From Micromonospora citrea (GTDB lineage Bacteria; Actinomycetota; Actinomycetes; Mycobacteriales; Micromonosporaceae): DNA of 64,000 bases. Of this stretch, positions 1 through 64,000 are shown in pieces (position 1 is the stretch's first letter; each line of letters begins with the position of its first letter). A model generated the notes under the pieces. It saw nothing but the letters and a program-made list of their open reading frames with translations, was not told where the DNA came from and made no database searches. The position numbers and the translations under genes were made by a program. The DNA is taken from positions 4,434,501 to 4,498,500 of the forward strand of contig NZ_FMHZ01000002.1 of assembly GCF_900090315.1 (NCBI RefSeq), read 5' to 3'.

Positions 1-179
1 GCGCCTGGGTCGACGGCGAGTACGGCATCTCCGGCGTCTACCTGGGCGTCGAGGCCGAGATCGGCGCCGAGGGCGTCAAGCGGGTCGTCGAGACCGACCT
101 GGACGCCGACGAGCTGGCCAGCCTGAAGGAGGCCGCCGAGGCCGTCCGCGCCAAGCAGGCCGACGTCGCCAACATGTGA
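1..179 (+). CDS. mdh: Malate dehydrogenase, C-terminal end (partial)
   Basis: The window opens inside this gene. The 58 visible residues have the C-terminal pattern of NAD-dependent malate dehydrogenase: a beta-turn segment (GEYGISGVYLGVEAEIG), then the typical 'GVKRVVETDL..DELASLKEAAEAV' ending. The enzyme interconverts malate and oxaloacetate in the TCA cycle, and the next gene on the same strand is isocitrate dehydrogenase, a neighbourhood familiar from actinomycetes. A strong hairpin follows the stop. The catalytic and NAD-binding parts lie outside the window, so the assignment rests on the tail plus context. Confidence 0.75.
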   Translation, partial: AWVDGEYGISGVYLGVEAEIGAEGVKRVVETDLDADELASLKEAAEAVRAKQADVANM

Positions 180-194
180 CCTGAGCACCACCTC

Positions 195-230
195 CGGAAG
201 GGGCACGCCACACCAGGCGTGCCCCTTCCG
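195..230 (+). terminator. Terminator hairpin after mdh
   Basis: A perfect 15-bp stem (195-209 pairs with 216-230, arm CGGAAGGGGCACGCC) with a 6-nt loop starts 15 nt after the mdh stop. It has no T-run, as is common for actinobacterial terminators. Confidence 0.8.
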
Positions 231-253
231 CCGTCTCCGCCCCCACCCATGCG

Positions 254-311
254 GTCGACCATGAGGTTGTTGTCGCCCGCCTCGGCCTGTCGCGGCAACT
301 TCGTGATCAAC
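254..311. repeat. GTTGATCA-type inverted repeat, copy A (degenerate)
   Basis: An imperfect inverted repeat: left arm GTCGACCATGAGGTTG, right arm CAACTTCGTGATCAAC. The right arm read on the minus strand (GTTGATCACGAAGTTGCC) closely matches the left arm of the element at 58406-58474. Both copies sit between converging genes. This one overlaps the stop codon region of the metallo-beta-lactamase gene and probably acts as a terminator. Confidence 0.6.
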
Positions 312-1149
312 GGGGTGACGGGCGGGGACCGGTGGGTGGGGGTTGGAGGGGGAGGAACGGAGGGGTGAGGTGGGGGGTGGCGAGGACGATGGGGCCTCGG
401 GCGGTGAGGGTGCGCAGCAGGGTGGTGCGGGAGGTGCGGGCCGCCTCCGGGTCCATCTCGTGGGCGTACGCCAGCTCCGGGTCGACCAGTTGCACGGCGT
501 GGACCAGCAGGTCGCCGGTGAGCAGCAGGCGCTCGTCCCCCACCTCCAGCAGCACCGACTGGTGCCCGGGCGTGTGGCCCGGGGTCGGCAGCAGCCGTAC
601 GCCCGGGTCGATCCGCTCCTCGCCGTCGACCACCCGGAGCTGGCCGGCGGCGCGCAACGGCGCGATCAGGCCGGCCGGCAGCGCCGGGTTGACGCTCTCC
701 ACGGCGGCCAGTTCGGCCCGCTGGAGCACGTAGTCGGCGTTCGGGAAGTACGGCGTGCCCGGTGAGCCGGTGACCGCCCAGCCGATGTGGTCGGAGTGCA
801 GGTGGGTGAGCACCACCGTGCGCACGTCGGCCGGGTCGATGCCGGCGGCGGCGAGCTCGGCGGGCAGCCGACCGGGCACCGGCGCCCAGCTCGCGGCGGG
901 GGAGTCGGCCGGGCCGATCCCGGCGTCGACCAGGGTCACCGGGCCGTCCCCGGCGCGGATCGCGAAGCTGCGGAACGGCAGCCACCACCGCCCGTCGGCG
1001 GTCACCGCGCCCGGGTCCCGTCGGTCGGCCGCCCGCCAGTGCTCGCCGGTGGCGTCCGGGAAGGCCTCCTCACGGGGTTGGAAGAACGGCCCCTCCCCGT
1101 CGGTGAGCGCGGTGACCGTGATAGACCCGAGGGTGCGGCGCGGTGGCAT
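307..1149 (-). CDS. Metallo-beta-lactamase-fold hydrolase
   Basis: A 280-residue protein with the zinc-binding signature THLHSDH (H116, H118, D120, H121), a downstream LPTPGHTPGH histidine and an LLLTGD aspartate. These are the metal ligands of the MBL superfamily, closest in layout to lactonase (AttM/AiiA-like) and 'MBL fold metallo-hydrolase' proteins with an N-terminal extension. No signal peptide is visible, so it is likely cytosolic. The longer frame extends upstream to 1308 into the icd promoter, so I chose the ATG at 1149, where the protein starts MPPRRTLGS; a CATCAT element lies 6 nt before it. It is divergent from icd and converges on mdh. The substrate cannot be told from sequence. 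Confidence 0.75.
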   Translation of the reverse strand: MPPRRTLGSITVTALTDGEGPFFQPREEAFPDATGEHWRAADRRDPGAVTADGRWWLPFRSFAIRAGDGPVTLVDAGIGPADSPAASWAPVPGRLPAELAAAGIDPADVRTVVLTHLHSDHIGWAVTGSPGTPYFPNADYVLQRAELAAVESVNPALPAGLIAPLRAAGQLRVVDGEERIDPGVRLLPTPGHTPGHQSVLLEVGDERLLLTGDLLVHAVQLVDPELAYAHEMDPEAARTSRTTLLRTLTARGPIVLATPHLTPPFLPLQPPPTGPRPSPR

Positions 1150-1285
1150 CGGGCGATGATGCCAGCGGAATCGCGCGCCGTGCATCCCGTTATCCGGCCC
1201 GACCGAGGCCGGCTGGGGGCTGCCGGCCAGTTTCCAGTACGCTCGTACTGCTTGAGCACGTGTCCCCCGAGAGGAGCGCCGGTCG

Positions 1286-2503
1286 ATGGCGAAGATCAAG
1301 GTAAACAACCCGGTCGTGGAGCTCGACGGCGACGAGATGACCCGGATTATCTGGAAGCAGATCCGGGAGCAGCTGATCCTGCCCTACCTCGACGTCGACC
1401 TGCACTACTACGACCTGTCGATCCAGCACCGCGACGAGACCGACGACCAGGTCACCGTCGACGCCGCCAACGCCATCAAGGAGCACGGCGTCGGCGTCAA
1501 GTGCGCGACCATCACCCCGGACGAGGCCCGGGTCGAGGAGTTCGGCCTGAAGAAGATGTGGCGGTCGCCGAACGGCACCATCCGCAACATCCTCGGCGGC
1601 GTCGTCTTCCGCGAGCCGATCATCATGTCCAACGTGCCGCGGCTCGTCCCCGGCTGGACCAAGCCGATCATCATCGGCCGGCACGCCCACGGTGACCAGT
1701 ACAAGGCCACCGACTTCGTCGTCCCCGGCCCCGGCACGGTGACCATCACCTACCAGCCGGCCGACGGCGGCGCCCCGATGGAGATGGAGGTCGCCAACTT
1801 CCCCGGCGGCGGCGTCGCCATGGGCATGTACAACTTCGACGAGTCGATCCGGGACTTCGCCCGCGCCTCGATGCGCTACGGCCTGGACCGCGGCTACCCG
1901 GTCTACCTGTCGACCAAGAACACCATCCTCAAGGCGTACGACGGCCGCTTCAAGGACATCTTCGCCGAGGTGTTCGAGAACGAGTTCAAGGCCGAGTTCG
2001 AGGCCGCCGGCATCAGCTACGAGCACCGGCTGATCGACGACATGGTCGCCGCCGCGCTGAAGTGGGAGGGCGGCTTCGTCTGGGCCTGCAAGAACTACGA
2101 CGGTGACGTGCAGTCCGACACCGTCGCGCAGGGCTTCGGCTCGCTGGGCCTGATGACCTCGGTGCTGATGACCCCGGACGGCCGCACGGTCGAGGCCGAG
2201 GCCGCCCACGGCACCGTCACCCGGCACTACCGGCAGTGGCAGAAGGGCGAGAAGACCTCGACCAACCCGATCGCGTCGATCTACGCCTGGACCCGGGGCC
2301 TCGCCCACCGGGGCAAGCTGGACGGCACCCCGGCGGTCACCGAGTTCGCCGACACCCTGGAGCAGGTCATCATCGACACCGTCGAGGGCGGCCAGATGAC
2401 CAAGGACCTCGCGCTGCTCATCTCGCGGGACGCCCCGTGGCTGACCACCGACGAGTTCATGGCCGCGCTGGACGAGAACCTGGCGCGCAGGCTCTCCGCC
2501 TGA
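1286..2503 (+). CDS. icd: NADP-dependent isocitrate dehydrogenase
   Basis: 405 residues of the dimeric, eukaryote-like IDH type, oxidatively decarboxylating isocitrate to 2-oxoglutarate in the TCA cycle. Visible marks are the N-terminal [13 protein letters not shown], the substrate loop [19 protein letters not shown] (about residues 94-112) and the late [20 protein letters not shown] and HGTVTRH segments of the cofactor site. Length matches the family (about 400-410). ATG at 1286 is preceded by a GAGAGGAG ribosome site at 1269-1276. It lies downstream of mdh but is separated from it by the oppositely oriented hydrolase gene, so it has its own promoter. Confidence 0.97.
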
Positions 2504-2519
2504 TCCTCCGGGCACACCT

Positions 2520-2542
2520 GGCGGCACCGTCGTGGTGCCGCC
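2520..2542 (+). terminator. Terminator hairpin after icd
   Basis: Perfect 9-bp stem GGCGGCACC (2520-2528) with GGTGCCGCC (2534-2542), 5-nt loop, 17 nt after the icd stop. No T-run. Confidence 0.6.
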
Positions 2543-2634
2543 GCCGTGTCACACAGGAGCCCGCCGGCACCCGCCGGCGGGCTCCTGCCGTCCCGGTGGC
2601 CGCCGGTGGGCTCCTGCCGTTCCGCCGGTTTTCA

Positions 2635-2682
2635 GATCCTGGTAGCGGAGGGCCCCTCGGAGGGCTGTTTCCTGCCAGGATC
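2635..2682. repeat. 48-bp palindromic repeat (GATCCTGG element), copy 1
   Basis: Begins GATCCTGGTA and ends TGCCAGGATC, with an imperfect inner stem around GGGCCCCTCGGAGGGC. It has the same length as, and 39 of 48 positions identical to, the element at 27035-27082. It lies between the convergent icd and galT genes. Looks like a small dispersed palindrome of REP or MITE type; no coding potential. Confidence 0.7.
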
Positions 2683-2879
2683 GCTTCGGTTGCCACCGGC
2701 TGGCGGCGTGTCGGCCGGCGACGCGCCGGGCCGCGTCACCTGGCTCGGCGCGCCTCGTTGACCTGGGTGGACGAGATGCCAGTCGCGTCCAGGAAGGTTG
2801 ACCGCGGTCGCCTCGCGGCAAGCGTGCCGATCAGCCAGCCTTCCCGGCTGTCGCGCACAGCCAGCCGTCCCTTCCCTGC

Positions 2880-3160
2880 GGGGGGCCCTGTCCCGGGCCC
2901 CCCGCGCCCTGTCCCGGGCCTCGTGCCCCGCGCGCCCGGTCTCGGGCTTCTGCGCCGCGCGCCCTGTCCCGGGCCTCGTGCCTCGCACGCCCCGTCCCGG
3001 CTCGTGCGCCGCCCCGCGCTCCGTCCCAGGCCCCCTTGTCCCGCACCGTTTCCCGGGCCCGTGCCCCGCGTGCACCGCCATGGGCTCCGGGGCCCCGCAC
3101 CGTGCCCGGGCCCCCGCGTGCACCGCCCCGGGCCCCGCGCGCACCGTCTGCGCGGGCCGG
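2880..3160. repeat. Low-complexity GC repeat tract
   Basis: About 280 bp of degenerate repeats built on CCCGGGCC and CCCCGCGC. The 20-mer CCTGTCCCGGGCCTCGTGCC occurs identically at 2908-2927 and 2963-2982. I see no credible gene in the whole 2504-3164 interval between icd and galT. Confidence 0.6.
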
Positions 3161-3164
3161 TGGC

Positions 3165-4237
<1,073 letters not shown>

Positions 4238-4241
<4 letters not shown>

Positions 4242-5068
4242 CGGGCCACCCCTTCCGTGGCGGGGGCCGTGCGGGCGGCCGCCCGTTCCCCGTCCGCCAC
4301 CGGCACGATCACCAGCTCGCCGACCCGGTCGTCGAGCACCCGTCGCGCGTCCGGGGGCAACCGGTCGTCGGTGACCAGCACGTGGGCGGCGGAGAGCTCG
4401 ACGATGGAGGAGATGCCGACCGTGCCCCACTTGGTGTGGTCGGCCAGCACCACCAGCCGGTCGGCCGCGGCCACCAGCGCCCGGTCGGTCTCGGCCTCCA
4501 TCAGGTTAGGGGTGGTGAAGCCGGCCCGCTCGGTGATCCCGTGCACGCCGAGGAAGAGCATGTCCAGGTGCAGGGACCGGACCGCGCCGACGGCCAGCGG
4601 CCCGACCAGGGCGTCGGAGGGCGTACGCACCCCGCCGGTGAGCACCACGGTCTGGTCCGGGCGGCCGCCGGCGTGCAGGATCTCGGCCACCGGCAGCGAG
4701 TTGGTGACCACGGTCAGGCCCGGCACGTCGACCAGCCGGCGGGCCAGCTCCGCGGTGGTGGTGCCGGCGGAGAGGGCGATCGCGGCGCCCGGCCGGACCA
4801 GCTCCGCCGCACGCCCGGCGATGGCGGCCTTCTCCGCCAGTTGCCGCACCGACTTGGCGCGGAACCCCGGTTCGTCGGTCGAGCCGGGGCCGGCGACCGT
4901 CGCGCCGCCGTGCACCTTCGCCAGCAGGCCGCGCTCGTCGAGCGCTTCCAGGTCGCGCCGGATGGTCATGTCGGAGACGCCGAACTCGGCGGCCAGCTCC
5001 GTGACCCGCACGCCGCCGGTGGCGCGTACCCGGTCGAGGATGGCCGCCTGGCGCTGCTGAGCGAGCAA
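4238..5068 (-). CDS. DeoR-family transcriptional regulator
   Basis: About 276 residues. The N-terminus carries a DeoR winged helix-turn-helix (VTELAAEFGVSDMTIRRDLE), followed by the HGGA linker and the DeoRC sugar-phosphate sensor domain with a GTTTAELARRL phosphate-binding loop and ADHTKWG. It heads a two-gene operon with galT, so a galactose-pathway phosphosugar is the likely effector (inference). I prefer the TTG at 5068 because a GGAGG site (5078-5082) lies 9 nt upstream and the protein then begins LLAQQRQAAIL, as usual for DeoR proteins. A GTG at 5098 is the alternative. Probably autoregulated. Confidence 0.88.
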
Positions 5069-5108
5069 ACTGCCGCACCTCCGTGCTCCCGCGCTCACGC
5101 GGTCAAAC

Positions 5109-5130
5109 GTGTTCGAACAAAGATGAACAC
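5109..5130 (-). promoter_or_regulatory. Probable DeoR operator
   Basis: GTGTTC (5109-5114) and GAACAC (5125-5130) form an inverted repeat, and a perfect palindrome TGTTCGAACA (5110-5119) is nested in it. It lies about 40-60 bp upstream of the deoR-galT operon in a locally AT-richer stretch. Confidence 0.6.
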
Positions 5131-5170
5131 TAGCGCGCGCGGACGACCCACGGAAGGAAACGGGCGAGGA

Positions 5171-6700
5171 TCAGATGGACTGCAGCCGCGGCTCGACCCA
5201 GCCGGTCTCGGTCAGGTGGTGCAGGACGGCCTGGACCGCCTCGTCGACCGTCAGCTCACTGGTGTCGACGACGAGATCCGCGTCGGTCGGCTCCTCGTAG
5301 GGGTCGTCGATGCCGGTCATCCCGGTGAGCAGGCCGGCCCGGGCCCGCGCGTACAGGCCCTTGCGGTCGCGCTGCTCACAGACCTCCAGCGGCGTCGCGA
5401 CGTGCACCAGCAGGAAGCCCGCCCCGGCCGCCAGGGCCATCTCGCGGGCCGTCGCGCGCGCCTGCGCGTACGGGGCGATGGGGCAGCAGATGCCGACGCC
5501 GCGGTGCCGCGCGATCTCGGCGGCCACCCAGCCGATCCGCCGTACGTTGAGGTCGCGGTCGGCCTTGCTGAAGCCCAGGCCGGCGGAGAGCTCGCGGCGC
5601 ACCACGTCGCCGTCGAGCAGCGTGATCGTCCGGTCGCCCTGCTCGCGCAGCGCGTCGGCGAGGCCGCGCGCGATTGTCGACTTGCCGGAGCCCGACAGCC
5701 CGGTCAGGAAGACCACCAGGCCGCGGTGCCGCCGGGGCGGCCGAGCCCGGGCCAGCTCCCTCGCCACCGCCGGCGGGGTGTGCCACTCGGGCAGCGGGAA
5801 GCCCCGGTCGAGCAGGTCCTCGATCTCCGCCTGGGTCAGCGCCAGGCGCCGGTTGCGCGGTGGGATGTCCTCCCGCCAGCGCCACTGCCCGTCGCGGTTG
5901 TCGTAGGCCAGCTCGCGCGGCACCAGCACCCGCAGGCCCGCGCCGGAGAGCGTCTCGCCCGTCGAGAGCAGGTGCGTCACGCCGTACGCCGCCGACACCC
6001 GGGCGCGCAGCAGTGCGTCGGTGATCTCGTCGCGGCGCCGGGTGAGCGGCACGGCGACCAGGGTGGCCGGCGGCATCCGGTCGCGGGCGGCGAAGACGCT
6101 GCGCACCAGCGCCTCCGGGGGCAGCCCGCCGGTGCCGTCCTCCCCGACGGGGATCATCACCAGCAGGTGGGCGCCGAGCGTCCGGGCGGCGTGGGCGATC
6201 TGCGCGAGCTGGGGCCGGTGCAGCGGTCGGTCGGCGACCACCCCGAGCACCCGGCCGGGGGGCAGCAGCGCGCGTACCTCCTCCGGGGTGCGGCGCAGCC
6301 GCTGGAACGGGCCGTGACCGCCGTCGCCGAGCCGGCGCACCGCGCCCCCGACGCCGGCCACCCCGTCGCGGACCTGCCAGACGTCGGCGACCTCCAGCGC
6401 CGCCACCGGCGCGCCCTCGCCGTCGGTCAGCACCAGGAGCCGGCGCGCCTCGTCGCGCGGGTCCAGGCCCGCGGCGAGCGCCGCGGGCACCTGGAGCGTC
6501 ACCGCCACCGGCCAGGGGGCGCCGTCGGCGAGCCGCCCCCGGCGGGCGACGGAGACCAGGTCGGCGCGGGTCATGAAGCCGGCCAGCGGGGCGTACGCCC
6601 CGGTCAGCAGCAGCTCCAGGTCGGCGAGCTCACCAGGGCGCGGCGTGTACGCCGGCGCGTCCCGGAGCACCTCGTCGGGCAGCACCCAGCCGTTGCTCAT
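5171..6700 (-). CDS. Adenylylsulfate kinase with degenerate N-terminal ATP sulfurylase-like domain
   Basis: 509 residues in two parts. Residues 330-509 form a complete APS kinase: P-loop GLSGSGKST (334-342), DGDVVRREL, LGFSKADRDLNVRRIG and the lid region, so phosphorylation of APS to PAPS is expected. Residues 1-320 resemble the PUA-like and catalytic domains of ATP sulfurylase (GAYAPLAGFMTRADL near 34-48), but the nucleotide-binding QxRNxxHxxH motif reads ADRPLHRPQ (156-164): only one histidine is kept. Sulfurylase activity is therefore doubtful. ATG at 6700 follows a G-rich site; no cysD/cysN or sulfate transporter gene is adjacent. Cytosolic. Confidence 0.85.
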   Translation of the reverse strand: MSNGWVLPDEVLRDAPAYTPRPGELADLELLLTGAYAPLAGFMTRADLVSVARRGRLADGAPWPVAVTLQVPAALAAGLDPRDEARRLLVLTDGEGAPVAALEVADVWQVRDGVAGVGGAVRRLGDGGHGPFQRLRRTPEEVRALLPPGRVLGVVADRPLHRPQLAQIAHAARTLGAHLLVMIPVGEDGTGGLPPEALVRSVFAARDRMPPATLVAVPLTRRRDEITDALLRARVSAAYGVTHLLSTGETLSGAGLRVLVPRELAYDNRDGQWRWREDIPPRNRRLALTQAEIEDLLDRGFPLPEWHTPPAVARELARARPPRRHRGLVVFLTGLSGSGKSTIARGLADALREQGDRTITLLDGDVVRRELSAGLGFSKADRDLNVRRIGWVAAEIARHRGVGICCPIAPYAQARATAREMALAAGAGFLLVHVATPLEVCEQRDRKGLYARARAGLLTGMTGIDDPYEEPTDADLVVDTSELTVDEAVQAVLHHLTETGWVEPRLQSI

Positions 6701-6794
6701 CCATCCCCCAACCCACTGACCGGCACACAGTTTCTCAGCCCGTCGGCGATCGGTCGAGAGCGCCACTCCACTCGCAGGGGGCGCGGCCGGCGGA

Positions 6795-7090
6795 TCAGCG
6801 GGGCGCCGCCAGGGGTGCCGCGCCGAACGGGACGGCGAACCGCTCGCACCAGATGGCGACGCTGGTCAGGCCGGCCAGGCCGACGTCGGCCGGGATCTCG
6901 TACCCCTGGTCGCCCCGGTTGCCCCTGAGCCGGCCCAGCTCGACCCACCGGCCGTCGTCGAGGACCGCCACCCGGCGGTGTCGGTGCGCACCGGCTGGTC
7001 GGTGAGCCAGACCCGAAGGTACGGGCCGTTCGAGGCGGCCGGCCCGACCAGCTCCAGCCGGGGCCGGGGGAAGCCCTTCCCCGGCCCCGC
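6795..7090 (-). pseudogene. DM13-domain remnant with frameshift
   Basis: On the minus strand one frame reads LELVGPAASNGPYLRVWLTD, then after a one-base frameshift near 6980 the next frame reads VELGRLRGNRGDQGYEIP and SVAIWCERFAVPFGAAPL before a TGA at 6795-6797. The GNxGDQxY..P and SVxIWCxRFxVxFGxA blocks are the hallmark of DM13 (DOMON-related) domains, often extracytoplasmic and cysteine-bearing. The N-terminal half of the domain and any start codon are missing. It sits directly downstream of the glycosyltransferase gene, whose C-terminus may have abutted it. A sequencing error could mimic the frameshift, but the missing N-terminus argues for decay. Confidence 0.6.
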
Positions 7091-7112
7091 CGAGGGCCGG
7101 CGGGCGGCCCGG

Positions 7113-8627
7113 TCAGGGGCGCCCGAGGCGGCGCCGGACGGCCCGGCGCAGGCGGGGCCAGAAACGCTGGTAGTCCTCCACCACCGGGGCGGCGCCGTCG
7201 GCGGGGAACCACAGCCGCAGCCGCAGGTGGCCGTCCTCGGCCCAGCCGGCGCTGGTGACGCGGACCTTGAGCGTCCAGGCGCCCGCGGTGCGGCCCCCGT
7301 TCAGGGTGGCGGTGTCGACCGTGGCGACGGCCCGGTGCCGCAGGTGCCGGACGCCGGCGGAGCCGGGCACCCAGTCGTGCTCGACCGTGACCGGCAGGAA
7401 CAGCTCCTCCCTCGTCACCTCGTGCCGGGCGACCAGGTCGAGCCTGCTCCGGCCGAGGACGGCCGGCACCTCCCGCAGCGCGGGGTCGACGCCGTCGACC
7501 GGCAGCACCAGGACGTCCCGGTCGCCGTCGGCGGTGAAGGCGACGGGCCGACCGGCCGACTCCAGCCGGGCGGAGACCGCGATCGTCAGCGTGGCGCCGG
7601 ACAGCTGGTGCCGTTCGACGGCGCCGACGGCGCGGACGCCGGCCTCCCACTCGGCCATCCGGCGCAGGTCCGCCGTGCGGCCCTCTTCGAGCAGGTGCGT
7701 CAGCACCCGTTGCAGCGGGGGCAGGCCGGCGGCGACGCCGGGCGCGAACCGCTCCCGGATCACCCCCTGGATCTCCCGTACGACCTCTGCCAACCAGTCC
7801 TCGGGGGCGTCGAGCATCCGCCTGCCGCGTACCCGGTTGAGCATCTCGTTGCGCAGCCACCGGCGGTGCAGCCGGTCGCGCAGCGGCCCCGGCTCGGTGT
7901 GCGCGTCGACGATGTCCAGCGCCTCCCGCAGGCTGGCGTAGTACTCCACCGGGTCCAGCCGGTTGGCCGTCACGTTCCCGGCGTCGCCGCGGCGCGCGTG
8001 GTGATAGCAGGTGTAGTCCGACAGCACGCAGGTCCGCCGGGACAGCAGATAGGACCGCACCACCATCCGGTGGTCCTCCAGGCGCCGCGGCCAGCCCTCC
8101 GGGAAGCGCAGCCCGTGCTCGTCGAGGAAGGCGCGGCGGAACATCTTGTGGCAGGTCAGGCTGTCGATCAACGGCGAGTTGGCCAGGGTGGCGTCGAAGC
8201 GGTTCCGCCGGAACAGCTCCCGTGGCACGCCGCGACCGTGCCCGGCCATCCGGCCGATCACCACGTCGGCGTCGTGCGCCCGGGCACAGTCGTGCAGCCG
8301 TTCGAGCGCCTCGTCGCCGAGCCAGTCGTCGTCGTCGACGAACAGCACGTACTCGCCCCGGGCGTGTGCGACGCCGACGTTGCGCGGCCGGGACGGCCAG
8401 CCGGAGTTCTCGATGCGCAGCACCCGGAAGTGCGGGTGCTCGGCGGCGAGCTTCTCCATCCGGTCGGGCGTGTCGTCGGTCGAGCCGTCGTCCACGAAGA
8501 TCGCCTCGAACTCCGTCGACGGCAGCGACTGGCGCAGCAGCGAGGCCACGAGACTGTCGATGTGCGACCCGGTGTCGTGCGTGGGCACCACCACACTCAC
8601 CCTGGGTGACGTCGTGCCGCCGGTCAT
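7113..8627 (-). CDS. Family 2 glycosyltransferase with C-terminal extension
   Basis: 504 residues. Residues 8-230 are a GT-A fold family 2 transferase: VSVVVPTHDTG at the start, the nucleotide-sugar motif DDGSTDDTP (about 46-54), the metal-binding VDDDDW (about 96-101) and a later RRLEDHR segment fitting the catalytic ED motif. Residues 340-504 are a beta-rich domain found in CDP-glycerol/teichoic-acid-type actinobacterial GT2 proteins. No transmembrane segment is evident, so it likely works at the inner face of the membrane on a surface glycopolymer (inference). ATG 8627 has a GGGGAGA site just upstream. It is divergent from the ABC cassette; 8628-8840 shows nothing else. Confidence 0.85.
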   Translation of the reverse strand: MTGGTTSPRVSVVVPTHDTGSHIDSLVASLLRQSLPSTEFEAIFVDDGSTDDTPDRMEKLAAEHPHFRVLRIENSGWPSRPRNVGVAHARGEYVLFVDDDDWLGDEALERLHDCARAHDADVVIGRMAGHGRGVPRELFRRNRFDATLANSPLIDSLTCHKMFRRAFLDEHGLRFPEGWPRRLEDHRMVVRSYLLSRRTCVLSDYTCYHHARRGDAGNVTANRLDPVEYYASLREALDIVDAHTEPGPLRDRLHRRWLRNEMLNRVRGRRMLDAPEDWLAEVVREIQGVIRERFAPGVAAGLPPLQRVLTHLLEEGRTADLRRMAEWEAGVRAVGAVERHQLSGATLTIAVSARLESAGRPVAFTADGDRDVLVLPVDGVDPALREVPAVLGRSRLDLVARHEVTREELFLPVTVEHDWVPGSAGVRHLRHRAVATVDTATLNGGRTAGAWTLKVRVTSAGWAEDGHLRLRLWFPADGAAPVVEDYQRFWPRLRRAVRRRLGRP

Positions 8628-8840
8628 GCTTCTCCCCGTGGTCGGTCGACCCCGGCGGATCCGACTGCCGGGCAGCGGTGAACCGCTCTATGTTGGACGT
8701 TTCGCGCACCGGATCGGTTGCGGGGAGATTTCCGCGAAATTGCGCGGTGCCCCCGGGCGGGCGGACCCTAGGGGGCGCGGACGGCGAGGATCAGGGGAGT
8801 GCCCGGGGGCGAGCCGCTGCCCACGGAGGCTTCCGCCTCC

Positions 8841-8846
8841 TAGGCT
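8841..8846 (+). promoter_or_regulatory. -10 box, leaderless ABC cassette mRNA
   Basis: TAGGCT ends 7 nt before the GTG at 8854, the spacing expected when transcription begins at the start codon. Confidence 0.55.
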
Positions 8847-8853
8847 GGGCGTC

Positions 8854-9768
8854 GTGACACTGATAGCGACCGAGTCGCTGACCAAGACGTACGGGGGTGG
8901 GGTCACCGCGCTGGCCGACCTGACCGTCGCGGTCGAGCCGGGCATCATCGGGCTGGTCGGTGCGAACGGCGCCGGCAAGTCGACCCTGATCAAGATCCTG
9001 CTCGGCCTCCTCGCCCCGACCAGCGGGCGGGTCCGGGTGCTCGGCCTCGACCCGGCCACCGACTCCGCCCGGGTCCGCGCCCGGGTGGGCTACATGCCGG
9101 AGCACGACGCCCTGCCGCCCGATCTCTCCGCCGCCGAGCTGGTCACCCACCTCGGCCGGATGAGCGGGCTGCCGCGCACCGTGGCCCGGGAGCGGGCCTC
9201 CGAGGCGCTGCGGCACGTCGGGCTCTACGAGGAGCGCTACCGCCCCGTCGGCGGCTACTCGACGGGCATGAAGCAGCGGGTGAAGCTCGCCCAGGCCCTG
9301 GTGCACGACCCCGACCTGCTGCTGCTCGACGAGCCGACGAACGGCCTCGACCCGGCCGGCCGCGACGCCATGCTGGCCCTGGTGCAGCGGATCGGCACCG
9401 AGTTCGGCATCTCCGTGCTGGTCTGCTCGCACCTGCTCGGCGAGGTGGAGCGGATCTGCGACACGCTCGTCGCCATCGACGGCGGGCGGCTGCTGCGCGC
9501 CGACCACATCTCGGCCATGACCTCCGCCACCGACGTGCTCGCCGTCGAGGTCAGCGAGGGCACCGACGAACTCGCCGCCCGCCTCGCCGCGCTCGACCTG
9601 CCGGTACGCCGCGACGGCCGGCTGCTCCTCGTCGAGCTGGCCGACGACGCCACCTACGACCTGATCCTCGGCGCGGTCGCCGAGCTGGACCTGCCGCTGC
9701 ACCGGCTGGACCAGCGCCGGCACCGGGTGGCCGAGCTCTTCGCCACGAGGGAGCCCAGCCATGCCTGA
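8854..9768 (+). CDS. ABC transporter ATP-binding protein (ABC-2 cassette, first ATPase)
   Basis: 304 residues: Walker A GANGAGKST (about residues 37-45), signature YSTGMKQRVKLAQAL, Walker B LLLLDEPTNGLDP and H-loop CSH. The C-terminal 90 residues are the usual extension of DrrA/NatA-like ATPases. First gene of a four-gene cassette (ATPase, permease, ATPase, permease) with 8-nt and 4-nt overlaps, so these form one export complex or two related ones. The cargo is unknown. Start GTG at 8854 is chosen because it begins the ABC domain (VTLIATESLTKTYGG) and follows a -10 box; the open frame continues upstream antisense to the glycosyltransferase. Confidence 0.9.
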   Translation: MTLIATESLTKTYGGGVTALADLTVAVEPGIIGLVGANGAGKSTLIKILLGLLAPTSGRVRVLGLDPATDSARVRARVGYMPEHDALPPDLSAAELVTHLGRMSGLPRTVARERASEALRHVGLYEERYRPVGGYSTGMKQRVKLAQALVHDPDLLLLDEPTNGLDPAGRDAMLALVQRIGTEFGISVLVCSHLLGEVERICDTLVAIDGGRLLRADHISAMTSATDVLAVEVSEGTDELAARLAALDLPVRRDGRLLLVELADDATYDLILGAVAELDLPLHRLDQRRHRVAELFATREPSHA

Positions 9769-10645
9769 GCCGACCGGCGTCATCCACGACATCGGCTACC
9801 AGCGCTACACCGGCCCACGGCTGGGCCGCCGGGCCGTCTTCGGCGCGCTCTATTTGCACGGCCTGCGGACGGCGTTCGGGCTGGGCCGCAGCGCCAAGGC
9901 CAAGATCTTTCCCTGGCTGGTGGTCGCCATCGTCACCGTGGTGGCCGCCGGGCTCACCGCCGTGCGCAGCCAGATCGGCGAGGCGGTGATGACGTACGCC
10001 CAGTTCGCCGACAACATGAGCTGGCTGGTCATCTTCTTCGTCGCGGTGGTGGCGCCCGAGCTGGTCTCGCGGGACCTGCGCAGCGGGGTGCTGCCGCTCT
10101 ACTTCTCCCGGCCGCTGCCACGTTCGGACTACCCGCTGGCCAAGCTGCTGGCGCTGGCGACCGCGCTCTGGCTGCTGCTCGGCGGGCCGCAGCTGGTGAT
10201 GTTCCTGGGCGCCGCCTTCACCACCGGCGACGGCATGCGCGGGGTCTGGAACGAGCTGCTCGACCTGCTGCCCGGGCTGCTCTACGCCGGGCTGTGGGCG
10301 GTGGTCTTCGCCTCGGTCGGCCTGCTGGTCGCCTCGCTCACCGGCAAGCGGGCGTTCGCGGCCGGCGGGATCGTGGCCGTGTTCCTGATGACGACCCCGA
10401 TCGTCGGCACCCTGTCGATCATGCCCTCCCAGGCGGTCAACGAGCTGGCCTTCCTCGCCTCGCCGTCGACGCTGGTGGGCGGCGTGGGCGCCTGGGCGCT
10501 CGGCGACCTGCTGGTGCCGGCGAGCCAGGGCGGCGGGCTACCGATCGGCGACTTCGGCCCCGTCTACGCGGCCGCCGCCGTGCTGCTCGTGGCCGGCTGC
10601 GTGGCCCTGCTGCTGCTGCGATACCGGAAGGTGGCCGCCCGATGA
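9761..10645 (+). CDS. ABC-2 type transporter permease
   Basis: 294 residues with six predicted membrane spans (about 48-68, 88-108, 130-155, 170-190, 205-225, 265-288) and the cytosolic segment PELVSRDLRSGVLPLYFSRPL typical of ABC-2 permeases, the turn that docks on the ATPase. The start overlaps the upstream ATPase by 8 nt and its stop overlaps the next ATPase start (ATGA), so it is translated within the same operon. Integral cytoplasmic membrane protein; substrate not inferable. Confidence 0.85.
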   Translation: MPEPTGVIHDIGYQRYTGPRLGRRAVFGALYLHGLRTAFGLGRSAKAKIFPWLVVAIVTVVAAGLTAVRSQIGEAVMTYAQFADNMSWLVIFFVAVVAPELVSRDLRSGVLPLYFSRPLPRSDYPLAKLLALATALWLLLGGPQLVMFLGAAFTTGDGMRGVWNELLDLLPGLLYAGLWAVVFASVGLLVASLTGKRAFAAGGIVAVFLMTTPIVGTLSIMPSQAVNELAFLASPSTLVGGVGAWALGDLLVPASQGGGLPIGDFGPVYAAAAVLLVAGCVALLLLRYRKVAAR

Positions 10646-11598
10646 CCACGATCAGCGCCGACCCGGCGGCGGGCACTCCCGCCGCCACCAGCACCCTGGA
10701 CCTCGCCGGCGTCTCCCGCTGGTACGGCAACGTGGTCGCGGTCAACGACGTCAGCATGCGCCTCGGCCCCGGCGTGACCGGGCTGCTCGGCCCGAACGGG
10801 GCCGGCAAGACCACCCTGCTGCACATGATGGCCGGCTTCCTCGCCCCGTCCCGGGGCGCGGTCACCCTCGACGGCCGGCCCACCTGGCGCAACCCGGAGG
10901 TCTACCGCCGGCTGGGGCTGGTGAGCGAGCGGGAGGCGGTGCACACCTTCCTCACCGCGCACGAGTTCGTGCTGGCCAGCGCCAAGTTGCACCGGCTGCC
11001 CGACCCGGCGGAGGCGGCCCGCCGGGCCATCGCCCTGGTCGAGCTGGAGGGCGCGCAGGACCGCCGGATCGGCACGTACTCCAAGGGCATGCGGCAGCGC
11101 GCCCGGGTGGCGGCGGCGCTGGTGCACGAGCCGCAGGTGCTGCTGCTGGACGAGCCGTTCAACGGGATGGACCCGCGCCAGCGGCTGCACATGATGGAGC
11201 TGCTGCACCGCCTCGGCGACGCGGGCCGCACGATCCTGTTCAGTTCGCACATCCTGGAGGAGGTCGAGCAGGTCTCCGGCACCGTCCAGGTGATGGTGGC
11301 CGGCCGGCTGGCCGCCTCCGGCGACTTCCGCACCATCCGCCGGCTGATGACCAACCGGCCGCACGTCTTCGCCGTCCACTCGACCGACGACCGGGCGCTC
11401 GCCGTGGCGCTGATGGCCGAGGCGTCGGTGACCGGCGTCGAGCTGGGCCGCACCGGGCTCACGGTGCGGGCCGGCGACTACGGGGCGTTCACCCGCGTCC
11501 TGCCGAAGATCGCCCTGGCGCAGGGCATCCGGGTACGGCAACTGGTGCCCGAGGACGAGTCCCTGGAGAGCGTCTTCTCCTACCTGGTGGAGGCCTGA
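10642..11598 (+). CDS. ABC transporter ATP-binding protein (second ATPase)
   Basis: 318 residues with an Ala/Thr-rich 20-residue lead, Walker A GPNGAGKTT, signature YSKGMRQRARVAAAL, Walker B LLLDEPFNGMDP and H-loop SSH. ATGA overlap with the preceding permease (10642-10645). It differs enough from the first ATPase (Walker B FNGMDP rather than TNGLDP, different C-terminal domain) that the cassette probably makes a heterodimeric ATPase pair with the two permeases. Start ATG 10642. Confidence 0.9.
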   Translation: MTTISADPAAGTPAATSTLDLAGVSRWYGNVVAVNDVSMRLGPGVTGLLGPNGAGKTTLLHMMAGFLAPSRGAVTLDGRPTWRNPEVYRRLGLVSEREAVHTFLTAHEFVLASAKLHRLPDPAEAARRAIALVELEGAQDRRIGTYSKGMRQRARVAAALVHEPQVLLLDEPFNGMDPRQRLHMMELLHRLGDAGRTILFSSHILEEVEQVSGTVQVMVAGRLAASGDFRTIRRLMTNRPHVFAVHSTDDRALAVALMAEASVTGVELGRTGLTVRAGDYGAFTRVLPKIALAQGIRVRQLVPEDESLESVFSYLVEA

Positions 11599-11602
11599 AC
11601 CC

Positions 11603-12313
11603 ATGTCTACCGTTTCCTGGATCACCGTGCGGGGGCTGTTCGGGCGTCGCCGGTTCCTCCTGCTGCTGCCGCTGCCCGTGGTGCTGGTGCTGCTCGCCGT
11701 GCTCTCCCGCTCGCTCGGGGTGGACCCGGGCCAGTGGGGCCCGCCGGTGCTGGTCGGCCTCGGCCTCGCCGTGGTGCTGCCGGTGGTCGCGCTCATCGTC
11801 GGCACCGGCGTGCTCGGCGCCGAGATCGACGACGGCACGGTCGTGCACATCCTCACCAAGCCGCTGCCGCGCTGGCAGATCGTGCTGCCCAAGTTGGCGG
11901 TGGCCACCGGCGTCACCGCGGTCACCGTCGCCGTGCCGCTCTACGTGGCGGGCGTGCTGGCCGACTCGGCGCGCCTCGGGCTGGCGCTCGCCGCCGCGTC
12001 GGCGGTCGGCGCGCTGGCGTACTCGGCGCTGTTCGTGGCGCTCAGCATGCTCACCCGGCGGCCGGTGCTGCTGGGCCTGGTCTACGTGCTGATCTGGGAG
12101 GGGCTGCTCGGCAACGTCGTCAGCGGCACCAAGGTGCTCTCCATCCAGCAGTACGTGATCGCCCTCGCCGACCGGATGGCCCCGACCGGGCTGCTGGAGG
12201 CCGGCGTCTCGGTGCCGGTGGCGGCGGTGATGGCCGCGCTGATCAGCGCGGGCTTCACCGTGCTGGCGATCGACCGGCTGCGCTCCTTCAGCGTGGCCGG
12301 CGAGACGAGCTGA
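11603..12313 (+). CDS. ABC-2 type transporter permease (second)
   Basis: 236 residues, six predicted helices. After helix 2 comes GAEIDDGTVVHILTKPLPRWQ, equivalent to the RDLRSGVLPLYFSRPLPRSD segment of the first permease. Starts 4 nt after the second ATPase stop and closes the cassette. The gene carries no signal peptide or extracellular domain, consistent with a pure membrane subunit. Exports an unidentified substrate together with 8854-11598. Confidence 0.82.
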   Translation: MSTVSWITVRGLFGRRRFLLLLPLPVVLVLLAVLSRSLGVDPGQWGPPVLVGLGLAVVLPVVALIVGTGVLGAEIDDGTVVHILTKPLPRWQIVLPKLAVATGVTAVTVAVPLYVAGVLADSARLGLALAAASAVGALAYSALFVALSMLTRRPVLLGLVYVLIWEGLLGNVVSGTKVLSIQQYVIALADRMAPTGLLEAGVSVPVAAVMAALISAGFTVLAIDRLRSFSVAGETS

Positions 12314-12395
12314 CCCCGACGGGCCGGGCCGGCCCTCCGGGACGCGACCTGACGGCCTCCGGGCAGCCCGACCCGGCGATGGTAGGGCTGCCCGG

Positions 12396-13082
12396 ATGGA
12401 CCGGGCCGGGCGGCTGAGCGAGGCTCACGGAGTGAGCGCGGAGACGGGGCTTGTGATGTCGCGGGAGGCCTATCCGGGTGCCGGTCGGCACTGGATGGTG
12501 AGCCTGGCGGTGGCCGGGTTGGCGGCGGCGGCGACCACCACTGCCGCACAGGCCACCGGGCACTTCCACTGGTGGGCGGGGTTCGTGCTGATTCCCGGCG
12601 CGCTGATCGCCGCCACCGGCGGGCCGCTGCTGGCCAGGGGCGGCGGGCGGGCCTTCGCCGGCTACGTGGTCGCCTGCCTCGGCGCGCTGGTGTTCGCGGT
12701 CGGGGCGCTGCTGATGTTCGGCGTGTTCGGGCGGGGCTGGCCCCTGATGATCATCCTGCCGTGCCTGGCGGTCGCCGGCACCTACCGCTGGCGGCTGGTC
12801 CATCCGTTGGCCCGGGGGCTGCACCGGGCGGTCTCCCTGCTGGCGCTGGCCGGCGCCGTGCTGCTCGGCGGGACGCTGCAACTGACCCGCGTCGACCTGG
12901 TCGGCGTCGATGCCGCGCCGATGTGGGGCGCGTTCCTGATGCTGGCCGGGGTGATCGTGCTGGGCAACGCCGTGGAGCTGACCCGGCACCGGATGCCGTA
13001 CCGCCTGCAGGCGATCACCCTGCTGGTCGGCCCCGCCGTCGTCGCCTTCCTGCTGGGTCTGCGGCTGCTGCGCGGCTGGTGA
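12396..13082 (+). CDS. Hypothetical multi-span membrane protein
   Basis: 228 residues with about six hydrophobic helices (first about 35-53, then GFVLIPGALIAATGG, VACLGALVFAVGALLMFG and further ones to the C-terminus), with short charged loops and no recognisable catalytic motif. It lies 82 nt after the ABC-2 cassette in the same direction and could be co-transcribed. The start at 12396 is used; an internal ATG 20 codons later (MSREAYPGAG) is an alternative. Function not recognised. The interval 13083-13151 to the convergent next gene holds only GC-rich dyads. Confidence 0.7.
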   Translation: MDRAGRLSEAHGVSAETGLVMSREAYPGAGRHWMVSLAVAGLAAAATTTAAQATGHFHWWAGFVLIPGALIAATGGPLLARGGGRAFAGYVVACLGALVFAVGALLMFGVFGRGWPLMIILPCLAVAGTYRWRLVHPLARGLHRAVSLLALAGAVLLGGTLQLTRVDLVGVDAAPMWGAFLMLAGVIVLGNAVELTRHRMPYRLQAITLLVGPAVVAFLLGLRLLRGW

Positions 13083-13151
13083 CCCGGGCGGGGCGGGCCC
13101 GGGCCAGCCGGCGGTGTCGGCGAACGGCCGCCGCCTGACGTCGCAGACGAC

Positions 13152-13664
13152 TCAGTCCGACAGCGTCGTACGGCCGCGTGTCCCGGGCACGGAGCAGGCA
13201 CAGTGGGCTGCGTGAGGCATCGGCTCGACGGGGCGGCGGGCGGGCGTGCGCAGGGCCCCCGCCACCGAGCCGACCAGGGCCAGCAGCAGGACGACGGCCA
13301 TGAAGATCTGCCCGTGCATGCCGAGGACGAAGACGGTCCGGTCGGCGAACTCCGGGTCGTAGGCGGCCGTCCCGGGAAACAGCAGCGCGCCGAGCATGCC
13401 GAGCCACGGCGTGGCCACGACCGCGTCGGCGCAGAGCAGCCGCGCGCGCAGGGTCGGTCCCGGCCGGGCCGCGAGCCCCAGACCGATGAGGCCGAGGAGA
13501 ACGGTCATCACCACGTACTGGGCGTCGTGGAACTTGGCGTGCGGCGGCCAACCGGGGTTGTGGACGTGCTGTGCCGCCAGGTCGGGGACGACCAGGTCGG
13601 CGAGGAGGGCGCCGATCGTCGTCACCGTCGCGACGAGGATGGTCAGGGTTCGTGGCAGGGTCAT
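13152..13664 (-). CDS. Hypothetical four-helix membrane protein
   Basis: 170 residues: helix 1 at about 5-25, then a loop with HNPGWPPHAKFHDAQY whose two histidines in HAKFH could bind metal or heme, then helices near 50-68, 82-100 and 115-138, and a short Cys-bearing tail (CACSVPG). It follows the siderophore-interacting protein by 55 nt on the same strand, so it is likely in the same TetR-controlled unit. I do not recognise a named function; similar HxxxH membrane proteins occur in actinobacteria as DUF-only families. Confidence 0.7.
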   Translation of the reverse strand: MTLPRTLTILVATVTTIGALLADLVVPDLAAQHVHNPGWPPHAKFHDAQYVVMTVLLGLIGLGLAARPGPTLRARLLCADAVVATPWLGMLGALLFPGTAAYDPEFADRTVFVLGMHGQIFMAVVLLLALVGSVAGALRTPARRPVEPMPHAAHCACSVPGTRGRTTLSD

Positions 13665-13719
13665 GGCGGTGTCACCTCTCGGCGGTCAGTCTCGTGAGGG
13701 CGTCGGCGTCGGCACCGAC

Positions 13720-14472
13720 TCAGTGCAGGCCCCGCTTGCCGGGGGCCCAGAACGGCTTGACCTTGACGGAGGTACGCGGCCAGCCGCGCTCGCGGACCAG
13801 GAGGTCGCGGACCAGCTGGCAGGTCCTGGCCTCGCCGGCCACGTAGGCGGCCCCGGCGTCGTCGGGCAGGTCGAGGTCGGCCACGGCCGCGAGCAGCACC
13901 TGGGAGGAGGCCGCCGGCCGCCCGTGCCGGTGGACGCGACGCAGCGGCCGGTTCCCGGGCATGGGCAGGTCGTGCTCCGGGCTCTCGCTCTCCAGGACCC
14001 CGTACACCTCGGCCGAGGCGTCCAGCGCCCGGATCATCGGCCCGAACGCGGCGCTGGCGGTCTCCTCCCCGACGAACACGTGGTAGGGCGCCGGGTGGGT
14101 GAAGAAATGGCCCTGCGCCCACCAGAAGGTGACCCGATCGCCGGCCCGGGCCGCGCGGGCCCACCGCAACCCGATGCCGTCGCCCGGATACAGGTGGACG
14201 CGGAGTTCGATGGCCCGCCGGTCGGGACCGAGCTCCCAGATCGTGTAGGTGCGCAGTGTCTCGGCGGGACGCAGGATGCCCGCCACCGACAGCGGGTCCG
14301 TCAGCTGGATCCGGATGTGCTGACCCGGGGTGCAGGGGAAGGTGACGGGCTGGTCGGCCTCCAGCCGGAGGCGTCGCATGGTGGGCGTGACCTGCTCGGC
14401 GACCGTGATGGTCGCCCCGTGGGCGTACCTGCCGAAGACGGCGGTCAGGGGGTTACGCGTCGTACGGGCCAC
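13720..14472 (-). CDS. Siderophore-interacting protein (FAD-binding ferric reductase-like)
   Basis: 250 residues of the ViuB/SIP family. The FAD-binding barrel contains the LRTYTI motif (RxYT type) near residue 75, the C-terminal half has VGEETASAAFGPMIRAL, where the NAD(P)-binding site of the family sits, and an ending AYVAGEARTCQLVRDLL..KPFWAPGKRG typical of SIP proteins. These cytosolic flavoproteins reduce ferric siderophore complexes to release iron. GTG start at 14472 with GGAGAG just upstream. It is divergent from a TetR gene with paired operators between them, so iron or a siderophore-like ligand may control it through that regulator (inference). Confidence 0.88.
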   Translation of the reverse strand: MARTTRNPLTAVFGRYAHGATITVAEQVTPTMRRLRLEADQPVTFPCTPGQHIRIQLTDPLSVAGILRPAETLRTYTIWELGPDRRAIELRVHLYPGDGIGLRWARAARAGDRVTFWWAQGHFFTHPAPYHVFVGEETASAAFGPMIRALDASAEVYGVLESESPEHDLPMPGNRPLRRVHRHGRPAASSQVLLAAVADLDLPDDAGAAYVAGEARTCQLVRDLLVRERGWPRTSVKVKPFWAPGKRGLH

Positions 14473-14480
14473 GACTCTCC

Positions 14481-14511
14481 TTAGAGGCTCTAAATTACTT
14501 AGAGGCTATAA
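14481..14511. promoter_or_regulatory. Paired TetR operators
   Basis: Two copies of the palindrome TTAGAG-N-CTCTAA, at 14481-14493 (perfect) and 14499-14511 (TTAGAGGCTATAA, one arm base changed), spaced 18 bp start to start in the AT-rich gap between the divergent SIP and TetR genes. Well placed to repress both directions. Confidence 0.75.
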
Positions 14512-14568
14512 GGAAACATAGGTGCCCTAGGATGTCAACCGGCGGGGTGAGCGATGGAGGGCGTGGCG

Positions 14569-15282
14569 ATGGCGACACCGGTCAGCAGGCGGGAGAGACT
14601 GCGCCAGGCGACCCTGGAGGAGATCCACGCAGCCGCGCGCGAGCTGCTCGTCGAGCAGGGATCGGCCGCGGTGACCATCAACGCGGTGGCCCGCCGGGTG
14701 GGCATGAGCGGGCCGGCCCTCTACCACTACTTCGCGGGCCACGACGAGCTGGTCGGCGCGGTGACCGCCCGCTTCTTCCGTGAGATGGCCGCCGCGATGG
14801 AACAGGCCCGCGACGCCCGTGCCGACGCCCCGGTGGGCGACCGCATCCTCGCGGCCTGCCGGGCCATGCGAGCCTGGGCCGTCGCCCATCCGGCCGAGTT
14901 CGGCTGGATCTTCGCCAGCCCGATCGCCGCGCCGAACCGCCGGCCGGACTCGGCACGACACCAGGCGGCCGTACGATTCGAGCAGATCCTGCTCGACCTG
15001 ACCGCCGAGTCGTGGCGGACGCGGCCGTTCCCGGTGCCGGACCTGGCCGACCTGCCCCCGTCCCTGCGCGAGCAGTTGGTCGCCTACTCCGCAGCCATCG
15101 ACGGGCAGTTGCCGCCCGAGGCCGCGCACGTCTTCCTCGACTGCTGGATCCGCCTGTACGGGCTGCTGTGCATGGAGGTCCTGCACCAGCTGGACTTCGC
15201 CTACACCGACGTGGAGCCCGTCTTCGAGGCGAGTCTGCGCGACCTGTCCGCCCGCCTCGCCCTGGACCCCGCCGCGCCGTAG
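14569..15282 (+). CDS. TetR/AcrR-family transcriptional regulator
   Basis: 237 residues. Residues 8-55 are the TetR DNA-binding domain (AVTINAVARRVGMSGPALYHYFAGHDEL). The ligand domain (TetR_C-like, WHG type) follows, with AHPAEFGWIFASP. ATG at 14569 is preferred over 14554 because GGAGG (14557-14561) lies 7 nt upstream; a TAGGAT -10 is at 14528-14533. Divergent from the siderophore-interacting protein gene, with two shared operators between, so it most likely represses that unit and itself. Confidence 0.88.
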   Translation: MATPVSRRERLRQATLEEIHAAARELLVEQGSAAVTINAVARRVGMSGPALYHYFAGHDELVGAVTARFFREMAAAMEQARDARADAPVGDRILAACRAMRAWAVAHPAEFGWIFASPIAAPNRRPDSARHQAAVRFEQILLDLTAESWRTRPFPVPDLADLPPSLREQLVAYSAAIDGQLPPEAAHVFLDCWIRLYGLLCMEVLHQLDFAYTDVEPVFEASLRDLSARLALDPAAP

Positions 15283-15304
15283 GGGGCGCGGCGGGGCGCC
15301 ACGG

Positions 15305-17869
15305 TCAGAACGCGCAGGCGATCACGAGCTCGGACGTGCGGTCGGGGAGCAGGTCCAGCTTGGCGATGCGGCCGGCGGCCCGGACGTCGTCGGCGATCAC
15401 GGTCAGCTGTTCCAGCAGGGCCGACGGGCCGAGCGCCTCGGCCAGCGGCACCTCCGCCTTCATCGACAGTTTCCGCTCCGACTTGGCCCGGCGCACCTGG
15501 CCGAGCGCGTCGGCGGCCAGCCGCAGCAGCTCCGGTTGGCCGGTGCCCTCGATCGCCCGGTCCACCTCGTACGTGGTGGGCCAGGTCGCGCGGTGCACCG
15601 AGCCGTAGCGCCACCACGACCACACCTCCTCGGTCACGTACGGCAGCACCGGGGCGAACAGCCGCAGCTGCACCGAGAGCGCGGTGGCCAGCGCCGCCCG
15701 GGCCGAGTCCGCCCCCGGCCCGGAGCCGTAGGCGCGCTCCTTGACCAGCTCGATGTAGTCGTCGCAGAACCGCCAGAAGAAGCCCTCTGCGACCTGCAAC
15801 GCGGCCGTGTGGTCGTACGCCTCCAGCGCCGACGTCGCGGCGGCGACCACGCCGGAGAGTTCGGCGAGCATGGCGCGGTCCAGCGGCTCGGTGGCCGGTG
15901 CCCGCAGCGCGTCGGCGGCGCCCAGCCCGAGGGCGAACTTCGACGCGTTCAGCAGCTTGGTCGCCAGCCGCCGGCCGACCTTGATCTGGGCCGGGTCGAA
16001 GGCGAGGTCCATGCCCGGCTTGCCGTTCGCCGCCCAGTACCGCACCGCGTCGGCACCGTGCTGCTCCAGCAGCGCCATCGGGGTGACCACGTTCCCCTTG
16101 GACTTGGACATCTTCTTGCGGTCGGGGTCGAGGATCCAGCCGGAGAGCACCGCGTCCCGCCACGGCAGCACCCCGTGCTCCAGGTGCGAGCGGACCACGG
16201 TGGAGAAGAGCCAGGTGCGGATGATCTCCTGCCCCTGCGGGCGCAGGTCCATCGGGAAGACCCGGGCGAACAGGTCGGGGTCGGTCTCCCACCCGCCCAC
16301 GATCTGCGGTGTCAGCGACGAGGTGGCCCAGGTGTCGAGCACGTCCGGGTCGCCGACGAAGCCGCCCGGGCGGCCCCGCTGCGACTCCTCGAACCCGGGC
16401 GGGGCGTCGCTGGACGGGTCGACCGGCAGCGCGGACTCGTCCGGCGTGAGAGGGTGGGTGTGGTCCGGCTCGCCAGCGTCGTCGAGCCGGTACCACACCG
16501 GCACCGGCACTCCGAAGAAGCGCTGCCGGCTGACCAGCCAGTCACCGGTCAGGCCGCCCACCCAGTGCTCGTAGCGGTGCCGCATGTGCTCCGGCACCCA
16601 GCGCAGCTGTCCGCCCCGGGCCAGCAGCTCGTCGCGCAGCTCGGCGTCCCGGCCGCCGTTGCGCAGGTACCACTGCCGGGTCGAGACGATCTCCAGCGGC
16701 CGGTCGCCGCGCTCGTAGAACTTCACCGGGTGGGTGATCGGGCGCGGCTCGCCGACCAGGTCGCCCGCGTCGGCCAGCATCCCCACCAGCGTCCGCCGGG
16801 CGCCGTTTACGGTCTGCCCGGCCAGCGCCGCGTAGGGCCGCGCCGGCACCCCGGCGGGCGCGTCCGGCAGCAGCCGGCCGTCCCGGCCGATCACCACCCG
16901 GGTGTCCAGCCGCAGCTCCCGCCACCAGGTCACGTCGGTCAGGTCGCCGAACGTGCAGACCATCGCGATGCCCGTGCCCTTGGCCGGATCCGCCAGCGGG
17001 TGCGCCCGCACCGGCACCTCCACCCCGAAGACCGGCGTACGCGCGGTGCCGCCCACCAGGTCGGCGTACCGCTCGTCGTCGGGGTGGCAGACCAGCGCCA
17101 CGCAGGCCGGCAGCAGCTCCGGGCGGGTGGTGTCGATCAGGATCTCGTGCCCGCCCGGCCCGGCGAACCGCAGCCGGTGGTACGCCCCGGGCCGCTCCCG
17201 GTCCTCCAGCTCCGCCTGGGCGACGGCGGTGGCGAAGCCGACGTCCCAGAGCGTCGGCGCCTCCGCCTGGTAGGCCTCGCCCCGGGCCAGGTTGCGCAGG
17301 AACGCGCGCTGTGCGGTGGCCCGGGCCGCCCGCCCGATCGTCGTGTACGTCAGCGACCAGTCGACGGAGAGGCCGAGCCGCCGCCACAGCGCCTCGAAGA
17401 CCTGCTCGTCGGCGATCGTCAGCCGCTCGCACAGCTCGATGAAGTTCCGCCGGGAGATCGGGGTCGGGTCCCTGCGGGCCGCCTCGTCCACCGGGGTCTG
17501 CGGGGCCCGCCAGTCCGGGTCGTACGGCAGCGCCGGATCGCAGCGCACGCCGTGGACGTTCTGCACCCGCCGCTCGGTCGGCAGGCCGTTGTCGTCCCAG
17601 CCCATCGGATAGAAGACCGCCCGCCCGCGCATCCGCTGGAACCGGGCCACCAGGTCGGTGTGCGTGTACGAGAAGACGTGCCCCATGTGCAGCTCGCCCG
17701 ATACGGTCGGCGGCGGGGTGTCGATCGCGTACACGTCCGAGCGCTCCTTCGAGCGGTCGAACGCGTACGTGCCCTCCTCCTGCCAGCGGCGCGCCCAGGT
17801 CTCCTCGAGCCCGTCCAGGGTCGGACGCTCGGGGACACCGGCGCGGGCCGTCCTCGCCGTATCAGTCAT
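15305..17869 (-). CDS. valS: Valyl-tRNA synthetase
   Basis: 854 residues of class I aminoacyl-tRNA synthetase. Visible are the HIGH variant HMGH (residues 61-64), the editing domain with the conserved ETDP-like region, KKMSKSKGN near residue 580 and the anticodon-binding helical domain (FALGLGAADAL onward). It is the shorter, actinobacterial/archaeal-like form with a brief C-terminal part ending LVIACAF rather than a long tRNA-binding coiled coil. ATG at 17869 lies 6 nt after TACCAT, so the mRNA is probably leaderless. Charges tRNA-Val with valine; essential cytosolic enzyme. Confidence 0.96.
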   Translation of the reverse strand: MTDTARTARAGVPERPTLDGLEETWARRWQEEGTYAFDRSKERSDVYAIDTPPPTVSGELHMGHVFSYTHTDLVARFQRMRGRAVFYPMGWDDNGLPTERRVQNVHGVRCDPALPYDPDWRAPQTPVDEAARRDPTPISRRNFIELCERLTIADEQVFEALWRRLGLSVDWSLTYTTIGRAARATAQRAFLRNLARGEAYQAEAPTLWDVGFATAVAQAELEDRERPGAYHRLRFAGPGGHEILIDTTRPELLPACVALVCHPDDERYADLVGGTARTPVFGVEVPVRAHPLADPAKGTGIAMVCTFGDLTDVTWWRELRLDTRVVIGRDGRLLPDAPAGVPARPYAALAGQTVNGARRTLVGMLADAGDLVGEPRPITHPVKFYERGDRPLEIVSTRQWYLRNGGRDAELRDELLARGGQLRWVPEHMRHRYEHWVGGLTGDWLVSRQRFFGVPVPVWYRLDDAGEPDHTHPLTPDESALPVDPSSDAPPGFEESQRGRPGGFVGDPDVLDTWATSSLTPQIVGGWETDPDLFARVFPMDLRPQGQEIIRTWLFSTVVRSHLEHGVLPWRDAVLSGWILDPDRKKMSKSKGNVVTPMALLEQHGADAVRYWAANGKPGMDLAFDPAQIKVGRRLATKLLNASKFALGLGAADALRAPATEPLDRAMLAELSGVVAAATSALEAYDHTAALQVAEGFFWRFCDDYIELVKERAYGSGPGADSARAALATALSVQLRLFAPVLPYVTEEVWSWWRYGSVHRATWPTTYEVDRAIEGTGQPELLRLAADALGQVRRAKSERKLSMKAEVPLAEALGPSALLEQLTVIADDVRAAGRIAKLDLLPDRTSELVIACAF

Positions 17870-17875
17870 CCGTCG

Positions 17876-17881
17876 ATGGTA
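17876..17881 (-). promoter_or_regulatory. -10 box of leaderless valS
   Basis: Minus-strand TACCAT followed by 6 nt and the ATG. Confidence 0.55.
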
Positions 17882-18025
17882 GGCAGCGGCCGACGGCCGG
17901 GCCACGGGATTGCCGCGCGCGCCGCGCCGGGACCTGCGCCGGCGCTCCCGCCCCGCGCCGGCACTCCCACGCCGCGCCGGGATCCCCGCGGACGCTCCCG
18001 CACCGCCAGGCCGGGGAGGGCCGGG

Positions 18026-19606
18026 TCAGCGGGGGACCGGGCCGCTCACCGGGCCCTTGGTGGCCAGCCGGATCCGCAGCCCGCCGTCGGTGAGGGCGTT
18101 CGCCCGGTCCAGGATCGTGGAGACCGGGGCGTAGGAGTTGCGCTCGTTCGGGTTGGTGCACGCGCCCTGGCCCGGGTCGCCGTGCGACAGGATGCCCAGC
18201 GCCTTGCCGTCCGCCTCGGTGAACAGTGGACCGCCGCTGTCGCCCGGACGGGCGCAGATGCGCACGTCGATGCCGCCGCTGGCCTTGCCGATGATCTCGC
18301 CGCAGCGGGTGCCGGGCAGGTAGCCGGCGCCGGCGCCCGAGTCGACGTACTGCTCGCCGGCCTTCGGGGTGTACGCCGCGCCGGTGGCGCAGACCACCCA
18401 GCCGGGCTGGATGGCGCTCCACGGCACGTGCCCGGTGACCGCCACGTCACCGCTGCCCCGGGTGGCACAGCGGGGGTTGTCCGGCACGCACCAGTAGTTG
18501 ACGAGGCTGGGCACCTGGGTGGCTCCCACCGGGTACGCCCACCTGCCGATCGCGCCGGGCTGGTACGGCATGACCGCGTAGTCGTACGGGTAGGCGTTCT
18601 CCGCCAGCCGCGGCTTCGTCGACTCGACGGTCACCGGCACCTTCGGCCCGAGGAACTGGTGCCAGGTGCGGTCCACGAGCTGGTGTCGCCCCCCGACGAC
18701 GCAGTGCCCGGCCGTCAGCACGTACGGGGTCCGCACTCCGACGATCACGTTGAAGCCCGTCGTGCAGCCGCCGACGGTGCCGTCGTCGCGCGGCACGTCG
18801 AGCCGGATGCCGCCGCGCATCGGGGCCTGCGGGCAGTCGCGCGGGTCGCACGCCTTCTGCACCACCGAGCCGGCGATCCGGGCCCGGGCGCGGGCCGGCA
18901 CCCCGGCTGCGCGCAGCGCGTCGGCCAGCCGGGGCTCGTCGGCGCGGATCCGGTCACCGGTGAGCACGACGACCTCGTTGGCCCGCTCGTCAACGACCAC
19001 GTCGGCGCCGGCGGTGGCGTCGAGTGTGGCGGCCAGGCGGGTCGCCGCCTCGGTGAGCTGCCGCAGCGGATGCCGGGCCGGCACGACCCGGACGTGCGCC
19101 GCGTCCGGCAGGTCGGCGACCGCCGCCCGGACCGGCTCGACGGTCGTGGCGGCGACGGTGAGCACGCCCCCGGCGGCCTGGTCCAGCCACATTCCGCCGT
19201 ACGCGGCGGGGAACCGCGACGCGAGCGACGCGGCCAGCGGCGCGGAAAGCTCCTGGAGCGCGAGCCGCCGGACCGCCTCGTCGGTGTCGATCCGGTAGCG
19301 GTCGCGCAGGTAGGCCACGGAGGCGGGGCTGCCCTCGGCGACCTCGGCGGGCGGGCGGGCCCGGAGGGTCACTCCCGCCCCCGGCGGGGCGCCGCCGCCT
19401 GAGGCGCGGCTGCCCAGGCCGCTGTCGGCGCTGGCCGGCGCGGCCGCCGGGACGGCGCCGTCGCCCGGCCGGACCGGGGCCGCCTCGGCGGTGGGCCTGG
19501 CCGGCGTCCGGCCGGCGTCGCCGAACGGAAGCCCGGCGACGGCCGCCGCCCCCGCCGCGCAGGCGACGACCACCCCGGCCACCACCACCCGTCGTCGCAA
19601 CCGCAC
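18026..19606 (-). CDS. Secreted S1-family serine protease (streptogrisin-like)
   Basis: 526 residues. A twin-Arg-rich N-terminus (RLRRRVVVAGVVVACAAGAAA) looks like a signal peptide, followed by a Pro/Ala linker, a pro-domain (about 70-250) of alpha-lytic protease type and a chymotrypsin-like catalytic domain: His in YVLTAGHC, Asp in YPYDYAVM, Ser in RPGDSGGPLF. Four or more cysteine pairs fit an exported, disulfide-stabilised enzyme. GTG 19606 has a GGGGAGG site 7 nt upstream, so I prefer it to the 27-codon longer frame. The gap 17882-18025 before valS is a degenerate CGCGCCGGGA repeat with no gene. Confidence 0.88.
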   Translation of the reverse strand: MRLRRRVVVAGVVVACAAGAAAVAGLPFGDAGRTPARPTAEAAPVRPGDGAVPAAAPASADSGLGSRASGGGAPPGAGVTLRARPPAEVAEGSPASVAYLRDRYRIDTDEAVRRLALQELSAPLAASLASRFPAAYGGMWLDQAAGGVLTVAATTVEPVRAAVADLPDAAHVRVVPARHPLRQLTEAATRLAATLDATAGADVVVDERANEVVVLTGDRIRADEPRLADALRAAGVPARARARIAGSVVQKACDPRDCPQAPMRGGIRLDVPRDDGTVGGCTTGFNVIVGVRTPYVLTAGHCVVGGRHQLVDRTWHQFLGPKVPVTVESTKPRLAENAYPYDYAVMPYQPGAIGRWAYPVGATQVPSLVNYWCVPDNPRCATRGSGDVAVTGHVPWSAIQPGWVVCATGAAYTPKAGEQYVDSGAGAGYLPGTRCGEIIGKASGGIDVRICARPGDSGGPLFTEADGKALGILSHGDPGQGACTNPNERNSYAPVSTILDRANALTDGGLRIRLATKGPVSGPVPR

Positions 19607-19730
19607 CTGGGTACCTCCCCGTCGTCGCCGCGGACGGTTGGGAACCGCTCCGCTCGGCGCGGTGAGTCTAGTGGCACCGGTGATCATCGTGGGCCCCGCG
19701 CGTTCGTCGGACGCGGTCGTCCACGCGGCC

Positions 19731-21545
19731 TCACACCAGGGACTCGCGCCACTGCCGGTGCAGGGCGGCGTACCGGCCGCCGGCCCGGGCGAGCCGGGCG
19801 GGTGGGCCGTCCTCGACGATCCGGCCGGCGTCGAGCACCAGCACCCGGTCGGCCGTCTCCACGGTGGAGAGCCGGTGGGCGATCACGAGGGCGGTACGGT
19901 CCCGCAGGACGGTGCCGAGCGCGCGCTGCACCAGCCGCTCGGTCGGCACGTCCAGCGAGGACGTCGCCTCGTCCAGGATCAGCACCGCCGGATCGGCCAG
20001 GAACGCCCGGGCGAACGCGACGAGCTGCCGCTGGCCGGCGGAGAGTCGGCCGCCGCGCCGGTGCACCTCGGTGGCGTACCCGTCGGGGAGGGCCGCGATG
20101 AAGTCGTGCGCGCCGATCGCCCGCGCGGCGGCCTCCACGGCGGCGTCGTCGGCGCCCGGCCGGCCGAAGCGGATGTTCTCCGCGACGGTGCCGCCGAAGA
20201 GGTGGGTCTCCTGGGTGACCAGCACGACCGCGCGGCGCAGCTCGGCGTCGGCGACGTCGCGCAGGTCGACCCCGCCGAGGCTGACCGTGCCGGCGAGCGG
20301 GTCGTGGAACCGGGCGAGCAGCTTCGCCACCGTCGACTTGCCGGCGCCGGTCGACCCGATCAGGGCCACGGTCTGCCCGGCCGGGACGGCGAGGTCGAGC
20401 CCGGCCAGGATCGGCGCGTCCGGCCGGTAGCCGAAGGTGACCGCGCGGAACTCGACCGCCCCCCGCCCCGGCCCGGCGCGCAGCGGCACGGGCCGGGCCG
20501 GCTCGGCCACCGACGGCCGCTCGTCGAGCACCCCGGCGAGCTTCTCCAGGGCGGCGGTGGCCGACTGCAACGAGTTGTAGAACTGGCTCAGCTCCTGCAT
20601 CGGCTCGAAGAACCGCCGCAGGTAGAGCAGGAAGGCCGCCAGCACGCCGACCTCGGTCGCCCCGCCCAGCACCCGCCAACCGCCGTAGCAGAGCACCACC
20701 GCCACGGTCACGTTGCCGATCACCTTGATCCCCGGCGAGTACGTCGCCATCAGCCGGAACGCCTGCCGGCTCGCCACCCGGTAGTCGTCGTTGACGGTCG
20801 CGAAGATCCGTTGGTTGCGGGGCTCCCGGCGGAACGCCTGCACCGCCCGGATACCGCGCATCGACTCGACGAAGTGGACGATGACCAGAGCCATCGACTC
20901 CCGGGTGCGCCGCCAGGCGTGCGCCGACGCCCGCGCGAACCAGCGCGACAGGCAGAACAGGAACGGGAACGCGAGCAGGGTCACCGCGGCCAGCGGCAGG
21001 TCCAGCCAGAGCAGGATGGCGGCCACCGACAGGATCGACAGCACCGCCAGGACCAGGCCGTCGATGCCGCCGCCGACCAGTTCCCCGATCGCGTCCAGGT
21101 CGCTGGTGAGCCGGGAGACCATCCGGCCCGAGGTGTACCGCTCGTGGAACGCCACCGACAGGCGCAGGAAGTGCCCGTACACCCGCTGGCGGAGGTCGAG
21201 CAGGACGGCCTGGCCGATCCGGGCGGAGAGGGTGAGGAAGCCCCGGCGGGCCGCGTACTCGACGGCGGAGGCGGCGGCGAACGCGGCGGCGACCGCCAGC
21301 AGCGGGCCGGGCTCGCCGGCCCGCAGCGGCGCGATCGCCCGGTCGATGCCGAGCATCACCAGGTACGGCCCGGCCATCGCCGCCGCGTTCTGACCGAGCA
21401 GCAGCGCGACGGCCAGCCCCAGCCGTCGCCGGTGCGGGCGCAGCAGGTCGCGCAGCAGCACGCGGCTGCGGGCCCGGAGCCGGGCCACCGCCTCGGGTGA
21501 GGTGTCCTCGGCACGGCTGCGGTCGGCGTCCGGGTCGGTGGCCAT
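19731..21545 (-). CDS. ABC exporter half-transporter, catalytically canonical subunit
   Basis: 604 residues: a six-helix ABC exporter domain (about 25-330) and an ATPase domain with Walker A GSTGAGKST, Q-loop TQETHLF, signature RLSAGQRQLVAFARA, Walker B LILDEATSSLD with the catalytic Glu, and IAHRLST. Its partner lies immediately upstream on the same strand, 50 nt apart. Together they form a heterodimeric multidrug/lipid-type exporter in the cytoplasmic membrane; this subunit supplies the catalytic Glu. Start ATG 21545 (MATDPDADRSR); the open frame extends far upstream within the partner gene and is not real. Confidence 0.93.
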   Translation of the reverse strand: MATDPDADRSRAEDTSPEAVARLRARSRVLLRDLLRPHRRRLGLAVALLLGQNAAAMAGPYLVMLGIDRAIAPLRAGEPGPLLAVAAAFAAASAVEYAARRGFLTLSARIGQAVLLDLRQRVYGHFLRLSVAFHERYTSGRMVSRLTSDLDAIGELVGGGIDGLVLAVLSILSVAAILLWLDLPLAAVTLLAFPFLFCLSRWFARASAHAWRRTRESMALVIVHFVESMRGIRAVQAFRREPRNQRIFATVNDDYRVASRQAFRLMATYSPGIKVIGNVTVAVVLCYGGWRVLGGATEVGVLAAFLLYLRRFFEPMQELSQFYNSLQSATAALEKLAGVLDERPSVAEPARPVPLRAGPGRGAVEFRAVTFGYRPDAPILAGLDLAVPAGQTVALIGSTGAGKSTVAKLLARFHDPLAGTVSLGGVDLRDVADAELRRAVVLVTQETHLFGGTVAENIRFGRPGADDAAVEAAARAIGAHDFIAALPDGYATEVHRRGGRLSAGQRQLVAFARAFLADPAVLILDEATSSLDVPTERLVQRALGTVLRDRTALVIAHRLSTVETADRVLVLDAGRIVEDGPPARLARAGGRYAALHRQWRESLV

Positions 21546-21595
21546 CCCGCGCCACCGGGTGAGATCCGCCCCGCCGGGGTGGGCGGCCCCGCCGG

Positions 21596-23413
21596 TCACG
21601 ACCGCACCAGGCCGCGACCGTCGGGCGGCGCGGGGGCCGGCTCGGCGGAGAGCACCGCCCGGTACGCCGGCACGTCGGCGAGCAGGTCGGAGTGCCGCCC
21701 GACGGCGGTGATCCGACCCCCCTCCAGCAGCGCCACCCGGTCGGCGAGGGCGATCGTGGAGGGCCGGTGCACCACCAGCAGGGCTGTGGCGTCGCGCAGC
21801 ACCCGCTTCAACGCGGTCTCCACCAGCGCCTCGGTGTGCACGTCGAGCGCGGACAGCGGGTCGTCCAGCACCAGCAGCGCCGGCCGCCCGAGCACCGCCC
21901 GGGCCAGCGCGAGCCGCTGGCGCTGCCCGCCGGAGAGCGACAGCCCCTGCTCGCCGACCCGGGTGGCCAGCCCCCACGGCAGCTCGTACGCGAACTCCGC
22001 CCGGGCCAGCGCGAGTGCGGCCCGGACCTCGTCCTCCCCGGCCTCCGGCCGGCCCAGCGTGAGGTTCTCCCACACCGACATGGAGAACAGCGTCGGCTCC
22101 TCGAAGGCGACCCCGACCAGCCGGCGCAGCGAGGAAAGCCGCAGCTCGCGCAGGTCGTGCCCGTCCAGGGTGACCCGGCCGCCGGTCACCTCGTGCAGCC
22201 GGGGCACCAGGGAGAGCAGGGTGCTCTTGCCGCTGCCGGTCGCGCCGACCAGCGCCACGGTCTCGCCCGGCTCGACGGTCAGGTCGACGCCGCGCAGCAC
22301 CGGCGTCGTGGTCCCCGGGTAGCGGAACGAGACCCGCTCGAAGCGCAGCCGGCCGCGCACCTGGGCGCGGCGCAGGGCGACGGCGTCCGGGGCGTCCACG
22401 ATGGCGGGCGGGGTGTCCAGCACGTCGAGGACCCGGTCGGCGGCGGTCGCCGCCTCCTGGCCGTTGGCGATGATCCAGCCCAGCGACTGCACCGGCCAGA
22501 TCAGCATCAGCTGGAGGCTGACGAACGCGACCAGCTCGCCGATGGTCAGCACCCCACGGGCGGCGGCCGCCGCGCCGGCCACCAGTACCACGCCCAGGGT
22601 CACGTTCGGCACCAGGTCGAGCAGGGCGGAGGTGCGGGCCAGCAGCCGGCCCTTGCCGACCCCGGTGTCGTGCAGCGCGCGGGCGTCGACGGCGAACCGG
22701 GCGGCCAGTTCCGGCGCCCGCCCGTACGCCTTCATCGTCCGCAGGCCCTGGGCGGTCTCCTCGACCAGCGTGGCCACGTCGCCCTGCTGGTCCTGCATCC
22801 GGCGGGACGCGGCGTGGTAGCGCCGGGCGAAGCGGCGGGTGATCAGGAACAGCGGCACCGCGCTCGCCGCCACCAGCAGCCCCAGCGCGGGGTGCAGCCG
22901 GATCAGCAGCACCACCACGGCCAGGTAGGTCACCAGGTTGAGGACCAGGAAGAACAGCCCGAAGGAGAGGAAGCGGCGCAGCACCGACAGGTCGCTGGTG
23001 ATCCGGGACAGCAGTTGCCCCGACCGCCACCGGTCGTGGAAGCTCGCGGGCAGCCGTTGCAGGTGGGCGTAGACGTCGGCGCGGATCGCCGCCTCGATCC
23101 GCATCGAGGACGACGACTGCACCCACCGTCGGATGAAGATCAGCAGCGCCTCGGCCAGGCCGAGCAGCAGGGCCAGTCCGGCCAGCCGGAGCAGCCCGGC
23201 CGGATCCTGCCGGGCCACCGGGCCGTCCACCACCCGCTGCGTGACCAGCGGTACGGCGATGCCCGCCCCGGTGGCGGCGAGCCCGGCCAGCAGCAGCCAG
23301 CCGAACTCGGCCGCGTGGGGACGCAGGTAGTGGCGCAGCCGCCAGAGGCTGTGCAGCGGACGCGGGCCGGCCTCGACCCCGGGAGCGGGGTTGCCGTCGC
23401 TCGCCGCAGGCAC
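21596..23413 (-). CDS. ABC exporter half-transporter, degenerate-site subunit
   Basis: 605 residues with the same exporter layout: helices in about 30-310, ATPase domain with Walker A GATGSGKST, signature LSLSGGQRQRLALARA and Walker B LLVLDDPLSALD. Two key positions differ from the consensus: the catalytic Glu after Walker B is Asp, and the Q-loop Gln is Glu (FEEPTLFS). That is the usual mark of the non-catalytic half of heterodimeric exporters. GTG 23413 lies 6 nt after a TACCGT -10, so the operon with 19731-21545 seems leaderless. Substrate unknown. Confidence 0.93.
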   Translation of the reverse strand: MPAASDGNPAPGVEAGPRPLHSLWRLRHYLRPHAAEFGWLLLAGLAATGAGIAVPLVTQRVVDGPVARQDPAGLLRLAGLALLLGLAEALLIFIRRWVQSSSSMRIEAAIRADVYAHLQRLPASFHDRWRSGQLLSRITSDLSVLRRFLSFGLFFLVLNLVTYLAVVVLLIRLHPALGLLVAASAVPLFLITRRFARRYHAASRRMQDQQGDVATLVEETAQGLRTMKAYGRAPELAARFAVDARALHDTGVGKGRLLARTSALLDLVPNVTLGVVLVAGAAAAARGVLTIGELVAFVSLQLMLIWPVQSLGWIIANGQEAATAADRVLDVLDTPPAIVDAPDAVALRRAQVRGRLRFERVSFRYPGTTTPVLRGVDLTVEPGETVALVGATGSGKSTLLSLVPRLHEVTGGRVTLDGHDLRELRLSSLRRLVGVAFEEPTLFSMSVWENLTLGRPEAGEDEVRAALALARAEFAYELPWGLATRVGEQGLSLSGGQRQRLALARAVLGRPALLVLDDPLSALDVHTEALVETALKRVLRDATALLVVHRPSTIALADRVALLEGGRITAVGRHSDLLADVPAYRAVLSAEPAPAPPDGRGLVRS

Positions 23414-23419
23414 TACCCG

Positions 23420-23425
23420 ACGGTA
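23420..23425 (-). promoter_or_regulatory. -10 box of leaderless ABC exporter operon
   Basis: Minus-strand TACCGT, 6 nt before GTG 23413. Confidence 0.55.
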
Positions 23426-23461
23426 GCGTCAAATGTGAACGACGCCGCTGTCAGCTTCCCG

Positions 23462-23962
23462 TCACGGCCGCTCGTGCCCGAGAAGCCACTTCTTCACGTC
23501 CAGCCCCCAGCGGTAGCCGCCGAGCGTCCCGTCGGTGCGCAGCACCCGGTGGCAGGGGACGAAGAGCGCGGCAGCGTTGCGGGCGCAGGCCGCGGCGGCG
23601 GCGCGTACGGCCGCGGGACGGCCGGCGAGCCCGGCGTAGGCCGTGTAGGTCACCGGGTCGCCCGGCTTCACCTCGCGCAGCACCTGCCAGGCGTGCGCCA
23701 TGAAGACGCCGCCGGTGTGCTGCTGCACCGGCACGTCGTCGATCGCGGTCAGCTCGCCGTCGAGGTAGGCCCGCACGGCGGCGGTGACCGGCCCCAGGTC
23801 GGTCCGGCGCCGCAGGGGCGCCCGCAGCGTCGGGTGCACCAGGGGGAGGAGGTGCTCGGGGTCGCCGGTGAAGCCCGCCGCGCGGACCTGGCCGTCCGGG
23901 CCGGCCACGATGCTGAGCGGCCCGATCGGGGTGTCGACGACGGTGCTGTCGTTCATGCTCAT
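23462..23962 (-). CDS. ogt: Methylated-DNA--protein-cysteine methyltransferase
   Basis: 166 residues. The active site FVPCHRVL carries the alkyl-acceptor Cys, and GTLGGYRWGLDVKKWLL is the conserved tail of the DNA-binding domain. It removes O6-alkyl groups from guanine by suicidal transfer to its own cysteine. The ATG at 23962 overlaps the stop of the upstream Ada/AlkA gene (ATGA at 23959-23962), so the two repair genes are coupled; a second ATG at 23956 is possible. Lacks the Ada N-terminal domain, which the partner gene supplies. Confidence 0.94.
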   Translation of the reverse strand: MSMNDSTVVDTPIGPLSIVAGPDGQVRAAGFTGDPEHLLPLVHPTLRAPLRRRTDLGPVTAAVRAYLDGELTAIDDVPVQQHTGGVFMAHAWQVLREVKPGDPVTYTAYAGLAGRPAAVRAAAAACARNAAALFVPCHRVLRTDGTLGGYRWGLDVKKWLLGHERP

Positions 23963-25410
23963 GCTGCTCTCCAGAGTCGGATCACCGCGTACGAGCGCCA
24001 GGGGCGCCAACGGTCGGCGTACGCGTCGAGGGTCTTCGGGTCGTCGGGCAGGCCGAGGGCGGCGGCGCCCCGGCGCACGGCCAGGTCGGTGGGGAGGAGG
24101 ACGTCCGGGTCGCCGAGGGCGCGCATCGCGACGTAGCCCGCCGTCCACGGGCCGATCCCGGGCAGCGCCAGCAGCCGCCGCACGGTCTCCGCGCGGTCCC
24201 CGCCCGGCGCGAGGTCCAGCGCTCCGTCGGCGACGGCTCCGGCCAGGGCGCGGATCGTGCCCCGCCGCCCCGCCGGCATCCCGAACACCTCGTCCGGCAC
24301 CCCCAGCACCTCCTCGGCGGTGGGGAAGCCGGTCAGCCACGGCGCCGGCCCTTCGGGGTCCTCCGGCGCGGGCGGACGGAGGTGGGTCAGCAGGCGGGTG
24401 AGGGTGGTGCGGGCCGACCGCACGGAGACCTGCTGGCCGACGATCGCGCGCAGGGCCATCTCGAAGCCGTCGACCGAGCGGGGCAGCCGGATCCCCGGCT
24501 CGGCGGCGACCGCCCCGGCCAGGGCCGGCTCGGCGGCGAGGGTGCCGTCGACGGCGGTCGGGTCGGCGTCGAGATCGAGCAGGCGCCGGCAGCGGGCCAC
24601 CGCGGGAGCCAGGTCGCGCATGTCGGTCAGCCGCAGGGTGGCGCTCACGTGCCCGTCCGCCGGGGTCAGGGTCGCCTCGCCCGCGCCGTGCGGCAGCCGC
24701 AGGCCCCGGCGGTACGTCCCGTCGCGCACCTCCTCGACGCCCGGCAGCGCGCGCAGCGCGAGGAAGTCCAGCAGCGCCCCCGCGTGCAGCGGCGGACGGT
24801 ACGCGAGCCGCAGCGTGATCGTGCCCGCCCCGCCGGGGGCGCGGCACCGGCCACGGGCGCTGCGCAGCTCGGACGGGGCCCTCCCGTACACCTCCCGGAC
24901 CGTGTCGTTGAACTGCCGGACGCTGCCGAAGCCGGCGGCGAACGCGATCTCCGCCATGCCCAGGCCGGTGGTCTCGATCAGCGTGCGGGCGGTCTGCGCG
25001 CGTTGCGCCCGGGCCAGGGCGAGCGGGCCGGCGCCCATCTCCGCCCGCAGCATCCGGTGCAGGTGCCGTTCGGTGTAGCCGAGCCGGGCGGCCAGCCCCG
25101 GGATGCCGTCCCGGTCGACCACCCCGTCGGCGATCAGCCGCATGGCCCGGCCGACCACGTCGGCCCGGACGTCCCACTGCGGGGAGCCCGGGGCGGCGTC
25201 CGGCCGGCACCGGCGGCAGGCGCGCAGACCCGCGCCCTGGGCCGCCGCGGCCGAGGGGAAGAACCGGACGTTCTGCCGCTTCGGCGTCGTCGCCGGGCAG
25301 GAGGGCCGGCAGTAGATCCCCGTCGAGGTGACGCCGGTGTAGAACCAGCCGTCGAACCGCTGGTCGCGGCTGTCGACGGCCCGGTAGCACCGCTCGAAGT
25401 CCAATTCCAC
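23959..25410 (-). CDS. AdaA-AlkA fusion: methyl-phosphotriester sensor and 3-methyladenine glycosylase
   Basis: 483 residues in four modules. Residues 1-80 are the Ada zinc/methyl-acceptor domain with four cysteines (YCRPSC and CRRC). Residues 85-180 form an AraC-type HTH pair (IPGLAARLGYTERHLHRML, MAEIAFAAGFGSVRQFN). Residues 195-290 are the AlkA N-terminal domain. The rest is an HhH-GPD glycosylase with LPGIGPWTAGYVAMRALGD and the catalytic Asp in LPTDLAVRRG. It senses methylated phosphate backbones, probably activating its own operon, and excises alkylated bases. GTG start at 25410. Coupled to ogt, giving a complete adaptive-response unit. Confidence 0.93.
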   Translation of the reverse strand: MELDFERCYRAVDSRDQRFDGWFYTGVTSTGIYCRPSCPATTPKRQNVRFFPSAAAAQGAGLRACRRCRPDAAPGSPQWDVRADVVGRAMRLIADGVVDRDGIPGLAARLGYTERHLHRMLRAEMGAGPLALARAQRAQTARTLIETTGLGMAEIAFAAGFGSVRQFNDTVREVYGRAPSELRSARGRCRAPGGAGTITLRLAYRPPLHAGALLDFLALRALPGVEEVRDGTYRRGLRLPHGAGEATLTPADGHVSATLRLTDMRDLAPAVARCRRLLDLDADPTAVDGTLAAEPALAGAVAAEPGIRLPRSVDGFEMALRAIVGQQVSVRSARTTLTRLLTHLRPPAPEDPEGPAPWLTGFPTAEEVLGVPDEVFGMPAGRRGTIRALAGAVADGALDLAPGGDRAETVRRLLALPGIGPWTAGYVAMRALGDPDVLLPTDLAVRRGAAALGLPDDPKTLDAYADRWRPWRSYAVIRLWRAA

Positions 25411-25551
25411 GTCACCGATGATGCCCCTGCTCCGGGCCGTCGGCTCGCGGGAATCGGACGTGGTCGTACGGGTGGGAACGGGACGTCCGGCGCCGAAAGT
25501 GTCGGTTGTGGCCGGTACCGTCCGGCCACCAACTCAAGAAGGGGTGCGGCA

Positions 25552-26034
25552 ATGGCGAGCGTGGCGGGTCGGGAAGCGGCGTCGACACGGGACGGGCACC
25601 CCCCGCTGGACGGCGCGGTGGTGCAGGGCTTCTACGACCGGATGCGTGCGGTCGCCCCGGCCGCTGTCGGCGCCATCGAGCGGGACCGGGCCGGTGACCC
25701 GGGGCGGGCGTTCGGCGACACCGCCTGCGGCCGGCTGGTGCGCTCGCTGGACGCCGACGGGCTCCGGGCGCTGGGCATGTGGGTGCACCACTGGTGCATG
25801 CGGTTCTACGACGACGACACCCGGGTGGCGCTGCGTCTGGTCCGGGAGATCGCCGGCCGCCCCGGGCTGGGCTGGACGGCCGACGAGGTGCGCTGGATGC
25901 TCCGCGAGTCCTACGCGGCCGGCCCGGCGGCCGAGGCGCGCTTCACGCTGCCGCTGGCCGCCGCCGGGGAGCTGGGCCCGGGCGTCCTGCGGATCGAGCC
26001 GGTCGTCCCGCGCCAGCCCGGTCCCCGCGACTGA
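25552..26034 (+). CDS. Hypothetical protein
   Basis: 160 residues, mostly helical, no signal peptide or membrane span, with a Trp/His/Cys cluster (GMWVHHWCMRFYDDDTR) near residues 81-97 and a Pro-rich end. I do not recognise the family. ATG at 25552 has an AAGAAGGGG ribosome site. It faces away from the Ada/AlkA gene and could share a regulatory region (25411-25551) with it, but nothing else links it to repair. Codon use fits the surrounding genes. Confidence 0.65.
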   Translation: MASVAGREAASTRDGHPPLDGAVVQGFYDRMRAVAPAAVGAIERDRAGDPGRAFGDTACGRLVRSLDADGLRALGMWVHHWCMRFYDDDTRVALRLVREIAGRPGLGWTADEVRWMLRESYAAGPAAEARFTLPLAAAGELGPGVLRIEPVVPRQPGPRD

Positions 26035-26105
26035 CCGGCGGCGTGCCGGCCCGGTCCCCGCGACCGACCGTCGTCGCGGCGGCCCGGCTGCCGTGACCGG
26101 CTGCC

Positions 26106-26175
26106 GGTGACCGGCTGCCGCGCTCGGCGGTCCGGCTCCCGGTGACTGGCTGCCGCGCTCGGCGGCCCGGCTCCC
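26106..26175. repeat. Two tandem 35-bp repeats
   Basis: Units 26106-26140 and 26141-26175 both begin GGTGACYGGCTGCCGCGCTC and differ at about two positions; partial copies flank them on both sides (26035-26105, 26176-26200). Noncoding gap between the hypothetical gene and the S51 peptidase. Confidence 0.6.
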
Positions 26176-26266
26176 GGTGACCGACCGGCGGCGTGGCGGC
26201 CCCGCCCTCGTGGCCGGCCGTTCGCCCGGCAGGATGGGCAGCGCCGACACCGACGGAAGGACGACC

Positions 26267-27001
26267 GTGCCCGCCAGCGAACCGACCATCCTCGCCACCA
26301 GCATGGGCATCCACGCGCCGCGCCGCGCCGGCGAGGCCCGTCGGGTCAACCCCGTCTTCGACCTCGCCGCCGAGCTGGCCGGGGCGGGGCCCGAGCCGAG
26401 GATCTGCTTCCTCAACCAGGCCGAGGGGGACCAGCCGACCACGCTGGCCTGGGTCTACGAGGCGTTCGCCGGCAGCCGGTTCCGGATGACGCACCTGGCG
26501 CTCTTCCCGATGCCGAACGTCGACGACGTCCGCGCCCACCTGCTCGCGCAGGACGTCGTCTGGGTGGGCGGCGGCAGCGTCGCCAACCTCTGCGCGGTGT
26601 GGCGGGTGCACGGCCTCGGCGAGATCCTGCGGGAGTGCTGGGAGGCCGGCGTCGTGCTCGGCGGGGTCTCCGCCGGCTCGATCTGCTGGCACGCCGGCGG
26701 CGCCACCGACAGCTTCGGCACCACCCTGCGCGGCTTCACAGACGGGCTCGGCTGGCTGCCGTACGGCAACGGCGTGCACTACGACAGCGAGGACCAGCGC
26801 CGGCCGCTGATGCACCGGCTGGTCGGCGACGGCACGCTGCCGACCGCGCACTGCACCGACGACGGCACCGGCCTGCTCTACCGGGGCGACCGGCTGGTCG
26901 AGGCGGTCGCGGACCGCGAGGGTGTCTCGGCGTACGAGGTCAGCCGCGGCCCGGACGGCAACGTGCGGGAGACCCCGATCGCGCCGCGCCTGCTCGGCTG
27001 A
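26267..27001 (+). CDS. Peptidase S51-like protein (peptidase E family)
   Basis: 244 residues of the class I glutamine-amidotransferase-like fold used by dipeptidase E and cyanophycinase. The nucleophile elbow GGVSAGSICW carries the Ser, preceded by VWVGGGSVANL, and a HCTDDGTGLLY segment follows. Proteins like this cleave Asp-X dipeptides or are uncharacterised. Start GTG 26267 has GGAAGGA (26255-26261) upstream; the ATG at 26177 lies in repeats and is rejected. Cytosolic. The next gene, ychF, has its own promoter. Confidence 0.82.
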   Translation: MPASEPTILATSMGIHAPRRAGEARRVNPVFDLAAELAGAGPEPRICFLNQAEGDQPTTLAWVYEAFAGSRFRMTHLALFPMPNVDDVRAHLLAQDVVWVGGGSVANLCAVWRVHGLGEILRECWEAGVVLGGVSAGSICWHAGGATDSFGTTLRGFTDGLGWLPYGNGVHYDSEDQRRPLMHRLVGDGTLPTAHCTDDGTGLLYRGDRLVEAVADREGVSAYEVSRGPDGNVRETPIAPRLLG

Positions 27002-27034
27002 GCGCACCCCCTGACCGGGCCGGTCCCGCGGGCC

Positions 27035-27082
27035 GATCCTGGTACGGGAGCGCCCCTCGCGGGGCCGTCTCGTACCAGGATC
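27035..27082. repeat. 48-bp palindromic repeat (GATCCTGG element), copy 2
   Basis: Starts GATCCTGGTACGGGAG and ends CTCGTACCAGGATC, with an inner CGCCCCTCGCGGGGC stem-loop; almost perfectly self-complementary. Same length and 39 of 48 identical to 2635-2682. It lies between the S51 gene and ychF. Confidence 0.7.
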
Positions 27083-27139
27083 GGTCGGGCGCCGGCCCGG
27101 TGCACCGGCCTGCCTCGTCGGGGGCGTGGGGCACCGGCG

Positions 27140-27145
27140 TAAGCT
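27140..27145 (+). promoter_or_regulatory. -10 box of leaderless ychF
   Basis: TAAGCT, 8 nt before GTG 27154. Confidence 0.5.
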
Positions 27146-27153
27146 GGCTCGTC

Positions 27154-28239
<1,086 letters not shown>

Positions 28240-28243
28240 ATCC

Positions 28244-28290
28244 GACCTGTTTCCCCAGGTCAGGAAGGTGTGCCCTCGCTCTGGGGCACA
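28244..28290 (+). terminator. Double hairpin after ychF
   Basis: GACCTG/CAGGTC (28244-28261) followed by TGTGCCC/GGGCACA (28269-28290), the first starting 4 nt after the stop. Confidence 0.6.
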
Positions 28291-28318
28291 ACCCCGGGCC
28301 TCATCGGCCGCGCCGAGG

Positions 28319-28555
28319 TCAGATGTTGAGGAGAGTCTCGTCGTACCAGACGTCCTCGTAACCGGGTGCCAGTACCACGCCCCAACCTGGTGAAGGGCGA
28401 GATACGGCCCAAGCTCCGGGGCGTGTTCGTCCAGGTGCTCGACGTGCAAGGGTGCAGAAGTTGTCGTCTTCCTGGGGAATCGCAGGGCCCCGCCACACGA
28501 ACCAGCCGTTGCCGTTGCCGGCGGTCGGGTGCCGCAGGGCGTTGAGCGGCTCCAT
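28319..28555 (-). pseudogene. Imm33/DUF2185-like immunity protein, two frameshifts
   Basis: Read across three pieces on the minus strand: NGWFVWRGPAIPQEDDNF, then (+1 shift) LHVEHLDEHAPELGPYLAL, then (shift back) PGWGVVLAPGYEDVWYDETL before a TGA at 28319-28321. GW.(V/I)W.GE, LH..HL...P....YL.LPPGW and YEDVWYDE.LL are, from memory, the landmarks of Imm33 (DUF2185) proteins, which neutralise polymorphic toxins. Two compensating indels break the frame, so it is no longer functional. Base composition is less GC-rich than the neighbours. No toxin gene survives nearby. Confidence 0.6.
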
Positions 28556-28868
28556 GTGGCGTGGGCGCGACAGCGCGAGGCCGACCATCGTTCGCTGTCT
28601 GGGCGGAACTGGCTCGACCGTGAAGCGTCGACACGTGTCGCGTTGCGCGGCTGGGACACCGAAGCCCGGCATACGCCGACGCCAGCTGATCATGTTGCCC
28701 ATCATGTGAAGTCGAGTTGTCATGGGTCAACCGGAGTACGACAGCGGCTGCCGGCGATGTCGGGTCTCATGACCTGCGTGACAGATCGGTCTCGGGACGT
28801 GGGTGACGCGTCCGGCCAGGACGATCGTGGCGTGCCCGCGCTTCCGGTCCAGCCTGGCGGAAGGGGAC

Positions 28869-29438
28869 ATGCCCGCCTGGGACGATGGGCGGGTGCAGAT
28901 CACCCGACTCATCACCTCGGAGGATGCGTCGGCCCTGGACGAGTTGCTTTGCGTCAACCGCGAGTTTCTCGCGCCGTGGGACCCGATCCGGAGTGAGGAC
29001 TACTTCACCGCACACGGCCAGCACGCCGTCATCGAAGCCGATCTCCAGCAGCACGAGCAGGGATCGAAGTTGCCCCACGTCATCCTCGACGACTCCGGTC
29101 GCGTGATCGGCCGCATCACGCTCAACGGCATCGTGCGCGGCCCCTTCCAGTCATGCGCCATGGGCTACTGGGTGAGCGCCAGCCACAATGGCCGAGGGTT
29201 CGCGAAGAAGGCGGTGCGCGAGATCGTGCGGGTGGCCTTCGAGGAGTTGGGGTTGCATCGGGTGCAGGCAGAGACCCTGCTGCACAACGTCAGATCGCAA
29301 CGGGTGTTGGAACGCAACGGGTTCGTGCGGTTCGGCATGGCGCCGGAGTACCTCAACATCGCCGGCCGGTGGCAGGATCACGCCATGTACCAGGTGGTGA
29401 ACCCGTCTTGGCAACCGGCTGAACGTCACCGCCCGTAA
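28869..29438 (+). CDS. GNAT acetyltransferase (RimJ/RimL type)
   Basis: 189 residues. RimJ/RimL layout: N-terminal NREFLAPWDP, the central VIGRITLNGIVRGPFQSC strand pair, GYWVSASHNGRGFAKKAVREI giving the acetyl-CoA pyrophosphate loop (NGRGFA for Q/RxxGxG/A), and the family ending LERNGFVRFG. Such enzymes acetylate N-termini of ribosomal or other proteins, or small molecules. ATG 28869 is used; the GTG at 28893 would give a start more typical of the family. An intact gene inside a decayed patch of immunity and transposase remnants. Confidence 0.85.
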   Translation: MPAWDDGRVQITRLITSEDASALDELLCVNREFLAPWDPIRSEDYFTAHGQHAVIEADLQQHEQGSKLPHVILDDSGRVIGRITLNGIVRGPFQSCAMGYWVSASHNGRGFAKKAVREIVRVAFEELGLHRVQAETLLHNVRSQRVLERNGFVRFGMAPEYLNIAGRWQDHAMYQVVNPSWQPAERHRP

Positions 29439-29477
29439 CGCAGCACGTCGAAGCCCGCGTCAGTGCTCAAGGCGCCC

Positions 29478-29672
29478 AGGTGCTTGCTGACACTGATCGC
29501 GCCAGCCGGGTGCGGCCGGTCCCTGTCGGGTCCACCCTGCGGGTCACAAGGTATAGGCGGGTTGTTCGGAGATGCCCGCCCGGCGGGCGTGGGTCGCCCG
29601 GCGGTAGCGGGCGTTCAACGACTCGACAGCGTTGGTGGCGTTCGGTGCGCCCTCGATGCTTCGCTGTCTCTT
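29478..29672 (-). mobile_element. IS256-family (mutator) transposase fragment
   Basis: One minus-strand frame reads NATNAVESLNARYRRATHAR, matching the C-terminal TNAIESLNARxRRA signature of mutator transposases. About 15 codons later it is out of frame, and the adjacent frame continues RLYLVTRRVDPTGTGRTR, the next conserved block of the same family. Only this C-terminal scrap remains, with a frameshift, and no terminal repeats are seen. It abuts the MarR gene end. Confidence 0.65.
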
Positions 29673-29675
29673 GAG

Positions 29676-30143
29676 CTACCGCGTACGCAGCCGCTCTGTC
29701 TGCTGACTGCCGACCTCGGTGGTGCGCTGCAGGTATCGCTCGATCACCGCGAGTTCCTCGTCGGTGAAGTCTTCGAGCGCTTGGACGAAGGCGTGGCCGG
29801 GCACGTCCCATGCCGCTTGCAGTTCTGCGTTGCGCTGTGTGGTCAGCGAGACCCGCGCCTTCCTGCGGTCCTGTGGGTCCGGTCTTCTCTCGACGAGGCG
29901 GGCCCGCTCCAGCCGATCAACCAGCCGGGTGGCCGATCCCGAGGTCAGGCCGGTCAACTTCGCGATCTCGCCGGTGGTGAGCGGTTCGGATTCGAGGCCG
30001 AGCAGGCTTATGCACTGCAGGTCCGTCGGGTGCAGCCCGAGTCGGTCGGCGAGGGTCTGGTTGAAGAGGGTGTAGGCGGCATGGTGCCGCCGGGCGGCCG
30101 TGGTGACGGCCGATAGGAGTTCCGCGCGGCTCTGGTTTGACAC
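29676..30143 (-). CDS. MarR-family transcriptional regulator
   Basis: 155 residues with the MarR winged helix: LGLHPTDLQCISLLGLE, TTGEIAKLTGLTSGSATRLVDRLE as the recognition helix pair, and the wing LVERRPDPQDRRKARVSLT. GTG at 30143 with a GGGGAG site. It is divergent from a SnoaL-like gene, and a 45-bp palindrome fills the space between, so it most likely represses both. Ligand unknown; MarR proteins usually sense phenolics or oxidants. Confidence 0.9.
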   Translation of the reverse strand: MSNQSRAELLSAVTTAARRHHAAYTLFNQTLADRLGLHPTDLQCISLLGLESEPLTTGEIAKLTGLTSGSATRLVDRLERARLVERRPDPQDRRKARVSLTTQRNAELQAAWDVPGHAFVQALEDFTDEELAVIERYLQRTTEVGSQQTERLRTR

Positions 30144-30160
30144 GGCTCAGCTCCCCTTCC

Positions 30161-30205
30161 TACGATATCTGCGTCACGCAGATATCGCGTGACGCAGATA
30201 TCGTA
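30161..30205. promoter_or_regulatory. 45-bp MarR operator with nested dyads
   Basis: Two perfect 19-bp arms, TACGATATCTGCGTCACGC (30161-30179) and its complement (30187-30205), around AGATATC. A smaller dyad GATATCTGCGT/ACGCAGATATC (30164-30186, centre C) overlaps the left side, so two MarR dimers could bind in alternative registers. Lies between the MarR start and the start of the divergent gene. Confidence 0.8.
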
Positions 30206-30225
30206 TCTGTTGACAGGAGATCATT

Positions 30226-30687
30226 GTGAGACCCCCATCCGACGCCCAGCTCCGCGACCTCTACGGCCGCTGGGCCGAGATGTGGCGCGGCGACTTCAGC
30301 CACGCCAACGAGATCCTCGACCGCGACTTCGTCGTGCACCAGGCACGGCCGGACGGCACCGACTCCGAAGCGACGACCGGCCCCGCACGGCTGCTCCCCG
30401 AGATCGAGCAGACGATGGCAGCGTTCGGCGACGTCACCATCACCGTCGACGTCGGACCGATCGTCCAGGACGACCTGGTCTCCGCGCGGTGGACCATGCA
30501 CGCCACCTACGCGGGAGGCCTTCCGCAGGCGACCGCGCCGATCGGCACCAAGATTGCGTTCAGTGGCCACGACATCCTGCGCGTGTCCGGCGGCAAGTTC
30601 GTCGAGTACTGGACCTGCACCGACGTCTTGGACGGCCTTGCCCAACTCGGAGCGATCGCCGGCCCCAACGGACCGGCCCACCGGTAA
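30226..30687 (+). CDS. SnoaL-like / NTF2-fold protein
   Basis: 153 residues with the cone-fold pattern of SnoaL-like ester cyclases and polyketide-cyclase-like proteins: LRDLYGRWAEMWRGD at the start, an N-terminal FVVHQ strand, PIVQDDLVSARWTMHATYAG, and the strand DILRVSGGKFVEYW at the end. GTG 30226 has AGGAGA 5 nt upstream. Controlled, by position, by the divergent MarR. Function is open: these small proteins range from cyclases to hydrolases or mere ligand binders. Confidence 0.8.
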   Translation: MRPPSDAQLRDLYGRWAEMWRGDFSHANEILDRDFVVHQARPDGTDSEATTGPARLLPEIEQTMAAFGDVTITVDVGPIVQDDLVSARWTMHATYAGGLPQATAPIGTKIAFSGHDILRVSGGKFVEYWTCTDVLDGLAQLGAIAGPNGPAHR

Positions 30688-30701
30688 CGCTCGCCCCATG
30701 C

Positions 30702-30944
30702 TCACTGAGGGGCCAGGCTGGGCGTCCCCATCTGGTTGAACCGGTGAATGACCTGCCGGACGGAGTCCTCGTCGGTCAGGGCCAGGCGGGCGATCACCGG
30801 CACGGTGTTCCCTCCAGCCGAGGCGAGCACGACCAGCGTTCGACACAGACGGACCGCCGATCTCGTCCCGAGAACCAGACGTTGCGAGTCCTGACCTTCT
30901 TGATCACTCAATCGGCGTGCCCGCACGGGTTCTGCCACCCGCAT
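30702..30944 (-). pseudogene. IS630-family transposase, N-terminal fragment
   Basis: 80 codons from ATG 30944: MRVAEPVRARRLSDQEGQ, then VLASAGGNTVPVIARLAL and SVRQVIHRFNQMG, the N-terminal HTH region of actinobacterial IS630 transposases. It ends SLAPQ then TGA exactly where the family has a conserved Trp (P-R-W-A), so a TGG to TGA nonsense change is likely. The DDE catalytic part is gone. No terminal inverted repeats are recognisable. Confidence 0.65.
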
Positions 30945-31031
30945 AGCCTCGACCGGTGCCGGGTCCGCGGAGCGGGCCCGGCACCGCGTGTCACCAGACC
31001 CGCCGCCGTCTGTGGTCACGACACCAGGGGC

Positions 31032-31625
31032 TCATTCGCCCAGCGGAGCACCCCGCCAGCGCCATTCCCCGAGCTGTGGGCGTCCCGGCAGCTCGATCCG
31101 GCCGGTGGACCACCGCAGTGCCGCCCACGGGTCGACGGTGGCCAGTTCCCGCGCCGCCTCAGGAAACAGTCGGGCGAGTACGCGAGCGCACACCTCACGC
31201 GGGGGGTCGATGGCAAGACCCAGGCCCTGGGCGATGTCGTCCCCGTGCAGCAACGTCTCCACGCACCCCATGGCGGCGAAGCCCTCCGGATCAGCTTGAC
31301 CCGCCGGGTGGTAGGCCCGGACATCCGCTCCGGACGTGCGCACCGTGGCTGCCAGGATGCGGCCACCCGCCTCGGCGAACTCCAGTACCTCCGCCGGGGA
31401 AGCGTCCTTGTCGGCGACTGCCATGAAGCGCGTGAACCGCCCCTCCGGCCGGGCCACCAGCTGGCCCGCGAACGACATCAGGCAGTCACCGATGTGTTCG
31501 GCGGTGTGCCAGCAGTCCCACTCCAGGCTGCCCGCCCGCGTGGACCAGTCCAGCCCGGTCGCTGGTCGTAGGCTGGCGACAACGCTGGACAATGCCGCAT
31601 CGAGATCATCGGCGGTGACCGCCAC
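31032..31625 (-). CDS. Maleylpyruvate isomerase N-terminal-like (mycothiol/DinB fold) protein
   Basis: 197 residues resembling the four-helix metal-binding domain of mycothiol-dependent maleylpyruvate isomerases: a first-helix WDCWHTAEHIGDCL histidine motif, FAEAGGRILAATV, and the second metal motif ETLLHGDDIAQGLG. The C-terminal DPWAALRWSTGRIELPG segment is the usual tail. Such proteins may use mycothiol as thiol cofactor, which fits the presence of mshB at 56.4 kb. Start GTG 31625. The actual substrate is unknown. 31626-31898 downstream of the SDR gene holds nothing I can support. Confidence 0.75.
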   Translation of the reverse strand: MAVTADDLDAALSSVVASLRPATGLDWSTRAGSLEWDCWHTAEHIGDCLMSFAGQLVARPEGRFTRFMAVADKDASPAEVLEFAEAGGRILAATVRTSGADVRAYHPAGQADPEGFAAMGCVETLLHGDDIAQGLGLAIDPPREVCARVLARLFPEAARELATVDPWAALRWSTGRIELPGRPQLGEWRWRGAPLGE

Positions 31626-31898
31626 GTCTTCCCCCCAGGTGCGCGAGGCCGATGTCGCACCGGCCTTGATCGGTAGCCGCCACCATGCCTGACCGGTGTG
31701 ACACCGAAGCCCTGAAAGCCTCGTGAGCAGGCGTGCAGCAGCGGTGCCCTCGGCGGACGAACGCGGCCAGGGGTCCCGCTTCAGCGCCTGAGCGCGCGCA
31801 CCTGGCGACGGTGTGCGGCACGACGCGCCCGGCGGGACGACGGCAGGCTGACCCCCTTCCTCCTCGTCCCCGGCGAGAGGGCCGTGGTCCCGCTCAGG

Positions 31899-32759
31899 TC
31901 AGGCCGCTCCCGGCGCCGGGATCGCCTTCTCGGCGGCGCGGCTCACCTCTTCCCAGGCCGCCCAGGTCTCCATGCGCCGCTTCGAGATGTCGAAGGCGAC
32001 GTCGTAGACCATGCTGCCCAGCAGGAGCCGCAGGGGCGGGTCGTCGCTGGCGACCAGCTTCATCACGGCCTCGGCGGCCAGCCGCGGCTCGCTGTCGACC
32101 GACCCCTCCGCCCACTGCCTGGCCAGTTCCTCGCGCAGGGCGTCGTAGGCCGGGTTCGGGGTGGTCGCCCTGCTGCTGGTGTAGAGGTCCGTCCAGTAGC
32201 CGCCCGGCTGGACGATGGTGACCTTGACGCCGAAGCGGGCGGCCTCGGCGGCCAGCGCCTCGCTCATGCCCTCCAGGGCGAACTTGCTCGCGCTGTAGAG
32301 CCCCGTGCTGGGGAACCCGCCGAGCGCGCCGATGCTGGAGATCTGCACGAGGTGCCCGCTGCCCTGGGCCCGCAGGTGCGGCAGGACGGCCTGGCTGACC
32401 CAGAGCGCGCCGAAGAAGTTGAGGTCCAACTGGGCGCGGGCCTCGGCCTCGGTGAACTCCTCCACCATCCCGGCATACAGCGCGCCCGCGTTGTTCACGA
32501 CGATGTCGAGCCGGCCGAAGTGCTGGACCGCCCGGGCGGTGACGTCGAAGACCGCCGCGCGGTCGGTGACGTCGAGGCGCAGCGCCAGCAGCCGGCCGGG
32601 ATGCCGGGCGGCGAGGTCGTCGAGCGGCGAGACGTCGCGGGCCGCGCCGACCACACGGTCACCGGCGGCGAGCGCGGCCTCGGTGAACGCGCGGCCAAGG
32701 CCACGACTCGCTCCGGTGATCAACCAGACCCGGGACGTGGCGGTGGCTGAGGCTTCCAT
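31899..32759 (-). CDS. Short-chain dehydrogenase/reductase
   Basis: 286 residues of classical SDR: cofactor loop TGASRGLGRAF (about 15-25), LDVTD, NNAGAL, catalytic Ser in ISSIGALGG and YSASK with the Tyr/Lys pair. The R after the glycine loop suggests NADP(H). ATG 32759 has a GGGGAGGAA site; a TetR gene is divergent and a palindromic operator (32780-32794) overlies the promoter. Probably an inducible oxidoreductase repressed by that TetR protein. Confidence 0.92.
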   Translation of the reverse strand: MEASATATSRVWLITGASRGLGRAFTEAALAAGDRVVGAARDVSPLDDLAARHPGRLLALRLDVTDRAAVFDVTARAVQHFGRLDIVVNNAGALYAGMVEEFTEAEARAQLDLNFFGALWVSQAVLPHLRAQGSGHLVQISSIGALGGFPSTGLYSASKFALEGMSEALAAEAARFGVKVTIVQPGGYWTDLYTSSRATTPNPAYDALREELARQWAEGSVDSEPRLAAEAVMKLVASDDPPLRLLLGSMVYDVAFDISKRRMETWAAWEEVSRAAEKAIPAPGAA

Positions 32760-32779
32760 CAGGGTTCCTCCCCATTAGC

Positions 32780-32794
32780 GAGACGGACCGTCTC
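32780..32794. promoter_or_regulatory. TetR operator 1
   Basis: GAGACGG-A-CCGTCTC, perfect 7-bp arms, next to the SDR promoter. Confidence 0.75.
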
Positions 32795-32839
32795 GTCTTG
32801 CTGATGTCGGTGACTCTACCCGCCCCGGCGCGACTGTCA

Positions 32840-32852
32840 AGACGGACCGTCT
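32840..32852. promoter_or_regulatory. TetR operator 2
   Basis: AGACGG-A-CCGTCT, the same palindrome with one base pair less on each side, centred 59 bp from operator 1 and just upstream of the -10 of the tetR gene. Confidence 0.75.
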
Positions 32853-32863
32853 CGTCTCTTTGC

Positions 32864-32869
32864 TAGATT
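32864..32869 (+). promoter_or_regulatory. -10 box of leaderless tetR
   Basis: TAGATT, 6 nt before GTG 32876. Confidence 0.55.
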
Positions 32870-32875
32870 GGCTCC

Positions 32876-33496
32876 GTGCCCAAGCAGAAGACCGCCCCGG
32901 ACTCCAGCCGCCGCAGCGAAGCGGCGCGGAGGGCCATCCTCACCGCCGCCCTCGACCTCGTCGGCGAGCTGGGCTACGCGAAGCTCAGCATCGAGGGCAT
33001 CGCCGCCGCCGCCGGCGTCGGCAAGCAGACCATCTACCGCTGGTGGCCGTCGAAGGGCGCGCTGCTGTTCGACGCCCTCCTCACGTTCGCCACGGACGGG
33101 CAGGACGGGCAGAGCGCCGCCCTGCCCGACACCGGCGACCTGGCGGCCGACCTGAAACTGGTCCTGCGGGCCACCGTCGCCGAGCTGAACGAGCCGCGCT
33201 ACGACCAGCCCATGCGCGCCCTGCACACCGAGATCGTCCATGACCCCGCGCTGGCCGCCGACTACGCGGAGCGGCTGGACGGGCCCATGCGGGAGATCAA
33301 GAAGGAGCGCCTGCGCGCCGCCCAGCGGGCGGGCCAACTGGCCGGGGACGTCGACCTCGACGTGGCCGTCGACCTGTTGTTCGGGCCGGTGCTCAACCGG
33401 TGGCTCCAGCGCACCGCGCCGCTGACTCCCGAGTACGCCGACCAGGTGGTGGACACGGCACTGCGCGGGCTGCGGCCCCGCGACCGCCAGGGCTGA
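32876..33496 (+). CDS. TetR/AcrR-family transcriptional regulator
   Basis: 206 residues. HTH at about 18-65 (LSIEGIAAAAGVGKQTIYRWWPSK), followed by a TetR_C (AefR-like) ligand domain ending RWLQRTAPLTPEYADQVVDTALRGL. GTG start directly after a -10 box. The divergent SDR gene and the pair of identical operators make it the likely repressor of that gene and of itself. Confidence 0.9.
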   Translation: MPKQKTAPDSSRRSEAARRAILTAALDLVGELGYAKLSIEGIAAAAGVGKQTIYRWWPSKGALLFDALLTFATDGQDGQSAALPDTGDLAADLKLVLRATVAELNEPRYDQPMRALHTEIVHDPALAADYAERLDGPMREIKKERLRAAQRAGQLAGDVDLDVAVDLLFGPVLNRWLQRTAPLTPEYADQVVDTALRGLRPRDRQG

Positions 33497-33560
33497 CGGG
33501 CCGAACGCGGCTCAGCCCGGCCGACGCCGGGTCGCCCCCGCCCAGCCGGTCCGACGACGG

Positions 33561-33671
33561 TCACCTCCGCTTCGAGGAGTTCACCGCCCAGACCGCCACG
33601 GCGGCGCAGACGCCCAGGCAACCGACAACGCCGCAGAGCAGTCCGCCGACGGCGACGAGGCTCGATCCCAT
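33561..33671 (-). CDS. 36-residue single-span membrane microprotein
   Basis: MGSSLVAVGGLLCGVVGCLG begins a protein that is almost entirely one hydrophobic helix, with Cys at 13, 18 and 22, ending VWAVNSSKRR, so a positive-inside C-terminus is likely. A minus-strand TAGGAT (33678-33683) sits exactly 6 nt before the ATG, the leaderless promoter spacing seen for many real genes here. No homologue recognised. It is too short for ordinary gene finders. Confidence 0.55.
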   Translation of the reverse strand: MGSSLVAVGGLLCGVVGCLGVCAAVAVWAVNSSKRR

Positions 33672-33812
33672 GAGCGGATCCTAGGCGTACGGCGGGCGAC
33701 GGCAGACCCGGCCCGGTGCTCCCGCGTCGCGTCGGGGCGCCTCTCGGCTGGTCCCTCCAGCGGGGGAGACGGATCCCCCCGGCACGGGAGTGGAACCCCC
33801 GTCGGCCGTGGC

Positions 33813-33818
33813 TACGGT
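33813..33818 (+). promoter_or_regulatory. -10 box of leaderless membrane-protein operon
   Basis: TACGGT, 7 nt before ATG 33826. Confidence 0.55.
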
Positions 33819-33825
33819 CGCAGGT

Positions 33826-34287
33826 ATGGACGATCATGTTCGCGGCCGGAGATGGCCGGCGTACGGGGTGGCGGCGCTGTTCCTCGCGTATGCGGTGGGA
33901 AAGGCCGTCTTCGCCGCGGAGTCCCGGCTCGGATTCCCGGGCGGTCCGGTCGTGTCGGCCGCCGAGCACGAGAGCTACGCCCGCGACGTGATGGACGTGG
34001 CCACCGCGCAGTGGTCGGCGGCCGCGTCCGGGCTGCTGGCCGCCTGCCTCGCCGTCGCCACCGTCACGAGGCCGGGGCGCAGGGTGCCGCGCCCTCTGAT
34101 GCTGCTGGTGCTCGTCGGCATGCTGCTGGCCGGCGGCTCCGGCGCTCTGATCATGGCGGTGGACGGGTTCGTCGGCATCGGTGTGGGCTGGCAGTGGTAC
34201 CACGGGCTCGTCGGGCTCGTCGCGATCGGGCTGCTCCTGGAGACGATCCGGTCCTACGCGAAGTCGACGAGACGTGCCCCGGCCTGA
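33826..34287 (+). CDS. Hypothetical four-helix membrane protein
   Basis: 153 residues, helices near 10-28, 62-82, 92-112 and 118-140, with a periplasmic loop SAAEHESYARDVMDVATAQW. It resembles the next gene in layout (both have an outer loop, then W followed by an Ala-rich helix), so the pair may be a duplicated or heterodimeric membrane unit. The end overlaps the next start by 14 nt, indicating coupling. No functional motif recognised. Confidence 0.75.
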   Translation: MDDHVRGRRWPAYGVAALFLAYAVGKAVFAAESRLGFPGGPVVSAAEHESYARDVMDVATAQWSAAASGLLAACLAVATVTRPGRRVPRPLMLLVLVGMLLAGGSGALIMAVDGFVGIGVGWQWYHGLVGLVAIGLLLETIRSYAKSTRRAPA

Positions 34288-34825
34288 CCGCGCCCGATGG
34301 GGCGCGTACGGGGCGGCGGCGTGCGCCACGGCCTACGGGTCGATGAAGCTCGCGCAGGCGCTCGGCGCCAACGCGCTGGCCGACAAGGACCCGCTCCCGC
34401 CGGAACTGCGGGAGCGGTTGCTCGCCCGGGATCCGATGTTCGTGGCGAGCCACTGGGTGCTGGCCACCGCCGCGGTGGTCGGCGTCGTGGTCGCGCTGGC
34501 CACCCTGCGCCCGTGGCAGGCCGCCCTGCCGCGCCGTCTCCTGCTCGTGGTCGCGTGGACGCTGGGAGTCTTCATGATCTCGCGGTCGGTCGGGCTGCTC
34601 GGGTTCGGCTTCGTCGGCGACACGCTGCTGTTGACGGGGGTGCGCCCGCCACCGGCCGAACACGCCGCGCTGGCCCGCGAACTCGCGTGGTGGGACCTGC
34701 TGCTGTGGTCGCCGTTCTTCCTGCTCTGGGGGGCGTCGTGGACGGCGGCGGGATGGCGGCTGGGCAGGAGGCGGGCCGCCACCGAGCCCCGGGTGCCCGG
34801 GCCGGCTCAGCCACCGCCCATCTGA
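34274..34825 (+). CDS. Hypothetical four-helix membrane protein
   Basis: 183 residues, GTG 34274 inside the end of the upstream gene (14-nt overlap). Helices near 10-25, 60-80, 88-115 and 148-168; the first loop ends ARDPMFVASHWVLATAAVVG, comparable with the loop in the partner protein. An uncharged Pro/Gln tail (PGPAQPPPI) follows a basic stretch. Function unknown; membrane location clear. The last 19 nt overlap the convergent small gene 34807-35016. Confidence 0.72.
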   Translation: MPRPDRARWGAYGAAACATAYGSMKLAQALGANALADKDPLPPELRERLLARDPMFVASHWVLATAAVVGVVVALATLRPWQAALPRRLLLVVAWTLGVFMISRSVGLLGFGFVGDTLLLTGVRPPPAEHAALARELAWWDLLLWSPFFLLWGASWTAAGWRLGRRRAATEPRVPGPAQPPPI

Positions 34826-35016
34826 CCGTGCCGCCACACCTCCCCCTGGACGCCGTGGCGCTCCGCCGCGTACCGCTCCTGCGTGGCGGCCGCGTCGCGC
34901 GCGGCGGCGGAGTCCTCAGGGGAGGACCGCCGCCGTCGGTCCCGCCGACCCACGACGGCGAACGCCAGCGCGGCGAGCACCACGACGATCCCGATGATCA
35001 CCAACGCCGTCTTCAT
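34807..35016 (-). CDS. Small single-span membrane protein
   Basis: 69 residues: MKTALVIIGIVVVLAALAFA is a single N-terminal helix followed by an Arg cluster (GRRDRRRR) and a charged, Ala-rich cytosolic tail that could form a short coiled coil (DSAAARDAAATQERYAAER). No known function. Ends inside the convergent membrane gene. Start ATG 35016 lacks a clear ribosome site. Confidence 0.55.
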   Translation of the reverse strand: MKTALVIIGIVVVLAALAFAVVGRRDRRRRSSPEDSAAARDAAATQERYAAERHGVQGEVWRHGQMGGG

Positions 35017-35270
35017 GCGCCGCAGGGTGCGGCCTCGGCGCCACCGTCGCGGGGGCCGCCGGTCCCGCCGAGTCGACCGGTCGAGGACCTGGCGGGCCCC
35101 GACCGGCGGCGGCCGACCCGCGGGCTGGGCACGGACCCCGGGCCACGCTGCGCCCCATGGCTCTCCCCGACGCGCCGCGCGGATCCGGCGCTCCCCGTCA
35201 CAAGGCCCGGGAACAGGGGCGGGAGCAGGGCGGCCGACGGCGCCGTCTGACCGGGGAGCCGTCGACCGCC

Positions 35271-35276
35271 TACGAT
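35271..35276 (+). promoter_or_regulatory. -10 box of leaderless gene 35283
   Basis: TACGAT, 6 nt before the ATG. Confidence 0.55.
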
Positions 35277-35282
35277 CTCGCC

Positions 35283-36284
35283 ATGATCACCCCGCCCCTC
35301 CCGCCGGACGCGTTCGCCGCCTACCCCGACCTGGAGCAGCTCGGCCGGACGGCCACCCGGCTGCACCCGCGTCCCGGGGCGGTCACGGCCGCCGACAGTC
35401 ACGTTGGCGGGCCACTGCTCTGGCCGGCCGACGAGCCCTGGCCCACCTGCGGCACTCCGCACATGGTGCGGGAGGAGGTGCCGATCCCGGTCGAGCTGGT
35501 GAACCGGATGCGGGCGGCGGAGCGCGGGCGCCGACAGCCGCACGTCCTGGCCGAGGGTGAGGTCGAGCTGCACGAGGAGATCGCCGCCCTGGTCGGCCCG
35601 GGTTTCGTCGGCTGGGGCTCGCGCGACGGCGGGCCGGTCGTCGGCTTCCGGTACGTGCCGCGACCGCACCCCGTGCCGAATCCGATGGTCGCGCTGGCGC
35701 AGCTGCGCGCGTCCGACGTTCCCGACCTGCCCCGCCCCGGCGGAGCGGACCTGCTGCAGGTGCTGTGGTGCCCGTTCGAGCACTCGGAGGGCCCGTGGGG
35801 GCCGACGGTGCGGCTGCGCTGGCGGCGGGAGGCGGAGCTGACCGACTTGCTCGCCGAGCCGCCGCGCGGCGAGGTCGGCGTCGACCGGTACGTGCCACGG
35901 CCGTGCCGGCTGCACCCGGAGCAGGTCGTCGAGTACCCGCACCCCGAGGAGTTGCCGGCGGACCTGCGAGCGCTGGCGGCGGAGGACGAGGACTACGTCG
36001 GCACCTTCCTGGCGCCCGGCTGGAAGGTCGGCGGCTACGCGGACTGGAGCCTCACGGACCTGTGCCCGACGCCGTGCCCGCGCTGCGCCGGCCCCACCAC
36101 GCTGACCCTCGTCGTCGACTCCTCCGAGCGCGGGGCGGGGCGGTGGCAGCCGACGCGGGCCGACGGCGCGCCGGACCTCGACGCCTACGAGCCGACCGGC
36201 GTGGTCGTGGGCCGGCACGGCGCACTGCGCGTCTTCGTGTGCCTGCGCTGCCCGGACGTGCCATTCCTGCTCGACCAGCAGTGA
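35283..36284 (+). CDS. DUF1963-like hypothetical protein
   Basis: 333 residues without signal or membrane segments. Features are GGPLLWPADEPWPTC near residue 40 (the G-P-x-x-WP pattern of YwqG/DUF1963 proteins), VLWCPFEH in the middle, a cysteine cluster CPTPCPRC late in the chain and a C-terminal VCLRCPD, so a zinc ribbon is plausible. Biochemical role unknown in this family. The start is fixed by the -10 box 6 nt upstream; the gap before it (35017-35270) shows no gene. Confidence 0.72.
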   Translation: MITPPLPPDAFAAYPDLEQLGRTATRLHPRPGAVTAADSHVGGPLLWPADEPWPTCGTPHMVREEVPIPVELVNRMRAAERGRRQPHVLAEGEVELHEEIAALVGPGFVGWGSRDGGPVVGFRYVPRPHPVPNPMVALAQLRASDVPDLPRPGGADLLQVLWCPFEHSEGPWGPTVRLRWRREAELTDLLAEPPRGEVGVDRYVPRPCRLHPEQVVEYPHPEELPADLRALAAEDEDYVGTFLAPGWKVGGYADWSLTDLCPTPCPRCAGPTTLTLVVDSSERGAGRWQPTRADGAPDLDAYEPTGVVVGRHGALRVFVCLRCPDVPFLLDQQ

Positions 36285-36293
36285 GGAGTGACG

Positions 36294-36809
36294 ATGCCGT
36301 CGACCAACCCGTGGCTGGCCGGGCCCAGGCCCACCGGCCGCCTGCCCCGCGAACGGCTGGAGGAGCGCATCCTCAACCTGCTGTCGTCGCAGAACATGTG
36401 CGTGCTCGCCACCGCCGGCCCGGACGGGCCGCTCGCCACGCCGGTGCGGTACCACCCGCTGGGGTTCGCGGTGCTGTTCACCGCCGCGCCGGGGTCGCCG
36501 AAGATGCGCAACGTCGCCGCCGATCCGCGGGTGTCGGTCGGCGTCTTCGCCCCGCTGGTCGGGCTGGCCAGCAGCCGTGGCGCGCAACTGTTCGGCACGG
36601 CCCGGGTGCTCGGGCCGGACGACCCGGAGCGGGCGCACTACTGGTCGGCGTTCCGCTGGGAGAACGAGCACGTCGAGCGCGGCGGGTCGCTCGCCGAGCC
36701 GCCCCGCGACACGCTCGTGGTGATCGAGGCGGAACGCATCGTCTACACCGAACACTGGCTGCGGCGTGAGGGTTTCGCTCCCCGGCAGTTCTGGCGTCGT
36801 GCGGCTTGA
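36294..36809 (+). CDS. Pyridoxamine 5'-phosphate oxidase-family FMN-binding protein
   Basis: 171 residues of the split-barrel flavin fold: NMCVLATAGPDGPLATPVRY, then PGSPKMRNVAADPRVSVGVF and a late FGTARVLGPDD. These match small PNPOx-like proteins, which bind FMN, heme or F420; true pyridoxamine oxidase activity is not implied. ATG 36294 with GAGGAG (36283-36288); GTG 36288 is an alternative. It starts 9 nt after the DUF1963-like gene and is surely co-transcribed with it. Confidence 0.85.
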   Translation: MPSTNPWLAGPRPTGRLPRERLEERILNLLSSQNMCVLATAGPDGPLATPVRYHPLGFAVLFTAAPGSPKMRNVAADPRVSVGVFAPLVGLASSRGAQLFGTARVLGPDDPERAHYWSAFRWENEHVERGGSLAEPPRDTLVVIEAERIVYTEHWLRREGFAPRQFWRRAA

Positions 36810-36889
36810 CGCCGGCGGAGCGGCTGCGCGGAGGCGAATGTTCCTGACCAACGGCATGACGAGCAGGGATCACGAGTTCAAGTTCGGTC

Positions 36890-37006
36890 ATGGCGGGTCG
36901 GGGGTTGGCCGGCCCCCTCGTCGTAGCCGGCCTGGTGGTCGTTCTCCGGCTCTGCGGAGGAAGCGTCGGTCATCCCGTCACCGTCCCGGGTTGTGACCCT
37001 GCGTGA
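36890..37006 (+). CDS. Possible 38-residue hydrophobic peptide
   Basis: MAGRGLAGPLVVAGLVVVLR is a plausible single membrane helix followed by LCGGSVGHPVTVPGCDPA. There is no ribosome site or -10 box at the right spacing, so the reading may be fortuitous. The rest of 36810-37563 holds the hairpin at 37154-37222 and no other gene. Confidence 0.2.
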   Translation: MAGRGLAGPLVVAGLVVVLRLCGGSVGHPVTVPGCDPA

Positions 37007-37153
37007 CATCAGCGCGATGGGTGCCCGAAAATCACTCTCCGTGGTCCCATGATGCCGCCCAACTGATCGTACGGACGCCAGCCAGAGGATTCACCCTCCT
37101 GAACAGCGCATTCCTGATTTGTCGCGAAGCTGGCCGGGAACTCGCCTCGCGCC

Positions 37154-37222
37154 CTTTGCTCTGCACCCATATCAGCACCAGTAACCGAGGGTGGCCGGTG
37201 CGGATGTGGGTGCAGAGCAAAG
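37154..37222. repeat. Long inverted repeat (16-bp perfect arms)
   Basis: CTTTGCTCTGCACCCA (37154-37169) and TGGGTGCAGAGCAAAG (37207-37222), with GCACC/GGTGC pairing possible further in. The surrounding 200 bp is distinctly less GC-rich than its neighbours. Not positioned as a terminator (345 bp after the nearest stop), so possibly an inserted element or an RNA structure. Confidence 0.7.
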
Positions 37223-37563
37223 CGTCTGCGACGGTGGTGCGAGGTTCGCAGCCGCGAACACGATGAGTGACGACTCTGCGTGGCTTGCTGGTGCCTGGCG
37301 CGGTGCCGGCCGCACGGTGCCCGGCTGTCGCGGCGAAGTGGTTCGCTCGGCGTGGCGTCCGGCACGACCGAGTGCTGGCCGGCCCGGCTGACCCGGCCAG
37401 ACACCGGCCAGCGAGACCAGGAACCGGCTGGCACGACCAGACACCGTCCGGGCGGGGATGCGAGGCTGCGTGGGAGGACCGGCGAAACTTTCGACCGCGA
37501 CGTGTCCGGAACCGGGCCGCCCGTTCGTCACCCTGGTGAGAACCCGACACCGAGGAGCGCGCA

Positions 37564-37899
37564 ATGAAGTACCTGATGTTCGTCTGCACCGACGGCGAGC
37601 CGGACACCGACCGGGCGGACTGGCCGGACATCGAGGCGTGGGTGGCGGAGAACGACGCCCGCGGCCGGCGGCTGACGGGCGACGCCCTCGCCGACACGAC
37701 GGCGGCCACCACGGTCCGCGTCCGCAACGGTGAACTGCTGGTCTCGGACGGTCCGTTCGCCGAGACCAAGGAGGTGATCGTGGGCTTCGACCTGCTGGAG
37801 TGCGCCGACCTCGACGAGGCGATCGAGGTGGCCCGCGCCCACCCGATGGCCCGCCAGGGGCGGCTCGAACTCCGCCCGGTCGTCAGCCTGGATGGCTGA
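37564..37899 (+). CDS. YCII/DGPF-domain protein
   Basis: 111 residues, a ferredoxin-like dimeric fold: MKYLMFVCTDGEPD at the start and the naming motif SDGPFAETKEVIVGFDLLEC, with AIEVARAHPMARQGRLELRP at the end. GAGGAG precedes the ATG. It overlaps by 8 nt an ECF sigma factor gene. DGPF proteins are the known partners of ECF42 sigma factors, where they may act as signal carriers or targets (family knowledge). A TGTCCG-N17-CGTC sequence (37503-37529) upstream resembles the reported ECF42 promoter only partly. Confidence 0.9.
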   Translation: MKYLMFVCTDGEPDTDRADWPDIEAWVAENDARGRRLTGDALADTTAATTVRVRNGELLVSDGPFAETKEVIVGFDLLECADLDEAIEVARAHPMARQGRLELRPVVSLDG

Positions 37900-39181
37900 C
37901 GACGATGCCGACCGGCTCGCGGTCGCTGACGACACCGCCGTCGACCGGCTCGCGGTGATTGACGCCGCCGACCGGCTCGCGGTGGCCGACGCCGTCACGG
38001 CCGCGAGCCGGGAGTCGTACGCCGGAATCGTCGCGTCGCTGATCCGGGTGACCGGCGACTGGGCCCTGGCCGAGGACTGCGCCCAGGACGCGCTGACGCT
38101 CGCGCTGACGCGGTGGCCCGCCGACGGGGTGCCCGCCAACCCGGGCGGCTGGCTGATGACGGTGGCCCGCAACCGCGCGGTCGACGTGCTGCGGCGCGCC
38201 TCGGTGGAGCGGCGCAAGCTGCGTGAGCTGGCCCTGCTCGCGCCGGCCGGCCCGGCGCCCGGACCGGTGGGGGAGGGGGAACTCGTGGACGACCGGCTGC
38301 GGCTCGTCTTCACCTGCTGCCACCCGGCCCTGTCGCTGGAGGCGCGGGTCGCCCTGACGCTGCGTACGGTCTGCGGGGTGCCGACCGCGGACATCGCGCG
38401 GGCCCTCCTGGTGACCGAGTCGACCATGACCCGGCGGCTGACCCGGGCGAGGACGAAGATCGCCGCCGCCGGCATTCCCTACCGGGTGCCGACCGGCCCG
38501 ATGCTCGCCGAGCGGCTCCCCGGCGTCCTCGCCGTGCTCTACCTGCTCTTCACGCGGGGCTACGACGCCGACGGCGAGCCGGCCTTCGCCGACGAGGCGA
38601 TCCGCCTGGCCCGGCTGCTGGACCGGCTGATGCCGGCCGAGCCCGAGGTGGCCGCCCTGCTGGCGCTGTTCCTGCTCCAGCACTCGCGCCGGCGGGCCCG
38701 CCGCGACCGCGACGGCAACCTGCTCACCCTCGACCGGCAGGACCGGTCGCGCTGGGACGACGCCGCGATCGCCGAAGGGCTGGCCGTGCTCGCCCGGACG
38801 GCGCCGGACGGCCCGTACGCCCTACAGGCCCGGATCGCCGCGTGCCACGCCACCGCGGCGTCGGTCGAGGCCACCGACTGGGGCGCGATCGCCGAGGCGT
38901 ACGACCGGCTCGCCCGGCGCCAGCCGTCCCCGGTGATCGAGCTGAACCGCGCGGTCGCCCACGGCTACGCGCACGGGCCGGCGGCGGGGCTGGCGCTGCT
39001 CGCCGCCGCCCGGGCCGGCGGAGCGCTGGACGGTCATCCGCTCGCCGTCGCCGCCGAGGCCGAGCTGACCGCCCGGCAGGGCGACCGCGAGCGGGCCGCG
39101 GCGCTGTTCCGGCGGGCCGCCGACGCGCACTGCGGGGCGGAGCGCCGGGCCCTGCTGGAGCGCGCCGCCCGGCTCAGCTGA
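37892..39181 (+). CDS. ECF42-type RNA polymerase sigma factor with C-terminal TPR-like domain
   Basis: 429 residues. Sigma2 at about 45-110 (WALAEDCAQDALTLALTRWP, GGWLMTVARNRAVDVLRR), sigma4 at about 130-190 (VFTCCHPALSLEARVALTLR, then CGVPTADIARALLVTESTMT), then a long helical repeat domain ending with ELNRAVAHGYAHGPAAGLAL, all typical of ECF42. No anti-sigma gene is next to it; in this group the C-terminal domain is thought to carry the control. The N-terminus has three DRLAV copies (repeat DNA starting at 37910, 37943, 37970). Start ATG 37892 is coupled to the DGPF gene. Confidence 0.93.
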   Translation: MADDDADRLAVADDTAVDRLAVIDAADRLAVADAVTAASRESYAGIVASLIRVTGDWALAEDCAQDALTLALTRWPADGVPANPGGWLMTVARNRAVDVLRRASVERRKLRELALLAPAGPAPGPVGEGELVDDRLRLVFTCCHPALSLEARVALTLRTVCGVPTADIARALLVTESTMTRRLTRARTKIAAAGIPYRVPTGPMLAERLPGVLAVLYLLFTRGYDADGEPAFADEAIRLARLLDRLMPAEPEVAALLALFLLQHSRRRARRDRDGNLLTLDRQDRSRWDDAAIAEGLAVLARTAPDGPYALQARIAACHATAASVEATDWGAIAEAYDRLARRQPSPVIELNRAVAHGYAHGPAAGLALLAAARAGGALDGHPLAVAAEAELTARQGDRERAAALFRRAADAHCGAERRALLERAARLS

Positions 39182-39536
39182 TGTGGTGCAGGATCACGTT
39201 GTGCACGTGGTGGCTCTTCTGGGCGCCACGGAACTCCACCTCGTAGGTGTGGGTGCCGACGTGGATCGCGATCGCCCCGGTGGAGAAGAACGAGCCGCCC
39301 CACGACTTGTTGCTGACCACGCTGACGCTCGTGATCTTCGAGTACGGGATGCTGGTGATGGCGTACCGCTTGCCGACGAAGGAGCGGTCCTGGATGATCA
39401 CACGCCGGTCGGTCAGGCCGATGAAGCCGGTGCCCGTGCCGACGGCGTCGTAGACGGCGATGATCTGTTCTCCCTGGAGCAGGCCGCTCTGGATCTGCTG
39501 GAACTGCTCCTTGCGGTCGTACGTCGCGTTGGCCAT
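39174..39536 (-). CDS. Bacterial PH-domain protein
   Basis: 120 residues: an N-terminal helix (DRKEQFQQIQSGLLQGEQII), then the beta-rich GTGFIGLTDRRVIIQDRSF and IPYSKITSVSVVSNKSW of the bacterial PH family (also called YdjJ/PH_2-like). No membrane span. Start ATG 39536 is preferred over the GTG at 39545 because the latter lies in the -10 box. Role unknown; members bind proteins or lipids and form oligomeric rings. Its stop overlaps the sigma factor stop by 8 nt (convergent). Confidence 0.82.
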   Translation of the reverse strand: MANATYDRKEQFQQIQSGLLQGEQIIAVYDAVGTGTGFIGLTDRRVIIQDRSFVGKRYAITSIPYSKITSVSVVSNKSWGGSFFSTGAIAIHVGTHTYEVEFRGAQKSHHVHNVILHHIS

Positions 39537-39543
39537 GTCCCTC

Positions 39544-39549
39544 ACGGTA
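39544..39549 (-). promoter_or_regulatory. -10 box of leaderless PH-domain gene
   Basis: Minus-strand TACCGT, 7 nt before ATG 39536. Confidence 0.55.
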
Positions 39550-39572
39550 GGCCGGGCCCGCCAACCGAAAGA

Positions 39573-39797
39573 TCACCTGCGGCGTGCGACGACGACGAAC
39601 TCGCCGTCGCCCCGCCCGACCGGTTCCCCGTCCCACCCGCCGTGCACCCGTTCGACCGCGAAGCCGGCGGCGCGCAGCGACCCCCGCAGCTCGTCCTCGG
39701 TGCGGAAGCGCAGGGTGGCCGAGCTGAGCGGTTCCTCGCCGTCGCCGAACAGGTAGTGGTGGGTGAAGTCGACGACGCCGCCCGCGACGCCGGCCAC
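39573..39797 (-). pseudogene. C-terminal fragment of a SAM-dependent methyltransferase-like protein
   Basis: About 74 codons: VVDFTHHYLFGDGEEPLSSA, then LRFRTEDELRGSLRAAGFAV, VHGGWDGEPV and a strand EFVVVARR at the stop. This is the C-terminal beta-hairpin and last strand of small class I methyltransferases. No methyltransferase core precedes it, only the LysR gene end, so the 5' part is lost. The only in-frame start is a weak GTG at 39797. Confidence 0.5.
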
Positions 39798-39844
39798 CTC
39801 CGTGCCGGTCGGACCGGCCGCCGGCGCGGGGCCCGTCGCGCGGG

Positions 39845-40729
39845 TCAGCGTCCGTTCGCGTCGGTCGCGGCCCGGACGAACTCCCGGATCCGGGCGGTGG
39901 TGTTGCTCTCCCGCCAGACCAGGCCGCGATGGATCGGCGGCGCGTCGTGGATCGGCACGTACGCCACGTCTGGGCGCGGGTAGTAGCGCCGGGTGTGCTC
40001 GCCGACGGGCAGCACACCCCGCCCCATCGCGACCAGCGTCAGCATCTCCGAGAAGGTGTTGCCCGCCGGCCCCTTCGGCACGGGCCGCCCGGACGGGGTG
40101 TGCTCGGGCGTGCGGTCGCGCTTGAACTCCGCCGAGGTCACCGCCGGGTACTGCACGACCGGGTGGTCGCCGAGCACTTCCAGGGAGACCGACTCCCGCC
40201 GGGTCAACGGGTGCCCCGCGGCCACCGCGAGCACCCGCCCCTCCTCCAGCAGCGCCGGCCCGCAGGCCATCCCGTCGAAGGGGAACGCGGCCATCAGGAT
40301 GTCGATCGAGCCGTCCACCAGGCTCGGCCGGGAGTTGAAGAGCTGGACCTCGTGCACCTCGACCTGGCAGTCCGGGTGGCGTTCGGCGAACAGGGCGACG
40401 GCCTTGAGCAGCACCGGCGCGGTCCACTCGCCGAGGAAGGCGACCCGCAGCACACCGGTGACGCCGCGTCCCGCCTCGACGGCCCGGCGTACCGCGTCGT
40501 CCATTCCTGCCACCAGCGGCGCCAGGTCGTCGGCGAGTTGCCGGCCGATCGGGGTGAGCTGCACGACCCGGCTGGTGCGGGCGAACAGTGGGGCGCCGAT
40601 GCGGCGTTCCAGCTTCTTGACCACGTGGCTGATCCGCCCGGTGGTCACCCGCAGTCGTTCGGCCGTCCGGCCGAAGTGCAGCTCCTCGGCGAGCGTCAGG
40701 AAGGTCTCCAGCTCGTGGCGTTCAAGCAC
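39845..40729 (-). CDS. LysR-family transcriptional regulator
   Basis: 294 residues. N-terminal LysR HTH (LETFLTLAEELHFGRTAERLRVTTGRISHVVKKLE), followed by the periplasmic-binding-protein-like effector domain (VLRVAFLGEWTAPVLLKAV onward). GTG 40729 is chosen (VLERHELETF, the usual opening); a TTG at 40759 is possible. Divergent from a VOC-family gene 86 nt away, so it probably controls that gene with an unknown small-molecule inducer. It ends next to the methyltransferase fragment. Confidence 0.9.
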   Translation of the reverse strand: MLERHELETFLTLAEELHFGRTAERLRVTTGRISHVVKKLERRIGAPLFARTSRVVQLTPIGRQLADDLAPLVAGMDDAVRRAVEAGRGVTGVLRVAFLGEWTAPVLLKAVALFAERHPDCQVEVHEVQLFNSRPSLVDGSIDILMAAFPFDGMACGPALLEEGRVLAVAAGHPLTRRESVSLEVLGDHPVVQYPAVTSAEFKRDRTPEHTPSGRPVPKGPAGNTFSEMLTLVAMGRGVLPVGEHTRRYYPRPDVAYVPIHDAPPIHRGLVWRESNTTARIREFVRAATDANGR

Positions 40730-40815
40730 GTGGGTGTCCCGTCGTTGAATCCGGATCAACGATCGTAGTGTGATCGCGTCTTGGTCGGCGAGTCCGGTCG
40801 GCGGATCGTGAGGGC

Positions 40816-41292
40816 ATGGAAACGACGACAGTCACCGACCGCCCCGCCGGCCCCGACGCCCCGCCGGGGGCGACCTCCGCGCCGCCGACCGGAGGCGACA
40901 CGAGCGCCGTACGGGTCAAGGGCTTCGACCACCTGGTGCTCAACGTCTCCGACGTCGAGCGGGCGCTGGACTTCTACTGCGGCGTGCTGGGTCTCGCCCC
41001 GGTGCGGGTCGACCGGTGGCGGGCCGGCAAGGTCCCGTTCCCCTCGGTACGGGTCAGCCCGGAGACCATCATCGACCTCGTCCGACGCGACCGGGGCGAA
41101 TCCAACGTGGACCACTTCTGCCTGGTGGTGGAGCCGCTGGACTGGCAGCGGGTCGTCGAAGCGGGGGTGTTCACGGTCCTGGACGGGCCGGTGGGGCGGT
41201 TCGGCGCGCGCGGCAGCGCCACCTCGCTCTACGTGCGGGACCCGGACGGCAACTCGGTCGAGCTGCGCTGGTATCCGCAGGACGCCGCGTAG
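40816..41292 (+). CDS. VOC-family (glyoxalase/dioxygenase fold) protein
   Basis: 158 residues with a disordered Pro/Ala/Thr lead of about 30, then a glyoxalase-type domain: GFDHLVLNVSDVERALDFYC GVLG with metal-ligand His, ETIIDLVRR, NVDHFCLVV with the second His and LYVRDPDGNSVELRW with the Glu. Likely a metal-dependent lyase or detoxification enzyme such as a glyoxalase or virulence-type VOC protein. Its divergent LysR neighbour suggests inducible expression. Ends before a strong terminator. Confidence 0.85.
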   Translation: METTTVTDRPAGPDAPPGATSAPPTGGDTSAVRVKGFDHLVLNVSDVERALDFYCGVLGLAPVRVDRWRAGKVPFPSVRVSPETIIDLVRRDRGESNVDHFCLVVEPLDWQRVVEAGVFTVLDGPVGRFGARGSATSLYVRDPDGNSVELRWYPQDAA

Positions 41293-41304
41293 GGAGGACC
41301 TGCG

Positions 41305-41340
41305 ACAAGCCCCGCCGGCGTGACGGCCGGCGGGGCTTGT
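41305..41340. terminator. Terminator between convergent VOC and PCD-like genes
   Basis: Perfect 15-bp stem, ACAAGCCCCGCCGGC (41305-41319) with its complement (41326-41340), 6-nt loop, followed by TGTCC. Works in both directions. Confidence 0.9.
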
Positions 41341-41408
41341 TGTCCCAGGACGTCCGCGACGGAGCGTCAGGATGTCCGCGACGGAGCGTCAGGGCGCGAG
41401 CCGGGGCG

Positions 41409-41714
41409 TCAGGGCTGGGTGACGGCGCGGTAAGCGTCCTCGATGCGCGCCGCCAGCAGGACCTCGCGCTCGCTGAGCGGGACGTTGCCGTGGCCGACCC
41501 GGATGTGGGTGTGGTTGGCGCGGCGGCTGATCTCGGGGCGCAGGTGCAGCGCGTCGGCAACCACCTTCACCCGCTCGGTGAGGGCCGCGTGCTGCGTGTC
41601 GTCGATCGCCAGGGTCCGTCGGATCTGCTCACCCTCGCGGGTCCAACCCGTCAACAGGGTGAGGGCGTCGCTGAGCTGGTCGTGCTTCGCCCGGCCGCTG
41701 AACAGCACGCGCAT
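41409..41714 (-). CDS. Pterin-4a-carbinolamine dehydratase-like protein, active site not conserved
   Basis: 101 residues with the dehydratase pattern: LLTGWTREGEQIRRTLAI, an alanine-rich helix (AALTERVKVVADALHLRPEI) and the strand HTHIRVGHGNVPLSE plus REVLLAARIEDAYRAV. In the family the helix ends HHPDI; here it is LRPEI, so both catalytic histidines are missing. The LTxxD tail is also altered (PLSERE). It may be a regulatory or structural relative (DCoH-like) rather than an enzyme. ATG 41714 with GGGAGG 8 nt upstream. Confidence 0.65.
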   Translation of the reverse strand: MRVLFSGRAKHDQLSDALTLLTGWTREGEQIRRTLAIDDTQHAALTERVKVVADALHLRPEISRRANHTHIRVGHGNVPLSEREVLLAARIEDAYRAVTQP

Positions 41715-41897
41715 CACCGCACCTCCCAGGCGCCGTTGCCGGCTTGTGGCCAAATCGTCGCCGTCCCGTGTCTTGTCGGTGCCCTCTAGTCTGTCGTCGC
41801 ACGGTGGGTGTGTCCACGCCCACACTTCCGTGTTCTCCTGCCCTGACGGTCGGCCACGCTACCCAAATCGCCGATTGATCTGGCACGCTGGACGCCC

Positions 41898-42338
41898 GTG
41901 CGGACCGAACGGGCTAACGGTGGCGGGCAGGCCGAACGACGGGAGCCGAAGGTGATCGTCGGGGCGGCGATCATCAGCGACGGCAGGGTGCTCGCCTGCG
42001 CCCGGGCCGCGCCGCCCGAGGTGGCGGGCATGTGGGAGTTCCCCGGCGGCAAGGTGGAGCCGGGCGAGAGCGAGACCGCCGCGCTCGCGCGCGAATGCGC
42101 CGAGGAACTCGCCGTGCGCGTGGAGATCGGCGACCGGGTCGGCCGCAACGTCCGGATGGCGCACGGCCGCTCGGTGCTGAAGGTGTACGCGGCCCGCCTG
42201 CTGCACGGCGACCAGCCGCAGGCGCTGGAGCACTCGGCGCTGCGCTGGCTCTCCGCCGACGAACTGGACAGCGTCACCTGGCTGCCCGCCGACGCCCCCA
42301 TCGTGGCGGCCCTCCGCCCGATCCTCGCGCCTGAATGA
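41898..42338 (+). CDS. NUDIX hydrolase, MutT-type
   Basis: 146 residues. The NUDIX box is present (GGKVEPGESETAALAREC then AEEL), with the catalytic E pair intact, and the preceding MWEFPGG and the ending LRWLSADELDSVTWLPAD match MutT-like (8-oxo-dGTP) sanitising enzymes of the CTP-pyrophosphohydrolase branch. Start GTG 41898. Converges on sdhB with a bidirectional terminator between. Cytosolic; exact nucleotide preference unknown. Confidence 0.9.
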   Translation: MRTERANGGGQAERREPKVIVGAAIISDGRVLACARAAPPEVAGMWEFPGGKVEPGESETAALARECAEELAVRVEIGDRVGRNVRMAHGRSVLKVYAARLLHGDQPQALEHSALRWLSADELDSVTWLPADAPIVAALRPILAPE

Positions 42339-42367
42339 GCCGAAGCGGACAACCGGGCGGAAACGGG

Positions 42368-42400
42368 ACGGGGGCCGGCGGCATCAGCCGCGGCCCCCGT
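42368..42400. terminator. Bidirectional terminator between mutT-like gene and sdhB
   Basis: ACGGGGGCC... (42368-42382) pairs with ...GGCCCCCGT (42387-42400), 4-nt ATCA loop, one unpaired base in the stem. Confidence 0.75.
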
Positions 42401-42414
42401 CATCGTCCGTGCCC

Positions 42415-43512
42415 TCAGTGCTTGTCCTGCTCCGGGTGGGCGAAGTTCAGGTGTTCCGGAGGCAACGGGAACTTCACGTCCTCGCCGAACGGCGACGGCG
42501 CCGCCGCCCGGTCGAAGGTGAGCTCCGTCAGCGGCAGCTTGCCGTGGTCGTCCACGGCCGGCGCCGTCGGCCGCGGCACCTCACGGTGCCAGTTCACGCC
42601 GCGCTGCGCCTGCACCTCGGCCTGCGGGTCGTGCGAACCGCCCGCGTGCGAGTGCACGCCCCCGTGGGCCGCGCTGCCGTGCACCGCACCGCTGGCGTGC
42701 CCGCTGGTCACGATGGTCTGAGGCACCTGACCCCTCCGGAAGATCTTGCTACCAAGCCACACGAGGGGATCGTACCTGCGGTCGACGACCCGCTCCTTCA
42801 TGGGGATGATCCCGTTGTCCGTGATCTTGATGTGCTCGGGGCAGACCTCGGTGCAGCACTTGGTGATGTTGCAGAAGCCGAGGCCCTGCTCGGCCTGTGC
42901 GTACTCCTTGCGGTCCGTCTTCGCGTCCAGGGGGTGCATGTCCAGCTCGGCTGCGCGGATGAAGTATCGCGGACCGGAGAACGCCTGCTTGTTCTCCTCG
43001 TGGTCCCGGATCACGTGGCAGACGTTCTGGCACAGGAAGCACTCGATGCACTTGCGGAACTCCTGCGAGCGTTCCACGTCCACCTGCTGCATCCGGTATT
43101 CCCCCGGAGCCAGGTCGGCCGGCGGCGCGAACGCGGGGGTCTCCCGGGCCTTCTCGTAGTTGAACGAGACGTCGGTGACCAGGTCCCGGATGACCGGGAA
43201 CGTGCGCAGCGGGGTGACGGTGACCGTCTCGTCCTCCGCGAAGGTGGACATCCGGGTCATGCAGCTCAGCCGCGGCTTGCCGTTGATCTCCATCGAGCAG
43301 GAGCCGCACTTGCCGGCCTTGCAGTTCCACCGGCAGGCCAGGTCGGGGGCGTCGGTGGCCTGGAGCCGGTGGATGACGTCGAGGACGACCTCGCCCTCGT
43401 TCACCTCGACCACGTAGTCCTGCAGGTCGCCGCCGTTCTCGTCGCCGCGCCAGATGCGGAACTGGCGCTTCGCGCCCGGCTTGCCGGGCGCCGCGGAGTC
43501 CTGGTTTCCCAT
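42415..43512 (-). CDS. sdhB: Succinate dehydrogenase iron-sulfur subunit with long His-rich tail
   Basis: 365 residues. The [2Fe-2S] domain has CRWNCKAGKCGSC (C60, C64, C69, C72) and C84; the second half has CIECFLCQNVC and CNITKCCTEVCP for the [4Fe-4S] and [3Fe-4S] clusters. Residues from about 270 on are an extra tail of nearly 100 residues, rich in His, Gly and Pro (HASGAVHGSAAHGGVHSHAG). Usual length is about 250. Transfers electrons from SdhA to the membrane subunit of the Sdh1-type complex; last gene of the operon 46287 to 42415. Confidence 0.93.
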   Translation of the reverse strand: MGNQDSAAPGKPGAKRQFRIWRGDENGGDLQDYVVEVNEGEVVLDVIHRLQATDAPDLACRWNCKAGKCGSCSMEINGKPRLSCMTRMSTFAEDETVTVTPLRTFPVIRDLVTDVSFNYEKARETPAFAPPADLAPGEYRMQQVDVERSQEFRKCIECFLCQNVCHVIRDHEENKQAFSGPRYFIRAAELDMHPLDAKTDRKEYAQAEQGLGFCNITKCCTEVCPEHIKITDNGIIPMKERVVDRRYDPLVWLGSKIFRRGQVPQTIVTSGHASGAVHGSAAHGGVHSHAGGSHDPQAEVQAQRGVNWHREVPRPTAPAVDDHGKLPLTELTFDRAAAPSPFGEDVKFPLPPEHLNFAHPEQDKH

Positions 43513-43516
43513 TGCG

Positions 43517-45466
43517 TCAGCGCTCCTTCTCGGTCTCGGCGTCCGCGACGAGGGCGTCGAACTCGGCGAGCTCCTCGTCCGTGAGGTACTTGGCCAGCTC
43601 CGCGCGGTCGAAGAGGCCGATCAGCTCCGCGCGCATCTTCGGCAGCGGCTTGCGATCCAGGCGGACATTGTCGCCGTCGAGCGAGCAGACGAGGTTGACC
43701 CGGCGCCACTTCGGGTCCATCGCCGGATGGTCCTCCCGGGTGTGGCCGCCGCGCGACTCCTGCCGCTCCAGCGCCGCCTTCGCGGTGCACTCCGAGACCA
43801 CCAGCATGTTGCGCAGGTCCAGCGCCAGGTGCCAGCCCGGGTTGTAGCGGCGGCCGCCGGCCGCGCTCACCTTGGCCACCCGCTCGCGCAGCTCCGCCAG
43901 CCGGCCCAGCGCGTCCACCAGCTCGCCCTCGCGCCGGATGATGCCCACCAGGTCGCCCATGACCGCCTGGAGATCCTGCTGGAGGGTGTACGGGCTCTCG
44001 CCGGTGTCGCGCTGCAACGGCGCCAGGGCCGTCTCCACCGCCGCCTCCACCGCCGCGACGTGCACCTTCGGCCGTGCCGGCAGGCTGTCGGCGTACGTGG
44101 CGGCGTGGCCGCCCGCGCGCTTGCCGAAGACCAGCAGGTCGGACAGCGAGTTGCCGCCGAGCCGGTTGGAGCCGTGCATGCCGCCGGAGACCTCACCGGC
44201 GGCGAAGAGCCCTCGCACGTGGCCGAACGCCGCACCCGTGTCCGGGTCGACCTCGACGCCGCCCATCACGTAGTGGCAGGTCGGCCCGACCTCCATCGGC
44301 TCCTTCGTGATGTCGACGTCGGCCAGCTCCTTGAACTGGTGGTACATCGACGGCAGCCGGCGACGGATCTCCTCCGCCGGCAGCCGGGAGGCGATGTCGA
44401 GGTAGACGCCGCCGGCGGGCGTGCCCCGGCCGGCCTTGACCTCGCTGTTGATGGCCCGGGCCACCTCGTCGCGGGGCAGCAGCTCCGGCGGGCGCCGGTT
44501 GTTGTCCGGGTCGGAGTACCAGCGGTCCGCCTCCGCCTCGTTGTCCGCGTACTGCTTGCGGAAGACGTCGGGGACGTAGTCGAACATGAACCGCTTGCCG
44601 TCGGAGTTCTTCAGCACGCCGCCGTCGCCGCGCACCGACTCGGTGACCAGGATGCCCTTCACCGAGGGCGGCCAGACCATGCCGGTCGGGTGGAACTGGA
44701 GGAACTCCATGTTGATCAGCGTCGCCCCGGCGCGCAGGGCCAGCGCGTGCCCGTCCCCCGTGTACTCCCAGGAGTTGGAGGTGACCTTGTAGGAGCGGCC
44801 GACGCCGCCGGTCGCCAGCACCACGGCCGGCGCCTCGAAGAGGACGAACTCGCCGGACTCCCGGTAGTAGCCGAACGCGCCCGCGACCCGGTCGCCGTCG
44901 AGCAGCAGCTCGGTGATGGTGGTCTCGGCGAAGACCTTGATCCGGGCGTCGTACGAGCCGTGGTCCCGCTTGTCCTCCTGCTGCAGGGAGACGATCTTCT
45001 GCTGGAGGGTGCGGATCAGCTCCAGGCCGGTCCGGTCGCCGACGTGCGCCAGGCGCGGGTACTCGTGGCCGCCGAAGTTGCGCTGCGAGATCTTCCCGTC
45101 CTTGGTGCGGTCGAAGAGCGCGCCGTACGTCTCCAGCTCCCAGATCCGCTGCGGCGACTCCTTCGCGTGCAGCTCGGCCATCCGGAAGTTGTTGAGGAAC
45201 TTGCCGCCGCGCATCGTGTCGCGGAAGTGCACCTGCCAGTTGTCCCGGCTGTTCACGTTGCCCATCGCGGCGGCGGCGCCGCCCTCGGCCATCACCGTGT
45301 GCGCCTTGCCGAAGAGCGACTTCGAGATGATCGCGGTCTTCTTGCCGGCCAACCGGGCCTCGATCGCCGCGCGCAGGCCGGCGCCGCCGGCCCCGATCAC
45401 GACGACGTCGTAGTGGTGCCGCTCGATTCGCGTGGTGGAGCTCGTCTGGTGGTGAAGATTGGTCAT
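43517..45466 (-). CDS. sdhA: Succinate dehydrogenase flavoprotein subunit
   Basis: 649 residues. FAD-binding VVVIGAGGAGLRAAIEARLA, the covalent-flavin histidine region (KAHTVMAEGG), then EFLQFHPTGMV and HGSNRLGGNSLSDLLVFG and the C-terminal RREDHPAMDP-like helical end. The 649-residue length and operon order (membrane anchor, flavoprotein, FeS) match the mycobacterial Sdh1 (Rv0249c-Rv0247c) type. The stop lies 4 nt before sdhB start. Oxidises succinate to fumarate at the cytoplasmic side. Confidence 0.95.
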   Translation of the reverse strand: MTNLHHQTSSTTRIERHHYDVVVIGAGGAGLRAAIEARLAGKKTAIISKSLFGKAHTVMAEGGAAAAMGNVNSRDNWQVHFRDTMRGGKFLNNFRMAELHAKESPQRIWELETYGALFDRTKDGKISQRNFGGHEYPRLAHVGDRTGLELIRTLQQKIVSLQQEDKRDHGSYDARIKVFAETTITELLLDGDRVAGAFGYYRESGEFVLFEAPAVVLATGGVGRSYKVTSNSWEYTGDGHALALRAGATLINMEFLQFHPTGMVWPPSVKGILVTESVRGDGGVLKNSDGKRFMFDYVPDVFRKQYADNEAEADRWYSDPDNNRRPPELLPRDEVARAINSEVKAGRGTPAGGVYLDIASRLPAEEIRRRLPSMYHQFKELADVDITKEPMEVGPTCHYVMGGVEVDPDTGAAFGHVRGLFAAGEVSGGMHGSNRLGGNSLSDLLVFGKRAGGHAATYADSLPARPKVHVAAVEAAVETALAPLQRDTGESPYTLQQDLQAVMGDLVGIIRREGELVDALGRLAELRERVAKVSAAGGRRYNPGWHLALDLRNMLVVSECTAKAALERQESRGGHTREDHPAMDPKWRRVNLVCSLDGDNVRLDRKPLPKMRAELIGLFDRAELAKYLTDEELAEFDALVADAETEKER

Positions 45467-45480
45467 GTCCGGGGCGCCCT

Positions 45481-46287
45481 CTAGTTGATGAACCGCAGGT
45501 CGGAGATCCACTCGGCCGCGACCGCCATGACGTAGAAGTCGGTGAGGGCCAGGGTGCCGAGGGTGATCCAGGCGAGCTGCATGTGTCGGACGTTCAGCTT
45601 GGACACGAACGTCCACGCCTTGTACCGCACCGGGCTCTTGGAGAAGTGCTTGAGCCGGCCGCCGATGATGTGCCGGCAGGAGTGGCAGGAGATGGTGTAC
45701 GCCCACAGCATCACCACGTTGACCAGCAGGATGATGTTGCCCAGCCCGAATCCGAAGCCCTTCGGGGAGTGGAAGGCCAGGATCGCGTCCCACGTGTTGA
45801 TCAGCGAGATGATCGCGGCGGCGTAGAAGAAGTAGCGGTGCAGGTTCTGCCCGAGCAGCGGGAACCGCGTCTCGCCGCTGTAGGACTTGTGCCCGTCCGG
45901 CACCGCGCAGGCGGGCGGCGACAGCCAGAACGACCGGTAGTACGCCTTGCGGTAGTAGTAGCAGGTGAGCCGGAACAACAGCAGGAACGGCAGCGTCAGC
46001 GCGGCGTCCGGGATGATCCACCAGCCGGGCAGGAACCGTCCGAAGTGCGCGGCGTCCGGCAGGCAGCGGTCGGTGACGCAGGGGGAGTAGAACGGGGTCA
46101 GGTAGTGGTAGTCCTCGACCCAGTAGTTGTCGTGCTGGAAGACCCGGACCGTCGCGTACGCCACCCACGCGCTGAGCCCGATCACGGTGATCAGCGGGGC
46201 GAGCCACCAGCGGTCCGTACGCAACGTCTTCGCCGCGATGGCGGCGCGCGCCCGCGCCCCCCGCGGCCTCGTTGCCGTTGATGTCAT
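45481..46287 (-). CDS. Succinate dehydrogenase membrane anchor (Sdh1-type cytochrome b subunit)
   Basis: 268 residues with five helices (about 30-52, 85-105, 148-170, 180-200, 240-262). Conserved-looking features are CCxx-type cysteine pair CYYY region, CPVxx loop, and histidines in HRYFFYAAAIISLINTWD and SCHSCRHIIGG that could bind heme. A single subunit replaces SdhC and SdhD, as in Rv0249c. It anchors SdhAB and passes electrons to menaquinone. ATG 46287 is the first of the operon; the longer frame to 46365 has no support. Confidence 0.85.
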   Translation of the reverse strand: MTSTATRPRGARARAAIAAKTLRTDRWWLAPLITVIGLSAWVAYATVRVFQHDNYWVEDYHYLTPFYSPCVTDRCLPDAAHFGRFLPGWWIIPDAALTLPFLLLFRLTCYYYRKAYYRSFWLSPPACAVPDGHKSYSGETRFPLLGQNLHRYFFYAAAIISLINTWDAILAFHSPKGFGFGLGNIILLVNVVMLWAYTISCHSCRHIIGGRLKHFSKSPVRYKAWTFVSKLNVRHMQLAWITLGTLALTDFYVMAVAAEWISDLRFIN

Positions 46288-46420
46288 TCGAGTCGTCTCC
46301 CTGACGGGGCCCGCAGGCGCGGGCGGATCAGTTTCCGGTCGGCACGCGGACCGGCGAACCCGCACCCGCTTGCCACGTCATGCGCACACCAACGACCGCG
46401 CCGACGATACGGCGCAGCTA

Positions 46421-46436
46421 AGTGACACACGTTACG
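46421..46436. promoter_or_regulatory. Possible CRP-like site upstream of sdh operon
   Basis: AGTGACACACGTTACG loosely fits TGTGA-N6-TCACA (four of five in the left half, three of five in the right). It lies about 135 bp upstream of the sdh operon start. The rest of 46288-46667 shows nothing I can name. Confidence 0.2.
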
Positions 46437-46667
46437 CCGATCTTCGCTTGCCGTCCGCGCAAGGCAGTGTCCCGTGTGTCCCGGCCGGTGGAAAGCCCTG
46501 AACGATGATCGATGTCCGGATGTTAAGAACCTCACCGGACGCCTGTCCGGCGTACCGGAGCGACTCACTCGGAAGCGTCGCCGGGCGGGCACGGGGGCGG
46601 ACCCGGTGCGGCTTCAGGCTCCCCACCGGCACGGCGCCACGACCCTGGGCGAGCGCACCGACATCCG

Positions 46668-47216
46668 TCAGGAGAACAGCTCCTCCGGCCGGACGGTGGC
46701 CCGGACGGGCTCGGTCAGCTCGAGCGCCTCCCCGGCCTTGGTGACCGACCGCTCGGCGTAGTGGGCGCCCTGCCACTGGTAGAGGTGCACGGTCAGCGTC
46801 TCCTGCTCCACCAGGAGATACCACTCGATGCCCGCCGCCGCGTAGTAGTGCATCTTGAGCACCTTGTCGGTGGCCGCGTTGCCCGGCGAGATGATCTCGC
46901 AGACCAGCTTCACGTCGGCCGCGTCGATCCAGGGGTCGTCGAGGTCGATCGGACCCGTGATCACGAGGTCGGGAATCGGGATGCGATCCGGCCGGAGCCG
47001 GACGTTCACCGCCTCCAGCAGCTCCAGCCCGAGGGCTTCGGCGCCGGGTTCGAGAAGGTTGCCCAGCCTGCGTGAGATGCGCTGGTGGCGGGGAGTGGGG
47101 GCTCGGGTCACGTGGAGGCTCCCGTCGAAGAGTTCGACGCGTTGCCGCGTCTCGCCGAGGGCGAGGTACTCCTCTTCGCTCCACGGGCCGTCGTGGCCGA
47201 ACACCGCCGCGGTCAT
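46668..47216 (-). CDS. Uma2-family (DUF820) restriction-endonuclease-like protein
   Basis: 182 residues. PD-(D/E)XK-like arrangement: ELFDGSLHVTRAPTPRHQRI early, IPIPDLVI with the Asp, DVKLVCEIISPGN as E-x-S, then KVLKMHYYAAAGIEWYLLVE. This family is common in actinobacteria and cyanobacteria in many copies, function unknown. Start ATG 47216 (MTAAVFGHDG) is preferred; the longer frame to 47276 lacks support. Stands alone between the sdh promoter region and the peptide transporter operon. Confidence 0.85.
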   Translation of the reverse strand: MTAAVFGHDGPWSEEEYLALGETRQRVELFDGSLHVTRAPTPRHQRISRRLGNLLEPGAEALGLELLEAVNVRLRPDRIPIPDLVITGPIDLDDPWIDAADVKLVCEIISPGNAATDKVLKMHYYAAAGIEWYLLVEQETLTVHLYQWQGAHYAERSVTKAGEALELTEPVRATVRPEELFS

Positions 47217-47412
47217 GGTCACCTCCACCTCGTGCCGGCGGGAATCCTCCGCGGACTGCCGCGCCCATCGTCGCACCCGCTGTGCGGGCGCGGGGACGTC
47301 AACGCCGATGAATGCCGAGGTGAGGGGGTGCGGGCCCGTTGCAGAGTCGTTACGCTGTGGCCCGCTGACAGTCCCCGGCCTTGTAGCTTATTTTCACCCT
47401 CGGTGATTTCCT

Positions 47413-47430
47413 GTAGGTTCTCTTCGTCAC
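47413..47430 (+). promoter_or_regulatory. Motif shared with dpp binding-protein promoter
   Basis: GTAGGTTCTCTTCGTCAC; 15 of 18 positions match the sequence at 52115-52132. Contains TAGGTT, possible -10. The distance to GTG 47445 is 14 nt, holding GGGAGG. Confidence 0.5.
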
Positions 47431-47444
47431 TGAGGGAGGCGGTC

Positions 47445-48548
47445 GTGGGCAGTCCGGAGTCGGCGTCGTCCGGGAGACCGGGCCGCCCCAGCGTGCCGGA
47501 ACAGCGTACCGGCGCGGATCCGTACCTGCGGGTGAACGACCTGCGGGTCCGCTTCGACACCGAGGACGGCGTGGTGCGCGCCGTCGACGGGGTGTCGTTC
47601 ACGGTGGAGCGCGGGCGCACGCTCGGCATCGTCGGCGAGTCCGGCTCGGGCAAGAGCGTCACCTCGCTGGCCGTCCTCGGCCTGCACGACGCCAGGCGGA
47701 CCACCATCACCGGGGAGATCTCCGTCGGCGGGCGCCAACTGGTCGGCCTGCCGGAGGAGGAGGTACGCCGGCTGCGCGGCCGGGACATGGCGATGATCTT
47801 CCAGGATCCGCTGTCGGCGCTGCACCCGTACTTCACGGTGGGCCGGCAGATCGCCGAGGCGTACCGGGTGCACCACCCGAAGGCCGGCAAGCGCGAGGCC
47901 CGTCGGCGCGCGGTGGACATGCTGGGCCGGGTCGGCATCCCGCAGCCCGCCCGCCGCTTCGACCAGTACCCGCACGAGTTCTCCGGCGGGATGCGGCAGC
48001 GGGCGATGATCGCGATGGCGCTGGTCAACGACCCGGACCTGCTGATCGCCGACGAGCCGACCACCGCCCTGGACGTGACGGTGCAGGCGCAGATCCTCGA
48101 CCTGCTGGCCGATCTCCAGGCCGAGTTCCACTCCGCGATCATCATGATCACCCATGACCTGGGCGTGGTCAGCCAGGTCGCCGACGAGGTGCTGGTCATG
48201 TACGGCGGCCGGGCCGTGGAGCACGGCAGCGTCGAGCAGGTGCTCCGCCGGCCGCAGCACCCGTACACCTGGGGTCTGCTCTCCAGCGTGCCCTCCCTGC
48301 ACGGTGACGCGGACGCGGACCTGGTGCCGATCAAGGGCAACCCGCCCAGCCTGATCAACCTGCCGTCCGGCTGCGCCTTCCATCCGCGCTGCCGGTACGC
48401 CGACCGCAACGGCGACCGCTCGCGCGCGGAGGTCCCGGAGCTGCGCCCGGCGGGCGCGCCCGGTCACCTGGTGGCCTGTCACCTCTCCGCCGACGACCGG
48501 ACCCGGCTGTACGCCGAGGACATCGCCCAGGTGGGAGTTGCCCGGTGA
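47445..48548 (+). CDS. dppD: Peptide ABC transporter ATP-binding protein (DppD/OppD type)
   Basis: 367 residues. After a 25-residue Pro/Ser lead comes the ABC domain: Walker [25 protein letters not shown], signature [17 protein letters not shown], Walker [14 protein letters not shown], and the C-terminal oligo_HPY domain with the FeS-like cysteines CAFHPRC. GTG 47445 has GGGAGG (47434-47439). The gene ends VAR with the stop overlapping the GTG of the first mini-ORF repeat (GTGA at 48545-48548). With 48722-53931 it makes a dipeptide/oligopeptide importer. Confidence 0.93.
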
Positions 48549-48607
48549 GCGCGAGGAACGCAGCGCAGCGGAGTCCCGCAGTCGCGAACGGAAGGCGGGC
48601 CCGGTGA
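48545..48607 (+). CDS. Coupled mini-ORF 1 (20 residues)
   Basis: GTG at 48545 overlaps the dppD stop (GTGA). Encodes [20 protein letters not shown], a basic peptide with no recognisable homologue; its TGA overlaps the GTG of mini-ORF 2. Confidence 0.4.
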
Positions 48608-48666
48608 GCGCGAGGAACGCAGCGCAGCGGAGTCCCGCAGTCGCGAACGGAAGGCGGGCCCGGTGA
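48604..48666 (+). CDS. Coupled mini-ORF 2 (20 residues)
   Basis: Identical in sequence to mini-ORF 1, starting at its stop codon (GTGA) and ending at the start of mini-ORF 3. Confidence 0.4.
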
Positions 48667-48725
48667 GCGCGAGGAACACAGCGCAGCGGAGTCCCGCAGT
48701 CGCGAACGGAGGCGGACTCCGATGA
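48663..48725 (+). CDS. Coupled mini-ORF 3 (20 residues)
   Basis: [20 protein letters not shown]; stop TGA (48723-48725) overlaps the ATG of the next ATPase gene (ATGA). Its changed 3' end creates that junction. Confidence 0.4.
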
Positions 48726-50032
48726 GTGTGGAGGCGGTCGTGGACGGTGGCGCGGCGGGCCGGCAGGCCGTGGAGCCGCTGCTGCGGGTGCGCGGGCTGG
48801 CCAAGCATTTCCCGGTGCGCAGCGGGCTGCGCACCACGGGCCTGGTGCGGGCGGTGGACGGGCTGGACTTCGACGTGCGCCCGGGCGAGACGCTCGGCCT
48901 CGTGGGGGAGTCGGGCTGCGGCAAGACGACCACGGGGCGGATGCTGGTCCGGCTGCTGGAGCCCAGCGCGGGGAGCATCGAGTTCGAGGGGCGGGACATC
49001 ACCCACGCGGGTCGCCGCGAGCTGCGCCCGCTGCGGCAGGACCTTCAGATCATCTTCCAGGATCCGTACGCCTCGCTGAACCCCCGGCACACCGTCGGCC
49101 GGATCATCGCGATGCCGCTCCAGGTCAACGGGATCGACCCGCCGGGCGGGATCAAGGCCCGGGTGCAGGAGCTGCTGGAGCTGGTCGGGCTGAACCCGGA
49201 GCACTACAACCGGTACCCGCACGAGTTCTCCGGCGGTCAGCGCCAGCGCATCGGCATCGCCCGCGCCCTGGCGCTGCGGCCGAAGCTGATCGTCGCCGAC
49301 GAGCCGGTCTCCGCCCTGGACGTGTCGATCCAGGCGCAGGTGGTCAACCTGCTCCGCGACCTGCAACGCGACCTGGGTCTCGCGTTCGTCTTCATCGCGC
49401 ACGACCTGGCCGTGGTGCGGCACTTCTGCCAGCGGGTCGCCGTCATGTACCTCGGCAAGATCGTCGAGATCGGCGACCGGGACGACATCTACGAGCGCCC
49501 GCAGCACCCGTACACCCGGGCGCTGCTCTCGGCGATCCCGGACGTCACCAAGCTCGGCCCGGCCGGCCGGATCCGGCTGGCCGGCGACGTGCCGACCCCG
49601 CTCAACCCGCCCTCGGGCTGCCGCTTCCGCACCCGCTGTTGGAAGGCCCAGGACATCTGCGCGACCGAGGAGCCGGCGCTGGCGCCCCGCGACGGCGGCG
49701 ACCAGGCCGCTGCCTGCCACTTCCCGGAGCGCGGGCCCGTCGAGACGGGCCCGGACGGCTCGGCGGCCACGCCCGCCGAGCCGTCGGCCACGCCCGAGCA
49801 GACAGGCCTGGACGCCTCGATGACCACGCCCGCCGAGGCGTCGGGCGCGGGCACCGGGCCGACGGCCACGCCCGCCGGGCCGACGGGCGCAGGCGCCGAG
49901 CAGACGGGCGCGGGCGCCGCGCAGACGGCCACGCCCGCCGAGCAGACGGGCGCGGACGCCGGGTCGGCAGGCCCGGGCGCGGGCACCGGAACGGCGGGCC
50001 CGGACGCGGGCGTCGAGGAGGTGTCGAGATGA
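48722..50032 (+). CDS. dppF: Peptide ABC transporter ATP-binding protein (DppF/OppF type) with low-complexity tail
   Basis: 436 residues. ABC domain with Walker [25 protein letters not shown], signature [17 protein letters not shown], Walker [14 protein letters not shown], then the oligo_HPY domain with CRFRTRC. The last 100 residues are an Ala/Gly/Thr/Pro tail of near-repeats ([21 protein letters not shown]). The normal family length is about 330. ATG overlaps the stop of the third mini-ORF. Its end shares ATGA with the permease start (50029-50032). Confidence 0.93.
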
Positions 50033-51036
50033 GCATGTCCCCGGTGGAGGGCGTGGCGCTTGCCGAGATCGAGTCGGGCGGCGACGCCGACGCGCCGAAG
50101 GAGAAGGGCTTCGTCGGCCGCTCGCCCGGCCAACTCGCCTGGATCAGGCTGCGCCGCGACCGCACGGCGATGGTCAGCGGGGTGATGCTGGTCTTCTTCG
50201 TGCTGGTGGCGCTCGCCGCGCCGCTGATCGAGATGCTCTACGGGATCAGCCCGCGCGACCAGTTCCAGAGCAAGCTGGACGGCTTCGGCATGCCGCTCGG
50301 CTACGCCGGTGGCGTGTCGGGTGAGCACTTCTTCGGGCTGGAGCCCAACCTCGGCCGGGACATCTTCATCCGGCTGGTCTACGGCCTGCGTACCTCACTG
50401 CTCATCGCCTTCGCGGCGGCGGTCATCACGGCGGCGCTCGGCATCGCGCTCGGCGCCCTCGCCGGCTACCTGGGCGGCTGGCTCGACGCGGTGATCAACT
50501 GGGTCACCGACCTGACGCTGGCCATGCCGTTCCTGGTCATCGCGCTCGCCCTGACGCCGACCCTGACGCTGCGCTTCTACGGCGAGCGGGACGCGGTCGA
50601 CCCGGCCTTCGGGGTCGGGGTGCTGATCGCCGTCTTCGCGATCTTCGGCTGGACCAGCACGGCCCGGCTGGTACGCGGTCAGGTGATCGCGCTGCGCGAG
50701 CGGGAGTTCGTGGAGGCCGCGAAGGCCAGCGGCGCGGGGCTGGGACACATGCTCTTCCGGCAGCTGCTGCCGAACATCTGGGCGCCGATCCTGGTGTCGT
50801 TCTCGCTGGCGGTGCCGCAGTTCATCACCAGCGAGGCGGCGCTGTCGTTCATCGGCGTCGGTCTGACCGAGGAGACCCCGAGCTTCGGCCGGATGATCTA
50901 CCAGAGCCTGGACTATCTCCAGACCGACCCGGCGTTCGTGTTCTTCCCCGGCATCACGATCTTCGCGCTCGTGTTCGCGTTCAACCTCTTCGGCGACGCG
51001 CTGCGCGACGCGCTCGACCCGAAGTCGTCCCGGTAG
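50029..51036 (+). CDS. dppC: Peptide ABC transporter permease (DppC type)
   Basis: 335 residues, six helices; N-terminal OppC_N region ([19 protein letters not shown]) and the EAA loop [20 protein letters not shown] before [23 protein letters not shown] overlaps the dppF stop. Pairs with the next permease as the translocation pore. The order ATPase, ATPase, permease C, permease B is unusual but seen in actinobacteria. Confidence 0.93.
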
Positions 51037-51045
51037 GGGTGTCCG

Positions 51046-52032
51046 ATGGCGCGCTTCCTGATCAAGCGGATCTTCTCCGCGGTGCTCACCCTGTTCGCGG
51101 TGAGCGTGCTGACCTTCCTGATGTTCTTCGCGCTGCCCCGCGACCCGGTCAGCGGCATGTGCCCGAAGAACTGCAACCCCGAGCGGCTGGAGCGGGTCCG
51201 CCAGGAGTTGGGCCTGCGTGACCCGCTGATCACCCAGTACGCCGGCTACATGAAGGGCATCTTCACCGGCCGGGACCTGGGCAGCGCCCAGGGCGGCCGG
51301 TGCGACGCGCCCTGCCTGGGCTGGTCGTACGTGAACAACGAGGCGGTGCTGGACACCATCACCCGGGTCCTCCCGGTGACGCTGAGCATCGTGATCCCGG
51401 CGGCGATCCTCTGGCTGCTGCTCGGCGTCGGCCTCGGCATGGTCTCGGCGCTGCGCCGGGGCACCTGGCTGGACCGTGCCGCGATCGGCTTCTCGCTGAC
51501 CGGCGCCTCGCTCCAGCTCTACTTCGTCGGCGCGGTGCTGCTGATGGTCTTCGTCTACAACCTGCGCCTGCTGCCGGTGCCGAGCTACACGTCGATCTTC
51601 GACGATCCGGTGAAGTGGGCCAGCGGGCTGGTGCTCGCCTGGGTCGCGCTGGCCTTCCTCTTCTCCGCGATCTACGCCCGCTTGTCGCGGGCGCAGATGC
51701 TGGAGACGCTGTCGGAGGACTTCGTCCGCACGGCCCGCGCGAAGGGCCTGGCGAAACCGAAGGTGTACGGGCGGCACGCGCTGCGCGCCGCGATCACCCC
51801 CGTGGTCACCATCGCCGGCCTGGACGTCGGGGCGGCGCTGGGCGGCACGGTGATCACGGAGACCACCTTCGGCATCCAGGGGCTGGGGCGGACCGCGGTG
51901 GAGGCGGTGCGCGCCGGCGACCTGCCCACCATCATGGCGACCGTGCTCATCTCGGCGGTCTTCGTGGTGCTCGCCAACGTGCTGGTCGACCTGCTCTACG
52001 CCGCCATCGACCCCCGCGTGCGGCTGGGCTGA
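51046..52032 (+). CDS. dppB: Peptide ABC transporter permease (DppB type)
   Basis: 328 residues, six helices: the first helix FLIKRIFSAVLTLFAVSVLT is the DppB-type opening, followed by an outer loop with CPKNC (Cys pair), and the EAA loop SEDFVRTARAKGLAKPKVY near residue 225. Starts 9 nt after dppC. The cysteine pair in the first periplasmic loop may form a disulfide. Last gene of the coupled group; the binding protein follows 156 nt later with its own promoter. Confidence 0.92.
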   Translation: MARFLIKRIFSAVLTLFAVSVLTFLMFFALPRDPVSGMCPKNCNPERLERVRQELGLRDPLITQYAGYMKGIFTGRDLGSAQGGRCDAPCLGWSYVNNEAVLDTITRVLPVTLSIVIPAAILWLLLGVGLGMVSALRRGTWLDRAAIGFSLTGASLQLYFVGAVLLMVFVYNLRLLPVPSYTSIFDDPVKWASGLVLAWVALAFLFSAIYARLSRAQMLETLSEDFVRTARAKGLAKPKVYGRHALRAAITPVVTIAGLDVGAALGGTVITETTFGIQGLGRTAVEAVRAGDLPTIMATVLISAVFVVLANVLVDLLYAAIDPRVRLG

Positions 52033-52093
52033 GCGCTTGCCCCGGCGGCGACGCCGAGGCGGGTGTCCGCCGGTCGGACGACGGTGAAATTTA

Positions 52094-52132
52094 TCGACAA
52101 CTGTTACACAACTCGTAGGTTTTCTTCTTTAC
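52094..52132 (+). promoter_or_regulatory. Promoter of the peptide-binding lipoprotein gene
   Basis: TCGACA (52094-52099), 16 nt, then TAGGTT (52116-52121). An AT-rich stretch, with GTAGGTTTTCTTCTTTAC (52115-52132) that recurs upstream of dppD (47413-47430). Confidence 0.5.
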
Positions 52133-52188
52133 GATCCTCGGGACGTCGGCGTTCACGCCCGGCGGCACCTGGGTGGAGGAGGTAGGAG

Positions 52189-53931
52189 ATGCGACCACGC
52201 GTGGCGGCCGCCGCAGGCGGCGCGATCGCACTGGTTGTGGCATTGGGTGCGTGCTCGGAGAACACGGGCGAGGGCACCACGGTGGACACCAACCGGCAGC
52301 AGACCGGGGTCATCGCGAGCGACCCGAAGGACTCGATGGGTCCGGCGGCCGAGGTGCCGGGCGCCCAGAAGGGCGGCACGCTCACCATCATCCGGGAGAC
52401 CCCCATCTCCCACCTGGACCCGCAGCGGACGTACTCGTTCGCCGGCCTGATGGCCTCGCCGCTGTTCTCCCGTTACCTGACCACGTGGAAGGACGACGGC
52501 AAGGGCGGCCTGGTCCTCGTCGGCGACCTGGCCGAGACGCCGGGCACCAACGTCAACAACGACTGCAAGGTCTGGGAGTTCAAGCTCAAGGACGGGGTCA
52601 AGTTCGAGGACGGCCGGCCGATCACCTCCAAGGAGGTCGCGTACGGCATCGCCCGCTCCTTCGACCCGGACCTGTCGGGCGGCCCGACCTACATCCAGGA
52701 GTGGCTGGCCGACAGCCCGCAGTTCGACACCAAGTGGGACTTCAAGAAGAACAAGACCTCGCTGCCCCCGGGCCTGACCACCCCGGACGCGAAGACCCTG
52801 CGCTTCGAGTTCGCCAAGCCGCGCTGTGACCTGCCGTTCGCGGCCTCGCTGCCGACCACCGCGCCGCTGCCCGCCGACAAGGACACCGGCGTCAACCTGG
52901 ACAACGCGCCGTTCTCGTCCGGCCCCTACAAGGTCGCCAAGAACCAGGTCGGCGTGCAGCTCACCCTGGACCGCAACCCGAACTGGGACCCGAAGACCGA
53001 CCCGGTGCGGCACCAGTACCCGGACCAGTTCGTCTGGAGCTTCGGCCCGACGGCCGACGCCGCCAACAACCGGGTGATCGCCGACAACGGCGCGGACCAG
53101 AGCGCCGTCGCCTGGAACTTCGTGCCCGCCTCGCTGGTCGCCAAGGTCGCCAACGACCCGGCGCTCAAGCAGCGGAGCATCCTCTCCCCGACGCCGAGCT
53201 CCAACCAGCTCGTCATCAACAACCAGCGGGTCAAGGACCTGAAGGTCCGCCAGGCGCTGAACTACGCCATCGACCGCGAGGGCCTGATCAAGGCGGTCGG
53301 CGGCCAGACCGTCGCCTCGCCGCTGACCACGCTGATGCCGCCGTCGACGATCGGCTTCAAGGCGTACGACGCCTACCCGGCCGGCGCCAACGGCAACGTC
53401 GACAAGGCCAAGGAACTGCTCGGCGGCCAGACGCCGGAGCTGGTCCTCGGCGTCGCCGACAGCACCACCGAGCAGCAGATCGCGACCCAGCTCAAGGGCA
53501 ACCTGGAGCGGGCCGGCTTCAAGATCACCGTCCGGAACATCCCGGACGACTCGAAGCTCGACGAGGTCAAGAAGAAGGACAACCCCTGGGACCTGTACAT
53601 CGGTAACTGGGCGGCGGACTGGCCGAGCGGCGCCTCGATCCTGCCGGTGCTCTACGACGGCCGCACCATCAAGCCCGAGGGCAACAGCAACAGCGCGTTC
53701 TTCAACGACCCGGCGGTCAACGCCGAGTTCGACCGGATCCTGGCTCTCCCGCCGGCCGACCAGGGCCCGGAGTGGGCCAAGCTCGACGAGCGGATCATGA
53801 AGGAGCACGCCCCGGTCGTGCCGCTCTACGTCGACGTGGCCTACCTCGTGCACGGCTCCAAGGTCGGCGGGGTCTACGTCTCCAGCGTCTTCGGCTACCC
53901 GGCCTTCGTGAACGCGTACGTCAAGCAGTAA
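52189..53931 (+). CDS. dppA: Peptide ABC transporter substrate-binding lipoprotein
   Basis: 580 residues of SBP family 5. The signal peptide ends VALGAC (lipid Cys22), followed by a flexible linker. The mature part has the SBP_5 blocks: LTIIRETPISHLDPQRTY, WEFKLKDGVKFEDGRPITSKEV and LKVRQALNYAIDREGL. Captures peptides outside the cell and delivers them to DppBC. GAGGAGG-like site upstream. Promoter separate from that of the transporter, which permits higher expression of the receptor. Confidence 0.93.
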   Translation: MRPRVAAAAGGAIALVVALGACSENTGEGTTVDTNRQQTGVIASDPKDSMGPAAEVPGAQKGGTLTIIRETPISHLDPQRTYSFAGLMASPLFSRYLTTWKDDGKGGLVLVGDLAETPGTNVNNDCKVWEFKLKDGVKFEDGRPITSKEVAYGIARSFDPDLSGGPTYIQEWLADSPQFDTKWDFKKNKTSLPPGLTTPDAKTLRFEFAKPRCDLPFAASLPTTAPLPADKDTGVNLDNAPFSSGPYKVAKNQVGVQLTLDRNPNWDPKTDPVRHQYPDQFVWSFGPTADAANNRVIADNGADQSAVAWNFVPASLVAKVANDPALKQRSILSPTPSSNQLVINNQRVKDLKVRQALNYAIDREGLIKAVGGQTVASPLTTLMPPSTIGFKAYDAYPAGANGNVDKAKELLGGQTPELVLGVADSTTEQQIATQLKGNLERAGFKITVRNIPDDSKLDEVKKKDNPWDLYIGNWAADWPSGASILPVLYDGRTIKPEGNSNSAFFNDPAVNAEFDRILALPPADQGPEWAKLDERIMKEHAPVVPLYVDVAYLVHGSKVGGVYVSSVFGYPAFVNAYVKQ

Positions 53932-53956
53932 CCCGCAGGCACCAACCGCACGGACG

Positions 53957-53988
53957 GGCCCCGGTCGACAGCGTCGTCGGCCGGGGCC
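53957..53988. terminator. Terminator after dppA
   Basis: GGCCCCGG (53957-53964) with CCGGGGCC (53981-53988), inner CGAC/GTCG pairs possible; 25 nt after the stop. Confidence 0.65.
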
Positions 53989-54015
53989 TCCGCGCGTCCG
54001 GGCCCGCTCAGCCCC

Positions 54016-54180
54016 GGTGCCGGCGGTCCGCGTGTCCGGGGCGGGTGCGGCGGCACGTCCAGTCCCGGTGCTGGCGGTCCGCGCGTCCAGGTCCGCTCAG
54101 CCGCGGTGCTGGCGGTCCGCGCGTCCGGGTCCGCTCAGCCGCGGTGCTGGCGGTCCGCGCGTCCGGGCCCGGCGCGGCGG
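54016..54180. repeat. Repeats of the S9 peptidase gene 3' end
   Basis: GGTGCTGGCGGTCCGCGCGT starts at 54067, 54105 and 54143 (38-bp period), with a degenerate copy at 54016. On the minus strand each copy reads CGCCAGCACC followed by GGCTGAGC, close to the last codons and stop of the adjacent S9 gene at 54187-54206. Confidence 0.75.
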
Positions 54181-54186
54181 GCGGGC

Positions 54187-56331
54187 TCAGCCCAGGTGCT
54201 GGCGGACGAAGTCCAGCTCCAGCCGGAGCAGGCGTTCCGCGGTGCCGCCGGCCGCCATGTGGGTGGCGCCCGTCAGCGGCAGCACCGAGTGCGGGCGGCC
54301 GGTCGCCAGCAGCGCCGCCGACAGGCGCAGCGTGTGCGCCGCCACCACGTTGTCGTCGACCAGGCCGTGCACCAGCAGCAGCGGCCGGGCCGCCGCCGGA
54401 TCCCGCACCGGCTCGCCGGCCAGCTCCACCAGCGAGTGGTGCGCGTAGATGTCCGCCCCGTCGTCCGGCAGACCCAGGTAGCGCTCGGTGTAGGCGGTGT
54501 CGTACAGCGCCCAGTCGGTGACCGGCGCCCCGACGACGCCGCACCGGAACAGCTCCGGGTGCCGCAGCACCGCCAGGCCGGCCAGCCAGCCGCCGAACGA
54601 CCAGCCGCGCACGGCGACCCGGGCGAGGTCGAGGTCGGGGTGCTTGTCGGCCAGCGCGGTGAGCGCGTCCACCTGGTCGAGCAGCACGACGTCCGCCACC
54701 CGGCGGTGGATCGCCTTCTCGAACGACGGGGCCACGCCCGGCGTACCGCGGTTGTCGATCGTGACCACGGCGAAGCCGGCGTCGGCCCACCACTGCCGCT
54801 CCAGCCAGGCCGAGCGGGCGGCGAGCACCTCCTGGTGGCCCGGCCCGCCGTAGACGTCCAGCAGCACCGGCAGCCGCCGCCCCGTGACGTAGTTGTCCGG
54901 ATAGAGCACCGCCGTCGGCAGCCGCCGGTCGGTGACCCGCTCCAGCAGCGGCAGCGGAGAGTACGGCGGGGTGGCGGCGAGCGAACGTAGCACCGCCACC
55001 TCGCGCTCGCCCTGCCAGACCGTCCACCGGGTGCCCGGGTGGTCGAGCGTGGCGCTGCCCACCACCAGCACGTCCCCGCCCACGGCGGCGGTGTACCAGC
55101 CCGGGTCGGTGGTGATCCGGCGCGCGTCGACACCGCCCCCGATCGTGGTGCGCACCCGGAACAGGTGCCGCTCGCTCGGCTCCCCGTCGCTCGCCTCCAC
55201 CAGCAGGTCGGCCGGGCCGGTGCCGCCCGGCAGCCGCCCCACCACCCGTCGCACGTAGAGCGACGGCGGGGTGAGCAGGGTCCCGTCGGCGAAGAGGCAG
55301 CGGGCGTCGTACCCGTCGTGGGCCAACTCGCCGCCGACCAGCACCCGGCCGTCCGGCAGGTGCGCCGGGGTGCCCGGGATCGGCTCCACCCAGCGCGGGT
55401 CCGCCAGCTCCGCGTGCACCTGCGTCTCGCCCGTGCGCGGGTCGACGGCGAGCACCAGGCCGTGCTGCTGGGAACGGCGTAGCACGGTGATGAGCGGCCC
55501 GCCGTCGGCCCAGTGCACCGCCGTCAGGTACGGGTAGGTCTCCCGGTCCCAGTGCACGTCGACCCAGCCGTCGTCGAGGTCGAGCAGGTGCAGGCTGACC
55601 TCCGCGTTCGGGCCGCCCGCCCGCGGGTACGCGACGGTGGTCGGCGGGGTCGCCGGGTCGGCCGGGTCGTGCAGGTGCCAGCGCTCCAGCCGGGACTCGT
55701 CCACCCGCGCGGCCAGTACCGAGCGCCCGTCGGGCGCCCACCAGTAGCCGCGGAACCGGTCGAACTCCTCGGCCGCGATGTGCTCGGCCAGCCCCCACGT
55801 GACCCCGGAGTCCTCGCCGGCCAGCAGGGTGTCCGTGCCGTCGCCCTCGACCACCCGCAGCTGCCCCCGGCGCACCCCCTCGGCGGCGTCGGTGACGTAC
55901 GCCAGGCGCTGCCCGGTGGGGTCGGGCCGCGGGTCGAGCACCGGGCCGACGGTGGCCACCTCGACCACGTCGCCGTGCACCAGGTCGGCCCGGAACAGCC
56001 GGCCGGCCAGCGCGAAGACCGCCACCCGGCCGGCGCCGTCCAGCGCGTACGAGCCGATGCCGGAAGCGCTCAGCCGCAGCCGCTCGCGCAACGCGCGCTC
56101 GCCCGGGCCCAGCGCGTCGACGTCGGCGTCCGCCCCGAGCAGCGCCGCCGGGTCGGCGACCAGCCGCTCCTCGCCGGTCGCCACGTCGAGCAGCCAGAGC
56201 GCGTCGGCCGGATCCTCCGGCCCGGCCGAGCGCAGGAAGACCACCCGGGAGCCGTCGTCGGCCACGCAGACCGCGCGCGGCGCTCCCCGGCTGAACCGGC
56301 GGGTGCGGGCGGCCAGCTCCGGAAAGTCCAC
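54187..56331 (-). CDS. S9 family prolyl oligopeptidase / dipeptidyl peptidase IV-like
   Basis: 714 residues. The N-terminal about 450 residues are beta-propeller repeats (DPPIV_N type; WAPDGRSVLAARVDES, and the VTWGLAEHIAAEEFDRFRGY site for the free N-terminus with a conserved Glu pair). The C-terminal alpha/beta hydrolase has the nucleophile GWSFGGWLAGL, Asp in HGLVDDNV and His in GATHMAAGG. No signal peptide, so cytosolic; it could trim peptides brought in by the adjacent Dpp importer. GTG start 56331 after TACGAT. Confidence 0.93.
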   Translation of the reverse strand: MDFPELAARTRRFSRGAPRAVCVADDGSRVVFLRSAGPEDPADALWLLDVATGEERLVADPAALLGADADVDALGPGERALRERLRLSASGIGSYALDGAGRVAVFALAGRLFRADLVHGDVVEVATVGPVLDPRPDPTGQRLAYVTDAAEGVRRGQLRVVEGDGTDTLLAGEDSGVTWGLAEHIAAEEFDRFRGYWWAPDGRSVLAARVDESRLERWHLHDPADPATPPTTVAYPRAGGPNAEVSLHLLDLDDGWVDVHWDRETYPYLTAVHWADGGPLITVLRRSQQHGLVLAVDPRTGETQVHAELADPRWVEPIPGTPAHLPDGRVLVGGELAHDGYDARCLFADGTLLTPPSLYVRRVVGRLPGGTGPADLLVEASDGEPSERHLFRVRTTIGGGVDARRITTDPGWYTAAVGGDVLVVGSATLDHPGTRWTVWQGEREVAVLRSLAATPPYSPLPLLERVTDRRLPTAVLYPDNYVTGRRLPVLLDVYGGPGHQEVLAARSAWLERQWWADAGFAVVTIDNRGTPGVAPSFEKAIHRRVADVVLLDQVDALTALADKHPDLDLARVAVRGWSFGGWLAGLAVLRHPELFRCGVVGAPVTDWALYDTAYTERYLGLPDDGADIYAHHSLVELAGEPVRDPAAARPLLLVHGLVDDNVVAAHTLRLSAALLATGRPHSVLPLTGATHMAAGGTAERLLRLELDFVRQHLG

Positions 56332-56338
56332 ACGCCAG

Positions 56339-56344
56339 ATCGTA
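56339..56344 (-). promoter_or_regulatory. -10 box of leaderless S9 peptidase gene
   Basis: Minus-strand TACGAT, 7 nt before the GTG. Confidence 0.55.
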
Positions 56345-56413
56345 GAGCGGCGCCGGTGGTGATGTGGCCGACCTGCCTGGACGCGTCAGAGCCGCCGGGG
56401 GAGAACCGCCGGA

Positions 56414-56419
56414 TAGAGT
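56414..56419 (+). promoter_or_regulatory. -10 box of leaderless mshB
   Basis: TAGAGT, 7 nt before GTG 56427; about 70 bp from the divergent S9 promoter. Confidence 0.55.
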
Positions 56420-56426
56420 GACCACC

Positions 56427-57344
56427 GTGACGACGCTGCCCGACCGCCGCCTCCTGCTGGTCCACGCGCACCCCGACGACGAGTCCATCGGCACCGGCTC
56501 GACGATGGCGCACTACGCCGCCACCGGTGCCCACGTCACGCTGGTGACCTGCACGCTGGGCGAGGAGGGCGAGATCCACGTGCCGGCGCTGGCCCAGCTC
56601 GCCGCCGCCGAGGCGGACCAGCTCGGCGGGTGGCGGATCGCCGAGCTGAACGCCGCCTGCGCGGCGCTCGGCGTCACCGACCACCGCTTCCTCGGCGGCG
56701 CCGGCCGCTACCGGGACTCCGGCATGATGGGCCTCGCCACCAACGACCACCCCCGCGCCTTCTGGCAGGCCGACCTCGACGAGGCCGCCGGGCACCTGGT
56801 GGAGATCATGCGGGAGGTACGCCCGCAGGTCATGGTCACGTACGACGACAACGGCTTCTACGGCCACCCGGACCACATCCAGGCGCACCGGGTGGCGATG
56901 CGCGCGCACGAGCTGGCCGCCGTCGAGGGCTTCGCCCCGGCGAAGGTCTACTGGACGGCGATGCCGCTCAGCGTGCTGGAGGCCGGGATGACCCACTTCG
57001 CCGAGTCGTCGGACAACCCCTTCGCCGGCATCGGAGAGGTCTCCGAGCTGCCCTTCGGCACCCCCGACGCGCAGATCGCGGCGCGGATCGACGCCACGGA
57101 CCAGCACGCCGCCAAGGAGGCGGCGATGCGGGCGCACGCCACCCAGATCCCCGACACCTCCTGGCTCTACTCGATCGCCGGCAACTTCGGCAGCGAGTTC
57201 ATGGGCGTGGAGTACTACACCCTCGCGGTGGGGGAGAAGGGGCCGGGCAGCGGCCCGTACGGCTGGGAGGACGACCTCTTCGCCGGGCTCGACGTCGCGG
57301 ACGGCCCGGACCGGTCCCCGGTCGGGGCGGCCGGCCTCCGGTGA
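56427..57344 (+). CDS. mshB: GlcNAc-Ins deacetylase of mycothiol biosynthesis
   Basis: 305 residues of the LmbE-like fold: HAHPDDES (zinc His/Asp), [26 protein letters not shown] and [10 protein letters not shown] with the third zinc ligand, plus the C-terminal segment [15 protein letters not shown] and [11 protein letters not shown] characteristic of MshB. Removes acetate from GlcNAc-inositol in making mycothiol, the thiol of actinobacteria. GTG 56427 is fixed by the -10 box; a GTG at 56418 overlaps that box. Coupled by GTGA to the next membrane gene, as in mycobacteria (Rv1170-Rv1171). Confidence 0.94.
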
Positions 57345-57799
57345 CGCAGCCCGCCGCGCCGATGTCGGTCGTACCCGAGGAGATCGCCCCGCCGCCCCCC
57401 GGACGGCCCCGGCCGATGCTCGACCTCGCCCTGCGGGTGGCCGGCGGGCTCGTCGCCGTCGTGGGCGGGGTGCTCACCGCGGTGCTGGAGCTGCTGCTCG
57501 CCACGCTCCGCGTCGGCGGGCACCTGGTCGGCGTCTCGGTGCTGCTCGCCGTCGTGGCGAACGTCGCGCTGAGCTGGTTCGCCCACGAGGCGGTCGGCCG
57601 TCGCTGGGCGGTGGCGCTGCCCGCGCTGCCCTGGTTCGTCCTGATGGCGGTCGCGGCGGTCCGCACCGCCGAGGGGGACCTGCTCGTCGCCGGCGACAAC
57701 TGGGTCGGCCTGGCGATGATCGTGGCCGGCGCGATGACCTTCGCGGTGATGGGCTTCCGGCAGGTCCTGGCGCCGCCGCCGGCCCGTCCGGGGGGCTGA
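57341..57799 (+). CDS. Small conserved membrane protein next to mshB
   Basis: 152 residues, GTG overlapping the mshB stop. A Pro-rich cytosolic lead of about 30 precedes four helices (33-55, 60-80, 88-105, 118-138). Corresponds by position and layout to the mycobacterial transmembrane gene after mshB (Rv1171). No function known; a role in mycothiol metabolism is only guilt by association. Confidence 0.78.
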
Positions 57800-57877
57800 C
57801 GACACCCAGGTTCCGGTGGTAGACATTCCTGCCAGGAAGCCCGCCGTGGGGGCGGGCGGTACGGCGGGAGGCGTGCG

Positions 57878-58345
57878 ATGAGTGAGCGGTGGCGCGCGAT
57901 CGGGGTGCTCGCGGTCGCGCTGTTCGCGGTCAACGTGGTCGCCCGGCTGGTCACCCGGTTCGGCTTCGACGGTGACGACACCACCGCCGCCGACCGGGTG
58001 TCGCTCGGGATGTTCGTGGTGATCGGGCTGGTGCTGGCCGCGGTCGCCTTCGTCTGGGGCAGGCGCCGGCCGGTCGCCGCCTGGGGGGCGGACCTGGCCG
58101 CGGCGGTCGGGATCGCGCTGCTGCTGACGGTGCTGGTGGGGCCGCTGCTGGTCGGCCAGAACCCGTTCGGCGGGGGTGCCGGCACCTTCTTCGCCCAGAT
58201 CTGGCTCTACCTCGCGGCCACCGGCGTCGGCGTGCTGCTCGGCTACCTGCTGCTCACGGCGCTCGGCCTCGACTACCGCTCGCAGTCCCTCAAGCGCTAC
58301 GCCGAGCTGCGGGCCACCAAGCCCCGCCGAGTAGTCCGCCGCTAA
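57878..58345 (+). CDS. Hypothetical membrane protein
   Basis: 155 residues with four helices (7-24, 43-65, 73-94, 108-130) and a basic C-terminus (KRYAELRATKPRRVVRR) that puts the tail inside. A short loop after helix 3 has GQNPFGGGAGTFF. No motif recognised. It starts 78 nt after the previous membrane gene, with the ribosome site GGGAGG at 57868-57873. It converges on the GNAT gene. Confidence 0.7.
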   Translation: MSERWRAIGVLAVALFAVNVVARLVTRFGFDGDDTTAADRVSLGMFVVIGLVLAAVAFVWGRRRPVAAWGADLAAAVGIALLLTVLVGPLLVGQNPFGGGAGTFFAQIWLYLAATGVGVLLGYLLLTALGLDYRSQSLKRYAELRATKPRRVVRR

Positions 58346-58405
58346 CCCCCCGGCCCCCCGGACCCCCCCCGGGGCCCCCGACTCCCCGCGGCCTCACCTT
58401 CCCGA

Positions 58406-58474
58406 CCGCGTTGATCATGACGTTATTGCCGCCGGAAAACGCTTTCAGTGTCGGTAACTCCATGATCAACGCGG
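58406..58474. repeat. GTTGATCA-type inverted repeat, copy B
   Basis: Perfect 14-bp arms CCGCGTTGATCATG (58406-58419) and CATGATCAACGCGG (58461-58474), with TTA/TAA pairing further in. The arm followed by ACGTTATTGCC resembles copy A at 254-311. Lies between convergent genes. Confidence 0.85.
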
Positions 58475-58481
58475 CGGTCCC

Positions 58482-58516
58482 GGGGGTGGGGGGTGGGGGT
58501 GGGGGTCAGTGGGGGG
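58482..58516 (+). other. G-run tract (possible quadruplex)
   Basis: Runs of five or six G separated by single T (GGGGGTGGGGGGTGGGGGTG) and two more runs, adjoining the repeat and overlapping the end of the convergent GNAT gene. Confidence 0.5.
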
Positions 58517-59465
58517 CGGTGCGGGTCAGGTAGGTGTGGTGGGTGGTGAAGCCGAGGGAGCGGTAGAGGGCCACGGCCGGCGTGTTGCGCTGTTCGACCT
58601 GGAGGAAGGCGTGCGAGGCGCCGGTCGCGGCGCCCCAGTCGACGAGAGCGCGGATGATCCGACCGGCCAGGCCCTGCCGCCTCGCCTCGGGCAGCACCTC
58701 GATCAGGCTCAGCCCCAGCCAGCGCCCCTGCCCCGTCACCGTGCCGCGGCCGACCGCGACCAGCGTGCCGTCGGCGTACACGTGGGCGAAGCGGACCTGG
58801 CCCACGGCGGTGAGCACGTGTCGGGCGGCGTCCGGCAGGCCGCCCTTGCGGCCGGCGGCGACGGCGAGCCAGTCGTCCGACGGCGCGGCGGCCAACTCCA
58901 CGGGCGGCGACCCGGCGGGCGCCGGCGTGGCCGGCGGCAGCGCCGCCAGCGGCACGGTCTGCACCAGCACGGGCGGGCGCGCGCCCCAGCCCCGCGCGTC
59001 GAGTTCGGCGCCGACCGGAGCGGCGAGCGGCAGCGGGGTGTTGACCATCGCCGGCAGGCCGAGGTCGGCGTACCAGCGTTCCACGGCGTCGAGCGCGGCG
59101 GGCAGCGGCCGGTCCGGGTCGCCCACCGGCAGCGCCGAGTTGGCCCGGCCCGTCCACCCGTCGGCGGCGCGCAGCAGCCAGCCGCCGAGCCGCCCCCGGA
59201 CGGCGGCGGGCCAGGCCTCGTCGGCGGCCAGTTCCAGCTCGACCACGGCAGCGGCGGTGGGCCGGCGGGTCGGCGGCACCCGCTTGGCCCGGTGCACCTC
59301 GGCCACCGGGACCCGGAGCCGACCCTGCGCCGTGGCGATAGTGAGATGGGTCTCGCTCAGCTCGACCAGCTCGCCGAGGGCGTCCGAGAAGAGGGGCCGG
59401 CCTTCGCGAATCCCCACAATCCGGCGAACCACGATCCGGTGTCCCACATCCTGCTGTCGGAGCAC
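58506..59465 (-). CDS. GNAT acetyltransferase with N-terminal small domain
   Basis: 319 residues. Residues 1-60 form a small beta-rich domain (VGHRIVVRRIVGIREGRPLF, VELSETHLTIATAQGRLRVP) also seen in MshD-like or 'GNAT with SH3' actinobacterial proteins. A degenerate GNAT half follows, then a full GNAT domain at about 235-319 with LSLIEVLPEARRQGLAGRII (the acetyl-CoA loop RRQGLAG) and ALYRSLGF. Start GTG 59465 with GGGGAGGGGG upstream and TAGTAT promoter. Substrate unknown; divergent from fdxA. Confidence 0.85.
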   Translation of the reverse strand: MLRQQDVGHRIVVRRIVGIREGRPLFSDALGELVELSETHLTIATAQGRLRVPVAEVHRAKRVPPTRRPTAAAVVELELAADEAWPAAVRGRLGGWLLRAADGWTGRANSALPVGDPDRPLPAALDAVERWYADLGLPAMVNTPLPLAAPVGAELDARGWGARPPVLVQTVPLAALPPATPAPAGSPPVELAAAPSDDWLAVAAGRKGGLPDAARHVLTAVGQVRFAHVYADGTLVAVGRGTVTGQGRWLGLSLIEVLPEARRQGLAGRIIRALVDWGAATGASHAFLQVEQRNTPAVALYRSLGFTTHHTYLTRTAPH

Positions 59466-59544
59466 GATCGACCCCCTCCCCGGCGAGATACTAGGCTCTT
59501 ACCGTCGCGGGTGATCGCGGCGTGTCTTGCGGAGGAGAAGACCG

Positions 59545-59871
59545 GTGACCTACATCATCGCCGAGCCGTGCGTGGATGTGCTCGACAAGGCATGCATCGA
59601 GGAGTGCCCGGTCGACTGCATTTACGAGGGCAACCGGATGCTCTACATCCACCCCGACGAGTGCGTCGACTGTGGTGCCTGTGAGCCCGTCTGCCCGGTC
59701 GAGGCGATCTTCTACGAGGACGACGTCCCGGAGCAGTGGAAGGACTACACCGGCGCCAACTACGAGTTCTTCGAGGACCTGGGCTCCCCCGGTGGCGCCT
59801 CGAAGATCGGCAAGGTGGAGAAGGACGCGTCCTTCGTCGCCGCGCAGCCGCCGCGCGGCGAGGGCCACTGA
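59545..59871 (+). CDS. fdxA: 7Fe ferredoxin
   Basis: 108 residues. Cysteine positions match the seven-iron type: C9, C17 and C50 for the 3Fe-4S cluster, C21, C40, C43 and C46 for the 4Fe-4S cluster, and C25 free (all one residue later than in Azotobacter FdI). Short acidic extension to residue 108. GTG 59545 has GGAGGAG (59531-59537). Electron carrier for cytosolic redox enzymes such as P450s; same synteny with dapC as mycobacterial fdxC. Stop overlaps the next gene by CTGA. Confidence 0.95.
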   Translation: MTYIIAEPCVDVLDKACIEECPVDCIYEGNRMLYIHPDECVDCGACEPVCPVEAIFYEDDVPEQWKDYTGANYEFFEDLGSPGGASKIGKVEKDASFVAAQPPRGEGH

Positions 59872-60977
59872 ACCGCCCCGCGCCGGTCTCGGCACGGCTG
59901 CCCGAGTTCACCTGGGACTCCCTGGACGCCGCGGCCGCGCTGGCCGCGGCGCACCCGGAGGGAATGATCAACCTCTCCATGGGTACGCCGGTGGACCCGG
60001 TGCCCGAGGTGATCCGGCGGGCGTTGGCGGAGGCGTCGGACGCCCCGGGCTATCCGCTGACCGCCGGCACCCCGGCGCTGCGCGAGGCGATCGCCGCCTG
60101 GGTCGCGCGGGCCTGCGGTGCGGGCGTCGACGGCCTCGGCGTGCTGCCCACGATCGGCTCCAAGGAACTCGTCGCCTGGCTGCCCACGCTGCTCGGCGTG
60201 GGCCCGGGCGACGTCGTCGTGGTGCCCTCGGTGGCCTACCCGACATACTTCGACGGGGCCGCGCTCGCCGGCGCCACGGTGGTGCGCGCCGACTCGCTCA
60301 CCGCCGTCGGCCCGACCCCCCGGGTGCGCCTGGTCTGGGTCAACTCGCCGGGCAACCCCACCGGGCGGGTCCTGCCGGCGGCCCACCTGCGCAAGGTGGT
60401 CGACTGGGCCCGGGAGCGGGGTGCGGTGGTCGCCAGCGACGAGTGCTACCTGCCCCTGGGCTGGTCCGCCGAGCCGGTCTCGGTGCTCTCGCCCGAGGTC
60501 TGCGACGGGTCGTACGACAGCGTGCTGGCGGTGCACTCGCTCTCCAAGCGCTCCAACCTGGCCGGCTACCGGGCCGGATTCGTGGCCGGCGACCCGGCGC
60601 TCGTGGCGGAGCTGCTCAAGGTCCGCAAGCACGCCGGCATGATCGTGCCCGCGCCGGTGCAGGCCGCGATGGTGGCCGCGCTGCGCGACGAGCGGCACGC
60701 CGACGAGCAGCGCGAGCGCTACCGGGCCCGGCGGGAGGTCCTGCACGCCGCGTTCACCGGCGCGGGCTTCACCGTCGAGCACTCCGAGGCGGGCCTCTAC
60801 CTCTGGCTGACCCGCGGCGAGGACTGCTGGGAGACGGTCGACTGGCTGGCCCGGCGGGGCATCCTGGCCGCCGCCGGAGCCCTCTACGGCCCGGGCGGCC
60901 GGCAGCACGTCCGGGTGGCGCTGACCGAGTCCGACGAGCACGTGGCGGCGGTCGCCGGCCGACTCGCCCAGCCCTGA
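59868..60977 (+). CDS. dapC: Succinyldiaminopimelate transaminase (DapC-like aminotransferase), CTG start
   Basis: 369 residues of PLP-dependent fold-type I: INLSMGTPVDPVPEVIRRAL, YPLTAGTPALREAIAAW, NSPGNPTG, SDECYLPLGW and the Schiff-base Lys in HSLSKRSNLAGYRAGFV. Catalyses amino transfer to N-succinyl-2-amino-6-oxopimelate in lysine and peptidoglycan DAP synthesis. The homologous opening (RPAPVSARLPEF) is preceded by no ATG, GTG or TTG; the only fitting codon is CTG at 59868 overlapping the fdxA stop (CTGA). The next in-frame ATG (about 33 codons on) would delete conserved sequence. Confidence 0.88.
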   Translation: MNRPAPVSARLPEFTWDSLDAAAALAAAHPEGMINLSMGTPVDPVPEVIRRALAEASDAPGYPLTAGTPALREAIAAWVARACGAGVDGLGVLPTIGSKELVAWLPTLLGVGPGDVVVVPSVAYPTYFDGAALAGATVVRADSLTAVGPTPRVRLVWVNSPGNPTGRVLPAAHLRKVVDWARERGAVVASDECYLPLGWSAEPVSVLSPEVCDGSYDSVLAVHSLSKRSNLAGYRAGFVAGDPALVAELLKVRKHAGMIVPAPVQAAMVAALRDERHADEQRERYRARREVLHAAFTGAGFTVEHSEAGLYLWLTRGEDCWETVDWLARRGILAAAGALYGPGGRQHVRVALTESDEHVAAVAGRLAQP

Positions 60978-60999
60978 TCACTCAGTCGCCGGTCAGAGG

Positions 61000-61161
61000 G
61001 TGACCGGCCGCACCTCGGTCACGTCTCGTCGGCCTGCGGCAGAGCAGTTTCGGCGGCTCGGCGACATGGTGACCGAACTGCCTTGGGCGTACCTCGACCG
61101 TGACGATCCGGGTACCCCGTACGCGCAGTGGCGGGAGAAGGTGACCGGCGGCTGGGGCTGA
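61000..61161 (+). CDS. Possible 53-residue protein
   Basis: GTG 61000 opens a frame with non-random composition: AEQFRRLGDMVTELPWAYLD, then DDPGTPYAQWREKVTGGWG. Lower GC at third positions than shadow frames; no homologue recognised. It may be a short gene or the tail of a degraded one. It lies in the gap between dapC and tyrA. Confidence 0.35.
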   Translation: MTGRTSVTSRRPAAEQFRRLGDMVTELPWAYLDRDDPGTPYAQWREKVTGGWG

Positions 61162-61232
61162 CCGGGGCCGGGCGATATCCTCGGCCGGACGGGGGAGGGG
61201 CGGTGTGCCCCGTACCGAACGGAGACGCCGAG

Positions 61233-62267
61233 GTGGGCCGATTGGCGGGCAGTGCCGGCGGACCGGCCCGTGCGGCGGTGGTGGGCACCGGAATGATCGG
61301 TGGCTCGGTGCTGCTCCGGCTGCGTGACGCCGGGCTCGACGTCGCCGGCTGGGACCCGGACCCGGCGACCCGACGGTACGCCCGTGAGCAGGGGTTCGCC
61401 TGTCCGGACACCGTCGAGGAGGCGGTGGCGGACCGGGACTTCGTCTTCCTCTGCGGACCACTGCCCAGCCTGCCCGGGATGCTCAGTCGGGTGGCCGCCG
61501 CCACCGACGAGGATTGCGTGCTCACCGACGTGGGCAGCACGAAGGCGGCGCTGGCCGCCTTCGCCGACACCCGGGGCGTCGGGCATCGTTTCGTCCCTGG
61601 GCACCCGATGGCCGGAGCGGACCGAGCCGGCGTCGCCTCGGCCAGTCCGGCGCTGCTCGACCGCGCGGCCTGGGTGCTCTGCCCGGACCCGGCCGGCGTG
61701 GTGGCGTTCCGCCGGCTGGCTCCGTTGATCATCGACGTGTTCCGGGCCAGGTTGGTGCCGATGTCGCCGACCCAGCACGACACGGTGGTCGCGCTCTCCT
61801 CGCACGTGCCGCACCTGCTGGCCGGCGCGCTCGCCGGGGCGGTGCAGGAGGCGCCCCTGCGGGACGCCGTCCTCGCGCTGGCCGCCGGCAGCTTCCGTGA
61901 CGGTAGCCGGGTCGCCGGCACCCCTGCCGAACGGACCGCCAACATGCTGCTCAGCAATCGGGAGCGGGTGCTCGAGGAACTGACCCGGGTCACCGACTAC
62001 CTCGACAAGCTGGCGGGGGCGGTCCGGGCGGGGGACGCCGAGGCGCTGACCTCGCGGTACCGGGCGGCGGCGGCGGCCCGGACCGTGCTGGCCGGGCGGA
62101 ACTTCGCCAGCCGGGAGCGCGCCTTCCCGGTCGCCGGGGACGCCGACGCGGAGGTCGCGTACCTGTGGGAGCTCGGGGCGGCCGGCGGTTATCTGAGCGG
62201 GTGCCGCGTCGACGCCGGGACCGTCTCGTACATCGCGCACCTTCCGGCGGACGCCGGGCCGGTCTGA
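61233..62267 (+). CDS. tyrA: Prephenate dehydrogenase
   Basis: 344 residues. NAD-binding AAVVGTGMIGGSVLLRLRDAG (about 14-34), CGPLPSLPGM, DVGSTKAAL, FVPGHPMAGADRAGV and SPTQHDTVVALSSHVPHLLA, all in the family order. Oxidises prephenate to 4-hydroxyphenylpyruvate for tyrosine synthesis. A GTG at 61203 would add 10 codons; I chose 61233 because GGAGA lies 7 nt upstream and MGRLAG is a usual opening. No ACT domain is seen, so feedback control by tyrosine may be weak. Confidence 0.93.
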   Translation: MGRLAGSAGGPARAAVVGTGMIGGSVLLRLRDAGLDVAGWDPDPATRRYAREQGFACPDTVEEAVADRDFVFLCGPLPSLPGMLSRVAAATDEDCVLTDVGSTKAALAAFADTRGVGHRFVPGHPMAGADRAGVASASPALLDRAAWVLCPDPAGVVAFRRLAPLIIDVFRARLVPMSPTQHDTVVALSSHVPHLLAGALAGAVQEAPLRDAVLALAAGSFRDGSRVAGTPAERTANMLLSNRERVLEELTRVTDYLDKLAGAVRAGDAEALTSRYRAAAAARTVLAGRNFASRERAFPVAGDADAEVAYLWELGAAGGYLSGCRVDAGTVSYIAHLPADAGPV

Positions 62268-62303
62268 CCGTTGTTCCCGCGCGCGGGTGGGCCGGTGCGC
62301 GAT

Positions 62304-62309
62304 TAGGGT
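62304..62309 (+). promoter_or_regulatory. -10 box of leaderless SIMPL gene
   Basis: TAGGGT, 6 nt before ATG 62316. Confidence 0.55.
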
Positions 62310-62315
62310 GAGGGC

Positions 62316-62960
62316 ATGGTGGACGGGCCGGTGGTGGCGGTGCGCGGCGAGGCGTACCGCGAGGTCGCGCCGGAGATCGCGCAGTTCACTGTGACCGCGA
62401 CGGCCCGCGACCGGGACCGGGAGGCCACCCTGACCCGGCTGGCCGAGCGGGCCGCCGCCGTGCGGGTGCTGCTCGACGGCTACGGCGCCGCCATCGACCG
62501 GCGGGAGACCGGCGAGCTGCGGGTCCGGCCGGAGACCAGGCGCTCCGGGGAGCGGGTCGTCGCCTACCACGGCAGCGTGGCCACCACCGTGACGGTCAGC
62601 GACTTCACCGCGCTCGGCGACCTGATGCTGCGCCTGGCCGACCAGGACCAGGTCGAGGTGGCCGGGCCGTGGTGGTCGCTGCGGCCGGACAGCCCGGCCC
62701 ACCGGGAGGCCCGGCACGCCGCCATCGCCGACGCGCTGCTGCGTGCCCGCGAGTACGCCGAGGCGCTGGGCGCCCGGGTGACCGCCCTGATCGAGCTGGC
62801 CGACGCGGGCGCGGCGGAACGGCCGATGATGAGCAGGATGGCCTACGGGGCGGGTGGGGGTGCCGAGAGCGCCCCGGAGCTGGAGCTCGACCCGCAGCCG
62901 CAGACCGTGCAGGCGGCGGTGCACGCGCGCTTCGCGATCAGCGAGCCGGTCCTCGGCTGA
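62316..62960 (+). CDS. SIMPL-domain (DUF541) protein
   Basis: 214 residues: VAVRGEAYREVAPEIAQFTV is the DUF541 opening, then DREATLTRLAERAAAVRVLL, a central VAYHGSVATTVTVSDF and the ending REARHAAIADALLRAREYAE ALGA. Most relatives are periplasmic, but no signal peptide is visible here. Function unclear (oxidative stress or signalling scaffolds in some bacteria). The stop shares one base with the next start (TGATG). Confidence 0.85.
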   Translation: MVDGPVVAVRGEAYREVAPEIAQFTVTATARDRDREATLTRLAERAAAVRVLLDGYGAAIDRRETGELRVRPETRRSGERVVAYHGSVATTVTVSDFTALGDLMLRLADQDQVEVAGPWWSLRPDSPAHREARHAAIADALLRAREYAEALGARVTALIELADAGAAERPMMSRMAYGAGGGAESAPELELDPQPQTVQAAVHARFAISEPVLG

Positions 62961-63622
62961 TGGAGACCGCCAGGGTCGTCGTGGTCGACGAGTTGGTCAC
63001 GCGGGCGCGGGCCCTCGCCGACGCCGGCCCGCGGCAACTGCTCGGCATCGCCGGGGCGCCCGGCGCGGGCAAGTCCACGCTGGCGGAGCGGATCGTCGAG
63101 GCGGTCGGCCCGACCGCCCGGCTGGTGCCGATGGACGGCTTCCATCTCGCCCAGGCCGAGCTGCACCGGTTGGGTCGGGCGGAGCGCAAGGGCGCCATCG
63201 ACACGTTCGACGCCAACGGCTACGTCTCGATGCTGCGGCGCCTGCGCCGGCTGGAGCCGACCGCCGTCTACGCGCCGGCGTTCCGCCGGGACCTGGAGGA
63301 GCCGGTGGCCGGCTCCATCGAGGTGCCGCCGTCGGTGCGGCTGGTGGTCACCGAGGGCAACTACCTGCTGGTGAACCGGATGCCCTGGGACGAGGTGCGG
63401 CAGCTGCTGCACGAGGCGTGGTTCCTGGACCTGGACGCCGAGCTGAGGCTGCGCCGGCTGACCGCCCGGCACCAGGCGTACGGGCGGACGGCGGAGCAGG
63501 CCCGAGCCTGGGCCACGGGCAGCGACGAGACCAATGCCGCCCTGGTGGCCGGCACCGCGCAGCACGCGGACCTGGTCGTCCGGCTGGCCGAGCCGCCCCC
63601 CGTCGGGCCGGCCGTCGGCTGA
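62960..63622 (+). CDS. P-loop nucleoside/nucleotide kinase-family protein
   Basis: 220 residues of the uridine kinase/phosphoribulokinase-like group: Walker A GAPGAGKST, MDGFHLAQAELHRLGRAERK, TFDANGY, YAPAFRRDLEEPVAGSIEV and VVTEGNYLL, as in YggC/PanK-like and fructose-kinase-related proteins. Likely phosphorylates a small sugar or nucleoside. ATG 62960 overlaps the SIMPL gene stop by one base. Cytosolic. 63623-63746 shows no gene. Confidence 0.85.
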   Translation: METARVVVVDELVTRARALADAGPRQLLGIAGAPGAGKSTLAERIVEAVGPTARLVPMDGFHLAQAELHRLGRAERKGAIDTFDANGYVSMLRRLRRLEPTAVYAPAFRRDLEEPVAGSIEVPPSVRLVVTEGNYLLVNRMPWDEVRQLLHEAWFLDLDAELRLRRLTARHQAYGRTAEQARAWATGSDETNAALVAGTAQHADLVVRLAEPPPVGPAVG

Positions 63623-63746
63623 CCCGTACGCGCGGCCGGCGGCGGTCATCGGCGGGCAGGTTCGCACGGGGGCCGTGAGCGACCCCCGTCCGGCAGGGAC
63701 GTGCCCGGTCCGGCCCGCCCGGCGGGTCGGGCGGGCGGACGTCGGG

Positions 63747-64000
63747 TCAGCCGGATCCCTGCCGGGGCGCCGGCACGCCCCGCCGCAGCAGCCAGGCCAC
63801 GCGCGAGCGTTCCCGGTGGAACTCGGGCGCCTCCGGATAGCCGCTGTGGTTGCGGATGGGCGGGTCGGCCACCTCCCCGTCGCTGGGGTGCAACGCCTCC
63901 GGGTCCCGTACGGGCAGGTCGCGTTCGCCGGCCGTGACCTGCCAGCCGAGCGGGTCGGTGTCGCGCCAGAAGTTGGTCCAGCGGGTCCGGCCGCCGGGCG
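63747..64000 (-). CDS. C-terminal part of an uncharacterised protein (partial)
   Basis: The minus strand carries 83 codons open to the window edge: RWTNFWRDTDPLGWQVT, HSGYPEAPEFHRERSRVAWL and an ending APRQGSG before the TGA at 63747-63749. The WTNxWRxTDPxGxxV phrase occurs in C-termini of large actinobacterial membrane or hydrolase-like proteins, but most of the gene lies outside. Function not assignable. Confidence 0.6.
   Translation of the reverse strand, partial: PGGRTRWTNFWRDTDPLGWQVTAGERDLPVRDPEALHPSDGEVADPPIRNHSGYPEAPEFHRERSRVAWLLRRGVPAPRQGSG

Follow-up and report, generated by a model that had tools for sequence, protein, structure and literature searches.

The window, a 64,000-nt stretch of the Micromonospora citrea genome, carries on its forward strand two ABC ATPase genes. 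The upstream gene, of the dppD type (47445–48548), encodes 367 aa if its start is the GTG at 47445, which was picked by reading and has GGGAGG upstream, and the downstream gene, of the dppF type (48722–50032), encodes 436 aa; both products match the Pfam families ABC_tran and oligo_HPY, and the dppF product also scores above the cut-off of NCBIfam NF008453. Downstream of both ATPase genes are encoded an OppC_N/BPD_transp_1 permease, a second BPD_transp_1 permease, and an SBP_bac_5 (family 5) binding protein. The combination of two ABC ATPases, two permeases, and an SBP_bac_5 protein identifies the cluster as a dpp/opp operon. Past the region encoding the oligo_HPY domain, dppF contains 21-bp, 63-bp, and 27-bp tandem repeats (49830–50011), i.e., a repetitive C-terminal tail. 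A GC-rich tandem repeat with a period of about 127 bp (53989–54248) lies directly 3′ of the binding protein gene, and a 16-bp tandem repeat, GATATCGCGTCACGCA, is present in 2.4 copies at 30164–30203.

The two ATPase genes are joined by three forward-strand repeat units with a period of exactly 59 bp, which start at 48545, 48604, and 48663 (TRF: 3.0 copies, 98% matches, score 338). A 50-base pattern taken from unit 1 and allowed up to 3 mismatches matched three times in the window and not once in any of 100 shuffles. Unit 1 (48545–48603) comprises a core (48546–48590) and a tail (48591–48603), unit 2 (48604–48662) is identical to it, and unit 3 (48663–48721) has one difference in the core and a different tail, which contains GGAGG. 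The dppD TGA (48546–48548) is the head of unit 1 and, as read from the window sequence, is overlapped by a GTG in the tetranucleotide GTGA (48545–48548). This GTG opens mini-ORF 1 (48545–48607), whose TGA overlaps the GTG of mini-ORF 2 (GTGA, 48604–48607); in the translation of the window, mini-ORF 2 (48604–48666) ends in turn on a TGA overlapping the GTG of unit 3 (GTGA, 48663–48666), and mini-ORF 3 (48663–48725) ends on a TGA overlapping the dppF ATG (ATGA, 48722–48725). Each mini-ORF has 20 codons, and the peptides of the first two are identical. The sequence-only reading had described this geometry, and it proved exact to the base. Its further statement that ribosomes could pass from dppD to dppF only by repeated reinitiation goes too far, since de novo starts are possible: read from the sequence, Shine-Dalgarno-like GGAAGG words lie 8 nt 5′ of the GTGs of unit 2 (48590–48595) and unit 3 (48649–48654), and a GGAGG word lies 9 nt 5′ of the dppF ATG (48708–48712).

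An array of this kind could in principle be a structured RNA or DNA element, whether a REP-like palindrome, a terminator, an internal promoter, or a riboregulator. A local hairpin is possible at the dppF Shine-Dalgarno word, where an inverted repeat (48684–48724) with 11-nt arms (48684–48694 and 48714–48724) that are 91% complementary encloses that word and reaches the ATG; with such a hairpin, translation of dppF in M. citrea could become dependent on translation upstream. Mycobacterial interspersed repetitive units (MIRUs) between senX3 and regX3 are also said (PMC4213456) to be able to drive regX3 expression. Against a structured element, RNA folds of the final units of 129 arrays of the family described below were no better than those of shuffles (mean z +0.33; 2 under −2), and z ranged from −0.01 to +1.16 for four units. 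The four inverted repeats of the window array either use the dppF start region or are 8-nt repeats between two units, and the hairpin is local rather than a family feature, core plus tail folding no better than with exchanged tails. An Rfam scan of 47000–50200 gave 0 matches up to E = 1, and no sigma-70 promoter-like or terminator-like site was found in 48400–48900 by a simple scan that actinobacterial promoters may escape. On the unremarkable fold z-scores and the lack of an Rfam match we rejected a REP-like palindrome or other structured RNA, and a promoter or terminator as far as that simple scan reaches, and we judge a structured element very unlikely overall. In a CRISPR array the repeats are split by unique spacers; units 1 and 2 are identical over the whole 59 bp and have no spacers between them, and this candidate was rejected too.

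The exact core of the unit occurs 18 times in the M. citrea genome (5 forward and 13 reverse matches), against 0 matches for a reversed-pattern control. The copies stand singly or two to three in tandem, and those that are readable lie mostly between a stop and a start codon. All 38 sampled Micromonospora genomes, M. citrea included, contain the exact core, with 1–44 matches each when tandem units are counted singly. It was found in 70 of 200 Micromonosporaceae genomes, representing 17 of the 44 sampled genera of the family (reversed pattern, 0), and in 2 of 296 phylum-wide genomes, both of the genus Micromonospora. The dppD-dppF unit is a dispersed repeat and not particular to the dpp operon, which bears out the earlier suggestion that it belongs to a wider intergenic repeat family. 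Searches of one open-access library by sequence words, organism, and topic listed no description of the Micromonospora repeat.

A scan of named genomes matched at least 120 stretches, and the matches listed (80 titles) came from Micromonospora, Verrucosispora, Plantactinospora, and Micromonosporaceae bacterium KJ-029. Together with the own-genome loci, these stretches gave 172 arrays (155 unique; a few degenerate and chance-like), and among the matches listed the unique arrays comprised 89 single, 40 double, 24 triple, and 2 quadruple arrays; one further array, fetched afterwards, has six units. Five unique arrays were too near a locus end, leaving 150 that could be classified, 143 with a forward downstream gene, and 129 once a TGA head and an assignable start were required. 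Upstream and downstream frames were called by GC content per codon position rather than from annotation. Orientation was mostly shared: the downstream gene was forward in 143 and reverse in 6 of the 150 arrays, the upstream gene ended on the head TGA in 114, both features coincided in 111, and the upstream side was scored as reverse-strand coding in 18. Unit lengths in the family range from 54 to 63 bp. Measured from the head TGA to AACG, three main cores of 42, 45, and 47 nt cover 126 of the 129 arrays, the remainder having rare cores of 38 nt (2 arrays) and 48 nt (1 array). The downstream start is GTGA or ATGA in 122 of the 129 arrays and is preceded by a Shine-Dalgarno-like word in 116.

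The dppD-dppF junction itself was compared across 87 loci (30 + 57) from M. citrea and other Micromonospora genomes, comprising all listed matches at ≥81% DNA identity and leaving aside matches at ≤79%, which are likely paralogues; some genomes contribute two loci. Unit number varies from 0 to 3 among these loci: 11 have one unit, 3 have two, 3 have three, and 70 have no full unit. In all 70 unit-free loci dppF is in frame from the −1 codon overlapping the dppD stop, a direct 4-nt overlap. A stop/start trace of the 17 unit-bearing loci entered the dppF frame through mini-ORFs in 15. The expectation that the 4-nt overlaps would persist as unit number changes therefore held for these 15 loci, and at another (L172) the first GTG lies in frame with dppF. 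It failed at L175, whose 58-bp unit breaks the relay so that the trace enters dppF in the wrong frame; presumably dppF is produced there all the same. Mapped on a tree of the loci, the absence and presence of units needs 10 changes, of which at least 7 are forced by well-supported branches, so units come and go at this junction.

Variation between 0 and 3 units among relatives would fit an array that is a regulator, with the number of repeats or reinitiations setting the DppD:DppF ratio; for repeat number, the sequence-only reading had raised this as a possibility. Each reinitiation is expected to lose some ribosomes, which also counts for such a role. On the other side, most of the same-genus loci listed lack a full unit, the family adjoins 70 clusters of downstream genes across the 129 arrays, and each start in the window has its own Shine-Dalgarno-like word. 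We found no support for ratio tuning and consider a regulator improbable; a unit that is missing in full form from 70 of 87 junctions and adjoins 70 downstream-gene clusters looks more like a mobile element that is tolerated than like a regulator of one operon.

The relay was examined across the 129 arrays by comparing the length of the core with the distance from the core end to the downstream start. This distance is mostly 13 nt when the core has 42 or 45 nt, and 11, 12, or 14 nt when it has 47, and core and tail lengths modulo 3 are strongly associated (chi-square p = 6 × 10−21, a value that treats as independent arrays that are not). With the final unit, the downstream gene falls in the relay frame in 105 arrays and in the frame of the head GTG in 19; 5 arrays show neither. 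When the arrays are reduced to 89 distinct combinations of downstream cluster, core, and tail, the counts are 69 relay, 15 in frame, and 5 neither, whereas permuting the tails gives 37.1 ± 4.4 relay and 24.6 ± 3.3 neither. A ribosome-like trace reached the downstream start in 101 of 129 arrays, gave an in-frame extension with an array GTG in 16, and did neither in 12, of which, by reading, 5 have a TGATG, i.e., a 1-nt overlap. Adding 1 nt in silico after the last core left 5 of 129 arrays reaching the downstream start and turned 105 into in-frame extensions; adding 2 nt left 20 of 129 reaching it and 4 in frame. Coupling by any route is thus a weak test, because +1 nt makes in-frame extensions of most arrays, and the strict relay alone discriminates. 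Unit lengths that break the frame relay had been named in advance as evidence against it, and they do occur, 24 of the 129 final units being off the strict relay; 16 of the 129 arrays are nonetheless in frame with an array GTG. Periods within arrays are looser than the final units: of 94 interior periods, 55 are 2 mod 3, 37 are 0 mod 3, and 2 are 1 mod 3, so that 39 leave the strict relay, and those of 0 mod 3 fuse mini-ORFs and do not block closure.

How strongly these frame statistics speak for selection depends on where the tails come from. Were the tail taken from the target at each insertion, the agreement of frames would argue strongly for selection on closure. Should tails move together with the element, the agreement may reflect a few ancestral lengths (56 = 42 + 13 + 1, 59 = 45 + 13 + 1, and 59 = 47 + 11 + 1) rather than 89 independent events, and what is then left is the set of compensating core and tail changes between subfamilies and a weak off-mode bias. 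As candidate target-site duplications, tails were compared with flanks in the 129 arrays, and clear excess identity relative to shuffles was confined to positions −2, −3, and −5 before the TGA (z = 7.0, 4.7, and 4.6), with exact flank-tail matches of 10–13 bases before the TGA at 3 of 129 loci (L072, L159, and L065). In the three-unit array L207, the tails repeat 20 bp of the array's own flank, GCGAGAGGCGGCTGCCATGA, and this sequence is held once by the unit-free neighbors of L207, exactly in L202 and with two changes in L209. Part of the tail is probably borne by the element, since flank-tail similarity is weak at most loci and, by reading, tails resemble each other across loci. The localized excess identity and the 10–13-base matches in 3 of 129 loci mean that the target-derived and the travelling-tail views are each partly true.

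A neutral repeat of fixed length, in which frame agreement is no more than a few inherited lengths, 2 mod 3 by chance, and the relay goes unused, draws on the same data. The dominance of three cores suits it, as do the 39 interior periods off the strict relay and the weakness of the bias among 34 off-mode tails (14 relay, 15 in frame, and 5 neither; three-way p = 0.07, p = 0.013 for avoidance of "neither"). Against it, subfamilies agree modulo 3: relative to the 42-nt core, the commonest tail is changed by 0 nt for the 45-nt core and by −2 nt for the 47-nt core. The rare 38- and 48-nt cores are also in the relay frame, and among two-unit arrays from other genera (n = 4) one closes (L259) and in two the first GTG shares the frame of the downstream gene (L256 and L258), but one does not close (L257). 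We regard a neutral repeat as unlikely. Functional mini-ORF peptides, which the recurrence of open frames of 19–20 codons might suggest, are disfavored to the point of being extremely improbable: by reading, the second half of the 47-nt core is read in a frame other than that of the 42- and 45-nt cores, so the DNA is conserved and the peptide is not, and the candidate was rejected on this difference in reading frame. Because the 47-nt core shifts the frame while its shorter tail keeps closure, it is closure that is conserved rather than the peptide. Geometry and frame statistics give the relay good support, and translation along it is putative.

Eight arrays, the four two-unit arrays from other genera among them, were added for their long or odd periods or because they came from other genera, and were then traced. 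The trace entered the downstream gene through mini-ORFs in L254, L255, L259, and L260, showed one frame shared by the first GTG and the downstream gene in L256 and L258, and did not close in L257 or in L261, which has no assignable downstream start. In L254, where the upstream gene was not recognized, six units form a single 120-aa frame, which closes on the gene that follows. In L255 (G021:C1:5098200-5100200), with 61-bp periods, a strict relay of the 59 type fails, and overlapping ORFs of 25, 41, and 16 codons reach the downstream start.

The closest described counterparts are the MIRU repeats of mycobacteria. As defined in PMC4473831, these lie between genes, lack dyad symmetry, and carry small ORFs that overlap the adjoining ORFs and run in the same direction; PMC12548453 describes them as seemingly mobile, inserted at start codons with −4 nt spacing, and likely to have minimal impact on expression. 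The copies at senX3-regX3 are given as 77 and 53 bp in PMC4213456, both 2 mod 3 like the Micromonospora relay units. The two share location at gene junctions, gene orientation, overlapping small ORFs, the −4 nt overlap, variable tandem copies, and a lack of dyad symmetry. The Micromonospora repeat is dispersed at many loci (18 exact cores in the M. citrea genome and 1–44 in each of 38 genomes); in 101 of 129 arrays overlapping mini-ORFs lead to the downstream start, matching the definition given in PMC4473831; dyad symmetry is lacking (mean fold z +0.33, n = 129); and all 70 unit-free loci, which represent one junction, have a coupled DTGA site. It differs from MIRU in its bacterial family, in its units of 54–63 bp with three main cores, and in that, among the genomes sampled, the exact core was found outside its own genus only within the Micromonosporaceae. 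We call it MIRU-like and not MIRU, the likeness being one of described features.

Overlaps of the ATGA and TGATG types strictly coupled 13 of 14 gene pairs in Haloferax and Escherichia coli, according to PMC6728339, and the geometry of such termination-reinitiation coupling is that seen at the unit borders; in contrast to plain coupled pairs, the Micromonospora family has an inserted repeat that restores the overlap, and several such overlaps can follow in series. RU-type repeats (PMC2759123) resemble the unit in being short, dispersed, intergenic, and presumably nonautonomous. In REP/BIME elements, which share these traits, the repeats are imperfect palindromes with a stable hairpin. The fold tests detected no such hairpin in the Micromonospora units, which differ from both REP/BIME and RU in having no stable fold and in a placement tied to stop and start codons.

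The three units at dppD-dppF are, we think it likely, copies of a selfish element of the MIRU-like kind, which goes into coupled stop/start sites and leaves the coupling intact by means of a translated mini-cistron. The element is a small dispersed repeat of the Micromonosporaceae that would be mobile over evolutionary time, entering junctions where an upstream stop overlaps a downstream start (DTGA) and regenerating the overlap at both of its ends. It holds a GTG over the upstream stop, a short stop-free frame, and a Shine-Dalgarno-like word, and it ends in DTGA. A ribosome ending dppD could then initiate again on the mini-ORFs and move on to dppF, local tandem duplication would produce multi-unit arrays, and the element, as we propose, would spread because coupling is spared, which may also be the cause of the frame bias. 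More tentatively, and with a little less than even confidence, the family can be read as a second MIRU-like class, perhaps of independent origin, that has spread in the Micromonosporaceae under selection to close the stop-start relay. This broader reading rests on the covariation of core and tail lengths modulo 3, on units of 0 mod 3 that fuse and still close (L254), and on the 61-bp array that closes (L255); if true, it would make the repeats genome-wide natural evidence for serial termination-reinitiation in vivo.

The dppD-dppF array is a member of a little-known kind, an apparently mobile repeat that spares coupling, and suggests that MIRU-like elements are not confined to mycobacteria. 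With about forty exact core copies at most in one genome, and with empty-site counterparts at dppD-dppF in close relatives, the family could be used to ask whether ribosomes traverse chains of 4-nt overlaps, what share drops off at each overlap, and by what means mobile repeats persist inside operons without uncoupling them. The arrays may also serve as variable-number markers for Micromonospora strains. Two of the 70 unit-free loci (L184 and L218) hold what look by eye like decayed units, now fused in frame as the dppF start, a possible path from a mobile repeat to a new N-terminus.
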